Assembly (NCBI RefSeq): GCF_030848565.1
Contig: NZ_JAVDDV010000001.1
Coordinates: forward strand, 1 to 64,000
Direction: 5' to 3'
Length of the DNA stretch: 64,000 nucleotides
Origin: Natronolimnohabitans sp. A-GB9
Lineage (GTDB): Archaea; Halobacteriota; Halobacteria; Halobacteriales; Natrialbaceae
Shown here: piece after piece, positions 1-64,000 of the stretch
How the letters are laid out: each line of letters starts with the position of its first letter
How positions within the stretch are numbered: position 1 is the stretch's first letter
Program-made: the position numbers and the translations under genes
The notes under the pieces: model-generated
Told to the model about the DNA's origin: nothing
The model's database searches: none
What the model saw: only the letters and a program-made list of their open reading frames with translations

Positions 1-412
1 GACGGCGGCCGTCGACCGTGCTGTCAAGCGGTTCCATCCCCACGACTGACCGTCCACTTCCGATCGGTCGACGACAGACAGCCCGGTCGGCCCGTTTGAT
101 GGATGAATAGTATTATTGTAAAATAGACAAGTAACATATGAGAACAGCCCTTCCACGGTATTACTCGAACGCGTTCGCTTCCGATACGACCACCCGATCG
201 GACGACGCTCGTCGTCCGATCGGTGTCGAACCGCTCCCGACCGCCACTCGAGCGTGGGACGGTCGGCGAATCGATCTCAGTGGACCGCTATCATACCCAC
301 TGGTAACACTCCTCTCTACCCACGGCAGGGTCGGGTTCCGCTGGCTCCGTCGCGCTCGTTACCGACGGGCGAGGGGTCTCGGTGCACCGTCGATCCACGA
401 GGTGAGCGGTCG
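1..412. other. Intergenic leader region upstream of the APC transporter
   Basis: No convincing gene. On the minus strand an ATG at 37-35 opens a frame running off the left edge (MEPLDSTVDGRR), which could be the start of a divergent gene but is too short to judge. On the plus strand a 92-codon frame (138-416) begins with an ATG placed like a leaderless start and ends in an ATGA overlap with the transporter start. Its third-position GC is visibly lower than in the neighbouring genes and it is arginine-rich, so it is probably not a normal protein gene. It may be an upstream ORF. Confidence 0.4.
109..118 (+). promoter_or_regulatory. Probable TATA element of the transporter transcript
   Basis: An AT-rich TATTATTG stretch (111-118) sits in otherwise GC-rich DNA, about 24 nt before the ATG at 138. 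That is the spacing expected for a haloarchaeal TATA box to the start of a leaderless RNA. It would put about 275 nt of leader ahead of the transporter start at 413. Confidence 0.45.
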
Positions 413-2719
413 ATGACGTCCAGTCTAAACCGCGATCTTGGACTTCCAGAAGTCGTCGCGATCAGTATCGGCGCGATGGTCGGGTCGGGAATCTTCATCC
501 TACCGGCACTGGCCTACGAGATCGCCGGCTCGACGGTCGTGTTAGCGTACATTCTGGCTGGTCTGTTAGTGATTCCTGCGGCGCTATCGAAGTCGGAGAT
601 GGCGACAGCGATGCCCGAAGACGGTGGATCCTACGTCTACATCGAGCGCGGCATGGGTCCGCTGCTCGGAACGGTGGCAGGGATCGGAACCTGGTTCTCC
701 CTTTCGTTCAAGGGCGCGTTGGCGCTCGTCGGTGGAGTGCCGTATCTCGTCTACCTGCTGGACCGCGATCTCGGCTCCGGAACCGTCACCGCTATCGCGT
801 TGTCGATCGCTGCTCTGTTGATCCTGCTCAACATCGTCGGTTCCGACGTCACCGGCAGATTTCAGGTCGGGATCGTCGCGATCATGCTAGTAGCGATGAT
901 CTGGTTCGTGGTCGGCAGCGGCGTCTCGATCGAGGGTGCGCGCCTCGATGGCGCGCTCGATCCTGGCTCTTCCGGCCTGCTCGTAGCGACGGGTGCCGTG
1001 TTCGTCTCCTACGCGGGCGTCACGAAGATCGCGAGCGTCGCCGAGGAGATCGAGAACCCGTCGCGAAACATTCCGATCGGGATGCTCGTTTCACTCGCGT
1101 TCACGACGCTGCTGTACGTCCTCATCGTCGCCGTCCTCGTCGGGGTGACCCCGCCGGACATGCTCACAGCGACTGACGCACCTGTCGCCGTCGCGGCAGA
1201 ACAGACACTCGGCACAGTCGGTGTCGTCGCGGTCGTCGTCGCAGCGTTGCTGGCGCTTGTAAGCACGGCGAACGCGGGGGTTCTCTCGGCGTCGCGGTAC
1301 CCGTTTGCGATGGCACGTGACGATCTGGTCCCGTCGTCGCTCGAGGATCTCCACCCCCGATTCAATACGCCGTTGCGAGCAATCACGCTCACGGGGGCCG
1401 TGATCCTGGTGTTGATCGCGTTCGTCCCGATCCTCCAGATCGCGAAACTCGCCTCCGCATTTCAGGTGCTCGTATTCGTACTCGTCAACCTCGCGGTGAT
1501 CGGGTTCCGTGAGGGGGCCGTCGATGGATACGATCCCGACTTCGTCTCGCCGCTGTACCCGTGGACGCAACTGGCCGGTATCGTCGGCGGACTCGTCGTG
1601 TTGACGACGATGGGGACCGTCCCGCTCGTCGGTGCGATCGTCATTACGATCGGCGCGATGGCGTGGTACTACGTCTACGCCCGAAAGCGAATCGACCGTG
1701 AGGGGGCGGCCCGTGCTGGCGTCCGCGAGAACGTCAGTCAACGTGCCACCGATCGGACCCGTGGCCTGTTCGAGGCCGATGCGGAGTACGACGTCCTCGT
1801 CGCGATCACGGAAAACACGTCCTCCGACGCCAGACGCGATATGCTTCGGATGGCGACCGATATGGGCCGGCTCCGGTCGACGACGGTTTCGGTCGTCGAG
1901 TTCGTCGACGTTCCCCACCGGCTGTTCGCCGGGGACCACGCCGACGTGCTCGCGGACGATCCACCCGAGTGGCTGCCGACCGACGGCGACGACGCCCCCT
2001 CGTGGTTCCCCGAGAATCACGACGTCCATCGACCGACACGTACGTCCGGGGGTGCCACGCCTGTCGGTCGATCGCCGGTGACGGACACGCGCATCGAGTA
2101 CCGTGAGATCGACAGCGAAGATCACAACCGCGCGATCGTCGACTGCGCGACCTACGGCGACTACGACTTGATCGTCGCCGAACGCGATCGGGCACAGTTC
2201 CACCAGCGACTGTTCGGCGGCGGTACCGATTGGCTGCTCGAGAACGCCCCCTGTGACGTGTTGCTCGTCGAGGACGACGACTTCGACGGTGCCGACGAGA
2301 TCGCGGTCGTCGCCAACCGCGGGGCGTACGACCCGCTGAAGCTGCTGTTTGCCGACGCGGTCGCCGAGGAGACCGGCGCCGAGATCAACCTCCTCCAGGC
2401 GATTCCGGAAGACGCTCCGGAGAGCCAACGCGAGACGATCGAGCGCTACCACGAGGAGCTGTTGTCGATTCTGACGGTGCCAGCCAGATCGACGATCATC
2501 GAGGCCGACGACGAGATCACGGGACTGACGCGATTCGTGGGCGATGCCGACCTGCTCGTGACCGGTGTCGATCGAACCGGGGTAAGTGCACGACTCCTCG
2601 GCCGGCCGGGCAACCAGCTCGTCGAGCGCGTCGAGACGACCGCCGTCATGGTCCAGACCCACGACGGCCGGCAGCCAGGACGGCTCCAGCGGCTGTTGAT
2701 GAACTACCTGTTCAACTGA
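413..2719 (+). CDS. APC-family amino acid transporter fused to two C-terminal Usp domains
   Basis: A 768-residue membrane protein. Residues 1 to about 435 are a hydrophobic APC-superfamily permease with the N-terminal signature ISIGAMVGSGIFILPALA (helix 1, substrate/cation site) and a conserved EEIENPSRNIP loop. Residues about 458-620 and 626-755 are soluble and resemble two universal stress protein domains (YDVLVAITENTSS and DEIAVVANRGAYDP starts). Start chosen at 413 because GAGGTGAG lies 6-8 nt upstream and the permease motif follows directly; a longer in-frame start at 254 adds an atypical Arg/Pro-rich leader. APC-Usp fusions are common in haloarchaea, where the cytoplasmic Usp part is thought to sense nucleotides. 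Substrate not determinable. The next gene is a free tandem Usp protein on the opposite strand. Confidence 0.9.
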   Translation: MTSSLNRDLGLPEVVAISIGAMVGSGIFILPALAYEIAGSTVVLAYILAGLLVIPAALSKSEMATAMPEDGGSYVYIERGMGPLLGTVAGIGTWFSLSFKGALALVGGVPYLVYLLDRDLGSGTVTAIALSIAALLILLNIVGSDVTGRFQVGIVAIMLVAMIWFVVGSGVSIEGARLDGALDPGSSGLLVATGAVFVSYAGVTKIASVAEEIENPSRNIPIGMLVSLAFTTLLYVLIVAVLVGVTPPDMLTATDAPVAVAAEQTLGTVGVVAVVVAALLALVSTANAGVLSASRYPFAMARDDLVPSSLEDLHPRFNTPLRAITLTGAVILVLIAFVPILQIAKLASAFQVLVFVLVNLAVIGFREGAVDGYDPDFVSPLYPWTQLAGIVGGLVVLTTMGTVPLVGAIVITIGAMAWYYVYARKRIDREGAARAGVRENVSQRATDRTRGLFEADAEYDVLVAITENTSSDARRDMLRMATDMGRLRSTTVSVVEFVDVPHRLFAGDHADVLADDPPEWLPTDGDDAPSWFPENHDVHRPTRTSGGATPVGRSPVTDTRIEYREIDSEDHNRAIVDCATYGDYDLIVAERDRAQFHQRLFGGGTDWLLENAPCDVLLVEDDDFDGADEIAVVANRGAYDPLKLLFADAVAEETGAEINLLQAIPEDAPESQRETIERYHEELLSILTVPARSTIIEADDEITGLTRFVGDADLLVTGVDRTGVSARLLGRPGNQLVERVETTAVMVQTHDGRQPGRLQRLLMNYLFN

Positions 2720-2762
2720 CGGCTGCCGACCGTCCCACGGCTATCCGTCACGAATCCGTTTC

Positions 2763-2904
2763 TATACTACCGGACAACAGTCAGTACACGCCCGATCGCG
2801 TCTCGAGTGCGATCGGTGTGTGTATCGTTTTGTCAGACAGTATCGATTACGTCGGTCGCCGGTCCCGTCGTGGCGATCGGCGGGACATAGAGTAGACCGT
2901 ATCA
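2763..2904. repeat. Degenerate palindromic repeat between convergent genes
   Basis: The left part (from 2763) carries ACAACAGTCAGTAC, a cousin of the GACTGCTGTC core. The right part (2868-2902) ends GGCGATCGGCGGGACATAG...GACCGTAT and runs into the stop codon of the minus-strand Usp gene (TGA 2904-2902, then TACGG). It belongs to the same family as the copies at 4878, 22871 and 35646. It lies between convergent genes, so it may act as a bidirectional terminator or stability hairpin. Confidence 0.6.
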
Positions 2905-3747
2905 GGCGGTTCGACGCGGCGGAACGAGGAAGACGTTGCCGGCCGCGTTGGCGACGATCGATTCGGAGACGCTACCAAGCAGCAGTCGGCGAAGTTTGCT
3001 TTGACCGCGCGAACCAACCAGCGTCGTCGTCGGCTCGTGGGTCGCTTCCGCGGCGAGAATCTCGTCGGCGGGGTCGCCCGTCCGGACGTCGATCGTCGCG
3101 TCGATATCCCACTCCTCGAGTCGGTCGGTTAGCTCCTCGAGTCGCTTTTCGGGCGCGCGGTCTCCGTCGGGGCCGGGGCTGGTCTCCGTCTCCACGTGGA
3201 CCAGCGTCGCCTCCTGGGCCGCGTGGCGGAGATAGGAAAACGCCTCGAACGCCCGGTCTGCGTTCGCCGAGAAGTCAGTCGCGTACAGCAGTCGTTCGAA
3301 CAGGTGTTTCTCGACGAGGTCGGGTGACTCGGTTTCACGCTCGATTCGGTTGACGAGCAACGGCACGACCGTCGTTCGAGCGAGGTTCCGCGTCGTCGAC
3401 CCGATGAGTCGGTTCTCGAGCGGACTCTTCCCGCGCGAGCCGACGATCGAGAGATCCGCGCCGACGGTCTCGGCGATCCCGTTGATTCGGCGGTGTGGCG
3501 TGCCTCGAACCACGTGTGTCTCGACGTCGAGTCCGACGTCCTCGATCGAGTTGCGATAGCGTCGAAGTGCGCGCCTTCGCCGTTTCTCGTGGTCGATCCC
3601 GATCGTCCCGCCGTGGACGTTCGCCGGGACGACCGTCACGAGGTGGAGTTCGTCGACGCCGATCCGTTCGAGACAGTCGAGACAGGTTTCGGTCTCGATA
3701 GCCACTTCACTGGCTGCTGACAGGTCCGTCGCGTAGACGGCTTTCAT
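2902..3747 (-). CDS. Tandem universal stress protein (two UspA domains)
   Basis: A 281-residue soluble protein made of two Usp domains, about 1-140 and 147-280. Each ends with the ATP-binding pattern G-2x-G-9x-G(S/T): VGSRGKSPLENRLIGSTT in the first and VGSRGQSKLRRLLLGSVS in the second, so both halves look able to bind ATP. The role is probably general stress response or regulation of neighbouring transport; no specific partner can be read from sequence. It converges on the APC-Usp transporter, and its stop codon is fused to a dispersed palindromic repeat (TGATACGG). Confidence 0.88.
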   Translation of the reverse strand: MKAVYATDLSAASEVAIETETCLDCLERIGVDELHLVTVVPANVHGGTIGIDHEKRRRRALRRYRNSIEDVGLDVETHVVRGTPHRRINGIAETVGADLSIVGSRGKSPLENRLIGSTTRNLARTTVVPLLVNRIERETESPDLVEKHLFERLLYATDFSANADRAFEAFSYLRHAAQEATLVHVETETSPGPDGDRAPEKRLEELTDRLEEWDIDATIDVRTGDPADEILAAEATHEPTTTLVGSRGQSKLRRLLLGSVSESIVANAAGNVFLVPPRRTA

Positions 3748-4113
3748 ACTGGTCGTTCTAGGTGGACGAATATTATCCCTGGTGGTTCGGTTACCTAGTC
3801 CGCTGTCGGATCAGCTGCCGAGCGATACGGTTCTTTGTACCAACGTATCGGCAACCGTACAATAGCTCTGTCCGACAGTACGACCCAGCTTCCGGCTGGC
3901 CGCGTTCTCGACTGACCCGGTTCGAGCAATATTTTCCGGGAGGTGGTCGATGTGAGGTCGTGACGCATCGAAAATCGTCCGGTTCGACTCATTTAGGCGT
4001 CGGAACCGGCTAGTTCCGAACGGGATGGCCACCGCTACGTTCCCCAGTCGAACGACCCCGACGTCACCGCCCGTATCGAACCGCGTCCCGCCCGCGTCAT
4101 CCAATCCAGAACG
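3748..4113. other. Intergenic region with divergent promoters
   Basis: Spacer between divergently transcribed usp and the HTH_10 regulator. An AT-rich ATATTATCC patch near 3768-3776 is a candidate usp promoter element, and ATATTTTCC near 3930 a candidate for the regulator. A short fragment of the dispersed repeat (CTGTCCGACAGTACGA) lies at about 3867-3882. Open frames here are short and do not look coding. Confidence 0.45.
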
Positions 4114-4878
4114 ATGAGCACGACGACCGATCGCCTCCGCGAGTTCACCTTCACGCTGACCTACGAGCCCGGGGAAGACCCGGTCGCCGACGTCTTCCAC
4201 GAGTATCCGAATCTCCGGGCAGCGACGATCGACGTCGCGGTCGGACGAACGTCGTACGTCCGTCTCGTCCAGCTCACTGGTCCACCGACTGCGACCGACC
4301 ACCTCCAGACTGCCCTCGAGGATCGTGACTATCTCCCGCGTGCGATCGGAACGGAACGGTGTTGTGGTACGAGCACGGCGTACCGACTCGAGTGTGCCCC
4401 GAGACAGCGGCTGGTCTATGCATACGTAGAGGACATCTGTGACTGCCACTCGATCCACAACATCGCTTCGACGTATCTCGAGCCGGGGACGATCTTCGAG
4501 CACAGACATCGCGCCGGTCGAGAACGGTGGCGACTGCTGATGCGCTCCGATGCGGCGGTCGGCGAGCTGTTCGATCACGTCGAGGCTGCCTGTCGACCGG
4601 GTGTGACAGTCGAGATCGGACACCTCGGAGAAGCAACGGAGTGGCACGGTGATGCGTTCGTCGACGCCGACTTGACGGGCTCACAGCGGCGGGCGCTTGC
4701 ACACGCCGCTGCGAACGGCTACTACGAACGTCCGCGTCAGGTGACGATCGAAGAACTCGCAGACGAACTCGACGTTCCAAAGTCGACGCTCTCCTACCGC
4801 CTTCGAATGGCCGAATCGAGGCTCGTGAAACGATACCTGGATCGGTACTCCGAGACCGAGCCCGGGGTGCACGCCTGA
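4114..4878 (+). CDS. HTH_10-family (bacterio-opsin activator-like) transcription regulator
   Basis: A 254-residue protein. Residues about 1-180 form an N-terminal sensor part like that of haloarchaeal BAT-type regulators, including a Cys/His cluster (ERCCGTS and EDICDCHSIH) that might bind metal or sense redox. Residues about 186-245 are the HTH_10 DNA-binding domain (LTGSQRRALAHAAANGYY, then IEELADELDVPKSTLSYRLR). HTH_10 proteins are haloarchaeal activators or repressors, but the target is unknown. The gene is monocistronic, and its stop codon is the first base group of a palindromic repeat. A second HTH_10 gene lies at 62563. Confidence 0.85.
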   Translation: MSTTTDRLREFTFTLTYEPGEDPVADVFHEYPNLRAATIDVAVGRTSYVRLVQLTGPPTATDHLQTALEDRDYLPRAIGTERCCGTSTAYRLECAPRQRLVYAYVEDICDCHSIHNIASTYLEPGTIFEHRHRAGRERWRLLMRSDAAVGELFDHVEAACRPGVTVEIGHLGEATEWHGDAFVDADLTGSQRRALAHAAANGYYERPRQVTIEELADELDVPKSTLSYRLRMAESRLVKRYLDRYSETEPGVHA

Positions 4879-4958
4879 TACGGACTGCTGTCCCGATGTC
4901 CCGCAGATCGCCGATCCCGTCCTGGCGATCGGCGGTCAGTGACGACAGGAGACCGTAT
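4878..4958. repeat. Palindromic repeat fused to a stop codon (type A)
   Basis: About 81 bp, starting ATACGGACTGCTGTCCCGAT and ending GACGACAGGAGACCGTAT, so the ends are imperfect inverted repeats. Inside, GATCGCCGATC and GGCGATCGGCGG form a second, nested stem. The first A is the last base of the HTH_10 stop codon TGA. Near-identical copies lie at 22871-22951 (opposite orientation) and 35646-35725. Confidence 0.8.
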
Positions 4959-5009
4959 GAGTGCAACTATAGCGTATCGTCGTGTGGTGTTTGACTGTTC
5001 GATGCCGTT

Positions 5010-5095
5010 TCATACCCGATCGGAAACGCCGTTCTACCGCGGACAACAGTCAGTATCCGTCCGATCGTCTCTCACGACCGGTCGCGTATGATCGC
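5010..5095. repeat. Diverged repeat copy downstream of trmO
   Basis: CATACCCGATCGG, GGACAACAGTCAGTATCCG and a terminal CGCGTATGA resemble the type A/B units but are eroded. The copy lies close to the 3' end of the minus-strand trmO gene and to the complete copy at 4878-4958, making a pair between convergent genes. Confidence 0.45.
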
Positions 5096-5121
5096 TGCGT
5101 GACTCGTATCGGCCGGCAGTA

Positions 5122-5550
5122 TTACTCCTCGAGCCAGCCGGTGGCCAGTTCGTCCCGATCGACTGCCGGGACGTACGGCTTTATATCCAGTACGGGGGTC
5201 CCGTCGAGAAGGTCGAGTCCCGTAACCCGAAGCGCCGTTCCATCGTGGTCGTGTAACTCGACGACGGTCTGGGCGATCGGGTTCGGTCGGAACGGACTCC
5301 GGGTCGCGAACACGCCGACTTCGACGTCGTCGGCGTGAGGTGGTCGAGACGTAAGCAGCGCCTCCTCGACTTCGTCTAGGTGTGCGAGGACGACGGCGTG
5401 AGAGAACTCGGCCAACCCGTCGAGTCCGCGTTCGTACTCCTCCTCGAGGACGATCTCGCTGGTCGTCTCGTCGGTTTCCTCGCGGGAAACATCGGCAGGG
5501 GAATCGTACGGCGATCGAACGTGTCCGATTGGCGTGTAGGTGATCTCCAT
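5122..5550 (-). CDS. trmO: tRNA (adenine(37)-N6)-methyltransferase TrmO
   Basis: A 142-residue protein of the TsaA/YaeB/VirR family. These enzymes use S-adenosylmethionine to N6-methylate t6A37 next to the anticodon of tRNAs reading ACY codons. The family fingerprint is clear: an N-terminal IGHVRSPY and the SAM-pocket motif FATRSPFRPNPIAQT, then LDLLDGTPVLDIKPYVP. Start taken at 5550 because the family N-terminus (MEITYTPIGHVRSPY) begins there; an earlier in-frame ATG adds 17 unconserved residues. Length is typical of the single-domain archaeal form, which lacks the bacterial C-terminal extension. A perfect 8-bp hairpin (5556-5576) lies just upstream of the start. Confidence 0.9.
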   Translation of the reverse strand: MEITYTPIGHVRSPYDSPADVSREETDETTSEIVLEEEYERGLDGLAEFSHAVVLAHLDEVEEALLTSRPPHADDVEVGVFATRSPFRPNPIAQTVVELHDHDGTALRVTGLDLLDGTPVLDIKPYVPAVDRDELATGWLEE

Positions 5551-5555
5551 CGACG

Positions 5556-5576
5556 CTGCCCGCGTGTAGCGGGCAG
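5556..5576. promoter_or_regulatory. Perfect short hairpin upstream of trmO
   Basis: CTGCCCGC, a 5-nt loop GTGTA, then GCGGGCAG: a perfect 8-bp stem ending 5 bp before the trmO start codon. On the trmO transcript it could occlude the start or be an operator. Function not inferable. Confidence 0.4.
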
Positions 5577-5788
5577 GTTCGGTTAAGCGGCCGGCTGGCA
5601 CCCAATATTATCGATTGAAACGGGACGGGTGTAGCTACCGACAGTCATTGCCGGTATAGTAGCAACTGACACGGACTGCCAACCGACCACGCGACCCGCG
5701 GTACGCACCCATCCCGACCGATCCCGCGCGACCGGGGACCGACGTGGTCAGGCCGGATCGTGTCGGGACCGACGGACAGCGGTTTATC

Positions 5789-6854
5789 TCAGTCTGACAT
5801 ACCGTATCCATCTTCGGGTTCGACTGGCCCCGAAAAGACTCCGTAGAGATACCGGAAGTACGCGAGTACGAGCGCCAACACCGGAACGACGACGATCGTG
5901 AGGACGTTCAACGAGAGCGGTGACACGACGGCTTCTCGGACTGTCGTTTCGGTACGTGGATAAAGCTCCGGATAGAGGAGGACAGCGACGAGGACGACGA
6001 ACGCGATCGAGACGCCACCCATTGCGTAGAACCAGCGGGTGTATGCCGATCGCATGGCAGAGAGCAGTCCGAACACCGCAAGCACGACCGCTGCGAGGAC
6101 GACTGCTCCAACCGGGACGCTACGCAGCGTCGCACGGATCCCAAGCGGATTCGAGACGAAGACGACGACGAGCAACAGCACGATCGCGACGAGGGCACCG
6201 ACACTCGCGTACATTCCGTCGGTCGCCATCTCGGTTCGCAAAGAGCCGGTCGTTTTCACTGCGAGATACGCGGCACCACTCGCCGCCGAAAGCGCGACGA
6301 ACGCGATACCGGTCAGGACGCTCGGGAGGCTGATCGCACCGGTCGCAAACACCCAGCTCCCTGCAAGCATACCGATAAAAAGCGGTGAGAGGACGCTACC
6401 GACGGACGAAGCCACGGTCACACCGCCGTTGCCATGTCGGGTCGTCACGCTGCTCGCGAAGTTCGGGAGTAACGCCACGGAGTAACAATGCGAACACGAT
6501 CGCGAATATCAGCAGGTAGTTGTCGCTCAGCAGCGACGCGTACACCGGCGGAAACGCGGCGAGCAACACCGTTCCAAACGCCACGAGCCACACCTCGTTG
6601 GCGTCCCAGACGGGTCCGAACGCGGCCAACAACAGCTCGCGCTCTTCTTCGTCGTCACGCGTGGCGTACAACATGCCGATTCCGAAGTCGAATCCGTCCA
6701 GGAAGACGTACATTGCGAGCGTAAATAGCAACAGCCCGAACCAGAACTCCGGTAGCCACGGAACCAGATACTCGTCGGCGGGAACGACGGGGCCGAACGA
6801 CGCGGGTGTCGACACCCGATCTGCGATCGGAGCGAGACTGATCTCTCCGATCAT
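5789..6854 (-). pseudogene. cydB: Cytochrome bd oxidase subunit II, frameshifted
   Basis: Subunit II of a bd-type quinol oxidase (a hydrophobic partner of CydA). The N-terminal part (6854-6396) reads to a TAG after DRGFVRR. The remainder (GSVLSPLFIGMLAGSWVF onward) continues in the next frame to 5789. Comparison with the intact cydB at 10733-11728 (WDACFIVGSTLSPYLLG) places the break at the GG at 6404-6405 (top strand): removing one base gives FVVGSVLSP and a single 354-residue reading frame. The start ATG at 6854 is 4 nt after cydA's stop. Either a true inactivation, a sequencing error or, less likely, a recoded site. Everything either side of the slip is well conserved, so any decay is recent. 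Confidence 0.85.
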
Positions 6855-6858
6855 CCGA

Positions 6859-8292
6859 TTACACCTCCCCTGACCCGGCCGGTGTCGACTCGTCGGACTG
6901 GTCTCGATCCCGGCTCAGTCGTTCGGGCGCGTCGTCTCGTACGTGTTCGAGTTCGTCGTCGACGATCCACTTGACGACGCGAAGGAAGACGACGACGAGC
7001 ACCGCGTACACGACTGCAAACGCGGTCAGCGAGATCGTTATCTGTGTCGACGTAAGTGTCTGTGAGACTCCCTCACTGGTAAGCTGGACGTCCTGAACGA
7101 TCCAGGGCTGGCGGCCGATCTCGGTGACGTACCAACCAGTGATCGTCGCGACGAATCCGAGCGGAATCGACGCCATGAGCGCTTTCAGGTGGAGGCTACG
7201 CTCGAAAAGCGTTCCCGACCGTAGTCGGTACAGGCTCCAGAGACCGAGCGCAATGAACCAGAATCCGAGCATGACCATCGTACGAAACGACCAGAAGACG
7301 TACGCGACTGGCGGGTTCTGTACGTCGAACTCCTCGAGCCCGTAGACGATCCCGGCTGGATCGGCCTCTGCGAGCAACGACGCCAGATACGGAATGCTGA
7401 CCGTATACAGTTCTTCGGCCCGCGGATTGGTGATATCCTCGAGGCTCTGTGGGAACGCGAGGAGATGCAGGGGTGCACCCTCTTTGGTCTCGTAGATCGC
7501 TTCCATCGCGGCGAACTTCATCGGCTGGGTCGCGACGACGTGTCGGGTATACATGTCGCCGTGGATCACCTGAAAGATCGACGTGACTGCGAGCACGATG
7601 ACCGAGAGTTTGAGCGTTCCGCGCCACGGTTCACTGTTCGGGTTCGTCCAGACGAAGTAGGCGGCGACGCCTGCGACCAGCAGCGTCACCGAGATGATCG
7701 CCGCGTTCTGCATGTGGACGTACATCCAGAACAGCCGTGGCGTAAAGTAGGCCGCGACCGGATCCGTAAGCACGATCCCTGTCACGCCGTTTTCTTCGAT
7801 CAGTTCGTACCCCTGGGGAGTCTGCATCCAGGAGTTGACGACCAGGATCCAGAACGCCGACAGCCACGCACCGATCATCACCAGTACCGACGAGAGCACG
7901 TACACCCGATCGCTTACCCGCTCACGGCCAAACAACAATACGCCCAGAAACACCGCCTCGAGGAAAAACGCCATCGTCGACTCGAACGCGAGTGGACCAC
8001 CGATCAACTCGCCGGCTGCCTCCGAAAACGCGGGGAAATTCGTTCCGAACTGGAAACTCATCGGGATTCCCGTTGCAGTCCCCATAACGAATCCGACCGC
8101 GAAGATCTTCGTCCAGAACGAGCGCAACCGTTCGTACTTCGCTTCTCCTGTCGATACATCCTTCCAGGTGAAGTAGACGATGTACGGTGCGAGGCCGACC
8201 GAGAGCGCCGCGAAGACGATATGAACGGTGAGCGTCCCACCGAACTGTACACGACTTCCGAGTTCGGGATCGATTAGGAGGGGATCAATCAT
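6859..8292 (-). CDS. cydA: Cytochrome bd quinol oxidase subunit I (left copy)
   Basis: A 477-residue multi-helix membrane protein that oxidises quinol and reduces O2 to water at a haem b558/b595/d centre. Key residues by comparison with E. coli CydA: His24 (E. coli H19), His193 in MYVHMQN (H186), Arg337 and Met339 in WSFRTMV (R391/M393), and Glu391 plus GRQPW 393-397 (E445/R448). The Q-loop region is short. The acidic tail (from about 445) is cytoplasmic and haloarchaeal in character. It forms an operon with the frameshifted cydB. The rightward-facing cydAB at 9265-11728 is a paralogue. Upstream is an 11-bp motif shared with that operon. Confidence 0.95.
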   Translation of the reverse strand: MIDPLLIDPELGSRVQFGGTLTVHIVFAALSVGLAPYIVYFTWKDVSTGEAKYERLRSFWTKIFAVGFVMGTATGIPMSFQFGTNFPAFSEAAGELIGGPLAFESTMAFFLEAVFLGVLLFGRERVSDRVYVLSSVLVMIGAWLSAFWILVVNSWMQTPQGYELIEENGVTGIVLTDPVAAYFTPRLFWMYVHMQNAAIISVTLLVAGVAAYFVWTNPNSEPWRGTLKLSVIVLAVTSIFQVIHGDMYTRHVVATQPMKFAAMEAIYETKEGAPLHLLAFPQSLEDITNPRAEELYTVSIPYLASLLAEADPAGIVYGLEEFDVQNPPVAYVFWSFRTMVMLGFWFIALGLWSLYRLRSGTLFERSLHLKALMASIPLGFVATITGWYVTEIGRQPWIVQDVQLTSEGVSQTLTSTQITISLTAFAVVYAVLVVVFLRVVKWIVDDELEHVRDDAPERLSRDRDQSDESTPAGSGEV

Positions 8293-8669
8293 GTGTCGTT
8301 AGTGTCGCGTCGTCTCGTTTTCCTGCGGCGCGTGGCTCGAACCCGAACAGTGTGTGGGCTCCGACCTGCCTGACCGACCCGGCGCCGCCTGCGGTTCATG
8401 CTCCACCTCCGACCTGGATGGGGATAAAACAGTCACCTAACCCATAGGTGTTCAGTAATTCGTGCTTACATATATTTCAGGTCTTGTAATAGAAATTGAT
8501 ACTGAAACCGGTACGGACCGTATCCAAAGCACCTTGTGCCCCTATCGTATGGTAACCAGACTAGTCGTCTCGACGATACATATCTATCGCAACGATAACG
8601 TACCGCCGAGAGATACAGTTATTTCTGCCGACAACAAGGGTTAAGCCGTTCTCGGTCGTCGAGCGGCAC
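8293..8669. other. Upstream region of the left cyd operon
   Basis: No gene supported. It holds the presumed promoter of cydA (minus strand): ACATATATTT at 8468-8477 reads AAATATATGT on the cydA strand and fits a TATA box. The shared motif at 8444-8454 lies where transcription would start, leaving roughly 150 nt of leader. AT content is higher than in the neighbouring genes. Confidence 0.5.
8444..8454 (-). promoter_or_regulatory. Candidate operator shared by both cyd operons (left copy)
   Basis: ATAGGTGTTCA on the top strand reads TGAACACCTAT in the direction of cydA. The identical 11-mer, in the same orientation relative to its gene, lies at 9230-9240 before the other cydA. Here it is about 18-28 nt downstream of a TATA-like element, so a bound protein would cover the start of transcription. 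Confidence 0.5.
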
Positions 8670-8969
8670 ATGAAAGCGGAAGCAACTGATTCGGCAAACA
8701 CGACCGATACGTGTGCGTCCTGTGGTAGCCCCCTCGATCGGGGAGCAGCTACATGTCCCGAATGTGGAAACGCACCGAAACGAGCAGTGCGGAAAAACGG
8801 TGCCCTCGTCTTCGTCGCTGGAATACCACTGTTTTTCCTCAATCCGCCCATCGGGGTTATTCTGGCCATCGTGGGTCTGTTCGTCGTATTCGGTGCCTGG
8901 TTCGTGTCCGCAGCCGACCACGGGACGACGACCGCCTCGAGACCCGGTTCCGAGCCACCGTCGGAGTAG
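8670..8969 (+). CDS. Small zinc-ribbon membrane protein
   Basis: A 99-residue protein with a double CxxC zinc ribbon near the N-terminus (CASCGSPLDR, then CPECGNAPKR). One or two hydrophobic segments follow (GALVFVAGIPLFFLN and GVILAIVGLFVVFGAWFV), then a short polar tail. It lies between the two divergent cyd operons, on the strand of the right one. Such ribbon-plus-helix proteins are common in haloarchaea and mostly uncharacterised. A role in oxidase assembly or haem handling is possible only from position. Function otherwise unknown. Confidence 0.65.
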   Translation: MKAEATDSANTTDTCASCGSPLDRGAATCPECGNAPKRAVRKNGALVFVAGIPLFFLNPPIGVILAIVGLFVVFGAWFVSAADHGTTTASRPGSEPPSE

Positions 8970-9224
8970 TTGTTCGAGTCTGGATTAGATCTCCATTAGA
9001 ACCATGAAAGCAACACTCCCGAAGCGATCCGATCACGGGGAAGTGGTATTTGTCTAACAATCTCGAGTCGGCTAATCCTGTACCGTTGAATCAGTAACTC
9101 CGTCGTTCAAACGCCGGAATCGAATAGCCAGAATAACTTTGGTTTGTGAATCGAAAGTCGAATACTGGGGGCGTATTTCTGGTCTATCCATCGAATTTTG
9201 GAAATGTACGAAGTGTAGCTTACC

Positions 9225-9240
9225 GGTGTTGAACACCTAT
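9225..9240 (+). promoter_or_regulatory. Palindromic candidate operator of the right cyd operon
   Basis: GGTGTT-G-AACACC (9225-9237) is a perfect 6-bp inverted repeat, followed by TAT. The last 11 bases of this stretch (TGAACACCTAT, 9230-9240) recur before the left cydA. It ends 24 nt before the cydA ATG at 9265, a typical repressor position. Possible regulators are oxygen- or redox-responsive, but none is encoded adjacent. Confidence 0.55.
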
Positions 9241-9264
9241 TCGTAGCTACTTGGTGAGCATGAT

Positions 9265-10740
9265 ATGTCCGCTAGTCGAGCAATATCGATGACCGATCCA
9301 ACCGTCACGACGGTGATGACCGAACTCGGGCCGTGGCTGGCGTTTCTTACGCCGGAGTTAGCCAGCCGAATCCAGTTCGGCTGGGCGATTACGATTCACA
9401 TCATCTTCGCGGCGCTTTCGGTCGGGCTGGCGCCGTTTCTGGTCTACTTTACCGTCCAGGAGGTCAGAACTGGGAAGGAACGCTACGTCCGGCTCCGGAA
9501 GTTCTGGACGAAAATCTTCGCGGTCGGGTTCATCATGGGGACCGTCACCGGCATCCCGATGGGCTTTATGTTCGGGACGAACTTCGGGGCGTTCTCGACC
9601 GTCGCCGGCGAACTGATCGGGGGCCCGCTGTCCTTCGAAGCGAAGATGGCCTTCTTCCTCGAGGCCGTCTTCCTCGGGATCTTGCTGTTCGGGCGTGACC
9701 GCGTCTCTGATTGGTTCTACGCGCTCTCGTCGGTTATGGTCGCACTCGGCGCGTGGCTGTCGGCGTTCTGGATCCTGGTCGTCAACTCCTGGATGCAGAC
9801 GCCACGTGGCTACGAGATCGTCATGGAAGACGGTGTGCAGATCGCACAGCTTACCGATCCGCTCGCGGCGTTTTTCAACCCACGTTTCCCGTGGATGTAC
9901 GTCCACATGCAGAACGCGGCGATCATCTCGGTGACGCTGCTGATCGTGGGTATCGCCGCGTACTTCGTCTGGAAGAACCGTGACAGCGACGTCTGGAAAA
10001 CCGCGCTCCGGGTGGGCGTCGTCGTCCTCCTCCTGACGTCGATGTTTCAGGCCATCCACGGCGACATGTACGGCCGTCACGTCGCCGAAACGCAGCCACA
10101 CAAGTTCGCCGCGATGGAGGCCCACTACGAGACTGGATCGGCCGACTTACACGTCGTCGCCATACCGACCGATCTCGAGTCGATCACCGATCCGCGTGCG
10201 GACAACCTCTATACGATAAGCATTCCACACTTCGCGTCGTTCCTCGCCAGCGGGGGTGATCCGAACGCCGAGGTAACCGGCCTCAACGACTTCGAGTACG
10301 ACTCACCGCCCGTCGCGTGGGTCTTCTGGTCGTTCCGGATCATGGTCGGGCTAGGCTTTTGGTTCATCGCGCTCGGCGCCTGGGGGACCTACCGCCTCTG
10401 GAAGGGCGGGCTCGCCGACGACGAGCGGCTGCTGAAGGCGCTTATGGTCTCCTCGCCGCTTGGCTTCGTTGCGCTGATCACCGGCTGGTACGTCGCCGAG
10501 ATCGGGCGCCAGCCCTGGATCATTCAGGACGTCCTCAAGACGTCCGACGGCGTCTCCCCGCCGGTGACCGGGACCGAGGCGACGCTGACGCTGGTCGCGT
10601 TCGTGGTCGGGTACATCTTGCTATTCAGCGTCTTCCTCTACGTCCTGAAACGGATCATCGACGAGGAGGCCCAGCGACACGAAGTCGGAATCGAGGAAGA
10701 CGACCGACCCGATTCGCCGGGGGTGCCCGCAGATGACTAG
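9265..10740 (+). CDS. cydA: Cytochrome bd quinol oxidase subunit I (right copy)
   Basis: A 491-residue paralogue of the left CydA. Haem and catalytic residues are present: His45, His214 (MYVHMQN), Arg358 and Met360 (WSFRIMV), Glu412 and GRQPW 414-418. It therefore looks fully active as a terminal oxidase for quinol in the cytoplasmic membrane. Start at 9265 is supported by GGTGAG about 7 nt upstream; ATG codons at residues 9 and 18 are alternatives, since the N-terminus is about 20 residues longer than in the left copy. It overlaps cydB by 8 nt (ATGACTAG), so the two are translationally coupled. Confidence 0.95.
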   Translation: MSASRAISMTDPTVTTVMTELGPWLAFLTPELASRIQFGWAITIHIIFAALSVGLAPFLVYFTVQEVRTGKERYVRLRKFWTKIFAVGFIMGTVTGIPMGFMFGTNFGAFSTVAGELIGGPLSFEAKMAFFLEAVFLGILLFGRDRVSDWFYALSSVMVALGAWLSAFWILVVNSWMQTPRGYEIVMEDGVQIAQLTDPLAAFFNPRFPWMYVHMQNAAIISVTLLIVGIAAYFVWKNRDSDVWKTALRVGVVVLLLTSMFQAIHGDMYGRHVAETQPHKFAAMEAHYETGSADLHVVAIPTDLESITDPRADNLYTISIPHFASFLASGGDPNAEVTGLNDFEYDSPPVAWVFWSFRIMVGLGFWFIALGAWGTYRLWKGGLADDERLLKALMVSSPLGFVALITGWYVAEIGRQPWIIQDVLKTSDGVSPPVTGTEATLTLVAFVVGYILLFSVFLYVLKRIIDEEAQRHEVGIEEDDRPDSPGVPADD

Positions 10741-11728
10741 CGTGTTGTCGGACTCGGCGTACATGCTCGAGTCGCTTCCGGAGCTGTGGTTCGGACTCGT
10801 CGTCTTCGCACTGGGCGTCTACCTCCTGCTCGACGGGTTCGACTTCGGCCTCGGGATTCTGTTCGCCGAAGCCGACGACTCGGAGCGAGAACTCATGCTC
10901 GCCGCGTTCGGTCCGCTGTGGAAGGCCAACGAGGTGTGGCTCGTCCTGTTCGGTACCGTGTTGTTCGCCGGCTTCCCGGCCGTCTACGCCAACATCCTTG
11001 GACGGTACTATCTACTCGTGTTCGCGATCCTGTTTACCATGTCGCTGCGCGGACTGGGGTCGAAACTCCGGGAGGAACGCGACGACGAGCAGTGGGTCCG
11101 GTTCTGGGATGCCTGCTTCATCGTCGGGAGTACACTCTCGCCGTACCTCCTCGGCGTCTTCGTCGCCAGCTGGATCCTCGGTGAGCCGTCGGCGCTTGCG
11201 ATCGGTCCACTCGTCGTCGGGTTCACCGTCGTCGCGCTCACGGTCGTTCTCGGCGGCGCGTTCCTCGGCGTCAAGACGAGAGGTGAACTCCGCACTCGAG
11301 TCGTCCAGCGAGGACAGTTAGCGACGGGCGCCTACGTCCTCCTGTTCGTCGTCACGGCAGCCGTAGTGTACAGTCAGTACCCCGAGCTACGGTCGGTACT
11401 GCTGTCCGGGTCGACCGTGGCACTCGTCGTCGCGACGCTGGTGTTCGCGGTCGGAAACGTCGTCGCGGCGTCGCGGGAGCGGTATCACGCGTCGGTGCTT
11501 TCGGCGTCCGGCCTGGCAGCGGCACTCGTCGTCTTCCTCGCGACGCTGCTGTACCCGTCGATCGATCCCGCTGCCGGGTTGACGATCGCCGACGCGGTCG
11601 TCTCCCCCCTCGCGCTCAATATGACGACCATCTTCGCGGCGATCTTCGTGCCGATCATCGTCGGCTACTTCCTGTTCCTGTACTCGCTGTTCAGCGGGCC
11701 AGTAACGGCCGACCAGCAGTACAGCTAA
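10733..11728 (+). CDS. cydB: Cytochrome bd quinol oxidase subunit II (right copy, intact)
   Basis: A 331-residue membrane protein that partners CydA. The family N-terminus is clear (LPELWFGLVVFALGVYLLLD, then GFDFGLGIL), with the conserved GPLWKANEVWLV loop and GSTLSPYLLGVFVASW. The start overlaps the cydA stop. With cydA it makes the only uninterrupted bd oxidase in the window, since the left operon's cydB is frameshifted. A short gap separates it from a convergent SnoaL-like gene. Confidence 0.95.
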   Translation: MTSVLSDSAYMLESLPELWFGLVVFALGVYLLLDGFDFGLGILFAEADDSERELMLAAFGPLWKANEVWLVLFGTVLFAGFPAVYANILGRYYLLVFAILFTMSLRGLGSKLREERDDEQWVRFWDACFIVGSTLSPYLLGVFVASWILGEPSALAIGPLVVGFTVVALTVVLGGAFLGVKTRGELRTRVVQRGQLATGAYVLLFVVTAAVVYSQYPELRSVLLSGSTVALVVATLVFAVGNVVAASRERYHASVLSASGLAAALVVFLATLLYPSIDPAAGLTIADAVVSPLALNMTTIFAAIFVPIIVGYFLFLYSLFSGPVTADQQYS

Positions 11729-11821
11729 GGGAGTCGCCGAGCGCCACACGCGAAGCTCCCGTCTCGAGACGGCCGTCTGCTGACACCTACACTCGCCGAT
11801 CTTTTCGCTCATCGGGTCGAA

Positions 11822-12274
11822 TTAGCTGTCACGCTCACGGCAATCGTCTCCGTGGCTGTCGTCTGTGACCTGTTCGAGTAACTCGAGACTGTCGGTCGTA
11901 TGCCACAGCTCCGAGATTCCCGATCCGGTGAGTCGAAGTTCGACGACCCCTGTGACGACGATCGTCTCTCCGCTCGGCTCGATCCCGTGAAAGACGCCCT
12001 CGTGTGTGCCGTTCATCGTGTACCGACAGACTACGGTCGCCTCCTCCGCGATCAGTGACTCGATCGCTATCGACAGATCCGGGAACGCGCCGTGGAAGAC
12101 ATCGAGAACCTGCGTCTCGAATTCGTCGGCATCGAGTCCCGTTCCGGGAACGTTCGGCGTGTGAACGATGGCGTCCGACGCGAGCATTCGGTGAACCGTC
12201 TGTTGATCGTCCTTCTCGAACGCGGCGAGAACGAACTCTTCGGCCAGCGCCTTCTCGGTCTCGAGTCCGCTCAT
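11822..12274 (-). CDS. SnoaL/ester-cyclase-like NTF2-fold protein
   Basis: A 150-residue protein of the SnoaL-like polyketide cyclase superfamily: an N-terminal helix (LAEEFVLAAFEKDDQ), VHTPNVPGTG, FHGAFPDLSIAIESL and a final sheet region with GTHEGVFHGIEPSGETIVVT. In haloarchaea such proteins are widespread single-domain members of unknown substrate; a catalytic role is not proven. Its start overlaps the stop of the upstream lipoprotein fragment by ATGA, so the two are co-transcribed. Confidence 0.8.
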   Translation of the reverse strand: MSGLETEKALAEEFVLAAFEKDDQQTVHRMLASDAIVHTPNVPGTGLDADEFETQVLDVFHGAFPDLSIAIESLIAEEATVVCRYTMNGTHEGVFHGIEPSGETIVVTGVVELRLTGSGISELWHTTDSLELLEQVTDDSHGDDCRERDS

Positions 12275-12453
12275 TCGATTCCCTTCCCGTAAACGGTGTT
12301 GCCCACCGGCTCCAGTGAGACTGTGTACACGCTCCCGGATCCAGTGTCGTCGCCGGATGGATCACGAAGACTGGAGACACAGCCTGCAAGCGCACCGATC
12401 ACCCCTGTCCCGCCAGCCGCGATCACAGGTCTCCGTTTCAGTTGGTCACCCAT
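12271..12453 (-). pseudogene. Truncated lipoprotein, possible siderophore-binding protein remnant
   Basis: A 60-residue frame starting MGDQLKRRPVIAAGG with a lipobox (GALAGC) after a twin-Arg-like leader. The mature part reads SVYTVSLEPVGNTVYG and then stops. Haloarchaeal iron/siderophore ABC substrate-binding proteins have a similar opening (leader, lipobox, spacer, then a YSVSMEPVG-like strand) but run to about 380 residues. This is likely the surviving N-terminus of one, retained by coupling to the downstream SnoaL-like gene. An in-frame ATG at 12474 would add seven residues. Confidence 0.45.
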
Positions 12454-12474
12454 CACACGACAAGACAGCGCCAT

Positions 12475-12973
12475 CTAATAAAAACATTTTGCACTAGATC
12501 AACCTAGGTTGTATACGGTAGGCAGTAAAACATTCGACAGCAGTGCAAACGGTAGTCGACCGTCGAACGCTCGAGTGCCGGCGTACGGAGCCACGCTCTC
12601 GCGGACTACTTCCGTTGCAACCCTTCGGTGGCTACGATAGCTCGCGCAGGGTGTCACACGCCATAAGTTTAGTCGAACGTCACTACAGGGGTCGGCGAGG
12701 CGGCCGCTTCTGCCATGAATACTCGGAATCCTGATACTGTTGGACAGCACGATTCGACGATCGGTCGCGGGACTGCGGCCGTCCCACGGGTGACGGCCGC
12801 GAGTTCGCGACCGACGTCTTACTGACTGCTGTCCGACAGTATGACCATCTCGCTTTTCGGACCGTTCTGAACGCCGACTCCCCCATTGGTAAAAACAACT
12901 CAGATTGTATTAACGCAATTTCAGTTGGCAAGGTTTATGTTCGATTGGTTGAGAGTGGACGACAGAACGTTCC
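12475..12973. other. Intergenic region containing a 109-bp hairpin repeat
   Basis: Frames here are short and unlike haloarchaeal coding sequence. The main content is the type B repeat at 12734-12842. AT-rich stretches at 12475-12500 and 12890-12925 are likely promoters for the flanking divergent lipoprotein genes. Confidence 0.5.
12734..12842. repeat. 109-bp hairpin repeat, type B copy 1
   Basis: Begins ATACTGTTGGACAGCA and ends TGCTGTCCGACAGTAT, giving inverted ends of about 16 bp with one mismatch. Inside, GGTCGCG pairs with CGCGACC and GCGGCCGTC with GACGGCCGC, so most of the element can fold into one long stem. Copy 2 at 37533-37641 has the same length and nearly the same sequence. Confidence 0.8.
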
Positions 12974-13294
12974 ATGAGGCGGCTACAGTTGACACGACGG
13001 AAGTTGAGTGCAAGCGTTGCAGGCGGTCTGGCTATGCTCACCGCTGGCTGTCTCGGCAGTGGCGGCGACAGCGAGTACGAACTCGACGTCATCGACCGAC
13101 GCACCGACGAGGAGGTCGCGGACTACCACGGTCACTGGCACGGCGAACTCCCGTCGATCCCCCTCGAGGACAACGTCTCCCTCGGTGCCGTCGTCGAAGA
13201 CGAAAACGGCGAGGAGGTCGACTTCCAGTTGCGACACGACGACCACGTCGAGTGGGAGACCTCGGAAGCAATCGACGCAGCGGTTCTCGAGTAG
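12974..13294 (+). CDS. Small Tat-type lipoprotein
   Basis: A 106-residue exported protein: twin-arginine leader (TRRKLSASVAGG), lipobox AMLTAGC with the lipid-accepting Cys near residue 27, then a short mature domain containing DYHGHWHGELPSIPLEDN and FQLRHDDHVEWETS. Related haloarchaeal lipoproteins that I recall have about 35-40 more residues between LGAVVEDENGEE and FQLRHDDH, so this copy may carry an internal deletion; that comparison is from memory. The His-rich motifs could bind metal. Function unknown. Confidence 0.6.
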   Translation: MRRLQLTRRKLSASVAGGLAMLTAGCLGSGGDSEYELDVIDRRTDEEVADYHGHWHGELPSIPLEDNVSLGAVVEDENGEEVDFQLRHDDHVEWETSEAIDAAVLE

Positions 13295-13406
13295 TTCCAC
13301 CCATGATAGAGCAGCATCGCCCAGCGGCGGTCGGCAGCGTCGGCGTGTCCACCGACGGTACGCGACCGCATCGACGACGTCTCGAAGGGGAGGAGGTCGG
13401 TCACCG

Positions 13407-13964
13407 ATGAAACACCTCGTCGCGTCCCTCGAGAAAACCTGTACGTCGACGCCGTTGCTCTTCGACCTGTACGTCCGTCTCTATCGAACGGTGGTGAGAC
13501 GGGAGATCGCCCTCGGCGAGATCGACGCGACCGATCGCGTGCTCAACGTCGGCTGTGGCGCCATGCCGTTTACAGCCGCGCTGATCGCCCGCGAGACCGG
13601 CGCGTACGTCTACGCACTCGATCGCGACGAGAGCGTCCAGCCACGCACACAGCGCAACCTCGATCGAGCGGGCGTGGCAAACAGCGTCGAGGTCGTCTTC
13701 GGCGACGGAACGAGCGTCGACACGGACACGACCGTGCCACTCGAGGAGATCGATGTGGCGGTGGTAGCAGTGCAAGCGGAACCCAAAGACGAGATCGTCC
13801 GTCACTTACGGGCGCTCGAGAACGGGCCGGAACGGATCGTCGTTCGCCAGCCACGGCCGCCGTTCGCCGGAGAGTACGGCGCTCTCTCGGAGTCGTTCGA
13901 TCCCGACGACGCGACCAGCCACCGGATGCTCACCTTCGGTCGATCGGTGTTGTTCGAAACGTAG
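13407..13964 (+). CDS. Class I SAM-dependent methyltransferase-like protein
   Basis: A 185-residue protein with a Rossmann methyltransferase core: motif I VLNVGCGAMPFTAALIA, the acidic end of strand 2 (VYALDRDES) and a later VVFGDGTSVD. The fold resembles nicotianamine-synthase-like and small-molecule methyltransferases; substrate unknown. Start chosen at 13407 because GGAGGAGGT lies 9-18 nt upstream and the upstream frame is not coding-like. It is 9 nt from the next gene, so both form an operon with a flippase-like membrane protein, hinting at lipid or envelope work. Confidence 0.7.
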   Translation: MKHLVASLEKTCTSTPLLFDLYVRLYRTVVRREIALGEIDATDRVLNVGCGAMPFTAALIARETGAYVYALDRDESVQPRTQRNLDRAGVANSVEVVFGDGTSVDTDTTVPLEEIDVAVVAVQAEPKDEIVRHLRALENGPERIVVRQPRPPFAGEYGALSESFDPDDATSHRMLTFGRSVLFET

Positions 13965-13973
13965 GCCCTCCTC

Positions 13974-15020
13974 ATGAACCGGAAACTCCTCCTGTGGATC
14001 GTCGGTATCTGTTTGCTCGCTGGACTAGCGTTTCTCGCTGGCTGGCGCGAACTCTGGTCGGCACTCCAGCAGGGGAACCCGCTCGTCATCGCCGCGCTCT
14101 GTCTGGTCCAGTTCGGAACGCTCGGGCTGATCGCCTACCAGTGGCAGTTCCTGTTCGACCGCGCCGGCGTCTCCATCTCGTTTCGACGCGTATTCGAGGT
14201 GACTCTCGCCGGGCTGTTCGTCGAGAGCGCGACCCCTTCCTCGAAACTGGGTGGGATGGCGGCGAAGGTGTATCTCTTCGAGCGGACGACGAACGCGACC
14301 TACGGGACGATCTCGTCGGTGTTGCTCGCCCAGAAGTACGTCTCTCTGCCGCCGTTTGCCGTACTCTGTGTCGGCGCCCTCGGTGTTGGGGCCTCCAGCC
14401 TCGAGGACGGGGCCGTCTCGAGTGACGTCTACGGACTGGTCGGTGGGTTCGTCGCCGTCGTCGTCGCGGTCGGCGCAGTACTTACCGTGTCACGTCGGGA
14501 GACGACACGGGACGGCCACTGGTCGATCGCCACCATCGTTCCGAACTCGGCGGCCGGCTACGTCGATCGAGCGCAGTCCACACTCCGATCCGTCGTCAGT
14601 GGCGCGGGCGAACTCCTCGATCGACGCGGCCGGTACTGGTTGTACGCGATCGCCGTGCTTCTCTGGTTCGTCTACCCGCTGAAGATCTACGTCGTCGCAC
14701 TCACGCTGGGTGTCGAGACGACCCTGACGATCGCGTTCGTCGGGACCTACCTCGCGTATCTCGTCGGTCTCGCCCCGATTTCGCCCGGTGGAACCGGGAC
14801 GTTCGAAGGCACGCTTGCCCTCGTCTTTCTCGCCGGCGGTGCCTCCTTCGCCGAAGGACTCTCGGTCGCGTTGCTCGCTCGAGTCGTTACGTTCTGGGTT
14901 CCACTCGCCCTCTCTGCGGTGACGACGGCGATCCTGATCTGGAGCGACGAGGACGCCGTCCCCGACGATCTCGGTCTCGTGTCGCGTGCCTTGCGGCTCC
15001 TCCGGCGAGTTCGGGGATAG
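13974..15020 (+). CDS. Lysylphosphatidylglycerol synthase TM region/UPF0104-like membrane protein
   Basis: A 348-residue polytopic protein of the YbhN/AglD-C-terminal/LPG-synthase transmembrane family. Family marks include the early FEVTLAGLFVESATPSSKLG segment and the late ISPGGTGTFEGTLAL motif. Members act as flippases or as membrane parts of lipid-modifying enzymes. It lies in one operon with the preceding methyltransferase. The substrate cannot be told from sequence. Confidence 0.8.
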   Translation: MNRKLLLWIVGICLLAGLAFLAGWRELWSALQQGNPLVIAALCLVQFGTLGLIAYQWQFLFDRAGVSISFRRVFEVTLAGLFVESATPSSKLGGMAAKVYLFERTTNATYGTISSVLLAQKYVSLPPFAVLCVGALGVGASSLEDGAVSSDVYGLVGGFVAVVVAVGAVLTVSRRETTRDGHWSIATIVPNSAAGYVDRAQSTLRSVVSGAGELLDRRGRYWLYAIAVLLWFVYPLKIYVVALTLGVETTLTIAFVGTYLAYLVGLAPISPGGTGTFEGTLALVFLAGGASFAEGLSVALLARVVTFWVPLALSAVTTAILIWSDEDAVPDDLGLVSRALRLLRRVRG

Positions 15021-15127
15021 TCGTGCCGGCAAGGCGATTCGTTTCGTCGGGAACACCACAGTCAGCGTTGGGTTCAGGGCGACTTCTCGTGGCGACCGCT
15101 GCGTACGAGACCCGTGATCGGGTAGGT

Positions 15128-15152
15128 ACTGACTGCCGTCCGGTAGTATGGT
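15128..15152. repeat. Short repeat unit
   Basis: TACTGACTGCCGTCCGGTAGTAT is an isolated terminal arm of the dispersed repeat family, directly downstream of the ileS fragment on its strand. Confidence 0.5.
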
Positions 15153-15154
15153 GC

Positions 15155-15478
15155 TTAGGTCGTTTGCGCCTGGCGAAGACGACGGACGCCGACGAGCACT
15201 GATGTATCACCGAGAGACCACTCGTTCGTCGCGTCCATTCCGCGCGTGTCGGTGACGACCTGTTCGGCTCGAGTCTCCTCAGCGAGCACGTCGCGGTACG
15301 CCTCGATGGTCTCCCGGACCAGTGTACTCTCGGATTCGACGCCGAGAACGACCGACTCGTCCATGTCGGTCTCGAGAACGTCTCGAAGATCCTGTCACGT
15401 CGGAGAAGATCGCGGCAGACGCCCTCGCGTTTCAGCCCTGTCGTCAACGACGTGTCGACGTAGCCCGGAAAAAGTGAT
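15155..15478 (-). pseudogene. ileS: 3' fragment of isoleucyl-tRNA synthetase gene, frameshifted
   Basis: Reading the minus strand, GYVDTSLTTGLKREGVCRDL (from about 15470) is followed, after a one-base slip, by QDLRDVLETDMDESVVLGVE and then ETIEAYRDVLAEETRAEQVV. This order matches the C-terminal domain of archaeal IleRS (YVDTxLTxxLxxEGxxRExxRRxQExRKxxDLDxE, then the EExRAxxV region). The slip lies near CGACGTGACAGG: one missing base turns RRVQDLR into RRDRIF. Nothing of the catalytic core or editing domain is present, so the fragment cannot function. The full ileS is presumably elsewhere. It marks recombination at this site. Confidence 0.65.
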
Positions 15479-15567
15479 GTTCTACACGCCGCATTGTATA
15501 TAGCGACATGTGATATATGAGTGCTGAACGAGCGTTCGATAGTGCAACACGGTCTGTGGGGTGAACA

Positions 15568-15726
15568 TCACCGGCAGAGTTCACGGTGGGAGACGCGACG
15601 ATAGCCGCCCAGTGTCCGAGTATGAGCTCTCGTCCTCTCGACACCACCGTTTGACCGTTTGACGTACACACCACGTTCGTCGGCAAACTCGCCAACAGAG
15701 TATGAGCGTGGCATTTTGATAGTCAT
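15568..15726 (-). pseudogene. Possible IS607-type OrfA (MerR-like HTH) remnant
   Basis: A 52-residue frame contains YSVGEFADERGVYVKRSN and then RTLGGYRRVSHREL. This resembles the N-terminal HTH of IS607-family serine recombinases (SIGEAAxxLGVS...RTPGGHRRYxxxDL) but is degraded and lacks the catalytic domain. It begins at the edge of the third 109-bp repeat. Similarity is by eye; a chance frame is possible. Confidence 0.3.
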
Positions 15727-15833
15727 ACTATCGGACAGAACTACTCGAGGACTGGTCGCGAACTCGTGGCCGTCACCCGCGGGACGGCCGCGAGTTCGCG
15801 GCCGGCGTCTCACTGACTGCTGTCCGTCAGTAT
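15725..15833. repeat. 109-bp hairpin repeat, type B copy 3 with inverted centre
   Basis: Same length as copies 1 and 2, with ends ATACTATCGGACAG and CTGCTGTCCGTCAGTAT. The 20-bp centre reads GCCGTCACCCGCGGGACGGC, the exact reverse complement of the centre of copy 2, GCCGTCCCGCGGGTGACGGC. Its right end runs into the stop codon of the 364-residue gene (TGA 15835-15833, then TAC). Confidence 0.75.
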
Positions 15834-16927
15834 CATTCCTTTGTTGGCGGTTCATCGTGGACCGCAACCACATCATCTGCAATTTCGTGGATAGACAACC
15901 CCAACGGTGCTTCATCACTCGGCGGCACAGGCTCATATTGGCCTATGAGGAGGGTACCCGAGACGTGTGCCTCAGTTAATCGACAGTAGATCGGATCTCC
16001 ACGATCTTGTCTCGGTTCTAATTCGATGATGTCCCCGATCTCGAAGTCAATCGGATCGTCAACCAACTTTTCAATATGCCCTCGAGCTAACTCACTGAGT
16101 TTTCCGTCTACGTTCGGAACAGGATCATCGATACGTTCTGCCAACACCCACCAATCATCGATGATCTGTCTCTGTCCGATAGTTTCTTTTTCTTCTCCAT
16201 CAAGCCGAACATCGTACGCTTCTCGTTGCAGTATCGGTGAGCGATCCAGGTATGGCGTCAGCCATGCATGATATCGTTTGAAAATCTCACACTCTCCCTC
16301 ATTCGTCTGAAACGTATCACCTACGTTAAACAGGAAATCAGACTGCAGACGTTCGTGCTTGAATCGCTCGTCAACTTCATCGCCTTCTTCGATAGCACCG
16401 GGAAGGTACGACCAGCCGGCAAACTCCGATCCATATTCACGGTCTACGAAAGGTGTTTCGAGGTGATTATTTGGCGTTTCAAACACCTCAGAGAGTTGTT
16501 TCAGTGCTTCCCTCTCAGAGAGGCAGTCTGTGCGGTTATCGGGGTCTGTGTCGAAGGCATCAAGTGATTTTGAGGGTGATGTGGGTGCATTTAGTGGCGG
16601 TTCATCCCACTCGTCCGTCGGCGTATGGAAAGAAAACTCGCCCACGTAGAGACAGTAATACGCCTTTCCGTCAATTTCGTGGGTACGAACAGCATCAACA
16701 CAACCACCTTGAACTAGATTTTCAAGAATTACTCGTTTCAGCCGATAGAGTGCTTTTTTCCTGAGACTGTAAACGCGGGCGTTTGCTTTGAGCCCTGCAG
16801 TGTATGCGTCTTTAGCGGATTCGGCGTATCGCTTTGCCTCCACGTTGAGTTGATACAGTGCCGCTAACTGGTTGAAATCACACTGTGGACAGTGTGAAGA
16901 CGCTTGTTCGCTACTCGTCTCGTTCAT
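15833..16927 (-). CDS. Uncharacterised 364-residue protein in AT-richer DNA
   Basis: I do not recognise this protein. It starts with a CxxC pair (HCPQCDFNQ, about residues 13-16), followed by a basic helical stretch (about 25-75: YAESAKDAYTAGLKANARVY, KKALYRLKRVI) and a mixed alpha/beta body. The C-terminal third (about 255-340) looks like a small beta-rich domain (FEIGDIIELEPRQDRGDPIY). There is no leader or membrane span. Base composition is lower in GC than the neighbours and codon use is less biased, suggesting recent acquisition from a virus or plasmid. TTTAAATA at 16953-16960 fits a TATA box for a leaderless start at 16927. Confidence 0.7.
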   Translation of the reverse strand: MNETSSEQASSHCPQCDFNQLAALYQLNVEAKRYAESAKDAYTAGLKANARVYSLRKKALYRLKRVILENLVQGGCVDAVRTHEIDGKAYYCLYVGEFSFHTPTDEWDEPPLNAPTSPSKSLDAFDTDPDNRTDCLSEREALKQLSEVFETPNNHLETPFVDREYGSEFAGWSYLPGAIEEGDEVDERFKHERLQSDFLFNVGDTFQTNEGECEIFKRYHAWLTPYLDRSPILQREAYDVRLDGEEKETIGQRQIIDDWWVLAERIDDPVPNVDGKLSELARGHIEKLVDDPIDFEIGDIIELEPRQDRGDPIYCRLTEAHVSGTLLIGQYEPVPPSDEAPLGLSIHEIADDVVAVHDEPPTKE

Positions 16928-17341
16928 ACACTACTGTATAATACTAAAAGTGTTTAAATATCAGCATATGATAATAGTTACGTATCCACAACACCCCTCG
17001 GAGTACACTCGAATTCGATAGGATTGTTGACTCGAGGGGTCGACACAGTGCTGAGGTATTCGATATCAGTCGATCAGATCCTCACGGAGATACATCAGAT
17101 GCTCTTCTCACATGGTCGGTCTCGTGACGACGTGGCCGGGGTGGCGTCAGCTACCCATATTATATCTTGAATTGTGGGCCGGCAAGCCACAGAAGTATAT
17201 CTAAATCTGTAGGCCTATTAGCAGTTTAATCTCAAACTATAGGCCAGCTCTCCAATCGATATTGGGCCGGCAGTCTATGATAAGGGCCTTTATCTTAGAA
17301 AGTCGGATAGATTGATAATCACTGGCTTTGATAGATGATGT
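16928..17341. other. AT-rich spacer between the orphan gene and the integrase module
   Basis: No gene seen. It holds the leaderless promoter of the minus-strand 364-residue gene (16953-16960) and, at 17175-17290, a run of GGCC-centred motifs before the DUF5805-like gene. AT-richness is well above the window average. Attachment-site core sequences could lie here, but no flanking duplicate was found by eye. Confidence 0.5.
17175..17290. promoter_or_regulatory. Cluster of GGCC-centred motifs upstream of the integrase module
   Basis: In AT-rich DNA, TGGGCCGGCA occurs twice (17175-17184 and 17263-17272, 88 bp apart). Between and after them lie GTAGGCCTAT (17209-17218), CTATAGGCCAG (17237-17247) and GGGCCTTTAT (from 17284). 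The cluster ends about 50 nt before the DUF5805-like start. It could be an array of operator or recombinase arm-type sites. Confidence 0.35.
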
Positions 17342-17734
17342 ATGAGCGATCCGGCTGATACAGAGAAGAAATATGTCAAGACGTATGTTCCAGCCTATCA
17401 GAAAAAAGCGTGGCAAGACCACGCCGACGAACTCGACATGAGCCAGAGTGAGTTCGTTCGGACGATGGTCCAGGCCGGGCGGAAGGGGTTCGAACCCCGT
17501 GACGAGGAACCCGATTCCGAGGGCTCTGACCCTGGGGGTAACGGCCTCGAAACACGGGTCCTCGAGTTACTCGAGTCTGACACGTATTCGTGGGACGAAC
17601 TCCTCGAGGCGGTCAGCGACGACATCGAATCACGACTCGACGACGCCCTCGAGGAGCTGCAGGCGGACAACCGGATTCGATACAGCGGCCGCCACGGCGG
17701 CTACACCCTGGTCGGTGATCGGGATGGCGACTGA
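17342..17734 (+). CDS. DUF5805-like DNA-associated protein
   Basis: A 130-residue protein resembling the haloarchaeal DUF5805 family. The N-terminal part (KKYVKTYVPAYQKKAWQDHA, then ELDMSQSEFVRTMVQAG) resembles a ribbon-helix-helix DNA-binding fold. The C-terminal part (about 65-125: LETRVLELLESDTYSWDELL, then RIRYSGRHGGYTLVG) resembles a winged helix. Its stop overlaps the recombinase start by 11 nt, so the two form one module. DUF5805 genes next to tyrosine recombinases are frequent in haloarchaeal integrated elements; by analogy this may be an excisionase or regulator. That role is inferred. Confidence 0.7.
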   Translation: MSDPADTEKKYVKTYVPAYQKKAWQDHADELDMSQSEFVRTMVQAGRKGFEPRDEEPDSEGSDPGGNGLETRVLELLESDTYSWDELLEAVSDDIESRLDDALEELQADNRIRYSGRHGGYTLVGDRDGD

Positions 17735-18770
17735 ACCCGGAGCTGAAGCTCCCGAAGACGTCACTGACCCGATCGCTTACTTCCTCGACGACCAGCGCTA
17801 CCACGGCAAAAGCGAGCGCACCCTCGAGGCCTACGAGCGGGTCCTCCGGCAGTTCGAGGCGTTTGTCACCGAGCGGTTCGACATCGGCCGGCCCCGAGAG
17901 GCCGGCCGCCGGGAGTGTATGGCCTGGATTCACTCCCTGCGGGGCGAGTTCGAATCGAGCACGATCGCGACCTACGCCTCCTATCTCAACCGCTTTTACG
18001 ATTATATGACCCGCGTCGGGGTCTTCGACGACAACCCGATGGCGCTGGTCATGGAGGAGCTGTCGGAGTCGATCGACACCGACCCGACGCGGCGAGACAT
18101 CTCGGTCCCGGAGATGCGCGAGTTCGTCGCCACGATCGCCCACCCCCTCGAGCGGGCCGTCGTCGTCACGCTACTGAAGACGGGGATGCGCGTCGGGGAA
18201 CTCTGTAATCTCGATTGCCGGGATCTACACCTCGAAACGGACGCCGTCGACCTCGAGTGGACGCCACGTGTCGAACTCGATCGGCGTTCGTCGTCGCTGT
18301 TCGTCTCGTCTGCGCTGGCCCGCGGCACGACGGCCAACGGCGAGGAACGGACGGCCTCGAACAAGCGCAAGCGCGACACCGTCGTCCCCGTCGACGACGA
18401 ACTCCGGCGGGTGCTCCTCGAGTGGCTGGCGATCCGTCCCGACGCGGTTTCGTCGGCCCGGCCACTCTTTTTGGACACACGAGACGCGTGGGGAGAGCGC
18501 TTAGAGCCGTCGGACGTCCGCTATATCGTCGAGAAGCACGCTCGCGACCGCGGTTGGTATCGCACGGGCGGCGGCACGACCGAGAACGTCACGCCCCACT
18601 ACTTCCGGCACTTCTTCACGACGCACCTCCGGGACCGAACGGGCGATCGGGGTATCGTCCAGTACCTCCGGGGCGACGTAGCCGGGGATGTGATCGATAC
18701 CTACACCCACAACTGGGGCGATCGAGTGCGCCAGACCTACCTCGAGCACATCTATTCGATCACCGCATAG
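17724..18770 (+). CDS. Tyrosine-type site-specific recombinase (integrase)
   Basis: A 348-residue XerC/D-like recombinase. The N-terminal SAM-like core-binding domain covers about 15-110 (RTLEAYERVLRQFEAFVTER). The catalytic domain has LLKTGMRVGELCNL (first Arg), PHYFRHFFTTHL (His-x-x-Arg-His) and DVIDTYTHNW with the likely nucleophile Tyr. Start chosen at 17724 (ATG inside the end of the preceding gene); the much longer upstream frame is just an overlap with that gene. The catalytic residues look intact, so it may be active. It presumably moved the 15-19 kb segment; its attachment sites are not identified. Confidence 0.88.
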   Translation: MATEPGAEAPEDVTDPIAYFLDDQRYHGKSERTLEAYERVLRQFEAFVTERFDIGRPREAGRRECMAWIHSLRGEFESSTIATYASYLNRFYDYMTRVGVFDDNPMALVMEELSESIDTDPTRRDISVPEMREFVATIAHPLERAVVVTLLKTGMRVGELCNLDCRDLHLETDAVDLEWTPRVELDRRSSSLFVSSALARGTTANGEERTASNKRKRDTVVPVDDELRRVLLEWLAIRPDAVSSARPLFLDTRDAWGERLEPSDVRYIVEKHARDRGWYRTGGGTTENVTPHYFRHFFTTHLRDRTGDRGIVQYLRGDVAGDVIDTYTHNWGDRVRQTYLEHIYSITA

Positions 18771-19017
18771 CAGGCGCGGTCGAAACGCCGAAAATTGCCG
18801 CCGTCATCGCAATCACTACTGATATTTACTACTCTAATACCCAATCAAAACGTCCGAAACCAGTCTAGTAAATCCTATATTGCTATATCAAAATCAGTCT
18901 CAGGGACGAATCGCTATGCGAGGTGTTCCGCGTTAGAAGGCGTAGCCGTCGCTATAGTAGTAGGACGTCCAAACCTCGGCGAGCATGCCGATCAAAACGA
19001 GCGTGTGGAAAACCGCG
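18771..19017. other. AT-rich spacer with a possible membrane-protein C-terminus remnant
   Basis: AT-rich from 18800 to 18900. On the minus strand, 19014-18933 reads AVFHTLVLIGMLAEVW, then TSYYYSDGYAF and a stop, in a frame different from the HisG-like gene that ends at 19018. It looks like the end of a membrane protein whose beginning is lost. It may be the right edge of the integrated segment. Confidence 0.3.
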
Positions 19018-19944
19018 TTACCCTTCGACTGCCAGTTCAGTCTCGAGATCGGCGCCGTTCAACAGCGAGCGAACGGCTGCGGTCGTGTCGCTGACTTCCG
19101 GCGTGCTCTCGAGTAGAACGGTTTCGCTCGGGAACAGTTGCTCGCCCAGCAGGAGCCCGTGTTCGCGTGCCGTCGAGCCGGTCACCGTCAGGTAGACGCC
19201 CAGCCCGGTGTCGGCGATCGCGGCTTCCTCTTCGCGACCGTCGTCGGGATACTCGAAGTGAACGCCCTCGAGTGTCCGGGTTCCGAGGACGGCCTGGACG
19301 AGCCGTTCGTACCGCGGTTCGATACACAGCGGCCCCTCGTAGGACTCGAGAAACGTCCGATCGATCGATCTCGACGATGGTGCGACCTCGGGGGTCGCCA
19401 TCAACGTGTGGTAGACGGTATCGCCGAGGCCGGTGATCACGCGGACGTCGGTGTCAGCGGGATCGATCCGGGCGTTGATGTCGGCGATTCGGTCGAGTGG
19501 CTCCGGACGGAGTTCGACGACCTCCTCTAGTACGAGATCGGCGCTGTCGAATCCGAGCGCGAATTCGTGGGTTCGGAGCGCCCGAAACGGCTCTTCGCGG
19601 CCGACCAGTTGGATCGCCGCGTCGTCGGGGACGCCAGGGACGTCCTCGAGCGGAATCGTGACACTGTCGAAGACGATCCGTCGGGGTTTGCCGGCACGGT
19701 CGTCGCGCAACAGGGTATACTCCGGTTCGGTCGGGTCGTCGACGGTGCTGTAGTCGGCGAGACGATGGTAGACGTGCTCCTCGGCGGAATCGACCGTTCC
19801 CTTCGTAAGTGCTTTCTCGTGACGAAGCGTCGAGGTGATGTCGTCCGCCAGTTCCGACACGCCGAGTCGACCCGCGAGTCGATCGAGCACCGACTCGAGC
19901 GGTCGCCCCTTTCGTGGAACTGCGATCGGAATCGTCTCGCCCAT
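19018..19944 (-). CDS. HisG-like hypothetical protein (haloarchaeal family)
   Basis: A 308-residue soluble protein. The opening TIPIAVPRKGRPLESVLDRL resembles the N-terminus of ATP phosphoribosyltransferase HisG (IAVPxKGRL...), and later parts (RVITGLGDTVYHTLMATPEV, GLGVYLTVTGSTAREHGLLL) fit a periplasmic-binding-protein-like fold as in HisG. It lacks the clear PRPP-binding loop I would expect in HisG, so histidine biosynthesis is doubtful. Probably a conserved haloarchaeal paralogue of unknown role. Overall codon use is native. Confidence 0.6.
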   Translation of the reverse strand: MGETIPIAVPRKGRPLESVLDRLAGRLGVSELADDITSTLRHEKALTKGTVDSAEEHVYHRLADYSTVDDPTEPEYTLLRDDRAGKPRRIVFDSVTIPLEDVPGVPDDAAIQLVGREEPFRALRTHEFALGFDSADLVLEEVVELRPEPLDRIADINARIDPADTDVRVITGLGDTVYHTLMATPEVAPSSRSIDRTFLESYEGPLCIEPRYERLVQAVLGTRTLEGVHFEYPDDGREEEAAIADTGLGVYLTVTGSTAREHGLLLGEQLFPSETVLLESTPEVSDTTAAVRSLLNGADLETELAVEG

Positions 19945-20032
19945 CGACCCGTTCTCTGCCGGCGACGGATAAACGAGTTGCGTTTCCGGAGCGAGACGAT
20001 TCGTGAGTTCGCCAGTCCGGTCCGTAGCGGCG

Positions 20033-21676
20033 TCAGTTCGAGAACATCGATCCGAGCTGATCGCGCCAGTCCTGGATCTCCGTCACGTCGGCGCGGACGT
20101 CTTCTAACTCGTCTTCGACGTCTTCGAGGTCGTCCTCAAGGTCGTCGACCGAGTCTGCGATGGCGTCAGTGTCGTCCTCGAGATCCTCGACGTCGGCTTC
20201 GAGATCGGAGAGCTCATCCTCGAGGTCGTCGAATCGGTCGTCGGACTCGTCGAGTCGATCTTCAGTGTCACCGACGCGCTCGTCGATCGCGTCGACATCC
20301 GATTCGAGGGCCTCGAGGTCGCTTTTGAGATCCTCGATGAGTTGCTTGCCAGTACCGTTGTCGGCGAGGAACTCCTCGAGGGCGTCGGCGTAGGCCGCGA
20401 CCTCCTCGACGCGGGACTGGAGGTGTTCGACTTTCGCGATGTCCGGGCCCGCCGGCTCGAGGTCGAGTTCGGTTCGGAGAACCTCGAGATCGTCGTCGTC
20501 GAATTCCTCCTCGCGGAGCTCCGTCAGGAACTGGTCGACGACAGAGCCGTCGAAGGAGTCTACGGAGACGGGAGGCGTCTCGTCCGTGACAGCCTCCTCG
20601 TCGGTTCCACTGTCCGTGTCGTCGACGGTGGCCTCGTCCTCGCTTTCGTCTTCGTTCTCGTCGATATCCGCGTCCTCGCTGTCGTCCGTATCAACGTCGT
20701 CGGTCGATTCGTCCTCGCCGTCGGTCTCCGCGGACCCATCGTCAGTGTCGGCGTCGTCGTTCTCGAGGGCGTCTTCCGACTCGTCGTCGGTGAGTGGGTC
20801 GGCCTCGTCCGATTCGGGAGAGTCGTCTTCGACTTCCGCCTCGTCGGACTCGGTAGAATCGTCGAGATCGAGCTCGATCTCGGGACCGTCGTCGGCCTCT
20901 GTTTCGTCAGCTTCGGTATCGTCGTCAGTCTCGAGATCGATATCGACGTCGCCCCCATCAGTTTCGTCGTCTGTCTCGGCGTCGTCCGGATCCGGGATCT
21001 CCTCCTCCTCGAAGCCGAGATCGATATCCGGCGTGTCGTCCGTGTCCGATTCGTCCTCGTCGTCGACCGGTTCGGGCTCGGGGTCGACGTCACCGAGGTC
21101 GAGATCGAGCCCCGCTTCGTCGTCCGCGTCGGTCTCGCTCTCGTCGTCGGCCCCGGTATCGTCGTCTGCGGCCGCGTCGTCCTCGAGTCCGGGAACGCTG
21201 TCGGACTCGCCGGCGATCATGTCCTTGACCGGCTGATTGCGGTCTTCGGAGAGAATGCTCCCGATGACGTCGTCGTCGATCGCTTCGGCCCCGGAACCGC
21301 CGTCGTCCTCAGCATTGACCTCGACGAGTTCGGGTTCGGTCAGGAACTGGTCGGCGTCGTCTTCGTCGTCGATACGGATTCCATACACCGTCATGAGCCG
21401 CTCGTCGGGCTCGAGCGTACCGGTAAACTCCACGTGATTGTCCTGGAATGCCGTCCAGTCGTCGCTGTGGTAGTCGGGATGGAACCCGACCTTATCCATC
21501 GGGAACGATTCGGGAATCTCCTCGGAGAGTCGAAACGTCACCTGCTCGTCGCGATCCGATTCGATCTCGAACCGGATCGCAGGTACGGGAAACTCGTCCG
21601 CCGCGAACGTCTTTCGGACGCTCAACCCGTCAGCACTGACCTCGACAACGTCGTCCGTGTCGGCGGTATTACTCAT
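20033..21676 (-). CDS. Large acidic protein with C-terminal coiled coil
   Basis: A 547-residue soluble protein in three parts. Residues about 1-115 are a folded domain (VRKTFAADEFPVPAIRFEIE, then VTFRLSEEIPESFPMDKVGF). Residues about 125-375 are a low-complexity Asp/Glu/Ser/Thr tract. Residues about 380-540 are a heptad-patterned coiled coil (DLEALESDVDAIDERVGDTE, DLEDDLEDVEDELEDVRADV). No enzyme motif. Comparable haloarchaeal proteins are thought to be structural or scaffolding, but this is unproven. The long plus-strand frames over the same DNA are mirror artefacts of the acidic repeat. Confidence 0.75.
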   Translation of the reverse strand: MSNTADTDDVVEVSADGLSVRKTFAADEFPVPAIRFEIESDRDEQVTFRLSEEIPESFPMDKVGFHPDYHSDDWTAFQDNHVEFTGTLEPDERLMTVYGIRIDDEDDADQFLTEPELVEVNAEDDGGSGAEAIDDDVIGSILSEDRNQPVKDMIAGESDSVPGLEDDAAADDDTGADDESETDADDEAGLDLDLGDVDPEPEPVDDEDESDTDDTPDIDLGFEEEEIPDPDDAETDDETDGGDVDIDLETDDDTEADETEADDGPEIELDLDDSTESDEAEVEDDSPESDEADPLTDDESEDALENDDADTDDGSAETDGEDESTDDVDTDDSEDADIDENEDESEDEATVDDTDSGTDEEAVTDETPPVSVDSFDGSVVDQFLTELREEEFDDDDLEVLRTELDLEPAGPDIAKVEHLQSRVEEVAAYADALEEFLADNGTGKQLIEDLKSDLEALESDVDAIDERVGDTEDRLDESDDRFDDLEDELSDLEADVEDLEDDTDAIADSVDDLEDDLEDVEDELEDVRADVTEIQDWRDQLGSMFSN

Positions 21677-21774
21677 GAGGCCAACGTTGCCACACCATTA
21701 CTATAAATGATACGGACAGTATCAGATATAATAAAGACGAACCACCGTAAGAGCGCCGCTCGAGCCCGAAACGG

Positions 21775-22608
21775 TTACAGGTCGACCCGGTCGCCGATCT
21801 CGACGAGTTCCAGTCGTCGCGGATACGCGAAGCTCTTGGCGTGGTGGTGGAGGACTTTCGGATCCGACGTCAGCCCCTTCCACATGTCCCAGTGGCTCGG
21901 CAGGAGTCGCTCGAGGCCGAGTGCCGACGCGGCCTCGACGATCTGATTCTCGTCGTTGTACCAGCGTGTGCGTTTTGGCTCACGGGTCTCCTTGTCCGGA
22001 ATTTGGCCGACGGTTCCGAACGCGAGAACGCCGAGATCGATGTCGTACTCGTCGCCGATGCGTTCGAACTCGTCGCTTGGCTTCGTGTCGCCGCCGTGGA
22101 AGAAGGTACCGGCGTCGTGTTCGAAGACGTAGCTCACTGGATGGGTCGCGTCGGGGTCGTTCGCTGCCTCGACGTGGACCGTGAACTCACCGATCTCGAC
22201 GACGTCACCCTCGCTCACTTCGGCGAACTGTTCGTCGTCTACCTCCCAGCTGTCGGTCCACGCTTCCTCCTCGCGAGCCACGGCGAGGCTGTCGTCGGGG
22301 GCATAGAAGGTCGCACCCGTGGACTCGAGGATCGGGGCCTGACTCTCGTCGTGGACGTGGTCGGTGTGTTCGTGGGTCGCGAGGACGGCGTCGGCGTCGG
22401 TGACGTCCTCGGGATCGAAGGGGACGGGGATCATCCGGACGGTCCGTGGCGGATCACCCAGGCCGAGGTACGGATCGATGTAGATCGTCGTCCCGTCCGA
22501 GCCCTTGAGGACGAAGCCGTTACAGCCGAGATACCAGACCGCTACCCCCTCGGGCGAGGCGTCTTCGACGTCGCGAACGAGCCAGTCTTCCCAGTCGCTG
22601 TGAACCAT
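21775..22608 (-). CDS. Metallo-beta-lactamase-fold hydrolase (UlaG-like)
   Basis: A 277-residue hydrolase with the metal-binding HxHxDH motif as ATHEHTDHVHD, preceded by IYIDPYL and followed by the second-sphere His in ATHPVSYVFEHD and HGGDTK. The layout matches the UlaG-like/L-ascorbate-6-phosphate lactonase branch rather than beta-lactamases or RNases. The substrate is unknown. Start taken at 22608 (MVHSDWEDWLVRDVEDASPE), as the longer upstream frame is not coding-like. Confidence 0.82.
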   Translation of the reverse strand: MVHSDWEDWLVRDVEDASPEGVAVWYLGCNGFVLKGSDGTTIYIDPYLGLGDPPRTVRMIPVPFDPEDVTDADAVLATHEHTDHVHDESQAPILESTGATFYAPDDSLAVAREEEAWTDSWEVDDEQFAEVSEGDVVEIGEFTVHVEAANDPDATHPVSYVFEHDAGTFFHGGDTKPSDEFERIGDEYDIDLGVLAFGTVGQIPDKETREPKRTRWYNDENQIVEAASALGLERLLPSHWDMWKGLTSDPKVLHHHAKSFAYPRRLELVEIGDRVDL

Positions 22609-22870
22609 ACGTGAGCGTGGGAGGAGCGACTGCGTAAGTGTTGTTGTCTCCGTCGTCCGATCGACTCGAGTCCGCGTCGAGTATCGGACTCGAATCGGCC
22701 GACATCGACGCGGGCAGAACGAGTAATCCAGTGAACGTGCCGATCGAGTGTCCAGACGTTCGGTAGCTAACACCCGGGGACTCTCGTCGTCGTGACCGCC
22801 GTACGGAACCCAGTACCGGTCTCTCGGCGTACCGACGACCGTCGTGCTGACTGGTGTCCGACAGTCTCTC

Positions 22871-22951
22871 ATACGGTCTCCTGTCGTCACGTCCCGCCGA
22901 TCGCCAGGAGAGCGTCGGCGATCGGCGGGTGATCGGGACAGCAGTCCGTAT
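22871..22951. repeat. Palindromic repeat, type A, fused to a TAA stop
   Basis: In reverse it begins AATACGGACTGCTGTCCCGA and ends GACGACAGGAGACCGTAT, closely matching the copy at 4878-4958. Its first base overlaps the stop codon (TAA) of the DUF7344-like gene. A further arm, CTGACTGGTGTCCGACAG (22847-22864), lies just to its left. Confidence 0.8.
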
Positions 22952-23781
22952 TAGTCGTCTTCGGCCACCGGACGACGCGACTGAGCGGTCGGTGAAACGA
23001 TGACTCGGCCCTGAAGCCGCTCCCTGGCTTCGGCATCACTCTCGTCGCTCGAGGCGCCCGAAACCGAATCGTCGTCGGATGGGACGAACCGATCGTCGTC
23101 GACGTCGGCGTCCGCTTCGTCCTCGAGCCACTCGACGCACAACAGCGGATGGTCCACGACGGAGACGCTGCCGGTTTCGGCGTCGTAGCCGACGAGCCCG
23201 GCGTCGTCCAGCAGCGGGAGGTGGACGTGGACGAGCGCGGTCCGAACCTCGAGGATACGGTCCTCGCCGACGTTCCGTTCGGTGACGCCGTCCTCGCAAG
23301 CAGTGACGGCTCGAGCGAGCGATTCGGTCGTGATCGGCTCGGACTCGTTTGCGAGGACGGTCAGGACCGTTCGCCGCCGGGAGTCGGAAAGTCCCTCGAA
23401 GAGGGCGTCGAGGTCGGTCTCGGACGTGTCCGATCGGCCGTCGACGACGGCCATGAGTTCGTCGTCGTCGAAGGCCCAGTGATCGGTCGTCACGACTCGA
23501 TCGTCGTCGGTCTCCGTGAGCAGTCCGGCTTCGAAAAGCGCCGGCAGCACTCGGTGGTGGCAGTCGACGAGCACGCGCCGGCGGTCGTCCTCGGTGACCG
23601 CAGCGGCCGGTTTATCGTCGATTACCGCGGCCAACTCGAGTGCGAGATCTGCTTTCCCGATGCCGGCTGGCGTTTGGTTGCGGACGATGCGGAGAAGTTC
23701 GCGTCGGTCGCGGGTCGCAAGGACGTCGAAGAGGTCGTCTCGGGAGGCGGCCGATCGGTCGCTGACGTCTGGATTACTCAT
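22951..23781 (-). CDS. DUF7344-like double winged-helix regulator
   Basis: A 276-residue protein with two similar domains (about 14-105 and 120-215). Each begins with a motif such as LFDVLATRDRRELLRIV or LFEGLSDSRRRTVLTVL and ends with ..HWAFDD or ..HPLLC. This matches the haloarchaeal DUF7344 winged-helix family, often duplicated in one chain. The tail (about 220-276) is acidic. DNA binding is expected, target unknown. The stop codon is fused to a type A repeat. Confidence 0.75.
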   Translation of the reverse strand: MSNPDVSDRSAASRDDLFDVLATRDRRELLRIVRNQTPAGIGKADLALELAAVIDDKPAAAVTEDDRRRVLVDCHHRVLPALFEAGLLTETDDDRVVTTDHWAFDDDELMAVVDGRSDTSETDLDALFEGLSDSRRRTVLTVLANESEPITTESLARAVTACEDGVTERNVGEDRILEVRTALVHVHLPLLDDAGLVGYDAETGSVSVVDHPLLCVEWLEDEADADVDDDRFVPSDDDSVSGASSDESDAEARERLQGRVIVSPTAQSRRPVAEDD

Positions 23782-24111
23782 CGACTACTCGTCTGTGCCG
23801 TTCGGGCTAAAGGGCTCGCCCAAACACATTTGGCTTCATCCCGTTATTACCCATTATTCGTTGAATGTATTCAGTAATAGAATATACTCCTTCGGATAGT
23901 AACGACATATTTCGAACCGAACCGAACGTATTTCGATATCTACTGTATTTCGTGGCTGTTGAACGGTTCTCGGTTGGTGTCACTTAACGGACATCGGCCC
24001 ACACGAGTGGTCATCGTGGTGGCTCACGACCGACATCCGAGATATCCGTGCTATTTGCCTTCGATCGCTGGGCCAACGTTAACGCGGTTGTACGGTGGCA
24101 AAACCTCACGT
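23782..24111. other. Divergent promoter region, regulator/SOD
   Basis: AT-rich from 23835 to 23950, including ATTATTCGTTGAATG and TATTTCGATATC, which likely holds the divergent promoters. I see no gene and no member of the palindromic repeat family. A long in-frame extension of SOD reaches to 23959 but does not look coding; the Tat motif begins at 24112. Confidence 0.5.
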
Positions 24112-25038
24112 ATGTCAGACGATCGATCCGAGACGGGGGTTCGACGACGGAGCGTCCTCCAGACGGTCGGCGGTGCGGCCGGTATCGCGCTCTTAGGTGC
24201 GGCCGGAACGACCGCGGCCGTGGCCCAGGACGGCACAGAGAACGGCCAGCCTCGCTATCAACTGCCCGAACTTCCCTACGAGTACGACGCGCTCGAGCCC
24301 CACATCGACGAGCGCATCATGGAGTTACACCACACCGAACACCACCAGGCGTACGTCGACGGCGCCAACGACGCACTCGAGGAGTTCGAGGCGATGCGCG
24401 ACGCCGGAGAGTTCGACGACGTCCGAGCTGCCAAACGCGACTTCTCCTTCAATCTCTCGGGGCACGTCAATCACACGATCTTCTGGGAGAACATGAGTCC
24501 CGATGGCGGGGGCGAGCCCGAAGGCACCCTCGCGACCGCGATCGACGAGAACTTCGGCTCGTTTGCCGACTTTCAGGCCGAGTTCACCGCGACCGCGAAC
24601 AACGTCGAGGGCGACGGCTGGGCGATGGTGTTCTACGAACCGCTCGCGGACGCGCTCGTGATCGGGCAGGTCGAGGGCCAAAACGAGCTGGCCCACCAGC
24701 GGGCGATCCCGATCCTCACGCTCGACGTCTGGGAACACGCCTACTATCTGCAGTACGAGAACGACCGCGGAGCGTACGTCGACGAGTGGTGGAACGTCGT
24801 CGACTGGGCGGACGTCGAACGACGGTACGAACTGCTGACCGACGTCGACGCGCCCGACCTCGAGGACGAAACACCGGCCGATCCGGACGAAGACGAACCG
24901 GAGGCCGACGAGCCGCCTGGAGAGCCTGGCGAGCCCGGTGAGCCCGGACCGAACGGCGAACCAGGGAACGGTGGCCCGGGCGATGGTCCGATGGGACCCG
25001 AAGGCGACGGCGGTCCGATGGGCCCAGAACAGAACTGA
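24112..25038 (+). CDS. sod: Exported Fe/Mn superoxide dismutase with collagen-like tail
   Basis: A 308-residue enzyme dismuting superoxide. A Tat leader opens it (VRRRSVLQTVGGAAG, cleavage probably before AQDG near 38). The SOD fold (about 48-245) has all four metal ligands: His73 (ELHHTEHH), His121 (VNHTIFW), Asp205 and His209 (LDVWEHAYY). After residue about 268 comes a tail of Gly-X-Y triplets (GEPGEPGEPGPNGEPG), ending MGPEQN. Typical haloarchaeal SODs are about 200 residues, cytoplasmic and tailless. The signal suggests activity outside the membrane, with the tail acting as stalk or anchor. Its stop codon begins a repeat-like ATACGG. Start at 24112 is set by the leader. Confidence 0.9.
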   Translation: MSDDRSETGVRRRSVLQTVGGAAGIALLGAAGTTAAVAQDGTENGQPRYQLPELPYEYDALEPHIDERIMELHHTEHHQAYVDGANDALEEFEAMRDAGEFDDVRAAKRDFSFNLSGHVNHTIFWENMSPDGGGEPEGTLATAIDENFGSFADFQAEFTATANNVEGDGWAMVFYEPLADALVIGQVEGQNELAHQRAIPILTLDVWEHAYYLQYENDRGAYVDEWWNVVDWADVERRYELLTDVDAPDLEDETPADPDEDEPEADEPPGEPGEPGEPGPNGEPGNGGPGDGPMGPEGDGGPMGPEQN

Positions 25039-25070
25039 TACGGTTTGCCGTAGGTCATATGACAACAACA
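25038..25070. repeat. Weak repeat copy after SOD
   Basis: The SOD stop TGA continues as TACGGTTTGCCGTAGGTCAT, an eroded version of the repeat start found at other stop codons. Confidence 0.35.
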
Positions 25071-25147
25071 CGTATCACGCCTCGAGCGAGCCGTCTGGGT
25101 CGCTCGAGTCTTCGCCCCGAGTCTTCGCCCCGAGTCGTCGAATCCGA

Positions 25148-26197
25148 CTACCAGGTCCCGTGGAAGGTGTCGAAAGAGAGCTCCTCGAGTGGCTTGTTAC
25201 CGACGGCAATCTCGTACTCGCCGGGGGTAAGCATCGGCTTGTGGAACTGTGGTCCGTCGTCGGTAGTGATCCGTGGACAGCCGGTGTTGACGAAGGCGTC
25301 CATATCGAAGTTGCGCAGTCGGTCGGGTGTCACCTCGTCCATCGTGATGAGGTAGGCGTCGTCGTTGTCGTCTAGGATGTCCTGGGCGACTTCCCAGCGA
25401 CCCTGCCCGATCTTGGTACAGAAGATGACGCCCCACTTTTCGGCGTCCATCGCGCGGTGGACGGCGCCGTAGCGCTGTTTCATGAACTTCTCGGTGTCAG
25501 CGACGGTGACGACGTTGTTGACGGGGTCGGCGATGACGACGTGTTTGTCGGGGTACTCCATCGCCAGGCCAAGCGGGTGGAACTTCCCGCCGCCGACGTA
25601 CAGCACCTGATCGGCGGGTACGTCCGCGCTCGCGTAGTTACAACCCAGCACCTGGCCCTCGTGGGTCAGACGCTCGTCGCCGCGTCGGCTGTGGACCTCG
25701 TAGCCTCGCTCCTCTAAGAACGCGGCCATCTCCTCGTAGCGGTTCATGTGCTGGGCGGTGGTGACCAGCCCGACGTCTTCGGTCTCCTCGGGAGGCTCTA
25801 AGGTGTCGAGCGCCTCCTCGATGATCGGCTCGACCTCGACATTCGAGAACAGGGGTACGTAAATCACCTTGTCCGTGTTCTTCATCGGCGAGTGGCCGAA
25901 GTGGACGAACACGTCGGTGCGTTTCATCAGATAGGTGTCGAGGTCACAGGCGCCGTAACACGGCTGCCCCGAGAGCATGATGGTGACGTCGTCGCCGGTG
26001 AGCTCCCGCAGATCGTCGGCGACCGACGGCCCCCGTCGCTTGAGCCCCTCGGGGAACTGCAGCCCGACTTTCGTCGCGTCGCGCTCGTCGATCGCGTCGA
26101 CGATCCGCTCGAGTTCGTAGTCCCATTCGCGATCGTGTTTCAGCTGCATTCCGGTGTTGCGGAGGTCCCCCTCGGTGTACTCCGGCTCCTGACTCAT
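25148..26197 (-). CDS. dph2: Diphthamide synthase, radical SAM-like Dph2 subunit
   Basis: A 349-residue archaeal Dph2. It makes the first C-C bond of diphthamide by transferring a 3-amino-3-carboxypropyl group from SAM to a histidine of elongation factor 2. The three cluster cysteines, one per domain, are visible in QPCYGACDLD, LGCNYAS and NTGCPRI. Start set at 26197 (MSQEPEYTEGDLRNTGMQLK); an upstream ATG adds 23 unconserved residues. Archaea use a homodimer, so one gene suffices. It diverges from the membrane protein gene at 26376. Confidence 0.93.
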   Translation of the reverse strand: MSQEPEYTEGDLRNTGMQLKHDREWDYELERIVDAIDERDATKVGLQFPEGLKRRGPSVADDLRELTGDDVTIMLSGQPCYGACDLDTYLMKRTDVFVHFGHSPMKNTDKVIYVPLFSNVEVEPIIEEALDTLEPPEETEDVGLVTTAQHMNRYEEMAAFLEERGYEVHSRRGDERLTHEGQVLGCNYASADVPADQVLYVGGGKFHPLGLAMEYPDKHVVIADPVNNVVTVADTEKFMKQRYGAVHRAMDAEKWGVIFCTKIGQGRWEVAQDILDDNDDAYLITMDEVTPDRLRNFDMDAFVNTGCPRITTDDGPQFHKPMLTPGEYEIAVGNKPLEELSFDTFHGTW

Positions 26198-26375
26198 TGG
26201 CCGCTCTAGCGACCACGGACGTATATACTGCACGCTGTCTCGAGACCCGGTGTCGCTGTCTGTCACCCCAGCCGTGTTCGACTCGCCTCGCGCCTGTCGG
26301 CTGCAGTGACTGACGTTATTTCCGACTGGTAACTTGACCCAACAGTCATAGTACTGGAGTATAAAGGGGGTGCCA

Positions 26376-27281
26376 ATGGCAGCGGAACAGCCCGCAGACG
26401 GGTATCTTTTCGACCTCTACCGTCGGTATATCGGCGAGCCGGAGGATCGAACCGACGTCTACGTCGGGTTCGGTCTGTTTCTCGGCGGCATCGGCCTCGC
26501 GATCGTCGCGTTGGTGCTTTTCCTCTGGAGCAGCACGTTCGAGGCCCGCAGCGCGGCCCACGTAACGTGGGCCGAACCCGCGTACGCGATCGTGATGATC
26601 GCACTCCCACTTCTCATGCTCGGGATCGTCGTTCTGTTACCCGCCGAGCGTCGGGTCCTGTATACGTCGGTCGCAGGCGTCGTCATTACGGCTGCAGCCG
26701 TCGTCGGGTTCCTCTATGCCTACCCCGACGACTGGAACGGGTACGGTGCCGATTACACGACGGAGGTCGTCGCGGTCTATGCGGTCGGCCTCGCCGGGAT
26801 CACGGCTTCGACGGGTGCAGCCCTGATCGCTCACTATCTCGACATGGCCAGACGCGTCGAGACCGTCGAGGTCGACGACGAGGACGAGGAGGACGACGAT
26901 GACCTCTCCGACGCCGACGTCCGTGCGGACATCGACGAGGCGATGGAGGACGTCGAACTCTCTTGGGGTGGCGTCGAAAAGACCGAGCACACACAGTTGC
27001 GGTTCTCGGAGGACGAGTTCGACGAGGTATCGATCGACGCCGCGGCAGGAACGAAGACGACGCGCTCGTCGGGTGTCGACGCACAGGTCGCCGGTCTCAA
27101 GGGTCTGAAAGGCGAGGAAACGAAGAAAACGACCTCGAAATCGACGGTCGACGATCAGACGGCGAAACTGAAAGAACTGCGCGAAAAACAGCGCGCCGAA
27201 GAGCAGGAGACGGCCGATGACGACGAGTCGGGGCTATCGGGGCTGTTAGACCGGTTCCGTCGGCTCTTCCGACGGGAGTAA
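26376..27281 (+). CDS. Haloarchaeal multi-span membrane protein (DUF7139-like)
   Basis: A 301-residue protein. Residues about 28-160 hold four likely membrane helices (VYVGFGLFLGGIGLAIVALV, then AYAIVMIALPLLMLGIVVLL). An acidic cytoplasmic tail follows, with a conserved-looking DIDEAMEDVELSWGGVEKTE segment, and the C-terminus is a charged helix ending LLDRFRRLFRRE. It matches the haloarchaeal 'permease' family DUF7139 as I recall it; no transport evidence. It lies 97 bp upstream of the salactin-like actin gene, so a role in placing filaments at the membrane is a reasonable guess. A GTG at 26370 is an alternative start. Confidence 0.7.
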   Translation: MAAEQPADGYLFDLYRRYIGEPEDRTDVYVGFGLFLGGIGLAIVALVLFLWSSTFEARSAAHVTWAEPAYAIVMIALPLLMLGIVVLLPAERRVLYTSVAGVVITAAAVVGFLYAYPDDWNGYGADYTTEVVAVYAVGLAGITASTGAALIAHYLDMARRVETVEVDDEDEEDDDDLSDADVRADIDEAMEDVELSWGGVEKTEHTQLRFSEDEFDEVSIDAAAGTKTTRSSGVDAQVAGLKGLKGEETKKTTSKSTVDDQTAKLKELREKQRAEEQETADDDESGLSGLLDRFRRLFRRE

Positions 27282-27345
27282 TCACTCCTTGCGTCCCGTT
27301 AAAATTTTCATAAAGTCTATTAGTTGAGGTGTAGGAATTTCATAT

Positions 27346-27356
27346 AGATTTATAGT
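27346..27356 (+). promoter_or_regulatory. TATA box of the salactin-like gene
   Basis: AGATTTATAGT centred near 27352 is about 27 nt upstream of the ATG at 27379, the standard TATA-to-start distance for a leaderless haloarchaeal transcript. The actin gene can thus be expressed apart from the membrane protein gene upstream. Confidence 0.55.
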
Positions 27357-27378
27357 CCGTCGGTCGCCTTCCCCAACT

Positions 27379-28425
27379 ATGGCGAAAGGCCTAGACGTTG
27401 GAACGATGAACATCCTGTCAGCACAACAGGATGGGAACGACACGGTGTTCGTGCAGCAGCGTAACTCCTTCGTAGAGATCGAGTACTCTGACATGGCAGA
27501 GCAGATGCTCTCGCGAAGCGAGGTCCTCCATATCCGCAAAGGGGACAAGGTGTACGTCGTCGGCGACGACGCACTCAACTTCGCGAACATCTTCAACAAG
27601 GAGACCCGTCGACCGATGAAACACGGGATCCTCTCGAACGACGAGAAGAGCGCGATCCCGATGATGAAACTCATCATCGAACAGGTCGTCGGCGAGCCCG
27701 CCTACCCCGACGAGAAGCTCTACTTCTCGACGCCCGCCGATCCGATCGACTCGGAGCTCTCGACGCTGTACCACCAGAAGACGATCGAGTCCTTCCTCAA
27801 TGACATGGGTTACGACGCAGAGCCCATCAACGAGGGGATGTCGGTCATCTATAGTGAACTCGCCGACAACAACTTCACCGGTCTCGGTATCTCCTTCGGT
27901 GCCGGGATGACGAACGTCTGTCTGGCCTACTACGCGGTGCCGGTCATGAAGTTCTCCGTCGCCCGCGGTGGCGACTGGGTCGACGAACAGGCCGCCCGGG
28001 CGACCGGTACGCCGGTCGACAAGGTCACCTCGATCAAGGAAGACGACTTCGAACTCGACTTCACGACCGACGTCGGCGGCGTCGAGGGTGCGCTGTCGAT
28101 CTACTACGAGAACCTGCTCGACTACGTCATCGAGAACATCGTCAAGGAAGTCGACGAAGAGGACGTCGAGGAAGGCCTGGACGTCCCCGTCGTCGTCACC
28201 GGCGGTACCTCGAGTCCGGACGGCTTCGAGGCGCTGTTCCGCGACCATCTCGAGGACGCCAACATCCCGTTCTCGATCAGCAGCGTCAGCCACGCCAACG
28301 AGCCGCTTTACAGCGTCGCCCGCGGTGGCCTCGTCGCCGCCCGCTCCGACGAAGACGTCGACCACGACAGCGAATCGGGCGCCGAACCGGAACGGGAACG
28401 AGAACCGGAAGCCGAAGCCGAGTAA
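27379..28425 (+). CDS. Salactin-like actin homologue
   Basis: A 348-residue actin-superfamily ATPase. Phosphate-1 loop GLDVGTMN (4-11), phosphate-2 segment [12 protein letters not shown] (169-180) with a ParM-like [10 protein letters not shown] (195-203), and adenosine motif [11 protein letters not shown] (272-282). The opening [20 protein letters not shown] is what I recall of Halobacterium salactin, a dynamically unstable filament that grows from cell poles and affects DNA distribution. The last 20 residues are acidic and variable. Expected: cytoplasmic ATP-dependent polymer for DNA or plasmid positioning. No other segregation gene is adjacent, only the membrane protein upstream. Confidence 0.85.
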
Positions 28426-28508
28426 CTCGCTTCGCGCTCTCTTCTGCGCTCACGTCTCCGTACAATAGCGTCCCGAACTCGTCTTCCCCTTTCAGGTCCA
28501 CGACCCGA

Positions 28509-28676
28509 TTACTGTTCGTAAAACCGGTTGAACGCCTCCCGCCAGGACTCCGGCTGTTCGGATTCACGGACGTGTTCGACGGGGACGTCCGCGAATCCAC
28601 AGTGCGGACAGGCGATCGTCGAGACGTCGCCAAGCGAGAGCTCCTCGAGTTCGCCCTGGCACCGTGGACACTCCAT
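28509..28676 (-). CDS. Small double-CxxC zinc protein
   Basis: A 55-residue protein: MECPRCQGELEELSLGD, then ACPHCGFADVP, and a helical tail (ESWREAFNRF). Two CxxC pairs about 20 residues apart make a zinc ribbon. Frame use is typical of haloarchaeal coding sequence and the family (short 'zf' proteins with VPVEH) recurs in haloarchaea. Role unknown; it may be a partner of a transcription or RNA machine. Confidence 0.7.
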   Translation of the reverse strand: MECPRCQGELEELSLGDVSTIACPHCGFADVPVEHVRESEQPESWREAFNRFYEQ

Positions 28677-29013
28677 ACTCGACTCTCTTATACGGATTCT
28701 CCTTAACTCTACCTGAAAATATCACGGAACGGGGGATCGGGTCGCCGCTCGGCGAGAGGAGTGTACGCGACCGCGAGCCGACGGACCCAGAGCGTCCGTT
28801 CGAACCCGAACTCGTGGGAGCTACACTGTCGGACAGCAGTTGCTGAAGCGAACTCGCCGGACGGAAGCGGCGAATTCTCACACTAGTACCGTCCCCAGCG
28901 TCGAGTGATGCGTACACACAGCCGACCGCTATCGGTTGTACCCATCACTGCAGGCTGGGGACGCCACTAGTTCTTTCCAACAGTATATGGGCCTCGGTAC
29001 CGAATCCGGCCCT
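28677..29013. other. Intergenic region before the methyltransferase
   Basis: TATACGGATTCTCC (28690) and CACTGTCGGACAGCAGTTG (28826-28844) are fragments of the dispersed repeat family. The methyltransferase frame is open upstream of 29014 but lacks family similarity there. Confidence 0.4.
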
Positions 29014-29679
29014 ATGTCCGGTCCGTCGCGTCGCACGCTGGCCCGAGCGCTGGAGACGCTCGAGGACTTCGCCGATCCGTCGCCCGAACTCGAGCAGTAC
29101 CTCACGCCGCCGGAGATCGCCGCCCACATCTGTCACCAGGCCCGCCTGCAGGCCGACCTCGAGGGGTGGGTCGTCGACCTCGGTACTGGCACCGGGATGT
29201 TTGCCATCGCGGCCTCGCTGGCCGGCGCCGACCGCGTCGTGGGGATCGATATCGACGCCGACGCCCTCGAACTGGCTCGAGCCAACGCCGCACGCATCGA
29301 CGAGGCGGGCGGCCGCGGCGTCCTCGAGTGGGTCCAGGGCGACGTCACCCGGCCGCCGTTTTCGACGCCCGACGACGCGGCCGTGACGGTGCTCTCGAAC
29401 CCACCGTTTGGCGCCCAGCGGGGCAACCGCCACGCCGACCGTGCGTTTCTCGAGACCGTCCGGGAGGTCGCGGACGTCTCCTATACGATCCACAACGAGG
29501 GAAGCCAGGAGTTCGTCGAGTCGTTCGCGGCCGACGCCGGCGCCGACGTGACACACGCGTTCCGGGCGGAGTTTCCGATCGCGAAGCGCTTCGAGTTTCA
29601 CACCGACGCACAGCGGACACTCGAGGCGGAAGTGTTCCGGATCGAGTGGTCCGACGACCGCGTCGGAACTGACGGATAG
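29014..29679 (+). CDS. METTL5-like N6-adenine methyltransferase
   Basis: A 221-residue SAM methyltransferase. Motif I VVDLGTGTGMFAIAASLAGA, then DIDADALELARANA, and the catalytic motif SNPPFGAQRGNRHAD (NPPF, typical of N6-adenine and related amino methylases). The architecture matches archaeal METTL5/DUF-type enzymes that methylate rRNA adenine. Start at 29014 (MSGPSRRTLARALETLEDFA) begins the conserved N-terminal helix; a frame from 28936 is longer but not similar. It converges on the ABC permease, the two stops lying about 10 nt apart. Confidence 0.85.
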   Translation: MSGPSRRTLARALETLEDFADPSPELEQYLTPPEIAAHICHQARLQADLEGWVVDLGTGTGMFAIAASLAGADRVVGIDIDADALELARANAARIDEAGGRGVLEWVQGDVTRPPFSTPDDAAVTVLSNPPFGAQRGNRHADRAFLETVREVADVSYTIHNEGSQEFVESFAADAGADVTHAFRAEFPIAKRFEFHTDAQRTLEAEVFRIEWSDDRVGTDG

Positions 29680-29691
29680 CGGTCCGTATCA
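29669..29691. repeat. Half repeat shared by two convergent stop codons
   Basis: CTGACGGATAGCGGTCCGTAT contains the plus-strand TAG stop of the methyltransferase and, in reverse, runs from the permease stop TGA as TGATACGGACCGCTATCCG. One short palindromic segment thus ends both genes. Confidence 0.6.
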
Positions 29692-30942
29692 GGCCTCGAA
29701 TCGATCGAGGCGTGCGTATCGGCCGGCCCGCCAGCCGGTAAGGACCGCGACGACCGTCCCGACGACCAGCGCCAGCGCGAAGCCGACGAGATAGATCTCG
29801 ACCGGCGTTTTCAACAGCGACTCGAAGCCGACGACCGTCACCGCGACGTAGTTAAGCGCCGCCGTCAGCAGCGGCGTCGCGGCGAGTCCGACGAGTCCGC
29901 CGACCAGTCCGATGAGCAACCCCTGGACACCGATGGTACCCGCGAGGACCCATCGCGAGAGGCCGATCGCCCGGAGCGCGGCGAGTTCGTCCCGCTGCTG
30001 GTAGGCCACGAGCGCGAACAGGTTGACGGTCAGCACGACCCCGCCGATGAGGGCGAGGCCGATCAGCGTCGCACCGCTTGCCAGTACGAGCGGCCGCTCT
30101 TCGACCATCGCGCCGACCTGCTCGTCGCTGGGCCGAACGTCGTAGGCCGCGTACTCCTCGTCTAACTGTGTGGCGACGGCGTCGGTGTCGGCGTCGTCCT
30201 CGACACTCGCCGTGATGAACGTCGCCCGATCGGTTCCGGTCGTTCCGGCGACTGCCTGCAGGTCGGTCAGCGGAACCGTCTCCACGTTCGTCCCCAGGAA
30301 CTGCGAGTAGTACGACGCGATACCGACGACGGTGAACTCGTGGTCGTCGACCGTCTCGCGGCTGGCCCCGACGGTGACCGTATCCCCGACCGAGACGTCG
30401 AGCGTCTCGGCCGTCTCGGGCTCGAGGACGATCTCCTGTTCCGTCGGTTCGGTCGGCCGATCGGCGACGGAGTAGTTGTCGCTCGAGTAGTTCAGTTCGG
30501 TCTCGAAGCCGCTCCCGGCCTCGAAGCCGAACTCGTCGTGGGTCTCGTGGACGCCGACGGCCGACGTCCGCTCGGGGTCGCCGTCCTCGGTAGTGACGTA
30601 CACGTCGTGTATCGCGATCGGTGAGGCGGAACTGACGTCGTCGCGTTCGGTCATTTCGGCCGAGATGCCGTGTGAACCGACGATCGGATTCTCGGTGTCG
30701 CCGGCTACGGGATCGCTCGGATCGCCCGAGACCCAGATGTCTCGTCCGGCGTTCTCGAGGCCGTCCTCGCCGGTCTCGACGACGCCGACGCCGAGACTCG
30801 CGAGTAGCGTCACAGACAGTACCGCAAGCGCCACCGCGAGTATGGTCAGGACGGTCCGGCCCGGCGTGCGCCGGAGTTGAGCGAGTGCAAGCCCGACGAC
30901 GGCCCGCAGTCTGACACCCCAGCGCCACAGTCCAGCGATCAT
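29689..30942 (-). CDS. ABC transporter permease, FtsX/MacB family (1)
   Basis: A 417-residue permease with the MacB/FtsX layout: one N-terminal helix (TILAVALAVLSVTLLAS), a large extracellular domain (about 60-300) and three C-terminal helices (LIGLALIGGVVLTVNLF, LIGLVGGLVGLAATPLL, FALALVVGTVVAVLTGW) plus the conserved ELAALRAIGLSR loop. Usual substrates of such systems are lipids, lipoproteins or peptides. It follows the second permease with a 4-nt overlap and shares one ATPase with it. Confidence 0.85.
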   Translation of the reverse strand: MIAGLWRWGVRLRAVVGLALAQLRRTPGRTVLTILAVALAVLSVTLLASLGVGVVETGEDGLENAGRDIWVSGDPSDPVAGDTENPIVGSHGISAEMTERDDVSSASPIAIHDVYVTTEDGDPERTSAVGVHETHDEFGFEAGSGFETELNYSSDNYSVADRPTEPTEQEIVLEPETAETLDVSVGDTVTVGASRETVDDHEFTVVGIASYYSQFLGTNVETVPLTDLQAVAGTTGTDRATFITASVEDDADTDAVATQLDEEYAAYDVRPSDEQVGAMVEERPLVLASGATLIGLALIGGVVLTVNLFALVAYQQRDELAALRAIGLSRWVLAGTIGVQGLLIGLVGGLVGLAATPLLTAALNYVAVTVVGFESLLKTPVEIYLVGFALALVVGTVVAVLTGWRAGRYARLDRFEA

Positions 30943-32210
30943 CGACCCACCTCCTCGAGGACGGACGTACGAGCCGCGACGACCAGCGGATAGGGCGTCG
31001 CGACCACTCCCGAGACGAGCGCGACGGCGACAGCGTACGGGACGAACACCGGGTGGACGGCTGCGACGGCCCCCGTCGCGACGGTCGCGCTCGCGACCGC
31101 GTTGACTGTGTAGATGCCGCCGACGCCGAGGACGACGCCGACGAGGGCGCCCACGAGCGTCGTCAACAGCGTCGAGACCGCGATGATCGTGAGCCGACTG
31201 TGTGTGGGATAGCCGACCGACTCGAGAACGGCGAGCGTCCGCCGGTCCTCGTTGACGGTCATTCCTGCGGTCGTCGCGACGAAGGAGGTACAGACGACCA
31301 CGCCAACGAGCAATGCGAGCAGACTCGTCGCAAACGCCAGACCGTCATCGAACAGCGACGACGGGTTGGTTCGGTCGATCGACTCGACCGACGCCGCGGG
31401 GTACGCCTCGTCGGCAGCCGACTCCGCCGTCTCGGTCTCACCCCACACCAGCACCTGGTCGGCCAGTTCGCCGTCGTCGGCTCCCGAGAGGGTCTGGAGC
31501 TCGCTCAGATGAACGAGCGCGATGGGCGTCTCGTCTGCACCGTCGCCGGCGTCCTCGACAGCGGTCACGGTCGTCGCCGGCACCGGATCGTCCTCCGGGA
31601 TCGTCGGCCCCGTCGGAGCGAGTTCGTCGCCGGGTTCGGCGTCGAGCCGGTCCGCAGCAGCCGTCGAGAGAACCAGCTCTCCCCGTCGGGGGCCGTCGTA
31701 GCTCCCGTCGGCGTAGTGTGAATCGCCGGTCTCGAGGCTGTCCGTCGGGAGCCCGCCGACGGTCCGCGACTCGTCGTCAGGGACGACGCCGACGAGCAGA
31801 ACCCGTTCCGAGCCGTCTCCGTCGTCGGCCTCGAGTTCGACTAGCTCGACGAGGGTCGGCGAGGCGTGATCGACGCCGTCTGCGTCGCGGATCTCCGCCG
31901 TGCGCTCGTGGCTCGCGCCGAGTCGCGGCTCCTCGACGTCGTCGACGGCTGACAGTGAGGTACTGTCTTCGGGGGCGATCCGAACGTCGGCGTCGTGGTC
32001 GTCGACGACGCCGCCGTCGGCAAGCCCCAGTGCGACCCCCGTCACGACGACAAGCAGGGCGATCGTCAGCGCAACGGCACCGACCGTCGCCGCGAGGCGT
32101 CGTGACTGGGTCCCCGTGGCCCGTCTCCAGAGCCGGACGATCGAGATGCCGACGAGGCCGCGCCAGCGGCTCCGGCGCCGTTCTGATGGCTCGTCACCGT
32201 TATCCCCCAT
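30939..32210 (-). CDS. ABC transporter permease, FtsX/MacB family (2)
   Basis: A 423-residue paralogue of the downstream permease: N-terminal helix ATVGAVALTIALLVVVTG, a large external domain, then the loop EDRRTLAVLESVGYPTHSRL and C-terminal helices. With the ATPase at 32200 and the permease at 29689 it makes a three-gene operon, ATPase-permease-permease, overlapping by 11 and 4 nt. Two different permeases suggest a heterodimeric exporter; the cargo is unknown. Confidence 0.85.
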   Translation of the reverse strand: MGDNGDEPSERRRSRWRGLVGISIVRLWRRATGTQSRRLAATVGAVALTIALLVVVTGVALGLADGGVVDDHDADVRIAPEDSTSLSAVDDVEEPRLGASHERTAEIRDADGVDHASPTLVELVELEADDGDGSERVLLVGVVPDDESRTVGGLPTDSLETGDSHYADGSYDGPRRGELVLSTAAADRLDAEPGDELAPTGPTIPEDDPVPATTVTAVEDAGDGADETPIALVHLSELQTLSGADDGELADQVLVWGETETAESAADEAYPAASVESIDRTNPSSLFDDGLAFATSLLALLVGVVVCTSFVATTAGMTVNEDRRTLAVLESVGYPTHSRLTIIAVSTLLTTLVGALVGVVLGVGGIYTVNAVASATVATGAVAAVHPVFVPYAVAVALVSGVVATPYPLVVAARTSVLEEVGR

Positions 32211-32949
32211 CGTCGACCACCCGTCCGTCGCGAAGCGTCACCACGCGGTCGGCGACGGCGAGCGTCGACTCGTCGTGTGACGCGACCACCATGGCCCGCT
32301 CGCGGCCGACGTCGGTCAGCAACTCGAGGACGTCCGCGCCGGTCGCCGTGTCGAGTTCGCCGGTCGGTTCGTCGGCGACGATGACGTCCGGATCGGTCAC
32401 GAGCGCCCGCGCGATCGCGACACGCTGGCGTTCCCCGCCGCTGAGTTCGCCCGGCAGATGGCCGATACGATCGCCGAGCCCGACCTGCTCGAGCAGCGAT
32501 TCGGCCCGCTCGCGACGCGTCGATCTGGAGACGCCGGCCTGGACGAGCGGCAGGGCGACGTTCGCTCGCGCGGACAGCGACGGCAACAGATGAAACCGCT
32601 GGAAGACGATCCCGACGTGGCGCCGCCGCAGGCGCGTTCGTTCCCGATCCGAGCGATCGGTGAGGTCCGTATCGAGCAGTTCGATCATCCCCTCGGTCGG
32701 CACCAACAGCCCGCTGACTGCATGGAGGATCGTCGACTTGCCGCTCCCGCTCGGCCCCTCGAGGCCAACGATCTCGCCCATGCGAACGTCGATGGAGACG
32801 TCACGAAGCGCCGTCACCGTTCGATCGTGACGGCCGCTCGAGCCGTACTCGTGGGTGACGTCCGTGAGTCGAACGGCCGTCCGTGGTTCGCCGTCGGTAC
32901 TCGTCTGGCCGTCCCGGGCGGTCGTTCGTCGCAGTGGATGGGAACTCAT
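32200..32949 (-). CDS. ABC transporter ATP-binding protein (MacB/LolD-like)
   Basis: A 249-residue nucleotide-binding domain. Walker A GPSGSGKST, Q-loop VFQRFHLLPSL, signature LSGGERQR, Walker B VIVADEPTGEL and switch VVASHDEST are all intact. Start chosen at 32949 (MSSHPLRRTTARDGQTSTDG), though an earlier ATG at 33051 is in frame with no recognisable extra domain. It energises the two permeases downstream. Confidence 0.92.
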   Translation of the reverse strand: MSSHPLRRTTARDGQTSTDGEPRTAVRLTDVTHEYGSSGRHDRTVTALRDVSIDVRMGEIVGLEGPSGSGKSTILHAVSGLLVPTEGMIELLDTDLTDRSDRERTRLRRRHVGIVFQRFHLLPSLSARANVALPLVQAGVSRSTRRERAESLLEQVGLGDRIGHLPGELSGGERQRVAIARALVTDPDVIVADEPTGELDTATGADVLELLTDVGRERAMVVASHDESTLAVADRVVTLRDGRVVDDGG

Positions 32950-33346
32950 CGGTCCGGTCTCAACTCGGTCGAACGATCGACACAGCCGGCCATTGTTTCT
33001 CTCCGGCTTCCCGGCGGCCATGAAGCCGTTAATCGGTTGGCCACTCGACAACGGACCTGTTATTCTCGATTACTGTAGTTCGAAGCCGACGGTCCCCAAC
33101 ACTGATGAATCGAGCCGAATCCGGAGCGAGGGCCCGGCGAAACGTCGTGCTACAGCTGACAGTCAGCGATTCGAATACGTATTCGATGAACTGACGGCCA
33201 TCGAAATCGCGTGTGCCGTCTGCCGGCCGCTCGAGGGGATAAAACGCGACGATTTCCGTGTCCGGAAGCGTTTCATCGGACGGGAGTACCGTGTACGGAG
33301 CCGTTTCGGCCCCAAAAGGGACTCCTTACTGACTCGATACGACGTG
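32950..33346. other. Intergenic region upstream of the ABC operon
   Basis: No gene recognised. It contains a perfect 16-bp palindrome at 33171-33186 (TCGAATACGTATTCGA), about 220 nt before the ATPase start. A plus-strand frame crossing this region is antisense to two genes and not credible. Confidence 0.45.
33171..33186. promoter_or_regulatory. Perfect 16-bp palindrome
   Basis: TCGAATACGTATTCGA reads identically on both strands and lies in a 397-bp gene-free stretch between the ABC operon start and the rhomboid gene end. Its length and symmetry suit a dimeric regulator site for the ABC operon. Confidence 0.35.
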
Positions 33347-35206
33347 CTAATTGTAGGTCTCCGCGCTCGCGACGGCGACCTCGGTACCGTCCGACGTAGC
33401 GTAGACGGTCTCGTCGTCCCGCTCGAAGGCGAGTCCGTTCGCCGTCGCCGACTCGTTTTCCTCGGGGACCGCCGCCGTCTCGACGACGCCGTCGGGGGAC
33501 TCGACTGCGAGGACGAACGTCCCATTTCGGGAGTCGACCGTTACGGTCCGGTCGTCGATCCGAACGTCGGCACTCGAGGCGTTCGACTCGTGGGTCAGCT
33601 GTCGATCCTCGCCGTCGGCCCAGATCTCGACCTGGTAGACGGTGTCGTTGTCGACCGGTTCCCAACCGGTTCGTTCGACGTGGACGGTCTCGCGCCAGCC
33701 GGGGCCACCGACGGTGATCTCTTCCTCGCCCGTAAACGCGAGTCTGTCGGCCGGAACCACTTCCGACCAGAGCTGTCGCTGCTCGCTTTCGACGATCACG
33801 CCGCTTGACTCGAGTGAGACAGCGTCGGCGAGCGGTCCGATCTGGACCGGCGAGACCATCTCGTTCTCGACGTCCTCGGCGTACTGTACCGTGTAATCCT
33901 CGATTTCGACGGCCGTCTCGGCGGACCCACTCGCGTCGTCGAGCACGAAGAGGTTGACGGGGATTGCCATCCCCGCGACGATCGCAAAGACCACGAGGAC
34001 GACGGCCATCGCCGCCTGCCGTCGGCCGACTCCCGCCAGCCGCGTCGATCGTCGCCGCTCCGCTGCGAGCGTCGCGATTCGCTCGAGTCGGGACGTCGAC
34101 GTCCCGGAATCAGTCGTAGCGGCACTCGCCCGTGCGATCTCGAGGGGGCGGTCGACCGGCGACTCACCGGTGGGATCCGTGACGCCAAGCCGAGACCAGA
34201 GCCGGGCAAGACGTCGACCGACTCGCCGCGGGAGAAGAGGGCGGTCGCTGGCGGTGATCGCGACCGTGACGACGAGTGCAAGCGCCGTGACGATCAACAC
34301 ACCGGGTCCCTGGAAGAGGAAGTAGGTATTCTCGCTGCCGAACCAGTAGATCTGCCACAGCCCCTGTGCGAAGCCATATAGGAGAAGCGCGATCCAGAGG
34401 TGGAACGGGTCGGGACGGTGACCGCGTCTGCGAAGGAGTGCGACGCCGAGACCGAGCCCGATGAAAAACCCAAGCGCGTGGCCCTGGATGGCGATGCCGG
34501 CCCAGGAGGGTGCCGACGGTGGACTCGGCTGGGCAACGTAGACGGCGATCGGCGTCTGCATGGCTCGGTAGACCGTCAGAAGCGCACTCTGGACGCCGAG
34601 GACGCCGACGATCGTGACGATCGGGTAGTGGACCAGGGCGAAGCCGGCGAAGGCGAAGACGACGCCGGAAAAGCCGATGACGGGCCCCAGCGCGAACAGG
34701 CTCGTCGCGATCGTAATCGCGACGACGATCGCCGGGAACACGACCAGCGCACGGACCCACGGGTTCGCCCGCCACGAGGAGACAGTCCCTTCGTCTCGGC
34801 CGTCGGGGTAGTGTCCCCACGCGTACTCCGCGATCGGTGCGACGACGGCAGTCCCGGCGAGGTTTCCGAGGAGATGTCCCGGGCCGGCATGCGAGAACGA
34901 CGCCGTCAGCATCCCCAGCGGGTAGAAGTAGGAGTACGCACGGTAGGGAAGCGTCACCGGATTCTCGAAGTCGGTGATACCGTCCTGGACGAACAGATAG
35001 ACACAGAAGACCAGCGCGATCACGAGCAGCGAGCCCCAGGGCACGCCCATGACGAGCCGCGACCGGGCGATCTCGACCCAGCGCCGTCCGTCATCGGCCC
35101 GGTGGAGACGCCTGACGACGGCGACGGAGACGAGTATCGTCGCCGCTATCACCAGCGGGAGGACGACCGTCTCGAGAAACGTCAGGGGGCTCACAGTCGG
35201 GCGCAT
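33347..35206 (-). CDS. Rhomboid-family intramembrane serine protease with large C-terminal domain
   Basis: A 619-residue protein. The rhomboid core has SHAGPGHLLGNLAG (His106, His111 and Asn115 region), the nucleophile Ser180 in GFSGVVFAFAG and catalytic His243 in AIQGHALGF, so the Ser-His dyad is complete. After the core come further helices (to about 310), a soluble loop, another helix (about 400-420: AMAVVLVVFAIVAGMAIPVN) and about 200 residues of beta-rich domain, probably outside the cell. Start at 35206 gives MRPTVSPLTF. Substrates are unknown. Extended rhomboids of this shape are known in haloarchaea. Confidence 0.85.
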   Translation of the reverse strand: MRPTVSPLTFLETVVLPLVIAATILVSVAVVRRLHRADDGRRWVEIARSRLVMGVPWGSLLVIALVFCVYLFVQDGITDFENPVTLPYRAYSYFYPLGMLTASFSHAGPGHLLGNLAGTAVVAPIAEYAWGHYPDGRDEGTVSSWRANPWVRALVVFPAIVVAITIATSLFALGPVIGFSGVVFAFAGFALVHYPIVTIVGVLGVQSALLTVYRAMQTPIAVYVAQPSPPSAPSWAGIAIQGHALGFFIGLGLGVALLRRRGHRPDPFHLWIALLLYGFAQGLWQIYWFGSENTYFLFQGPGVLIVTALALVVTVAITASDRPLLPRRVGRRLARLWSRLGVTDPTGESPVDRPLEIARASAATTDSGTSTSRLERIATLAAERRRSTRLAGVGRRQAAMAVVLVVFAIVAGMAIPVNLFVLDDASGSAETAVEIEDYTVQYAEDVENEMVSPVQIGPLADAVSLESSGVIVESEQRQLWSEVVPADRLAFTGEEEITVGGPGWRETVHVERTGWEPVDNDTVYQVEIWADGEDRQLTHESNASSADVRIDDRTVTVDSRNGTFVLAVESPDGVVETAAVPEENESATANGLAFERDDETVYATSDGTEVAVASAETYN

Positions 35207-35361
35207 ATCCTGTGGTTCGAGCGTGACTGTATATGGATTTCCGTTCCCGCTATCGAGTCTCCTGGCCCTCGAGTGCGACCGATACCTCACGTCGCGTCAC
35301 TCGAGTCGGACCTCGCGGTCGAACAGAAAGGTACAAGCGGCCGACGACCGGAGCAGTGGAC

Positions 35362-35646
35362 ATGGAACTGCGGGTCACCGAGAGCACCGAGGACGAACTC
35401 TCGATCGAGATCGCCGGCGAGGACCACACGTTTATGAACGTCCTCAAGGGCGCACTGCTCGAGCACGAAGCCGTCAGCGCCGCCACTTACGACGTCAATC
35501 CCGAACAGTCGGGCGGCCAGACCGAACCGATTCTGACGATCAAGACCGAAGGCGGCGTCGACCCCCTCGAGGCGCTCGAGGACGCTGCCGTCAACGTCCG
35601 CGAGAAGGCGGTTTCCTTCCGCGAGGCGTTCGAGGCGGCCGCCTGA
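35362..35646 (+). CDS. rpo11: DNA-directed RNA polymerase subunit Rpo11 (L)
   Basis: A 94-residue subunit that pairs with Rpo3 to form the assembly platform of archaeal RNA polymerase. The family motif [19 protein letters not shown] is diagnostic, as is [15 protein letters not shown] at the C-terminus. Start at 35362 ([17 protein letters not shown]). Its stop codon is fused to a type A repeat. Confidence 0.95.
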
Positions 35647-35725
35647 TACGGACTGCTGTGTCGATTTCCCGCCGCTTGCCGACCCCGTGTGGCGATCGGC
35701 GGGAACTGACTACGGGAGACCGTAT
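35646..35725. repeat. Palindromic repeat, type A, after rpo11
   Basis: ATACGGACTGCTGTGTCGAT ... GGCGATCGGCGGGAACTGAC ... GGGAGACCGTAT. Same arrangement as 4878-4958; the first A is the last base of the rpo11 stop codon. Confidence 0.8.
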
Positions 35726-35805
35726 GAATCGCGGCGTCGAAGCCGGCGTCTCGTCTCTTCTGTCGTTCGTTCTCCGAAAAGCGGATGCTGTGATCGCCCG
35801 GTCGG

Positions 35806-36627
35806 TCAACACGTCACGTAGTAGACGTAGACCGAGCCGTCGACGACGTGAAGATCGATCCCTTCCGCGTCGAAGTCGCCGTCTGTCACCTCGTCGGTCG
35901 TCTCGAGCGTGGCGGCGACGTCGTCGGCGAGCGCTGCCTCGTCGTCGTAGTCGTCGATCGACAGCACCGCCGGGAACGGGCCGCCGATCGCGTCGTTTCG
36001 ACAGTCGACGTCGAAGTCGGTCGGCGTTACCCGTTCGGGTTGTGCGTCGTCGTACTCGATCGCGACGTGTGCGCGATTGTTGTACTCGGCGAAGGCTGCG
36101 AGCCCGCTATCGTACGACCGCTCGGCGTCGCGTTCGGCCTCGAGGCGGTCGTGGATCTCGCCTTCGGTCGCCTCGAGGTCGATGCCGCCGGCTTCCGTCC
36201 CCTCGCCGGGTGCGTCGGGCGGCGACGGCTCCCCGAGGCCGGGAACGATCGAGAGCGGGACGATCCCGGTGGCAAACAGCGCGACGACCACGGCGAAGAC
36301 GACGAAAATCGGGAGATACGGTCTGGCTACCTCGAGCCAACTCGGCGTCTCGAGGTCGCGCTCGACGTCGTCGTAGGTCTGTTCGACTTTCTCTAGGTCG
36401 TGGTTGCCACAGCGGGCACACGGCGGGTTGTTCTTGACGTGGTCCCGGCCGCAGTTGCGACAGCGCCAGACGTAGGTCGTTCCGGTGTCGACCGTTCCGG
36501 TCGACGACGTCGGCTCGTCGTCCCCCTCGCGGACGATAGCCTTCTCGAAGGTGTTGTGCCCGCAGTTGTCACAGGGAGGGTCGTTCTCCGCGTGTGGTTT
36601 TCCACACCACGTACACCGCCACTTCAC
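35806..36627 (-). CDS. Double zinc-ribbon membrane-anchored protein
   Basis: A 273-residue protein. Two zinc ribbons open it: CTWCGKPHAENDPPCDNCG and CRNCGRDHVKNNPPCARCG, with a linker between. One membrane helix follows (about 106-128: IFVVFAVVVALFATGIV). The outer domain (about 145-273) has helices EIHDRLEAERDAERSYDSGL resembling part of a CAP/SCP-like domain, but it is too short to be certain. Probably a membrane protein with a cytoplasmic metal-binding head; function unknown. Confidence 0.7.
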   Translation of the reverse strand: MKWRCTWCGKPHAENDPPCDNCGHNTFEKAIVREGDDEPTSSTGTVDTGTTYVWRCRNCGRDHVKNNPPCARCGNHDLEKVEQTYDDVERDLETPSWLEVARPYLPIFVVFAVVVALFATGIVPLSIVPGLGEPSPPDAPGEGTEAGGIDLEATEGEIHDRLEAERDAERSYDSGLAAFAEYNNRAHVAIEYDDAQPERVTPTDFDVDCRNDAIGGPFPAVLSIDDYDDEAALADDVAATLETTDEVTDGDFDAEGIDLHVVDGSVYVYYVTC

Positions 36628-36684
36628 TGGTAGAAGTGCGCGACCGCGGCAGTATAAGCGTATTGGAAGCGCCAGTGCAGCAGC

Positions 36685-37500
36685 TTACAGCCGGACCGGC
36701 ACGTCCCGCTCGTCGAGATACTCCTTGACGTCCGCGATCGAGTACTCGTCGAAGTGGAAGATCGACGCCGCGAGCCCGGCGTCGGCGTCGGCCTCGGTGA
36801 ACACCTCGTGCATGTGCTCGGGGCCGCCACAGCCCGAAGAGGCGATAACCGGCGTGTCGACGACGTCACAGACCGCCGCGGTCAGCGGGACGTCGTAGCC
36901 ATCTTTGGTACCGTCCTTGTCGATCGAGTTGACGAACAGTTCGCCGGCGCCCCGCTGTTCGGCCTCCTGGGCCCACTCGAGGACGTCGATCCCGGTTCCT
37001 TCACGGCCGCCTTTCTTCGTACACTCGAACCAGCAGGACTCGCCGTCGACCTCGACGTAGTGTTCGCCGCCCTCGTCGAACCGTCGGCGGGCGTCGACGC
37101 TGATGACGATACACTGGCTGCCAAAGGCCGCCGCGCCGTCGTTGATCAGTTCGGGTCGCTCTAGGGCACCGGTGGTGATCGACACCTTGTCAGCGCCGGC
37201 CCGCAGCGTCTCCTTGATGTCCTCGGTGGTGCGGATACCCCCGCCTACCGTGAGGGGGATGAAGACCTCGTCGGCGACGTCGCGGACGACGTCGAGCATC
37301 GTCTCGCGTCCTTCCGCGGAGGCGGTGATGTCGAGGAAGACGAACTCGTCGGCGCCGGATTCGTTGTACGCCTTGGCCATCTCGACCGGATCACCGGTGT
37401 ACTCGAGGTCCTCGAAGTGAACGCCGGTGTAGACGGCCGGGTTCCCGTCCTCGTCTAAATCCACGTCGATACACGGGATGATTCGCTTGGTCAGTGCCAT
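36685..37500 (-). CDS. hisF: Imidazole glycerol phosphate synthase, cyclase subunit HisF
   Basis: A 271-residue (beta/alpha)8 barrel that, with HisH, makes imidazole glycerol phosphate and AICAR from PRFAR in histidine biosynthesis. Catalytic aspartates are placed as expected: IIPCIDVDLDEDG near the N-terminus and VISVDARR (E. coli/Thermotoga D130 position). VGGGIRTTEDIKE and ASSGCGGPEHM form the phosphate-binding loops. No other his gene is adjacent. Confidence 0.95.
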   Translation of the reverse strand: MALTKRIIPCIDVDLDEDGNPAVYTGVHFEDLEYTGDPVEMAKAYNESGADEFVFLDITASAEGRETMLDVVRDVADEVFIPLTVGGGIRTTEDIKETLRAGADKVSITTGALERPELINDGAAAFGSQCIVISVDARRRFDEGGEHYVEVDGESCWFECTKKGGREGTGIDVLEWAQEAEQRGAGELFVNSIDKDGTKDGYDVPLTAAVCDVVDTPVIASSGCGGPEHMHEVFTEADADAGLAASIFHFDEYSIADVKEYLDERDVPVRL

Positions 37501-37532
37501 TTACTGTCCGACCGTTCGCACCGAGGATAGTA

Positions 37533-37641
37533 ATACTGTTGGACAGCACTGTTCGACGATCGGTCGCGCGACTGCGGCCGTCCCGCGGGTGACGGCCGCG
37601 AGTTCGCGACCGACGTCTCACTGCCTGCTGTCCGACAGTAT
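37533..37641. repeat. 109-bp hairpin repeat, type B copy 2
   Basis: Same length and arrangement as the copy at 12734-12842: ends ATACTGTTGGACAGCA and TGCTGTCCGACAGTAT, with a centre GCCGTCCCGCGGGTGACGGC. It sits in the gap between hisF and the minus-strand lipoprotein gene. Confidence 0.8.
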
Positions 37642-37669
37642 AAAGGCGTCTGGATCGGGCGATTTCCGG

Positions 37670-39034
37670 TTACGCCTCGAGCAGCCGACTCCGGAACGCC
37701 GCGAGCGCGTCCGGGAGGACCGTAAACCGGGCCTCGAGGCAGACGTACTCGCTGTACTCGTCGCCAAGCGTGACGTTCATCTCGGGGTCGCCGTCGGCAC
37801 TGCGGCGTATCGCGTCGTCGGTCCAGCCGAGGTCGCGAACGGTGTCTGCGAGACGAGCCATCCCGAGCGACGGCCGCGTGACCGACTCGATCGCCGATTC
37901 GGCCGCTTCGACCGTCGCCGTTCGCTGGGCTCGGATCTCGTCGATCGACTCGGGGGCCGTAACCGCTCCCGATTCGAATCGCTCGCGGACGTCCTCGAAG
38001 GCCCGATACTCGTGTTCGAACCGGAGCGCTGCGGACAGCCCGGGTCCGTAGCGACCGTCCTCGAGGGCGTCTTCCAGTCCGTCCGCGGCACGATAGACCG
38101 GTCTGACAGCGTCCCAGAGGAGCGTCTGGTCGAACCCCTGTTCGACCTCGCTCGCGACGAGGTCGGCGAGCCAGTCGTCCCCGTCCTGGTCGGGCAGGTC
38201 GACGTCGGCGACTCGATCGCGTGACGCCTCGAGCGCGTCGGCGAAGACGGGTTCGAGGTCGGCGCGGTCGCCCGTTTCGTCGGCGTACCGTCCGCGACAG
38301 TGGTCCCAGACGGCCGTCGTCGCCGTGGCGAACTCGAGGTCGCCGGCGGCCTCACCGAGGTCGACGACGGCCGACGCCTCGTCGACGTTCCAGCGGTCGA
38401 GTCGTCGAGTCGCCGTCTCCAGGTCGTCCTCGAGTTCGGCGTAGAACAGCGCCGCACGGAGCCGGCCGTCTTCGCCGTCTTCGCCGCGATACGCGACCCC
38501 GTCGAGTCGGTCTGCAAGCGTCGACCGAGCGGACCGACGCTCGTCACCGAGATCGTCGAGGAGGGTCTCGCGATCGGCGTCGATCGCGGACCAGGTCACG
38601 GTCGCCGTCCGGGCGTCGTCGCGAGCGTCCCGCGTCGTTCGCAGCGCGTGGTATCGCTCGGGGCCGGTCGCGTCGACCGTCTCCTCGAGTGACTCGATCG
38701 CGCCGTCGCGTCGGTCGGCGATCGCGTTTCGAACGACGCCGTTTGGGACCTCGTCGGCGGTGATCGGCTCCGGGACGGCCGCGAGGAGGTCGTCTACGCG
38801 ATACCGTTCGGCCTCGAGGGCGGTCTTTGCCGGCTCGATCGGCACTGGCCGATCGACCGTCGGCGCCGATGGGCTCTCGGTCAGGATCGACTCGGCTTCC
38901 GCCCGGGTGAACGTCGTCGCCGTCGTCACGTCGTCGTTTCCGGGAGCGCTACAGCCGGCGACAGCGACGGCGGCGCCGCCTGCGAGTCCCACGAGGAGTC
39001 GTCGCCGATCGAAACGGGGACGTTCCCCCGTCAT
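37670..39034 (-). CDS. Tat-type lipoprotein, helical
   Basis: A 454-residue exported protein: twin-arginine leader (FDRRRLLVGLAGGAAVA) and lipobox VAGC, then an almost wholly helical, acidic mature region without a recognised enzyme motif. The last part holds EYVCLEARFTVLP. Start at 39034 (MTGERPRFDRRRL). It overlaps the upstream lipoprotein by 4 nt, so both are made together. Function unknown. Confidence 0.65.
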   Translation of the reverse strand: MTGERPRFDRRRLLVGLAGGAAVAVAGCSAPGNDDVTTATTFTRAEAESILTESPSAPTVDRPVPIEPAKTALEAERYRVDDLLAAVPEPITADEVPNGVVRNAIADRRDGAIESLEETVDATGPERYHALRTTRDARDDARTATVTWSAIDADRETLLDDLGDERRSARSTLADRLDGVAYRGEDGEDGRLRAALFYAELEDDLETATRRLDRWNVDEASAVVDLGEAAGDLEFATATTAVWDHCRGRYADETGDRADLEPVFADALEASRDRVADVDLPDQDGDDWLADLVASEVEQGFDQTLLWDAVRPVYRAADGLEDALEDGRYGPGLSAALRFEHEYRAFEDVRERFESGAVTAPESIDEIRAQRTATVEAAESAIESVTRPSLGMARLADTVRDLGWTDDAIRRSADGDPEMNVTLGDEYSEYVCLEARFTVLPDALAAFRSRLLEA

Positions 39035-39702
39035 CGACCACCCTCCTCGTCGGTAGCGGTGTCGTTGGTCGACGTCCGCTCGCCGTCGGTGACGGCGCGT
39101 TCTGACGGCGGACACGACCTGCTCTCGCTGCTTGCACGACTCGACGGGGCCGCCTCGTACGCACGCTGGACGCGAACGAAGACCGCTTCCATGACCGTCA
39201 CGTCGGCCTCACAGGGCGTCGTCGGTGCTTTCAGCGACTGGCAGAACTGCGTTCGAAACTCGTCTGGATTGGCCTGAACACTCAGGAGGTGGCGACGATA
39301 GCAGTCTTCGATCTCCCGCTGGTCGATTACGACCGACTCGGTCTCGAAGTCGGTCGCCTCGAGGAAGGTCCGTGCGTCGTCGACGTCCTCGTCGTCGGCG
39401 TCGATCCGTATGGCCGACGCCTCGTCGTCGCTCAGGACGAACTCGACCGATCGCTCGTACGGTCTCGAACCCGTCTTTTCGCCGTCCTCCGGAGGCTCGC
39501 CGTCGGGATAGACGAACGGCTCCGCGCCGTCGGCCCGCAGCGTCAGCGACTCGTACTCGTCGGACGGCATCGGCTCGCCGCCCTCGGTGACGTTGTGCTC
39601 GATACTTTCCGACTCGCTGAACCCCGTACAGCCCGCGATCACTGCGGAGAGAGAACCACCGGCGGCTAACAGTCGCCGTCTGGAGCGGTCGATGGAGGGC
39701 AT
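39031..39702 (-). CDS. Lipoprotein with SR-R leader, function unknown
   Basis: A 223-residue exported protein. Leader IDRSRRRLLAAGGSLSAVI, lipobox VIAGC, then a beta-rich domain (YESLTLRADGAEPFVYPDGE) and a helix with CYRRHLLSVQ and FRTQFCQSL; the four mature Cys could form disulfides. Start at 39702 (MPSIDRSRRRLLAAGG); the longer upstream frame lacks leader logic. It is co-transcribed with the helical lipoprotein downstream and is likely its partner. Confidence 0.65.
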   Translation of the reverse strand: MPSIDRSRRRLLAAGGSLSAVIAGCTGFSESESIEHNVTEGGEPMPSDEYESLTLRADGAEPFVYPDGEPPEDGEKTGSRPYERSVEFVLSDDEASAIRIDADDEDVDDARTFLEATDFETESVVIDQREIEDCYRRHLLSVQANPDEFRTQFCQSLKAPTTPCEADVTVMEAVFVRVQRAYEAAPSSRASSESRSCPPSERAVTDGERTSTNDTATDEEGGR

Positions 39703-39845
39703 TGCACAGTATAATCCAACCGATCGACAAATATTTTCCGGCAACTGACCGGTCACACGACCGGTACGATCTGTCGTGCCGAGTGTCTCCACGATCCGGA
39801 GCCGTTGCAGGTGTCTTTAAGGTCTGTAGCCGGAAACGTACGACT

Positions 39846-40028
39846 ATGGCAGACGATACGGAACCAGCGGCAGATCACGGCTCGGCAGCCGACGTCGGAC
39901 ACGACCTCGAGGCAGAACGGACGACCGCGCCGATGAGCGAGTACACCGCTCGCGACGTCGGGATCGGAATCGTCGTGATGCTGATCGGTGCCGTCCTCGC
40001 GTTCGGAATCCCGCTGCTAGCGCTGTAG
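39846..40028 (+). CDS. Small single-span membrane protein (DUF7550-like)
   Basis: A 60-residue protein: acidic N-terminus, YTARDVGIGIVVMLIGAVLA and a short end FGIPLLAL, so one membrane helix with the C-terminus near the outer face. Similar short haloarchaeal proteins are common and uncharacterised. The start ATG at 39846 has an AT-rich region upstream. Confidence 0.6.
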   Translation: MADDTEPAADHGSAADVGHDLEAERTTAPMSEYTARDVGIGIVVMLIGAVLAFGIPLLAL

Positions 40029-40051
40029 GCGCGCGATAAGGAAATCGGGAG

Positions 40052-40282
40052 TTAGAAGACGTACTCGTCGTCGTGGCCCATCATCCCGTCGTCTTCGAGG
40101 CCGGTTCCGCCGGTCGTTCCGCCTTCCTCTTCGTCCATCGGTCCACTCGTTTTGTAGGCCTTGATCCCGGTCGAGAGGAGGTCTTCGATCGCTTCCTCAC
40201 GATTGACGAACTCGCCGCGTTCGACCATCTGAGCGATCTGCATCTCGAGGTGTTCCGGGATGGTGATCTCTACTTTCGGCAT
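40052..40282 (-). CDS. Ribbon-helix-helix (CopG-like) DNA-binding protein
   Basis: A 76-residue protein. The first 45 residues form a ribbon-helix-helix fold (PKVEITIPEHLEMQIAQMVE, then GEFVNREEAIEDLLSTGI), followed by a Gly/Asp-rich tail. Likely a dimeric transcriptional regulator; target unknown. Confidence 0.75.
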   Translation of the reverse strand: MPKVEITIPEHLEMQIAQMVERGEFVNREEAIEDLLSTGIKAYKTSGPMDEEEGGTTGGTGLEDDGMMGHDDEYVF

Positions 40283-40478
40283 CTGATTCGGCTTTCGGCG
40301 AGGGGGTATTTAGGTTTGACGGGGACTCTGCTGACTCGAAAACGGATCCGGTACTTTTGTTGTGACTGCGTGTCATACCTGTGGGAACGGTCGCACGTCG
40401 CCGATCCGACCGATGCGAAAATCGGCTGTGGCCGGCCGGACCAGCGCGAGAGCGTAAAATCGTGGCCTGCGTTCCGTG

Positions 40479-40778
40479 TTACTTATTGCCCATCATCGAG
40501 TCGAGCGCGTTCTTCAGCGTCGTCCCGGGCTGGGTGAGCGAGTTGAGCTGCTGGCGCATCTTGCGCTGGTTGAAGTAACTCGCGAACGCGAGGATAGTCG
40601 GCGGCCAGAGGCCGACGAACAGTCCTCGCTGTCGATCGCCGCGCACGAAGAAGTAGTACCACGAGAGCCCGACCGACGCGGCCGACGCCATCAAGGCTGG
40701 GCCAAGGGCTTGTTCGCTGACTTCTTCCGCTGCCTGTCCGGACATTTCTCGTTCCTGCATCTGCTGTCTACTCGCCAT
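40479..40778 (-). CDS. Small two-span membrane protein
   Basis: A 99-residue protein with hydrophobic segments LMASAASVGLSWYYFFV and GLFVGLWPPTILAFASYF and a basic, amphipathic C-terminal half (NQRKMRQQLNSL). An ATG at 40745 is a possible alternative start. Function unknown; conserved-looking in haloarchaea. Confidence 0.65.
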   Translation of the reverse strand: MASRQQMQEREMSGQAAEEVSEQALGPALMASAASVGLSWYYFFVRGDRQRGLFVGLWPPTILAFASYFNQRKMRQQLNSLTQPGTTLKNALDSMMGNK

Positions 40779-41061
40779 ACGGTATGGGAATCGCCGAGAC
40801 CGTACTAATGGCTGGCGAGGGTTTCGACGGGAATTCCGCGACTTGTGATGCTGATCCGACTATTACGGATCGTTTCGGTCGACGCCCCGTTCCGGTAATT
40901 CCTGATTGTGGGACGCGACTCGTCTCACTCGAGTAGAGTACCGGCAGCACTGTCTGGTTCTCTGGCAGGCGATCGCGAGTGCCTCCTCGAACGGCCTAGA
41001 CGACGCGGCCGACCGCACTCGAGACGCCAGGCCTACGTCAGTCGACACAGAGGAAACGAGT

Positions 41062-41664
41062 ATGAGCGACGACGCAACCGACGTTACGGACCTCTACCGT
41101 GAGTTCGGCGACGACCGACTGCCGCCGGGCCAGCGTGAGACCGACGAATTTCCGGTCCTCTCGAAGGGTCCGACACCGGATTGGGATCCCGAAACGTGGG
41201 CGTTTACCGTTACCGGCGCCGTCGAGGAGGAACTCACCTTCGACTGGGAGGAGTTTCGCGACCTGCCAAGCGAGACCCAGCGCCAGGACTTCCACTGTGT
41301 GACCGGCTGGAGCAGGTTCGACTGTCAGTTTACGGGCGTTCCGTTCCCCGAACTCGCCGAGCGCGCGGGCGTCGAGGACGACGCCGTCCACGTCGTGTTC
41401 TCCGCGCTCGACGGCTACACCACCGACCTCCCGCTTTCCGACTGTATGCACGAAGCGGTGTTGTTCGCGTGGGGATACGATGGCGAACCCCTCCCCGAGG
41501 ACCACGGCGGCCCGCTCCGCGTCGTCACGCCCCACAAGTACGCCTACAAGGGCGCGAAGTGGGTCGACGGCGTCGAGTTCTGTACCGAGCCCGAACGCGG
41601 CTACTGGGAACAGCGTGGCTATTCGCGGACGGCGGATCCGTGGCAGGAAGAGCGGTACAGTTAG
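41062..41664 (+). CDS. Molybdopterin-dependent oxidoreductase (sulfite oxidase-like)
   Basis: A 200-residue enzyme with the oxidoreductase molybdopterin-binding fold of the sulfite oxidase/YedY family. The Mo-ligand Cys is in DFHCVTGWSRFD, and GGPLRVVTPHKYAYKGAKWV is the other signature (pterin contact). No leader is seen, so it acts in the cytoplasm, unlike YedY. It is shorter than sulfite oxidase (no dimer domain). The electron acceptor is unknown. It lies upstream of the menaquinone genes but may be separate. Confidence 0.85.
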   Translation: MSDDATDVTDLYREFGDDRLPPGQRETDEFPVLSKGPTPDWDPETWAFTVTGAVEEELTFDWEEFRDLPSETQRQDFHCVTGWSRFDCQFTGVPFPELAERAGVEDDAVHVVFSALDGYTTDLPLSDCMHEAVLFAWGYDGEPLPEDHGGPLRVVTPHKYAYKGAKWVDGVEFCTEPERGYWEQRGYSRTADPWQEERYS

Positions 41665-41734
41665 TCGTGCCGACGCCACGGTATCGGGGCCGGGATAGTT
41701 AGGCTGAAGGCACGCCGGTCCTGAACTGCGCTCA

Positions 41735-43084
41735 ATGGATCGATCGTCGGGGGAGCATCGACTGGCAGCTGATTCGACCGTACGGCCAGTCGACGAGACG
41801 CCCGATCTCGTCGGCCGCAGCCGCGAACTCGAGGACGTCTCGTTCGGCGCAGTAGTCGACAGCGCCAGCGAGTCGCGGATTCTCTGGGCGCCACCCGACG
41901 GACTGGAGATCGTCGGACTGGGCGTCGCAGCCAACGTGACCGCCAGCGGACCGGATCGGTTCGACCGAATTCGGGAACGGACGACACGGGTGTTCGACGG
42001 ACTCGAGTACGACGGCCCACACGTCGCCCGGCCGCGAGCGTTCGGCGGGGTCTCGTTTCACGACGGTCACGAGCCCGACAGTCCCTGGACCGGGTTCGAC
42101 GCGGCCTCGTTCGTCGTCCCGCAAGTGCTCGTCGTCCGCAGCGACGCGAAGACCTGGCTGACGGCCGTCGGGGAGACGGCCGACGAGACCGCCAAGCGCC
42201 TCGCGGACTGGTACGATCACATCGAGGATCTCCCCTCGATGCAGCCGAGCGGAACGGGTCCCGGCGTCGAATCGACCCGTCGAACCACGTCGCCTGCGGC
42301 CTGGCGGGACCAGGTCGAGACCGCCATCGCGCGGATCGAACGGGGCGAACTCACGAAGGTCGTCCTCGCACAGTCGCTGTCCGTCGATCTCGAGGAGCCG
42401 GTCGACGTTCCTGCCACGCTCGAGCGACTGCGCCGTCAGTATCCGAACTGTTATCGGTTCCTGATCGATCGCGAAATCGGTGGCACCTTCTTCGGCGCGC
42501 CGCCGGAACGGCTCGTCTGTAAACACGGTGACCGGATCGAGACGGAGGCACTCGCGGGCTCGATTCAGCGCGGCGAGACGCCTGCGACGGACGATGCCTA
42601 CGCCGACGAGATGCGCGACAGCGAGAAGGTCCAACACGAACACGGGCTCGTCGTCGACGCGATCCGTGACCAGCTCGACCCCCTCGCAGACGAGTTGACG
42701 ATCGCGGAGCAAACGATCAGGCGGCTGGCGAACATCCAACACCTGCAGACGCCGATCGCGGCAACGCTCGAGGGCGACCGGCACGTCCTCGAACTCGTCG
42801 AAGCGCTCCATCCGACCCCTGCCGTCGGCGGCGTCCCGCCGACTGCGGCCTGGGAGACGATCCGCGACACCGAAGCCTTCGACCGCGGCTGGTATGCGGC
42901 CCCCGTCGGCTGGTTCGATGCCGCCGGCGACGGCGAGTTCGCGGTCGGCCTCCGATCCGGAGTCGCAAACGACGACACGGTGACGCTCTTTGCCGGCAGC
43001 GGTATCGTCGCCGACAGCGACCCCGACGACGAGTGGGACGAAGTACAGTTGAAGTTCCGACCGATCCTCGACGAACTCGAGTGA
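41735..43084 (+). CDS. menF: Isochorismate synthase MenF
   Basis: A 449-residue chorismate-utilising enzyme. It converts chorismate to isochorismate, the first step of menaquinone synthesis. The catalytic domain has ELTKVVLAQSLSVD (Lys that activates water), EALAGSIQRGETP, SEKVQHEHGLVVD, ALHPTPAVGG and GVPPTAAW. The stop is 3 nt before menD, so the two are one operon. Confidence 0.92.
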   Translation: MDRSSGEHRLAADSTVRPVDETPDLVGRSRELEDVSFGAVVDSASESRILWAPPDGLEIVGLGVAANVTASGPDRFDRIRERTTRVFDGLEYDGPHVARPRAFGGVSFHDGHEPDSPWTGFDAASFVVPQVLVVRSDAKTWLTAVGETADETAKRLADWYDHIEDLPSMQPSGTGPGVESTRRTTSPAAWRDQVETAIARIERGELTKVVLAQSLSVDLEEPVDVPATLERLRRQYPNCYRFLIDREIGGTFFGAPPERLVCKHGDRIETEALAGSIQRGETPATDDAYADEMRDSEKVQHEHGLVVDAIRDQLDPLADELTIAEQTIRRLANIQHLQTPIAATLEGDRHVLELVEALHPTPAVGGVPPTAAWETIRDTEAFDRGWYAAPVGWFDAAGDGEFAVGLRSGVANDDTVTLFAGSGIVADSDPDDEWDEVQLKFRPILDELE

Positions 43085-43087
43085 CCC

Positions 43088-44899
43088 ATGTCGGCACCGA
43101 ACCGTTCGACGCTGTGGGGACGCACTCTCGTCGACGAACTCGCCAGCGGCGGCCTCGAGGCGGTCTGTATCGCTCCGGGCAGTCGTTCGACTCCGTTGAC
43201 CGTCGCCTTCGCCGCCCATCCGGAGATCGACGTCTACTCGCATCTCGACGAGCGCTCGGCGGCGTACTTCGCGCTCGGCCGCGCGCGCCGTACCGGCGAG
43301 GCGACGGCGCTCGTCTGTACGTCCGGGACGGCTGCGGCGAACTTCCATCCCGCCGTCATGGAGGCCGATCGGGCCCGGGTGCCGTTGCTCGTGCTCACCG
43401 CCGACCGGCCCCACGAACTCCGGGACAGCGGCGCGAACCAGACTGTCGACCAGGTCAAACTCTACGGCGATGCGGTCCGGTGGTACGCCGAACTCCCCGA
43501 CCCCGAGGCCGACGAGCGAAAGGTCCGGAACCTCCGGACGACCGCGGCGCGGGCCCTCGCCGAGACGACTGGCACCGACCCCGGTCCCGTCCACCTGAAC
43601 TGTCCGTTCCGGAAACCGCTCGAGCCACTCGAGGTTCCCGACGCCGTTCCCGATGCGTTCGCGGAGACGCTCGCTGGCCGCGGCCGTGAGGGTGCGTTCG
43701 TCGAAACCGACTCGGGCACGCGGACGCTTACGGCAGACCAGTACGACCCCCTTCTCGAGGCGCTTACCGAGGCCGAACGGCCGCTGATCGTCGCCGGACC
43801 GGCCGATCCAGCCGATCTGTCGGCACTCGATCCCGGAACCGTCGTCGACATCGCCGACCGAATCGGCGCGCCGATCCTCGCAGACCCGCTTTCGAACCTG
43901 CGGTTCGGACCACACGTCGAGCGTGCTGCCGAAGCTGCCAGCGACGGTGGCACTCCGGTCTACGGCGGCTACGACGTCTACATCGACGAGCTTCCGGATC
44001 CCGACGTCGTCCTCCGATTCGGTGCGTCGCCGACCTCGAAACCGCTTCGACACGCCTTACGCGACGCGGACGCTCGTCAGTTCCTCTTTGACCCCGCCGG
44101 CGCCTGGCGGGAGGCGACCTTTACGGCGACCGAGTTGCTCGCGGCGTCACCTGCTGCCGTCTTCGAGGGCCTGTGCGAGCGACTCGAGGCGACCGACGAC
44201 TCGCAAGCGCCCACGGCGTGGCGAGCCCGGTTCGACGCTGCCGAGCGACGACACTGGGCCGTCCGCGACGAGGCACTCGAGACGGACACGCTCGAGGCCG
44301 ACCCCTTCGAAGGTGCCGTCCTCGCGACGATCTTCGAAGACGCCCCCGATCCGGCGACCGTCTTCGTTTCCAATAGCATGCCGATCCGGGACGCCGACAG
44401 GTTTGGCCGCCCTCGCAGTGCCGACCTCACCGTGTTAGCCAATCGAGGTGCAAGCGGTATCGACGGGATCGCAAGCACCGCACTGGGTGCCGGCAGCGCG
44501 ACCGACGACTCGCTCGTGCTCGTTACCGGCGATCTGGCCTTCTATCACGACTCGAACGGCCTGCTCGCGGTCGATCGCTGCGACGTCGACGCGACCATCG
44601 TCCTGTTGAACAACGACGGTGGCGGGATCTTCCACAAACTCCCGATCGAGGCGTTCGAGCCGCCGTTTACCGACCAGTTCAAGACGCCCCACGGCCTCGA
44701 GTTCGACTCGCTGGCCGAGTTCTACGACCTCGAGTTCGAACGCGTCGATCCCGTCGACTTCGCGAGTGCCTACCGACGGTCGCTCGAGCGCGACGGTACA
44801 CAGGTACTTGCCCTCGAGTTCGATTCCGACGCGAACCACCGGCGACGGGACACACTCGAGACAGCAGTTCGCGAGTCGATCGACGACGATACTCGGTAG
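43088..44899 (+). CDS. menD: SEPHCHC synthase MenD
   Basis: A 603-residue thiamine-diphosphate enzyme. It joins isochorismate and 2-oxoglutarate to give SEPHCHC. IAPGSRSTPLTVAFAAHPEI with LDERSAAYFALG forms the pyrimidine-side active site, and VTGDLAFYHDSNGLL with IVLLNNDGGGIF is the ThDP/Mg (GDG...NN) motif. It is coupled to menF and followed by a convergent amphi-Trp gene. Confidence 0.94.
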   Translation: MSAPNRSTLWGRTLVDELASGGLEAVCIAPGSRSTPLTVAFAAHPEIDVYSHLDERSAAYFALGRARRTGEATALVCTSGTAAANFHPAVMEADRARVPLLVLTADRPHELRDSGANQTVDQVKLYGDAVRWYAELPDPEADERKVRNLRTTAARALAETTGTDPGPVHLNCPFRKPLEPLEVPDAVPDAFAETLAGRGREGAFVETDSGTRTLTADQYDPLLEALTEAERPLIVAGPADPADLSALDPGTVVDIADRIGAPILADPLSNLRFGPHVERAAEAASDGGTPVYGGYDVYIDELPDPDVVLRFGASPTSKPLRHALRDADARQFLFDPAGAWREATFTATELLAASPAAVFEGLCERLEATDDSQAPTAWRARFDAAERRHWAVRDEALETDTLEADPFEGAVLATIFEDAPDPATVFVSNSMPIRDADRFGRPRSADLTVLANRGASGIDGIASTALGAGSATDDSLVLVTGDLAFYHDSNGLLAVDRCDVDATIVLLNNDGGGIFHKLPIEAFEPPFTDQFKTPHGLEFDSLAEFYDLEFERVDPVDFASAYRRSLERDGTQVLALEFDSDANHRRRDTLETAVRESIDDDTR

Positions 44900-45142
44900 C
44901 AGCTGTCCCGAATCGGGACTGACCTCGTTTCGGTCCGTCTTTCGGACGAAACCGACGGGTACGGATTTTGCTCGAGACCGCGAAGTCGGAACGGTGACGA
45001 TCGTTATCGGTTGCCATTCGTACCGTCGAAGCCGATAGTGGTCGGTTTGCCACTGCTAAACTCTATTTTGCTATATCGAATGTCCCTGGTCCGAACGGTT
45101 CCGACAACCGTTCGCAGATATACCGACCCGTCTCCAGGTCGC

Positions 45143-45469
45143 CTACTTGACACGCGGGCCCGTCTCGTCGGTTCGGCCGGGGAGTTCGAGTTCGATCTCG
45201 AGTTCCGGCTCGTCGGTCCCCTCGAAGTCGATCTCGAGAGAGACCGGTTCCCCGAAGGCAAACGGGAGTTCCCACTCGTCGTCGCTGATCGTGAGTTCGT
45301 CGCCGTCACGGAGCTGTTCGCCCAGCGCGACGAGGAACTCGCCCGCGTCGCTTGCATCCAGTCGATACTCCTGTTCGAAGTTTCGCCCGGCGCGGATCGT
45401 CGTTCGCTCGGCGTCGGTTTCGCTGTCGGCGTCGGTGCTCGAGTCGGTGGCCTCGTCGTCGGGTGCCAT
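45143..45469 (-). CDS. Amphi-Trp domain protein
   Basis: A 108-residue acidic protein. The core (ERTTIRAGRNFEQEYRLDAS, then ISDDEWELPFAFGEPVSLEI) matches the amphi-Trp domain found in archaea and bacteria, a small beta domain of unknown binding partner. Start at 45469. It lies between menD and menB, on the opposite strand. Confidence 0.75.
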   Translation of the reverse strand: MAPDDEATDSSTDADSETDAERTTIRAGRNFEQEYRLDASDAGEFLVALGEQLRDGDELTISDDEWELPFAFGEPVSLEIDFEGTDEPELEIELELPGRTDETGPRVK

Positions 45470-45598
45470 CGGGAGAAGACACGGCACCGACGGGTATGAG
45501 TTCTCGGTCGAAACGAGAAGGGCCTGGCTCGGTTGCCTCGAGTCGACACGGCGCCATGACGCGAATCTATTTCACCCGACGCCGACCACATTCGGGCA

Positions 45599-46492
45599 AT
45601 GGTTTCGGAACTCTTCGACGAGGAGCAGTGGGAACCGATCGCGGAGTTACACGACGAGTTCAACGACATCACGTATCACCGGGCGGTCGACTCCGGGACG
45701 GTCCGGATCGCATTCGACCGGCCAGAAGTACGCAACGCGTTTCGCCCCGGCACTGTCGACGAGCTATACGACGCTCTCGAGCATGCCAAACGCCAGACCG
45801 ACGTCGGCTGCGTGCTCCTGACGGGGAACGGTCCATCGCCGAAAGACGGCGGTTGGGCGTTCTGTTCGGGCGGCGACCAGACGATCCGCGGCGAGGACGG
45901 CTACCAGTACGAGGGCGACGAAGAACGTGCCTCAGAGCAAGGGCGACTCCACATCCTCGAGGTCCAGCGACTGATCCGTCACATTCCGAAGGTCGTCGTC
46001 TGTGTCGTCCCCGGCTGGGCTGTCGGCGGTGGCCACTCGCTGCACGTCGTCTGTGACTTGACGCTTGCAAGCAAGGAACACGCCAAGTTCCTCCAGACCG
46101 ATCCCGACGTGGCCAGTTACGACGCCGGCTTCGGCTCCGCGTATCTGGCGAAACAGATCGGCCAGAAGAAAGCCCGCGAGGTGTTCTTCCTCGGGAAAAC
46201 CTACGACGCCGAGGAGGCCGCCGAGATGGGGATGGTCAACGAGGCTGTCCCCCACGAGGAGTTAGAGCAGACGGCACTGGAGTGGGGCGAACGGATCAAC
46301 TCCAAGAGTCCGACGGCGATGCGGATGCTCAAGTACGCGTTCAACATGACCGACGACGGCATGGTCGGCCAGCAGGTGTTCGCCGGCGAGGCGACCCGGC
46401 TGGGATATATGACCGACGAGGCAAAAGAGGGTCGAGACGCCTTCGTCGAAGGTCGCGAGCCCGAGTTCGACGACTATCCCTGGCACTACTGA
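45599..46492 (+). CDS. menB: 1,4-dihydroxy-2-naphthoyl-CoA synthase MenB
   Basis: A 297-residue crotonase-fold enzyme that cyclises o-succinylbenzoyl-CoA. Oxyanion-hole motif GWAFCSGGDQTIRGEDGYQY and the DVASYDAGFGSAYLAKQIG active-site loop are both present, with C-terminal DYPWHY typical of MenB. The N-terminal LFDEEQWEPIAELHDEFNDI is the usual extension. It follows menD after a gap holding an opposite-strand gene. Confidence 0.95.
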   Translation: MVSELFDEEQWEPIAELHDEFNDITYHRAVDSGTVRIAFDRPEVRNAFRPGTVDELYDALEHAKRQTDVGCVLLTGNGPSPKDGGWAFCSGGDQTIRGEDGYQYEGDEERASEQGRLHILEVQRLIRHIPKVVVCVVPGWAVGGGHSLHVVCDLTLASKEHAKFLQTDPDVASYDAGFGSAYLAKQIGQKKAREVFFLGKTYDAEEAAEMGMVNEAVPHEELEQTALEWGERINSKSPTAMRMLKYAFNMTDDGMVGQQVFAGEATRLGYMTDEAKEGRDAFVEGREPEFDDYPWHY

Positions 46493-46679
46493 CCGTTCGC
46501 CGGCAACAGTTTCCGCTATCTACGTCAGGGAGGATCGTCTCGAGCGGTACCGATCGGCAGCGACACCGTTCGAACCGCCGATCGATCGTCTGTTCGCCGG
46601 CCCAACGGCGAGTCGACGGTGGCGGTAGGATCGGCGAGAACGGTAACACTTTGGCGATACCGGCCCGGACACGTATCCA

Positions 46680-47939
46680 GTGACAGTCCCCGACCGTTCG
46701 TCGCTGTCCCGCCGGGACTACCTCCGGGCACTGGTCGCCGTCGGCGGAGCGACCGCACTCAGCGCGTGTACCTCCGAGGACGGCGTCGAGATCCCCACCG
46801 GGACCGACGACCCCGACTCGCTCCCGGAGCGACAGCACGCGTGGAACGAGTTCCTCGCACGGGACGACGACGGAAACGTCCAGCCACCGGAACACCACGT
46901 GCTGGTGGCGCTATCACTCGAGACCGAGACCGAGCCCGACGACGACACAAGAGAGCAGGTCGAGGACGCACTACGGACCCTCGAGTACGCCTACGAGTGG
47001 AGCAACGAGGGGCTCGTGTTCACGCTCGGCTACACGCCGGCGTACTTCGATCGGTTCGACGGGTCACTGTCCGAGTCGGTCGACCTTCCGGAACCGGCGC
47101 CGATCGTCGGGGAGGCCGATGCGTTCGACGAGTTCGACGCGTTGCTCCACCTGGCCAGCGACCACTCACAGGTCGTCCTCGAGGCCGAGGAGGGGCTGTT
47201 CGGCGACCACGACGAACTCAACGGGATCGACGTCGGGACGGACCTGACCGGCATCTTCGAACGCGTCGACGACCGACGTCGGACCGGGTTCGTCGGCGAG
47301 GGGCTTCCGGCCGACCACACCGACGTCGACGGCGTCCCCGACTCGATCCCGGACGAAGCGCCGTTTTTCATGGGCTTTCGCTCGGGCTTTTCGGAGAGTC
47401 AGGCGACCGAGGATCGCGTGACGATCGAGGAGGGTCCCTTCGCCGGTGGGACGACTGGACACGTCTCCTCGATGCGGACGAACCTCCGGCAGTGGTTCGA
47501 ACAGGACAACCACTACATGCGGGTCCAGAAGATGTTCAGCCCGGAACACGCCGAGTCGGAGCTGGTCGGCGACGTCGGTGAGAAACTCGACACCGCGACC
47601 GAGCTCACCGACGAGCGCATCGCGGCGACCGAAGACGACGCCAGAAGCGGCGTCGTCGGCCATGCCCAGAAGGCCGCCCGCGCCAGAGAGGACGGGCAGC
47701 CGCTGCTGTTACGGCGGGATTTCAACACCGTCGACGGCGACCAACCGGGCGTCCACTTCGTCTCGTTACAACGCGGAATCGAAGAGTTCGCCCGCGTTCG
47801 CAAAGCGATGGAGGGAGACGACCTCGACGTCACGAACCTGAACAACGGCATCACCGGCTACATCTTCGTCGACCGACGCGGGAACTACCTGCTTCCGCCC
47901 CGCTCGAGACGAGCGCTGCCGCCGGCAGATCCGAGCTGA
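46680..47939 (+). CDS. Tat-exported Dyp-type peroxidase-like lipoprotein
   Basis: A 419-residue exported haem-peroxidase-like protein, GTG start. Leader SRRDYLRALVAVGGATALSA with a Cys after SA (LSAC, lipobox-like). The body follows the haloarchaeal Tat-signal Dyp peroxidase family (EfeB-like): VLVALSLETE, GLVFTLGYTPAYFDRF, AFFM/MGFRSGFSES and a late domain with RVQKMFSPEH and PGVHFVSLQRGIEEFARVRK. A haem-ligand His is likely (GHVSSM or HYMRV) but I cannot fix which. First gene of an exported trio with a P19-like iron protein and a cohesin-like protein. Confidence 0.7.
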   Translation: MTVPDRSSLSRRDYLRALVAVGGATALSACTSEDGVEIPTGTDDPDSLPERQHAWNEFLARDDDGNVQPPEHHVLVALSLETETEPDDDTREQVEDALRTLEYAYEWSNEGLVFTLGYTPAYFDRFDGSLSESVDLPEPAPIVGEADAFDEFDALLHLASDHSQVVLEAEEGLFGDHDELNGIDVGTDLTGIFERVDDRRRTGFVGEGLPADHTDVDGVPDSIPDEAPFFMGFRSGFSESQATEDRVTIEEGPFAGGTTGHVSSMRTNLRQWFEQDNHYMRVQKMFSPEHAESELVGDVGEKLDTATELTDERIAATEDDARSGVVGHAQKAARAREDGQPLLLRRDFNTVDGDQPGVHFVSLQRGIEEFARVRKAMEGDDLDVTNLNNGITGYIFVDRRGNYLLPPRSRRALPPADPS

Positions 47940-47965
47940 ACGCGACTCTACGGAACGAGATACAC

Positions 47966-49288
47966 ATGCACGAAGACGACAACGACAGCGATCTCGATCG
48001 ACGGACGCTTATCAAGTGGACAGGCACGGCAACCGGGACACTCGCGTTTGCGGGCTGTCTCGGATTCGGTGACGATAGCGACGAAGACGGCGACGAGTCG
48101 GACGACGACACCGACGCCAGCATGCCACTGGACGTCGAGGACCTGACGCGGGTCGAGAACCCACCGGACGCAGTGTATCTCCCGACACACCGCGAGTCGA
48201 TGGAGATGCTCGAGCCAGTCGAGGCCGGTGAGTACACGCTCGCGCCGATGCTGTCGTATCCCCATCCGTTCTGGCTCGTCACCGGGAGCGGCGAGGACGA
48301 GATCGAACGCCAGACACCCGAGCAGATGATCGGCGTCCACCTGATGTTTACCCTCTGGGACGACGAAACTGACACCGTCTTGCCCGTCGACGACGGCATC
48401 GAACTCGAACTCGCGTACGAGGGTGACCCGGTTACCACGCAGTCCGCCTGGTCGATGATCTCCCAGGAGATGGGCTTTCACTTCGGCGACAACGTCCCTC
48501 TCGAGGACGACGGCACCTACACGGTCGAGGTCACCCTCCCGGCGCTGTCGGTGCGGACGACCGGCGACCTCGAGGGCCGATTCACCGACACCGAGACCGT
48601 GACCGTCGAGTTCGAGTACGACCAGGCGTTTCGAGATCGCGTCTCCGACGTCGACTACCTCGACGAGGAGGAGTGGGGCGAACGAGGCGCGCTCGAGCCG
48701 ATGGGACACGGCGATCACGACCACGGTGACCACGCCGACGACGGCCATCACGATTCCCACGGCGAGCACGGCGAGCATCACGGCGACGGACACGATCACC
48801 ACGACCACGATCATGACCACAGCCACGACGTTCCCTACTCACAGCTCCCCGAAGTCGAGGCGTTCCCCGGGACGATCCTCGTCGAACCCGACGCCGACCG
48901 GCCGGCGGAGACGGCCGAACTCCCCCGCAGCGGCGACGCGGCGGTTCTCGCGACGCTGCTCGAGTCGGGCTTCCGGCTCGCCGACGGCGACGACCGCTAC
49001 CTGCTCGTCTCGCCGCGGACGCCGTACAACCGCGTCCCGTTGCCGGCGATGAACATCGAGGTCGTGATCGAACGCGACGGGGAGTCGGTCGCCGATGCGA
49101 TCGATCTCGAGGAGACGATCGACGACGAGTACGGTCACCACTACGGGGCGTCGCTCGCGGACGTCCAGCCGGGCGATACGGTGACAGTTACGGTCGTCTC
49201 GCCCCCACAGGTCGCCCGCCACCAGGGGTACGAGACGGCCTTCCTCGAGATGGAGCCGATCGAACTGACCGTCCCCGAAGAGCAATGA
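47966..49288 (+). CDS. His-rich P19/iron-transporter-like lipoprotein
   Basis: A 440-residue exported protein: leader DRRTLIKWTGTATGTLAF and lipobox FAGC, then two beta-rich modules (about 55-225 and 295-438) like the P19/Tpd iron-uptake family of periplasmic proteins. Between them (residues 246-288) is a tract with 17 histidines in about 43 residues (HGDHDHGDH, HHDHDHDHSHD), an apt metal-binding segment. The second module starts LPEVEAFPGTILVEPDADRP. The neighbours suggest ferrous iron or another metal is handled outside the membrane. The next gene overlaps by 4 nt. Confidence 0.75.
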   Translation: MHEDDNDSDLDRRTLIKWTGTATGTLAFAGCLGFGDDSDEDGDESDDDTDASMPLDVEDLTRVENPPDAVYLPTHRESMEMLEPVEAGEYTLAPMLSYPHPFWLVTGSGEDEIERQTPEQMIGVHLMFTLWDDETDTVLPVDDGIELELAYEGDPVTTQSAWSMISQEMGFHFGDNVPLEDDGTYTVEVTLPALSVRTTGDLEGRFTDTETVTVEFEYDQAFRDRVSDVDYLDEEEWGERGALEPMGHGDHDHGDHADDGHHDSHGEHGEHHGDGHDHHDHDHDHSHDVPYSQLPEVEAFPGTILVEPDADRPAETAELPRSGDAAVLATLLESGFRLADGDDRYLLVSPRTPYNRVPLPAMNIEVVIERDGESVADAIDLEETIDDEYGHHYGASLADVQPGDTVTVTVVSPPQVARHQGYETAFLEMEPIELTVPEEQ

Positions 49289-49902
49289 ACGGCGAGACGA
49301 GACGTACGGCCGCCCTCACGCTCGCACTCGCGTTCGGACTACTCGCAGCGACACCGGCGGCGGCGATGGACGGCTCGATGCTGTTGAACTTCGATCGGGA
49401 GGAACTCGAGGCCGAGGCTGGCGAGACCGTGACGGTCGACCTCGTGGCGAGTACACACGGCAACTCCGTCGGCAACGGAATCGACGACCTCTCGGCGACG
49501 ATCGAGTACGACGCGGACGTGATCACGGTCGCCGACGTCGAACACGGCCCGATGCTGGCGGCAGGCGACGACGACGCGACGGTCGATGCGACCGCAGAGA
49601 TCGACGACGACGCCGGAGCGGTGACGATCGACCAGGAACGGACACCGTCCGGAAGCGGTGCGAAAGCGACCGATACCGTGGTAACGCTTACTCTCGAGAT
49701 CGACGACGACGCGCCGTCGACGACCGAAACGCTCGAGATCACCGACGCGTCTGCGTCGTACCCAAGCGACTACTCGCTGACGCCTGTCGACCGGGACCTC
49801 GAGCTCTCGATCGAGGGTACCGACGACGCCGTTCCCGGATTCGTCCCGCTGACCGCGGTGGTCGGACTCGCTGTGGCGCTCTGGCTGTTGTATCGCCGGT
49901 AA
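49285..49902 (+). CDS. Exported cohesin-like protein with C-terminal anchor
   Basis: A 205-residue protein: leader (LALAFGLLAATPAAAMDGSM), one cohesin-like beta domain (LEAEAGETVTVDLVASTHGN and DDLSATIEYDADVITVADVE), and a C-terminal helix FVPLTAVVGLAVALWLLYRR with Arg tail, like archaeal surface-protein anchors. Its start overlaps the preceding gene (ATGA), so it belongs to the same operon. It could hold or dock the His-rich protein at the surface. That is inferred. Confidence 0.7.
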   Translation: MNGETRRTAALTLALAFGLLAATPAAAMDGSMLLNFDREELEAEAGETVTVDLVASTHGNSVGNGIDDLSATIEYDADVITVADVEHGPMLAAGDDDATVDATAEIDDDAGAVTIDQERTPSGSGAKATDTVVTLTLEIDDDAPSTTETLEITDASASYPSDYSLTPVDRDLELSIEGTDDAVPGFVPLTAVVGLAVALWLLYRR

Positions 49903-50009
49903 CCTCGAACGGACCTTTGCTCTCGTCTTTCATAGCTCACCCATTGTGCCAGTGCGATCGTCGATCGTAATGCCAACGTTGACACGGCCCCGAGTTGGAT
50001 ACTCGAGCA

Positions 50010-50951
50010 ATGAGTACGGCCGAAGTCGATATCTCACGGACGAAAGCGTGGGTGATGGCAGCACGCCCACAGACGCTGCCCGCGGCGGCGGCACCGGTGA
50101 TCGTCGGCACGGGGCTTGCGGTCCACGAAGGGGTATTTGCCCCGCTGGAGGCACTGCTTGCGTTCGTCGGCGCGGCGCTGATTCAGATCGGAACGAACTT
50201 CGCGAACGACTACTACGACGCGATCAAGGGTGCCGACACCGACGACCGGGAGGGGTTCACCCGAGTGACACAGGCGGGGATCATCCCGCCCGAACAGGTG
50301 AAGCTGGCGACGATCGTGACCTTCGGGCTCGCGATCCTGTCGGGGACGTATCTCGTCTACGTCGGCGGGCTGCCGATCCTCGTGATCGGGCTCGTAAGCG
50401 TCGTCTGTGGGTGGGCCTACACCGGCGGCCCCTACCCGCTTGGCTATCACGGTCTCGGCGACCTGTTCGTCTTCGTCTTCTTCGGCATCGTCGCCGTGAT
50501 GGGGACGTTCTACGTCCAGGCGGCGGCGACGGTAGCCGAGCCGCTGACGACGACGATCCCCGAGGGGACGGTTACCTGGGAGGCGTTCCTCGCCAGTCTC
50601 CCGATCGCCGCTATCTCGACGGCGATCATCGTCGTGAACAACGTCCGTGACCTCGAGACCGACGCCGAAGCCGGCAAGCGAACGCTCGCGGTACGACTGG
50701 GCTACCGCTGGAGCCGCGTCGAGTACGTCGCGATGCTCGCACTCGCCTATCTCGTCCCGCTGTGGCTCTGGTTCGGCGAGGGATTCTCAGTCACCGTCTT
50801 GCTCCCGTTGCTCTCGCTGCCCTACGCCGCGGTGGTCACCCAGACCGTTCTGACCCGGACCGACGGCGAGGCGCTCAACCCGGCACTCGAGGGGACCGGG
50901 AAACTTCTCGCGCTCTATGCCGTGTTGTTCGCCGTGGGGGTGGTCGCGTAA
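50010..50951 (+). CDS. menA: 1,4-dihydroxy-2-naphthoate prenyltransferase MenA
   Basis: A 313-residue integral membrane UbiA-type prenyltransferase. It adds the prenyl chain to DHNA to give demethylmenaquinone. The Asp-rich motifs are NFANDYYDAIKGADT (first) and VNNVRDLETDAEAGKRTLAV (second). Start at the ATG 50010; a TTG at 49995 is also in frame. menC starts 1 nt after the stop. Confidence 0.94.
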   Translation: MSTAEVDISRTKAWVMAARPQTLPAAAAPVIVGTGLAVHEGVFAPLEALLAFVGAALIQIGTNFANDYYDAIKGADTDDREGFTRVTQAGIIPPEQVKLATIVTFGLAILSGTYLVYVGGLPILVIGLVSVVCGWAYTGGPYPLGYHGLGDLFVFVFFGIVAVMGTFYVQAAATVAEPLTTTIPEGTVTWEAFLASLPIAAISTAIIVVNNVRDLETDAEAGKRTLAVRLGYRWSRVEYVAMLALAYLVPLWLWFGEGFSVTVLLPLLSLPYAAVVTQTVLTRTDGEALNPALEGTGKLLALYAVLFAVGVVA

Positions 50952-50952
50952 C

Positions 50953-52035
50953 ATGCCTGGGGGTGACGACGGCTCCGATCTCGACCTCGAACTCGAGTAC
51001 CGCCCGTTCTCGCTGGCACTCGAGACGCCACTGGAGACGGCCGACGGGACGATCGAGAGCCGCGACGGCTTTCTCGTCCGGCTGACCGCGGCCGACGGAC
51101 AGGTCGGCTACGGCGAAGCCACGCCGCTGCCGGGCTGGACGGAGTCGCCCGCGGACTGTGAGACAGCCCTCGCACGCGCCGGCGAGGCGATCCAGGAGGG
51201 ACCCACTGCGGCGCTCGAGGCCGTCGACGAGCAGGTCGCCGCCAGACACGCCGTCTCGCTCGCGCTCGCGGATCTGCAGGCTGGCCGTGAGGCGACGCCG
51301 CTGTATCGCTACGTCGGCAAGGGTCCGATGGTCGGACGGGTCCCGGTCAACGCGACGATCGGCGACGGGCCGCCGGCCGAGACCGCACACGCGGCACGCG
51401 AGGCCGTCGACCGCGGTTTCGACACCTGTAAACTGAAAGCCGGCCGGCGGAGCGTCGACGACGATATCGATCGCGTCCGGCGGGTTCGCGAAGCCGTCGG
51501 CGACGACGTCGAACTGCGGGTCGACGCCAACGAGGCCTGGACCTACGAGGAAGCGACGACGGCGCTCGTGGCTTTTGCCGACCTCGACGTCGCGGTCGTA
51601 GAGCAACCGCTGCCCGCGGGCGCTCTCGAGGGCCACGCCGACCTGCGGGCCGACGAGCGAGGCGACGGCGTCTCGATCGCCCTCGACGAGGGACTGCTCG
51701 AGCACGGCGTCGACGCGATCTGTGAGGCGGAGGCGGCCGACGCCCTCGTGTTGAAACCCATGGCCCTCGGCGGGATCGACGTCGCACGCAAGATCGCGGC
51801 GTGGGTCCAGGAACTCGAGATCACACCGATCGTGACGACGACGATAGACGGCGTCGTCGCCAGAACGGGCGCGGTCCACCTGGCCGCTTCGATCCCCGAC
51901 GTCCCGGCCTGCGGACTGGCCACGGGCGACCTCCTCGCGGACGACCTCGGGCGAGATCCCGTGCTCCTCGAGCGTGGAGCGGCGGTCGTCCCGCAGGCGA
52001 AGGGCCTCGGCGTCGAAGGGGTGTGGGACACGTGA
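50953..52035 (+). CDS. menC: o-Succinylbenzoate synthase MenC
   Basis: A 360-residue enolase-superfamily enzyme that dehydrates SHCHC to o-succinylbenzoate. The acid-base Lys is in TCKLKAGRRS and the three metal ligands are in RVDANEAW, VVEQPLP and ALDEGLLEH; a second Lys is in LVLKPMALGG. The C-terminal GVEGVWDT is usual. The stop overlaps the menE start by GTGA. Confidence 0.92.
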   Translation: MPGGDDGSDLDLELEYRPFSLALETPLETADGTIESRDGFLVRLTAADGQVGYGEATPLPGWTESPADCETALARAGEAIQEGPTAALEAVDEQVAARHAVSLALADLQAGREATPLYRYVGKGPMVGRVPVNATIGDGPPAETAHAAREAVDRGFDTCKLKAGRRSVDDDIDRVRRVREAVGDDVELRVDANEAWTYEEATTALVAFADLDVAVVEQPLPAGALEGHADLRADERGDGVSIALDEGLLEHGVDAICEAEAADALVLKPMALGGIDVARKIAAWVQELEITPIVTTTIDGVVARTGAVHLAASIPDVPACGLATGDLLADDLGRDPVLLERGAAVVPQAKGLGVEGVWDT

Positions 52036-53603
52036 TCGGCCCCTCGAACGACTGGCCGACGCGGGACCTCCTCTCGCATCGAACGGCGACGACGCCCGAC
52101 CGGACGGCTTTGATCGACGACGAGACGGGACGAACGTGGACGTATCGCGACCTCGATCGGCGGGTCGATCGGACCGCCGCCGACCTCGAGTCAGCTCTCG
52201 AGACCGACGAGGAGGCGGTCCGGATCGGGATCCTCATGGACACCAGACCCGCGTTCGTCACCGTCTTCTTCGCCGCGATGCGGACCGGCGTTACCGTCGT
52301 CCCGCTGAACGTCCGCGAGACGGTCGCCGAACTGTCCGAGAAGGTCGATCGAACCGACCCGTCGGTTCTCGTCTGCGAATGCGACACCGAGTCGGCCGCC
52401 CTCGAGGTCTCGCGGTCGACGGACTCGGTTCCCGTCCTGAGCGTCGATACACCCGCGACGGACACGGTCGCGGAACTGCCGACCGAGGCGTCTTCGACGG
52501 GCGAGTCGTCGACAGCAGTCGCAGTCGATCCCGTCGCACTCGAGCCCGCGGAGACGCTCGTGATCCTGTTTACCTCGGGGACCTCGGGTGAGCCAAAGGC
52601 CGTCCGACTGACGGTCGGCAACCTGGTCGCGAGTGCGACCGCCTCCGCGTTCCGGCTCGGCGTCGATCCGGCCGACCGCTGGCTCTGCTGTCTCCCGATG
52701 TATCACATGGGCGGGCTCGCGCCCGTCGTCCGGTCGACACTGTACGGGACGACGGTCGTCCTCCAGCGGACGTTCGACCGCCACGAGACCAAGCGCGTCC
52801 TCGCGGAGTACGACTGTACGGGCGTCTCGCTCGTCCCGACGATGTGCAAACGGCTGCTCGAGGCCGGCTGGGAGCCGACCGACGCGTTGCGCTTCGTCCT
52901 GCTCGGCGGTGCGCCCGCGACGACCGAGTTACTCGAGCGCTGTCGGGACGCCGGCGTTCCCGTCTATCCGACGTACGGGATGACCGAGACGGCCTCCCAG
53001 ATCGCGACGGCGACGCCGGCCGAGACCGCGAGCCACGAGGGGACGGTCGGCCGGCCGCTCGTCGCCACCGACGTGACCGTCGTCGACGAGGACGGCGATC
53101 CGCTGCCGGCCGGCGAGACGGGAGAGTTCGTCGTCTCGGGGCCGACGGTGACGCCGGGGTATTGCTCCGCGGCGGCGACCGAGTCCGCGTTCGACGAACA
53201 CGGCCTGCAGACGGGTGATATCGGCTATCGTGACGACGACGGCCGGCTCTGGGTGCTCAACCGCCGGAGCGACCGGATCGTCACCGGCGGCGAGAACGTC
53301 GATCCCGGTGCAGTGCTCGCGGCCCTGCGAGCACATCCCGACGTCGAAGACGGAGCCGTCGTCGGACTCGAGGATCCCGAATGGGGCGAACGCGTCGCGG
53401 CGCTGGTCGTCCCGACCGACGACGTCGATATCGACCTCGGGTCGCTGCTCGCCCACTGCGAGGATCGGCTCGCCGGATTCAAGCGACCGAAGACGATCGG
53501 CGTGGCCGACTCGTTGCCCCGCACCGCGTCGGGGACCGTCGACCGCGAGGCGATTCGAGAGCGGCTTCGGGAGACAGGGGTCGACGTCGCTGACTTGCGG
53601 TGA
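52032..53603 (+). CDS. menE: o-Succinylbenzoate-CoA ligase MenE
   Basis: A 523-residue ANL-superfamily acyl-CoA ligase. It activates o-succinylbenzoate as the CoA ester. Motifs: ILFTSGTSGEPKAVRLTVGN (P-loop), VYPTYGMTETASQIATATP, TGDIGYRDDDGRLWVLNRRS (hinge) and PRTASGTVDREAI (C-terminal Lys/Thr region). Start is GTG 52032 in overlap with menC; the longer upstream frame is the shadow of menC. menA, menC and menE form one operon. Confidence 0.92.
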   Translation: MIGPSNDWPTRDLLSHRTATTPDRTALIDDETGRTWTYRDLDRRVDRTAADLESALETDEEAVRIGILMDTRPAFVTVFFAAMRTGVTVVPLNVRETVAELSEKVDRTDPSVLVCECDTESAALEVSRSTDSVPVLSVDTPATDTVAELPTEASSTGESSTAVAVDPVALEPAETLVILFTSGTSGEPKAVRLTVGNLVASATASAFRLGVDPADRWLCCLPMYHMGGLAPVVRSTLYGTTVVLQRTFDRHETKRVLAEYDCTGVSLVPTMCKRLLEAGWEPTDALRFVLLGGAPATTELLERCRDAGVPVYPTYGMTETASQIATATPAETASHEGTVGRPLVATDVTVVDEDGDPLPAGETGEFVVSGPTVTPGYCSAAATESAFDEHGLQTGDIGYRDDDGRLWVLNRRSDRIVTGGENVDPGAVLAALRAHPDVEDGAVVGLEDPEWGERVAALVVPTDDVDIDLGSLLAHCEDRLAGFKRPKTIGVADSLPRTASGTVDREAIRERLRETGVDVADLR

Positions 53604-53673
53604 TCTCCGGCATCTATAGAGTGGTTACTCTATTGGAACCGAAGTTAAGACCCTGGCGTCCCTATCCGACGTC

Positions 53674-54459
53674 GTGTGTACACTGACGCTCGCTTGGCAG
53701 GTCTTCGACGACGCGCCGGTCGCCGTCGCCGCGAACCGCGACGAGTCCGTCGACCGCGCGTCGACGCCACCGTCGGTCTACCGTAAGGACCCCCGGATCG
53801 TCGCTCCGCGGGATGCCGAGGCCGGCGGGACGTGGATCGGCTACAACGAACATGGCGTCTTCGTCGGGATCACGAACCGGTGGACCGACGCCGATCTCGC
53901 CGCCGAGCGATCGCGCGGGCTGCTCGTCGCCGACGCCCTCGAGGCCGAAACCGCTTCCGAGGCGGGATCGATCGTCGAGCGTGCCGTCCAGGCCGACGAG
54001 TACGACGGCTTCTATCTGGTGATCGCCGACGCGTCGAACGCCTACTGCTACCGGTGGGACGGGACGCTCTCGCTGACCGACTTCGATCCCGGCGTCCACG
54101 TCGTCGTCAACGTCGCCGTCGACGAGACCGTCGACATCCCCGCGGTCCGTCCCGACATCGCCCGCGAGCAGGCCGACAACGCGCAGGCGGTCCGCGAGGC
54201 GCTGTCCACCGAGCGCGGTGGGTCGGTCGACGACTGGCTCGAGCGCGCCGGCGAGGTCCTCGGCGACCACGAGTACGGCGTCTGTCTCCACCGGAACGGT
54301 TACGGGACGCGCTCGTCGTCGCTGCTCGCGCTCGGTGACGACGGAGTCCGCCACCGGTTCGCGCCCGGTCCGCCCTGCAAGACGGCGTACGAACCGGTCG
54401 TCCTCGAGGACGGCGCGGCGTCGACGGATGTCGACTGCGATGTCGAAGGGCAAGTTTAA
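53674..54459 (+). CDS. NRDE-family (TANGO2-like) protein
   Basis: A 261-residue protein with GTG start and Cys as second residue, the N-terminal nucleophile position of this Ntn-like family. Signature AVAANRDESVDRAS, then GGTWIGYNEHGVFVGITNRW. TANGO2-type proteins are linked to haem or Golgi/ER work in eukaryotes, but prokaryotic roles are undetermined. Start is fixed by the Cys2 rule. Confidence 0.88.
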   Translation: MCTLTLAWQVFDDAPVAVAANRDESVDRASTPPSVYRKDPRIVAPRDAEAGGTWIGYNEHGVFVGITNRWTDADLAAERSRGLLVADALEAETASEAGSIVERAVQADEYDGFYLVIADASNAYCYRWDGTLSLTDFDPGVHVVVNVAVDETVDIPAVRPDIAREQADNAQAVREALSTERGGSVDDWLERAGEVLGDHEYGVCLHRNGYGTRSSSLLALGDDGVRHRFAPGPPCKTAYEPVVLEDGAASTDVDCDVEGQV

Positions 54460-54531
54460 GCGCCTCGATGCATCTCATACGTATATGGACGCACTCCTGG
54501 CCCGAGCGACGAGTACGGAGAGGTGGTCACT

Positions 54532-54882
54532 GTGAGCGTTTCTGCAACCGAAGCCGAACTCTCCGAGGCCGAGCGCGCCGGCCTCGAACTCGTCCGTGAG
54601 ACCGGTGGGATCCACCAAAGCGACTTCTGGAAGGAACTGGACGTCTCTTCGCGAAAGGGAAGCCGCATCGTCGAATCGCTCGTCGAGAAGGAACTCGTCG
54701 ACCGAGAGGAGACGATCTACGACGGTCACAACACCTACTACATCACACCGACCGCTCGCGACCTGGATTTCACGCTTCTGATGGCCGGCGATATGCTGTC
54801 GCCGTTCATCGGCGAGGAGGAGGTCGATCCCAACAGCGACGCCTTCTCGCAGTGGATCATGAACCTCGCCTACGAGGAGTAA
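54532..54882 (+). CDS. Winged-helix DNA-binding protein
   Basis: A 116-residue regulator. The N-terminal helices LSEAERAGLELVRETGGIHQ lead to a recognition helix and wing (SRKGSRIVESLVEKELVDRE, then NTYYITPTARDLDF), as in MarR/Lrp-type winged helices. Start chosen as GTG 54532 with a GGAGAGGTGG site 6-15 nt upstream; a GTG at 54523 is also possible. The C-terminal part (MAGDMLSPFIGEEEVDPN) is a conserved haloarchaeal tail. Target unknown. Confidence 0.75.
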   Translation: MSVSATEAELSEAERAGLELVRETGGIHQSDFWKELDVSSRKGSRIVESLVEKELVDREETIYDGHNTYYITPTARDLDFTLLMAGDMLSPFIGEEEVDPNSDAFSQWIMNLAYEE

Positions 54883-54973
54883 CGGAATCGCCGCGAGAAC
54901 GGACTCGAGCGACGTAGTTTTTCGGTCGGTTTCGAGACGAAGCGAGCAGCGACCGGTGACGGGAGCCGGCGCG

Positions 54974-55393
54974 TTAGTCCGTCCGATAGGGTTCGGCCCG
55001 ATCGATGCAGACGAACGGTTCGCGTCCGTGGTCGTCGTCTGTGGGTGCGTCGTCGAGGATCTCGATGAGCCGCCGGTGGACTTCGCGTGCGGCCCGGACC
55101 TCGTCGGGCGTCAACCCGAGGTGGCCGCGCATGTACCCCCAGACCCCGCTCTCGAGCCAGTACAACGTTTCGTCGTCGGACTGATAGACGATCTCGCCCC
55201 GTTGGGTCAGCGCCTCGTCGGCAAGCGCTCGACCCGAGAGCTGGACCCGGGTGAGGGCAGTGACGAGCTGGCGCCGCGAGACCGGCGTGTGTAACGCAAC
55301 GTCGTCGAGCGTCTCGTCGAAGTACTCCTCGACGAGATCGTACGCTCGAGCGAACTCCCCGAATCCGCCGTCCTGATTCTGCGTGCCCTTCAT
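54974..55393 (-). CDS. Uncharacterised haloarchaeal helical protein
   Basis: A 139-residue soluble protein without recognised domain. A helical front (FGEFARAYDLVEEYFDETLD) precedes SRRQLVTALTRVQLSGRALA and a back half with YWLESGVWGYMRGHLGLTPD and EVRAAREVHRRLIEILDDAP. Start at 55393 (MKGTQNQDGGFG). Convergent with the HTH gene. Confidence 0.6.
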   Translation of the reverse strand: MKGTQNQDGGFGEFARAYDLVEEYFDETLDDVALHTPVSRRQLVTALTRVQLSGRALADEALTQRGEIVYQSDDETLYWLESGVWGYMRGHLGLTPDEVRAAREVHRRLIEILDDAPTDDDHGREPFVCIDRAEPYRTD

Positions 55394-55485
55394 TGGAAAA
55401 ATCACCGAACGTGCTAGCCGTATTGTTGGAAAAGTGATTATAAAAACCTGTCTCACTGCGGTTGCGTCGCTTTCAGGTCCTGCTA

Positions 55486-56796
55486 TCAGGCTAGTGCGCT
55501 CGCGGCGCGGATCAGCCGTTTCTCTCCGAAGGCAGGGCCGACGAGCTGAAGACCGACGGGGAGACCGTCGGTCTCGCCGGCAGGGACCGAGATCGCGGGC
55601 AGATCCGCGAGGTTGACGGGGACGGTGTTCGCGTCAGCCAGGTACATCTGCAGGGGGTCGTCCAGACTCTCACCGAGTTCGAACGGCGGGACCGGCATCG
55701 TCGGCGAGGCCAGGACGTCTGCCTCCTCGAGGGCCTCGTCGAAGTCCTGTTTGACCCAGGCGCGGGCGTCCTGGGCTTTCTTGTAGTACTTGTCGTGGTA
55801 TCCTGCCGACAGCGCGTAGGTGCCAAGCAGGATCCGACGTTTGACCTCGTCGCCGAACCCTTCCTTGCGGGTCCGAGCGAACGTCTCGTTCCAGTTGCCG
55901 GCGGCGGCCGAGTCACCGGAAGACTCGTCTCCGCTCGCTTCGCCCGCGGAGAGGCCGTACCGGACGCCATCGAACCGGGCGAGGTTCGAGGAGGCCTCTG
56001 ACATCGCGATCACGTAGTAGGCCTCGACGGCGTGTTCGACCGACGGCAGCGAGACCTCGTGGTACTCCGCGCCGCGGTCCTCGAGGTCGGCGATGGCGTC
56101 CCAAAACGTCTCGACGACGCCTTCGTCGGCACCCTCGAGCAGTTCCGTGGGAACGCCGATCTGCAGGCCGTCGACGTCGCCGGTGGCGGCGTCGGCGTAG
56201 CTCTCGTCGCCCTCGAGTGGGACCTCTCGCGTGGTCGCGTCGTGTTCGTCGTCGCCGGCGATGACGTCGAGCAGCGTTGCGGCGTCCTCGACGGTGTTCG
56301 CGAAGGGCCCGATCTGCTCTAAGCTGTTCGCGTAGGCGACCAGTCCGTACCGCGAGACGAGCCCGTAAGTCGGTTTGATGCCGACGACCCCACAGAAGGC
56401 GGCGGGACAGCGAACCGAGCCACCGGTGTCGGAACCGAGCGCGAGGTCGGCCTCGCCGGCGGCGACGGCGGCGGCCGATCCGCCCGAGGAACCCCCGGGG
56501 ACGTGGCCCGGTGCCGCCGGGTTATCTGTCGCGCCGAAGTAGGAGGTCTCGGTCGTCGAGCCCATCCCGAACTCGTCCATGTTCGCCTTCCCGACGATGG
56601 TCGCACCGGCCTCCTTCAGGCGGGAGACGACTGTCGCGTCGTAGGGTGGGACGTAGCCTTCGAGCATCTTCGAGCCACAGGTCGTCGCCACGCCGGCCGT
56701 CGAGATGTTGTCCTTGACGGCGACGGTCGTTCCCGAAAGCGGGCCGTCGTCGGCGCCGTCGATCCGTTCCTCGGTGATGAAGATATTCTCGGACAT
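55486..56796 (-). CDS. gatA: Glutamyl-tRNA(Gln) amidotransferase subunit A
   Basis: A 436-residue amidase-signature protein that supplies ammonia for Glu-tRNA(Gln) or Asp-tRNA(Asn) conversion. The Ser-cisSer-Lys triad is present: Lys28 (TVAVKDNIS), GGSSGGSAAAVAAG and GSDTGGSVRCPAAF. The N-terminus is shorter than in bacteria, as usual in haloarchaea. A Ser/Gly/Asp-rich insert (about residue 290) is a halophilic loop. Start at 56796. Coupled to gatC (2-nt gap); gatB is not in the window. Confidence 0.95.
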   Translation of the reverse strand: MSENIFITEERIDGADDGPLSGTTVAVKDNISTAGVATTCGSKMLEGYVPPYDATVVSRLKEAGATIVGKANMDEFGMGSTTETSYFGATDNPAAPGHVPGGSSGGSAAAVAAGEADLALGSDTGGSVRCPAAFCGVVGIKPTYGLVSRYGLVAYANSLEQIGPFANTVEDAATLLDVIAGDDEHDATTREVPLEGDESYADAATGDVDGLQIGVPTELLEGADEGVVETFWDAIADLEDRGAEYHEVSLPSVEHAVEAYYVIAMSEASSNLARFDGVRYGLSAGEASGDESSGDSAAAGNWNETFARTRKEGFGDEVKRRILLGTYALSAGYHDKYYKKAQDARAWVKQDFDEALEEADVLASPTMPVPPFELGESLDDPLQMYLADANTVPVNLADLPAISVPAGETDGLPVGLQLVGPAFGEKRLIRAASALA

Positions 56797-56798
56797 GA

Positions 56799-57077
56799 TC
56801 AGGAGACGTTCGGTCCTTTGAAGTAGCCGTCTTCGGTTTCCGGCGCGTTCTCGAGGGCGGCCTCGCGATCGAGCGAGTCGCGTTCCTCGTCGGGTCGCAT
56901 CACGTTCGTCAGGTCGGCCTCGCGGTCGACCTCGGGTACCTCGTCCAGCGTCTCGAAATACTCGAGGATGTCCGCGAACTGTCGCGTGAACTGGTCGACC
57001 TCGTCGTCCTCGAGATCGACCCGAGCGAGTCCTGCGACGTGGCGGACTTCCTCGGGGCTGACGGCGTCGTCGCTCAT
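56799..57077 (-). CDS. gatC: Glutamyl-tRNA(Gln) amidotransferase subunit C
   Basis: A 92-residue protein that bridges GatA and GatB. Family motif EEVRHVAGLARVDLEDDEVD and FADILEYFETLDEVPEVDRE are conserved, and the end EDGYFKGPNVS matches the GatC tail. Start at 57077; the longer upstream frame is not similar. Operon gatC-gatA. Confidence 0.93.
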   Translation of the reverse strand: MSDDAVSPEEVRHVAGLARVDLEDDEVDQFTRQFADILEYFETLDEVPEVDREADLTNVMRPDEERDSLDREAALENAPETEDGYFKGPNVS

Positions 57078-57251
57078 GGTTGCTCGCACTGGCCAGTGGG
57101 GAGTAAGGGTTTCGATACGACGACACTCGCGGTTCACACCGAGGCGAGGGCGGTCCAAATCGAGACGCTGGTTCGGCTGTCGAATCGTGCTTCCAGTCGA
57201 TCGTTCACTCTCGAGACGATCGAAGAATTTAAGCCACTAGAGTCCGAGGAA

Positions 57252-57302
57252 ATGGATCACGACGGAGCGTTTTCCAGCGATCGTTGTGATACGACACAAT
57301 GA
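57252..57302 (+). CDS. Possible 16-codon upstream ORF of tfb
   Basis: ATG at 57252 opens MDHDGAFSSDRCDTTQ and stops at TGA 57300-57302, overlapping the tfb ATG at 57299 by ATGA. AATTTAAG at 57227-57234 lies where a TATA box would have to be for a leaderless RNA starting near the uORF ATG. It may couple translation of tfb to the uORF; whether the peptide itself matters is unknown. Confidence 0.4.
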   Translation: MDHDGAFSSDRCDTTQ

Positions 57303-58270
57303 CTACGACGCGAACACGGCACGGTGAGCGACGCCAGCGTGAGTCCGAGTCCGAATCCGAAGAGTCGAGCGAGCGATCGGACTGTCCCGAGTGTGGCGGA
57401 CAACTCGTCTCCGACACCGAACACGCCGAAACGGTCTGTGACGACTGTGGACTGGTCGTCGAAGAAGGCGAGATCGACCGCGGCCCCGAGTGGCGCGCGT
57501 TCGACGCCGCCGAAAAGGACGAGAAGTCCCGCGTCGGGGCCCCGACGACGAAGATGATGCACGACCAGGGGCTGTCGACGAACATCGGCTGGCAGGACAA
57601 AGACGCCTACGGACAGGCCCTCTCGAGTCGTCAGCGCCAGAAGATGCAACGGCTGCGCAAGTGGAACGAGCGGTTCCGAACGCGTGATTCGAAAGAGCGG
57701 AACCTGAAACAGGCACTGGGCGAGATCGACCGGATGGCCTCGGCGCTCGGTCTTCCCGAAAACGTCCGTGAGACGGCAAGCGTCATCTACCGCCGTGCGC
57801 TCGAGGAGGACCTACTCCCCGGTCGTTCGATCGAAGGCGTCGCGACGGCCGCGCTGTACGCCGCCGCTCGCCAGGCCAACACGCCACGCAGCTTAGACGA
57901 GATCTCGGCGGTCAGCCGCGTCGAGAAAGCCGAGGTCGCCCGCACCTACCGCTACGTGGTCCGCGAACTCGGTCTCGAGGTCCAGCCGGCCGACCCCGAG
58001 AACTACGTCCCACGCTTTGCAAGCGAACTCGACCTCTCCGACGAGACCGAGCGACGCGCCCGCAGTCTTCTCTCGACGGCGAAAGACCAGGAGATCCACA
58101 GCGGCAAGTCCCCGGTCGGTCTCGCTGCCGCCGCCGTCTACGCCGCTGCCTTGCTGACCAACGAGAAGGTCACCCAAAACGACGTCAGCGAGGTCGCCAG
58201 CATCTCCGAAGTGACGATCCGTAACCGCTATCACGAACTCCTCGAGGCCGAAGAGCACGCTGCGGTCTGA
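57299..58270 (+). CDS. tfb: Transcription initiation factor IIB (TFB)
   Basis: A 323-residue archaeal TFB. Zinc ribbon with Cys29, Cys32, Cys47, Cys50 (CPECGG and CDDCGL); B-reader/linker EWRAFDAAEKDEKSRVGAPT; two cyclin folds beginning near 115 (LKQALGEIDRMASALGLPEN) and 210 (RFASELDLSDETERRARSLL). It recruits RNA polymerase to TATA/BRE promoters. Haloarchaea carry several TFBs; which paralogue this is cannot be told. The stop codon starts a palindromic repeat. Confidence 0.96.
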   Translation: MTTTRTRHGERRQRESESESEESSERSDCPECGGQLVSDTEHAETVCDDCGLVVEEGEIDRGPEWRAFDAAEKDEKSRVGAPTTKMMHDQGLSTNIGWQDKDAYGQALSSRQRQKMQRLRKWNERFRTRDSKERNLKQALGEIDRMASALGLPENVRETASVIYRRALEEDLLPGRSIEGVATAALYAAARQANTPRSLDEISAVSRVEKAEVARTYRYVVRELGLEVQPADPENYVPRFASELDLSDETERRARSLLSTAKDQEIHSGKSPVGLAAAAVYAAALLTNEKVTQNDVSEVASISEVTIRNRYHELLEAEEHAAV

Positions 58271-58351
58271 TACGGATTGCTGTACCGATTTGCCGGCGCA
58301 ACCGCAGCCCGGGTCGCGGTTGCGCCGGTACCGACGTACAGTAGTCCGTAT
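58270..58351. repeat. Palindromic repeat after tfb
   Basis: ATACGGATTGCTGTA opens and TACAGTAGTCCGTAT closes it, with an inner stem CCGGCGCAACCGC / GCGGTTGCGCCGG. Ends match the type A family while the centre differs in sequence but keeps the pairing. First A is the last base of the tfb stop codon. Confidence 0.8.
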
Positions 58352-58486
58352 GAGAGCAGTCGCCGACCGCTCGTCGATCGACAGGTGTTCTCAACCGCGG
58401 CTTGACTCGAGTTAGTCCGAGACTAACTGGTACGGGATGATGATAATCGGTCTATAGTGAAGGTATTGGCTACCGACAGGTCGTGT

Positions 58487-58612
58487 ATGCACTGCGACAA
58501 CTGCGACGCGGCGTCGGTCGCCTACACCTTGACGACACACGCCGCGGACGATTCGACCGAGCAGATCGAGCTTCACTTCTGCTCGAGTGAATGTCTCCGC
58601 GTCTGGACCTAA
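58487..58612 (+). CDS. Tiny zinc-binding protein (DUF7576-like)
   Basis: A 41-residue protein: MHCDNCDAASVAYTLTTH and ELHFCSSECLRVWT. Four Cys in two pairs (CxxC, CxxxC) suit a treble-clef/MYM-like zinc site. The sequence type recurs in haloarchaea as short standalone proteins. Start ATG 58487, stop 58610-58612. Function unknown. Confidence 0.7.
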   Translation: MHCDNCDAASVAYTLTTHAADDSTEQIELHFCSSECLRVWT

Positions 58613-58635
58613 TCGCAACCGACGTCGTCGGTTCG

Positions 58636-58713
58636 ACGGTCTGCTGTCGCCACGTCCCGTCGCTCGCTGTCCCGCGCTGGCGCTCGGCGAGAGATCGGTA
58701 CAGCAGACTGATC
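58636..58713. repeat. Possible further hairpin of the repeat family
   Basis: GGTCTGCTGTCG ... CGGTACAGCAGACTG form an inverted pair around GTCCCGTCGCTCGCTGTCCC and a GGCGCTCGGCGAGAG stem. It resembles type A in shape and in the CTGCTGTC core, but the ends differ. Confidence 0.4.
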
Positions 58714-58761
58714 ACCGGTCGACCCCCAACCGGTATCACACTCACCGTCGGTCCTAGACGT

Positions 58762-59682
58762 ATGGCCGTCCGCACGCCCGAGCGAGCCGAGACCGACGCT
58801 ACCGTTCTGTCGCCAGTTGAAGCGGAATCGACCGTCCGGTCCGTCAACGGGATTCGGTTGCACACCGTCGCCGCCGGCGACGAGAGGGATCCGCTTGTCG
58901 TCTTGCTCCACGGTTTCCCCGAGTTCTGGTACGGCTGGCGCCACCAACTCGAGGCACTCGTCGAGGCCGGCTATCGGGTGCTCGTTCCCGACCAGCGCGG
59001 CTACAACTTGAGCGAGAAACCCGACGGCGTGGAATCCTACCGGCTGAAGGAGTGTTCGCGGGACATCGCGGAGCTGATCGCGACCGAGGGACAGACCAGC
59101 GCCCACGTCGTCGGCCACGACTGGGGCGGGCTGGTCGGCTGGGACCTCGCGTTGCGACATCCGACGACGGTCGACCGCCTCGCGATCGTCAACGCACCCC
59201 ACCCGACCGTCTACCGGCAGCATCTCGTCGCTGACCTCGAGCAACTCCGGCGCAGCTGGTACGCCGCCTTCTTCCAGCTGCCGTGGCTGCCGGAGGTGGC
59301 CTGTCGGATCGACGACTACCGGTTTCTCGAGCGAGCGCTTCGGGAGACCGCCGCGCCGGGAGCGTTCACGGACATGGAGCTGGCACACTATCGTCGCGCC
59401 TGGGAGCAAGACGGGGCGCTGACCGGCATGCTCGACTGGTATCGGGCGGCCGCTCGCAACCCCTCGCTGCCGCCACAGGAGCGCGTCGACGTCCCGACGC
59501 TACTCGTCTGGGGCGAACGCGACGTCGCGCTGACGACGTCACTGGCGGTCGACAGCGATCAGCGGTGTGAACGAAGCCGGCTCGAGCTCTTCCCGGAGAC
59601 GAGCCACTGGGTCCAACACGAACGGCCGGCACGGTTGACCGAACTGTTGCTCGAGGCCTTCGAGGACGTGCTCGACGACTGA
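58762..59682 (+). CDS. Alpha/beta hydrolase, epoxide-hydrolase-like
   Basis: A 306-residue hydrolase: oxyanion motif LLHGFPEFWYGW, nucleophile elbow VVGHDWGGLVGW with Asp as nucleophile (as in epoxide hydrolases), lid with FFQLPWLPEVA, and catalytic His in PETSHWVQHERP. The physiological substrate is unknown. It is the only alpha/beta hydrolase near the menaquinone genes, but its motifs are not those of MenH. Start at 58762. Stop fused to a repeat arm. Confidence 0.85.
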   Translation: MAVRTPERAETDATVLSPVEAESTVRSVNGIRLHTVAAGDERDPLVVLLHGFPEFWYGWRHQLEALVEAGYRVLVPDQRGYNLSEKPDGVESYRLKECSRDIAELIATEGQTSAHVVGHDWGGLVGWDLALRHPTTVDRLAIVNAPHPTVYRQHLVADLEQLRRSWYAAFFQLPWLPEVACRIDDYRFLERALRETAAPGAFTDMELAHYRRAWEQDGALTGMLDWYRAAARNPSLPPQERVDVPTLLVWGERDVALTTSLAVDSDQRCERSRLELFPETSHWVQHERPARLTELLLEAFEDVLDD

Positions 59683-59704
59683 TACGGACTGCTGTCCGAC
59701 GTAT
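59682..59704. repeat. Short repeat arm after the hydrolase
   Basis: ATACGGACTGCTGTCCGACG followed by TAT, beginning at the last base of the stop codon. It can form a small stem by itself. Confidence 0.6.
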
Positions 59705-59757
59705 CCCCCCCTGGCGACCCCACGACCTTTAACGGTCTGGCACTAGTGGCTCGTACA

Positions 59758-62442
59758 ATGGTCGATCGGGGAGGTGCCGAAAGAGCCGGGTCGCGAACGG
59801 ATCGAACCGGCGGATCGTCTGAGGAGTATGAAGCCCTCGTCGATTCCCTCGGCGACGGTGTCTATCGCCTCGACGCCGACGATCGGTTCGCCACGGTCAA
59901 CGACGCGATAGTCGAACTGACGGGCTACTCCCGCGACGAACTCCTCGGCGAACACGTCTCTATCCTCTTCGAGAGCCGGGACGTCGACCGCCTCGAGCGG
60001 GAACTACTGTCGACACGCGAAACCGGCGACGACGTCACGGTCGAGTTGATACTCGAGCGGGCCGACGGCGATCGCCTCGCGTGTGAGTGGCGCTGCAGTC
60101 CCCTCGTCACCGACGGCGAGTACGAGGGGACCGTCGGCACCGTCAGAGAGCGCGAGGAGATCCACGACGACCACCTCCCCGCTGTCTGGGAGACCTACGA
60201 GTCGATCGCCTCTGCCATCGACGAGGCCGACGTCGGCGTCTTCGTCCTCGACGACGAGTTCGACGTCGCCTGGATCGACGAGAGCATCGAGGAGTACTTC
60301 GGCCTCGACCGAACCGAAGTCATCGGTCGGAACAAACGGACGCTCATCGAGGAGACGATTCGAGACCGGGTCGCCGAGCCGGAGACGTTTTCCGAGCGGG
60401 TGCTGTCGACGTACGACGACAACACCTACGTCGAACAGTTCGAATGTCGGATCACTTCCGGCGACGACCGCGAGACGCGGTGGCTCGAGCACCGCAGCAC
60501 GCCGATCGAGTCCGGGCGGTACGCCGGCGGTCGCCTCGAACTGTACTACGATATCACCGATCGAAAGGAGTCGGAGCGAGCCCACAGGGAGAGCGAACTG
60601 CGATTCCAGTCGCTCGTCGACGCGATCGACGAGTATGCGATCTTCATGCTCGATCCCGACGGCTACGTCGTCAGCTGGAACGACGGTGCCAGACGGATCA
60701 AGGGCTACGAGTCGACGGAGATACTCGGCGAGCATTTCTCGACGTTCTACACCGAGACGGATCGCGCCGACGGGGTTCCCGACCAAAACCTCTCGCAGGC
60801 GCAAGCGTCGGGAACCGTCGAAGACGAAGGCTGGCGCGTCCGTGCGGACGGGTCGACGTTCTGGGCGAACGTGTCGATCACGGCGATTCGGGAAAACGGC
60901 GAACTCCAGGGGTACGCGAAGATCACGCGTGACATGACCGATCGGCGGGCCCGCGAGCAGCAACTGCAACGCGAACGCGACCTGAACGAACAACTGCTCG
61001 AGACCAGCTCGGTCGGCATCGCCGTCGTGACCCCGGATGGCTCGATCGGTCGTGCCAACGAACGGATGACGGATCTGCTCGGACTCTCGGCCGACGGCGA
61101 CGACACGACGTCGTCCGCGACCCGACGGACGATCGTCGACGAGGACGACGGCCCCGATTCGGTCGCAAATCGTCTCGCGGACCGCGTCTTCGAGACGGGC
61201 GAGTCGCTCTCGAATCGAGAGGTCAAAGTACGCCAGCCGGATGGCCGAGAGACGTGGCTGTCGATAACTGCCACGCCGGTCACCGACGAGCGAGACGAGC
61301 CGGAGCGGGTCGTCGTGACCGCGACGGACGTCACCGATCTGAAAGAGTCGGCGGAACGTCACAGACGGCAACTCGAGGAACGGGAGAAGGAACTCGACGC
61401 CGTGCGTCTCGCGACGACCTTGCTCGAGACCAACGAGCGCTCGGTCGATACCCTCATCCGGGAGTTCGTCACCAGCCTGCCGGAGTTCTTCCGCTATCCC
61501 GACCGGACTGGGGCTCGCGTCGTCGTCGGCGACCACGAACAGGCTACGGACGACTACGATCCCCGCATCCGGACGATTACCAGTCGGACCGAAACGGACA
61601 ACGGGACGCCGATTCGGATCGACGTCACTCTCGGTGAGCCCGTCGAGACCGAATCGACACCGTTTCTCGAGGAGGAACGGGAGCTGATCGATACGCTCGC
61701 GACGCTGCTGACGTTTTACTTCGAGCGTCGGGAGTATATCGACGATCTACAGGCCGAGACCAGACGCCTAGAACAGTTCGCATACGCCGCGAGCCACGAC
61801 CTCCAGGAGCCGTTGCGGATGGTCTCGAGTTACCTCCGGCTGATCGAGGACCGCTACGGTGACGCCCTCGACGAAGACGGCCGCGAATTTCTCGCGTTCG
61901 CCGTCAACGGCGCCGACCGCATGCGCGAGATGATCGACGGGCTGCTCGCGTACTCGCGGGTCAAAACGAGCGGCGAGGCGTTCGAACCGGTCGACCTGAA
62001 CACCGTTCTCGAGGACGTCCTGTCCGATCTCGAGGTGCGGATCGAAGAACACGATGCCGAGATTACAGTCGAGGATCTGCCCCGTGTCGAGGGCGACGCC
62101 AGCCAACTCCGGCAAGTCTTCCAGAATCTCCTCGACAACGCCATCGAATACAGCGAGGACGCCCCGACCGTTCACGTCTCGGCCGATCGGACGGAGCGAG
62201 CGTGGGAGATTTCGGTTCGCGACGACGGTATCGGAACCCCTGCCGACGAGACCGACCGGATCTTCGAAGTCTTCGAACGGCTCCATGGCCCTGGAGACCA
62301 TCCCGGAACCGGTATCGGGCTCGCTCTCTGTCGGCGCATCGTCGAACGCCACGGCGGTGATATCACGGTCGACTCGACTCCCGGTGAGGGGTCGACGTTT
62401 ACGATCACGTTGCCGCCACCGACTGACTCCGGCGGCGACTGA
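59758..62442 (+). CDS. Multi-PAS sensor histidine kinase
   Basis: An 894-residue soluble kinase. Three to four PAS domains (about 25-130, 150-270, 290-395, 415-540: YEALVDSLGDGVYRLDADDR, DEADVGVFVLDDEFDVAWID, DAIDEYAIFMLDPDGYVVSW, ETSSVGIAVVTPDGSIGRAN), a GAF-like stretch (about 555-660), then the kinase core. His680 lies in YAASHDLQEPLRMV; N-box NLLDNAIEYS, G1 DDGIGTP and G2 GTGIGLAL are intact. No membrane span, so it senses a cytoplasmic signal (possibly redox or ligand). Start ATG 59758; a GTG at 59746 is also in frame. No response regulator adjacent; the next gene is an HTH_10 regulator. Confidence 0.92.
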   Translation: MVDRGGAERAGSRTDRTGGSSEEYEALVDSLGDGVYRLDADDRFATVNDAIVELTGYSRDELLGEHVSILFESRDVDRLERELLSTRETGDDVTVELILERADGDRLACEWRCSPLVTDGEYEGTVGTVREREEIHDDHLPAVWETYESIASAIDEADVGVFVLDDEFDVAWIDESIEEYFGLDRTEVIGRNKRTLIEETIRDRVAEPETFSERVLSTYDDNTYVEQFECRITSGDDRETRWLEHRSTPIESGRYAGGRLELYYDITDRKESERAHRESELRFQSLVDAIDEYAIFMLDPDGYVVSWNDGARRIKGYESTEILGEHFSTFYTETDRADGVPDQNLSQAQASGTVEDEGWRVRADGSTFWANVSITAIRENGELQGYAKITRDMTDRRAREQQLQRERDLNEQLLETSSVGIAVVTPDGSIGRANERMTDLLGLSADGDDTTSSATRRTIVDEDDGPDSVANRLADRVFETGESLSNREVKVRQPDGRETWLSITATPVTDERDEPERVVVTATDVTDLKESAERHRRQLEEREKELDAVRLATTLLETNERSVDTLIREFVTSLPEFFRYPDRTGARVVVGDHEQATDDYDPRIRTITSRTETDNGTPIRIDVTLGEPVETESTPFLEEERELIDTLATLLTFYFERREYIDDLQAETRRLEQFAYAASHDLQEPLRMVSSYLRLIEDRYGDALDEDGREFLAFAVNGADRMREMIDGLLAYSRVKTSGEAFEPVDLNTVLEDVLSDLEVRIEEHDAEITVEDLPRVEGDASQLRQVFQNLLDNAIEYSEDAPTVHVSADRTERAWEISVRDDGIGTPADETDRIFEVFERLHGPGDHPGTGIGLALCRRIVERHGGDITVDSTPGEGSTFTITLPPPTDSGGD

Positions 62443-62562
62443 TAACTAAATTGTCAGTCAGTAAAACTGAACTATCTCGGACGACTACCGTTCCCAGCCG
62501 GTGGGAACGGGCTCGAATATATTCGACTGTTGGGGCATATACTGCCAAACGAAACGGTTCGT

Positions 62563-63237
62563 ATGGCTCAGGCGACACTCACGATCACGCTACCCGAACA
62601 GGTCTGGATTCAACAGCTCTCGACGGCGTATCCGTCGGCGACCTTTCGGGTTCTGGCGGCTGTCCCCGACGCGGAGCGGGGCTTCGCACTCGTTCGGATT
62701 ACCGGATCCGAGGTAGCCGACGTAATCGAGGACATGCACGAGCATCCACAGCTTACCGAACTCTCGCTGGCTCAGCGGACCGACAACGAGGCGACGGTCC
62801 ACTTCGAGACGACGGCGCCGCTGCTGTTGTTCTCCTCACAGGAATCCGGAATGCCGATCGAACTCCCCGTCGAAATCGTCGACGGTGAGGCGACCGTCGA
62901 GGTCACCGGATCACGCGATCGACTCGCCGGACTGGCCGAACAACTCGAGCGCTTTGGCTTCCAGTATCGGATCGAACACGTCCGCGATCGGCTCCACGAG
63001 AGCCAACTGCTCTCGGAGCGCCAGCTCGAGGTCGTCGTCACCGCCGTCGAGGAAGGCTACTACGACACGCCCCGGCGCTGTTCGCTGACGGAGCTCGCCG
63101 ACCGACTCGATATCGCGAAATCGACCTGCAGCGAGACGCTCCACCGCGCCGAGGAAGCGATCGTCAAACGGTTCGTCGACGATCTCCCTGGCGTCGACAA
63201 CGACGAGTCACTCGAAGACCAACTCGTACGTAGCTGA
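62563..63237 (+). CDS. HTH_10-family transcription regulator (second)
   Basis: A 224-residue protein. An N-terminal sensing part (about 1-145) contains VLAAVPDAERGFALVRITGS and a hydrophobic sheet. The HTH_10 domain is at about 155-210 (LSERQLEVVVTAVEEGYYDT, then LTELADRLDIAKSTCSETLH). Start at 62563 as the earlier ATG adds 11 unlike residues. It follows the histidine kinase by 120 nt, so the pair may be one signalling unit. The stop codon begins a repeat (TGATACAG). Confidence 0.85.
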   Translation: MAQATLTITLPEQVWIQQLSTAYPSATFRVLAAVPDAERGFALVRITGSEVADVIEDMHEHPQLTELSLAQRTDNEATVHFETTAPLLLFSSQESGMPIELPVEIVDGEATVEVTGSRDRLAGLAEQLERFGFQYRIEHVRDRLHESQLLSERQLEVVVTAVEEGYYDTPRRCSLTELADRLDIAKSTCSETLHRAEEAIVKRFVDDLPGVDNDESLEDQLVRS

Positions 63238-63304
63238 TACAGTCAGACACGCATTCGCCGGATGGGAACGGCGAACGCTCATACGGACTGCTGTCCGGCA
63301 GTAT
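63237..63304. repeat. Palindromic repeat after the second HTH_10 gene
   Basis: Starts ATACAGTCAGACACGCATTC at the stop codon and ends ATACGGACTGCTGTCCGGCA-GTAT (63281-63304). The inner CGCATTCGCCGGATGGGAAC and GGCGAACG form a stem. Confidence 0.65.
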
Positions 63305-63693
63305 AAGCACCGATCTCGATACGAGATCGAACGTGTCGTCTCATCCGGGTCTTGCGCTGACCCGCCTCTAAACGGCTTCGTTCAGCACCGATTGGTGCCC
63401 GATCGAGAAACTTCTGTGGAGTTGTTAGCCGTCTTTCGACGCCACACTGTCGGATATCTGTACTGATATACGATCCGACCGGCCGGCCAGCACAGGTGGA
63501 AACTATTATAGTGAGAAATAAGTGGGCGAACGTGTTCGTGTCCATTCTCACGTCGTGGAAATCGGGTCTATACTTCAACGTCATCTAGTTGTGAGTCGGG
63601 TGTAGAGGATCCATATATGGCTAAATTCACGTGCGTGATGGCACGTAATCATTGTGCACAGCACGGATTCTCGTCCGGAGGTGTTCGCTCGAC
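63305..63693. other. Intergenic region before the iron-sulfur gene
   Basis: No gene. CCATATATGG (63611-63620) is a palindromic TATA-like element. ACGTGC...GCACGT (63629-63646) is a 6-bp inverted repeat with 6-nt spacer, about 50 nt before the next start. TAAACTATTATAGTGAG near 63500 is a second AT-rich promoter-like stretch. Confidence 0.45.
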
Positions 63694-64000
63694 ATGAGCG
63701 CGGACGATGAATCGTTCCACCCGCTCGGAAAGGAGTGGGAGGGCGAACTCGAGGAGATGCTCGACGATACCGAGTACGATACGGACCTCGGTATGGAGAT
63801 GGCCCAGGACGCGATGCGGGTCACGAAAGGCGAGCTCTCCGAAGCCGAGTTCCACGAAAAGTACCACGACGACGTCATGGACGAGTTCGGCGTCGACGAC
63901 CGTCCGACCGAGGAAGCCTACGAGGCTGCCCAGGAGGAGGCCAAGGGCACCGTCGGTCGGATGCTCTCGGCGTTCGACGGTGACGGCGAGGAGACCCGCC
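63694..64000 (+). CDS. N-terminus of a 4Fe-4S ferredoxin-type respiratory subunit (partial)
   Basis: Cut by the window end; 102 residues are visible. SADDESFHPLGKEWEGELEE and GELSEAEFHEKYHDDVMDEF, then DDRPTEEAYEAAQEEAKGTV, match what I recall as the haloarchaeal '4Fe-4S ferredoxin N-terminal domain' of PsrB/ActB-like iron-sulfur subunits. The Cys clusters would lie beyond the edge. GGAGGTG at 63677-63683 is a good ribosome binding site for the ATG at 63694. Such subunits work with NrfD-type quinol-interacting partners. Identity rests on the N-terminus alone. Confidence 0.5.
   Translation, partial: MSADDESFHPLGKEWEGELEEMLDDTEYDTDLGMEMAQDAMRVTKGELSEAEFHEKYHDDVMDEFGVDDRPTEEAYEAAQEEAKGTVGRMLSAFDGDGEETR

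Follow-up and report, generated by a model that had tools for sequence, protein, structure and literature searches.

The superoxide dismutase (SOD) gene at 24112..25038 (+) of the window, by which we mean the whole stretch of 64,000 nucleotides from Natronolimnohabitans sp. A-GB9 that was analysed, quite likely codes for a second SOD that is exported through the Tat pathway. It would have an ordinary tetrameric SodFM3-like core that removes superoxide at the cell surface, and a disordered acidic tail. Judged from its sequence, the gene belongs to a little-described lineage of exported haloarchaeal SodFM3-like enzymes. No description of Tat-exported haloarchaeal SODs was found in the open literature, subscription journals lying mostly outside that coverage. 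What is documented here is a second haloarchaeal SOD lineage that is retained alongside the housekeeping enzyme, and its apparent gains or losses of the leader, its retained start methionines and its tandem copies make it a tractable case of a cytosolic metalloenzyme turning exported.

Catalytic domain, leader and tail

The open reading frame runs on the forward strand from ATG at 24112 to the stop codon at 25036-25038, as the earlier note had placed it, and codes for 308 amino acids; Pfam, the orthologues and dN/dS all support it as the gene of a putatively exported Fe/Mn SOD of SodFM3 type. The catalytic domain (residues 48-244; 24253..24843, +) is matched by Pfam far over the curated cut-offs, with Sod_Fe_N at residues 48-129 (4.7e-32) and Sod_Fe_C at residues 136-238 (1.9e-34). 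The metal ligands H73, H121, D205 and H209, three histidines and one aspartate, show no variation in an alignment of 32 sequences, and the intact four-ligand fold that had been read from the sequence is thus confirmed. In the AlphaFold2 model the domain has a pLDDT mostly >90, and Foldseek with this model returned archaeal and bacterial Fe/Mn SODs at the top, with a TM-score (target) of about 0.9-0.97 and an rmsd mostly of 1.0-1.7 Å; the nearest solved structures are the SODs of Pyrobaculum, Aeropyrum and Thermobifida. The dN/dS of the domain is 0.09-0.19 against four orthologues, and it evolves under purifying selection.

SodFM3 enzymes are characterised by a kept HxxxHH, the absence of the N-terminal Gln and a water-coordinating C-terminal His, which is Gln in about 25% (PMC10172142). 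The window protein agrees with this description, having H73-H74-T-E-H77-H78, Gly117 at the position of the N-terminal Gln and Gln190 at the C-terminal position. The SodFM3 and SodFM4 enzymes are homotetramers (PMC10172142), and by analogy with this subfamily the window enzyme is expected to be tetrameric as well. Gln190 lies at D-15 and Thr203 at D-2. A C-terminal Gln mostly goes with a preference for Mn (21 of 27 enzymes), and Thr at D-2 accompanies Fe (PMC10172142); Gln190 thus points to Mn and Thr203 to Fe, so that the metal is not callable from sequence. Cambialism seems plausible from these residues, and the second-sphere change from His to Gln in the window lineage may shift the metal preference. 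On the SOD tree, Gln versus His at the water-coordinating position amounts to one change among the rows scored. One clade, made up of the Tat-SODs of Natrialbaceae and nearby families, has Gln at the position of residue 190, and most others of the haloarchaeal group have His. The D-2 residue varies within this clade between Thr, Ala, Pro and Gly, a natural series for tests of metal preference. A tie between the His/Gln switch and export was considered and rejected; leader-bearing forms exist with either residue, and Gln marks one clade.

Residues 1-39 (24112..24228, +) form a predicted Tat signal peptide, MSDDRSETGVRRRSVLQTVGGAAGIALLGAAGTTAAVAQ|DG, which is read from the sequence and from its conservation in orthologues. 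A twin-arginine n-region (RRRSVL, that is RR-S-V-L), a hydrophobic h-region and a cleavage site of A-x-A type (AVAQ|DG) are all found, and the Tat leader claimed in the earlier note is therefore present. Residues 23-37 are the most hydrophobic stretch of the whole protein, the AlphaFold2 pLDDT is <50 across residues 7-41, and no lipobox Cys follows the leader in the window protein. RRx[FVI]L is present in nearly all orthologues, and the leader is kept in 26 Natrialbaceae genomes and in further families; leaders were called across sequences by a simple rule and reading by eye.

At its other end the protein has an acidic Gly/Pro-rich tail of 64 residues (245-308; 24844..25035, +) with a net charge of -21, delimited from the sequence, the AlphaFold2 model and the orthologues. 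It appears as coil with a pLDDT of 51-58 in the monomer model, and its highest mean hydropathy over 15 residues is -0.95, so that no hydrophobic segment is found in it. A C-terminal membrane anchor of the PGF-CTERM type and a lipobox were accordingly rejected, there being neither a hydrophobic tail segment nor a Cys after the leader. A flexible functional anchor, tethering the enzyme to the cell surface by for example the S-layer or glycans, we regard as unlikely. The enzyme, if exported, has no lipid anchor, an acidic Gly/Pro-rich extension could span the S-layer, and the composition of the tail is partly retained between the window and sister species; but the lack of any hydrophobic segment or lipobox speaks against a tether, and most orthologues have no such tail and yet keep the leader.

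Relatives, locus and history of the leader

All of the 125 Natrialbaceae genomes contain a SOD, and 26 of them code, in addition to the cytosolic housekeeping enzyme, for an orthologue of the window protein that has a Tat-type leader. Within the order, strong matches (E<=1e-58), leader present or not, were found in 75 of the 392 sampled genomes. Archaeal SODs with Tat leaders, for which the earlier note had asked for a search, were thus found in Natrialbaceae and in further haloarchaeal families. An exported SOD, supported by the conserved leader, is the best reading of the window gene from its sequence, but the export is not exceptional as the earlier note had supposed, and its view of haloarchaeal SODs as normally short, cytoplasmic enzymes holds for the housekeeping paralogue alone. 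That paralogue, the form common among haloarchaea, is found in the same genome as a second, leaderless SOD (C12:329581-330168) with 46% identity to the window protein. Against NF041312, the haloarchaeal housekeeping SOD [Mn], the window protein scores 218.4 bits, under the equivalog cut-off of 300, and is not a member. In a tree of 108 SOD domains the housekeeping enzyme forms a separate clade, and the window gene pairs with that of Natronolimnohabitans innermongolicus (support 100/83).

The neighbourhood comparison shows that the SOD gene of Natronolimnohabitans, Natronorubrum and Halopiger is flanked on one side by genes for a metallo-beta-lactamase-fold protein and a DUF7344 protein, the latter being the conserved and divergent upstream neighbour in the window (22951..23781, -). 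On the other side are a diphthamide synthesis gene, in the window the conserved and convergent downstream neighbour of DPH2 type (25148..26266, -), and the genes for a DUF7139 protein and, beside it, volactin, a haloarchaeal actin homologue (27379-28425, +; Pfam 2.1e-138). At the Natronococcus SOD locus DUF7344 was not found, and the remaining neighbours are kept. Contamination or recent transfer of the window SOD was rejected, the neighbourhood being conserved across genera. Another neighbour conserved in several genera is the gene for a very acidic protein of 547 amino acids (20033-21676, -), whose C-terminus resembles a coiled coil and which matches FlaC_arch weakly, below the cut-off.

Fourteen genomes of the family were picked for having no intact copy of the SOD, and in most of them the neighbours are the same but enclose no SOD. 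In Natronorubrum halalkaliphilum (G103) the exported SOD is represented at the syntenic place by a frameshifted, stop-bearing copy (L152 about 3853-4624, equal to L026 6001-6772), which is either a pseudogene or a sequencing error. An old SOD locus with repeated loss fits these observations, and gain in some lineages is possible. About 100 of the 125 genomes of the family lack the exported SOD and one has it in broken form, so that it is dispensable in many lineages.

The presence of the leader requires at least 6 changes by parsimony on the SOD tree, and haloarchaeal SODs appear to have acquired or lost Tat leaders several times. A single origin was rejected when a tree uniting all leader-bearing sequences was evaluated (p-AU 0.0001). 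Several leader-bearing SODs keep a Met at the start of their cytosolic relatives (..TQMSYELPEL, ..LPMTYELPEL and ..TMTYELPPL), as is expected where a leader was added ahead of the old start. Leaderless and Tat-leader SODs of the window lineage stand in tandem in two genomes of one family (L090 and L097 in G170, L091 and L098 in G183), and such a pair suggests a duplication that was followed by the gain of a leader. A haloarchaeal genome of 7.3 Mb (G286) has five SODs of the window lineage above the threshold of the order search, two of them with Tat-type leaders.

A leader that is vestigial or non-functional would make the enzyme a cytosolic back-up SOD. Close leaderless cytosolic relatives do exist, with up to 67% identity, and the two genomes with both forms in tandem would suit such an explanation, but RRx[FVI]L, the hydrophobic stretch and the polar linker are kept in the 26 Natrialbaceae orthologues although their surroundings change fast, and leader-bearing SODs recur across separate lineages. 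We find a vestigial leader distinctly improbable, and prefer a functional Tat leader and an exported enzyme.

The Gly-X-Y part of the tail

The run of Gly-X-Y triplets that had been described behind the SOD fold is there (24919..25029, +; sequence and repeat analysis). It consists of seven triplets in register (GEP GEP GEP GPN GEP GNG GPG), an extra Asp, and five more (GPM GPE GDG GPM GPE). A seven-triplet run arises in 0.6% of composition shuffles of the Gly-rich region, which was picked post hoc. The core, GEPGEPGEP, is encoded by a tandem repeat of 9 bp in the DNA (24915-24948, 3.8 copies), and because this repeat underlies it the Gly-X-Y register is automatic. A DNA pattern search for (Gly-X-Pro)3 in the same genome found only the window SOD and one further gene, that of a rhomboid protease, which on its coding strand reads (GGP)n at the C-terminus; the matches were fewer than those of the reversed control (5 vs 7 per strand). 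This rhomboid protease has an AN1-like zinc finger (contig 12, L166 1476-2432, -), and its end shows that Gly/Pro repeat ends arise in unrelated proteins.

Past the last conserved VVDW there are 76 residues in the window protein, 110 in the sister species and 17-66 in the orthologues. The tails of the orthologues have no common sequence and are often acidic, and many orthologues are almost tail-less; the types found are a short acidic tail (Natronococcus), (Thr-Asp)n in three genomes, and a tail of Asp/Glu/Ala/Pro (Natronorubrum). The tail of the sister species contains Gly, Pro, Glu, Asp and Met like that of the window protein, and its longest Gly-X-Y run is two. Among 26 related sequences the longest run is 0-2 triplets, and the register is found only in the window species. 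Repeats are seen in the DNA of other tails too, of 21-45 bp in the sister species and of 6 bp in the (Thr-Asp)n tail. GGPM motifs and an acidic Gly/Pro-rich composition are common to the tails of the window and sister species, and a comparison of these sequences makes some constraint on composition possible. From its sequence and model, the tail is probably a fast-evolving, disordered extension. The earlier note had named low complexity and lack of conservation in relatives as grounds against its own proposal for the tail, and both were found, the sister species having no Gly-X-Y register.

That proposal was a tail folding as a collagen-like triple helix, which would trimerise the SOD or make a stalk. 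In its favour are the seven uninterrupted triplets, the five that follow a break of one residue and their high content of Pro and Glu, and recombinant bacterial collagens reach a triple helix without hydroxyproline, aided by Pro and charged residues (PMC10191275). We nevertheless hold it to be very improbable. The register is confined to the window species, the longest run being two triplets in the sister species and 0-2 in every other orthologue, and there are only 12 triplets, which are interrupted, acidic or neutral and without Lys or Arg for salt bridges. The Pfam collagen model gives no match to the window protein even at E<=1. The streptococcal model collagen requires a separate trimerisation domain (PMC10191275), SodFM3-type homotetramers (PMC10172142) have the wrong symmetry for three chains, and the tail was modelled as coil, in a monomer run that is blind to trimers. 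A collagen-like stalk was rejected as the main reading on non-conservation, repeat origin, the missing Pfam match and symmetry; what is left of the stalk is its flexibility, which the predicted coil and disorder favour, and not a triple-helical or trimerising function. It is scarcely credible that in 3-4 M salt the twelve triplets would link one SOD tetramer to another by short triple helices and so build an extracellular antioxidant mesh; if true, this would be a collagen-like stalk that arose recently, in a single archaeal species, out of a 9-bp repeat. The collagen idea is not worth carrying forward without biophysical data.

Presumed function and known systems

The actual export and cleavage that we infer, together with the metal, the tetramer, the extracellular role and the function of the tail, could be joined in the following way. 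The Tat pathway transports folded proteins (PMC2910488), and the SOD can therefore gain its metal in the cytosol before export. It would fold there, take up Mn and/or Fe, and leave as a folded protein through the Tat pathway to the cell surface, the space beneath the S-layer or the medium. Superoxide crosses the membrane poorly, and the exported enzyme would remove it and spare the exposed proteins of the envelope. The tail most likely serves only, by its charge and flexibility, to keep the SOD in solution, hydrated and extended where salt is concentrated, and its sequence would drift through expansion and contraction of repeats.

The extracellular SOD of Sulfolobus solfataricus is reported, as cited in PMC2910488, to protect cell-bound proteins. 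Like the window SOD it is an archaeal Fe/Mn SOD, but its gene has no signal sequence, whereas the window SOD has a Tat-type leader. The streptococcal Scl2 resembles the window tail in having Gly-X-Y triplets without hydroxyproline; it combines a Gly-X-Y triple-helix domain with one domain for trimerisation and another for wall attachment (PMC10191275), whereas the window tail consists of 12 triplets with an interruption and lacks the other domains. The housekeeping haloarchaeal SOD [Mn] (NF041312) is of the same superfamily and occurs in the same genome, but it lacks a leader, carries His at the water position and belongs to a separate clade, at 46% identity. With the SodFM3-type SODs of Pyrobaculum, Aeropyrum, Thermobifida and Mycobacterium tuberculosis the window SOD has in common the two-domain fold, the four ligands, HxxxHH and the C-terminal water-coordinating position, with 47-55% identity in structural alignments. 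It differs from them in having Gln for the usual His, Thr at D-2, a Tat-type leader and an acidic C-terminal tail.
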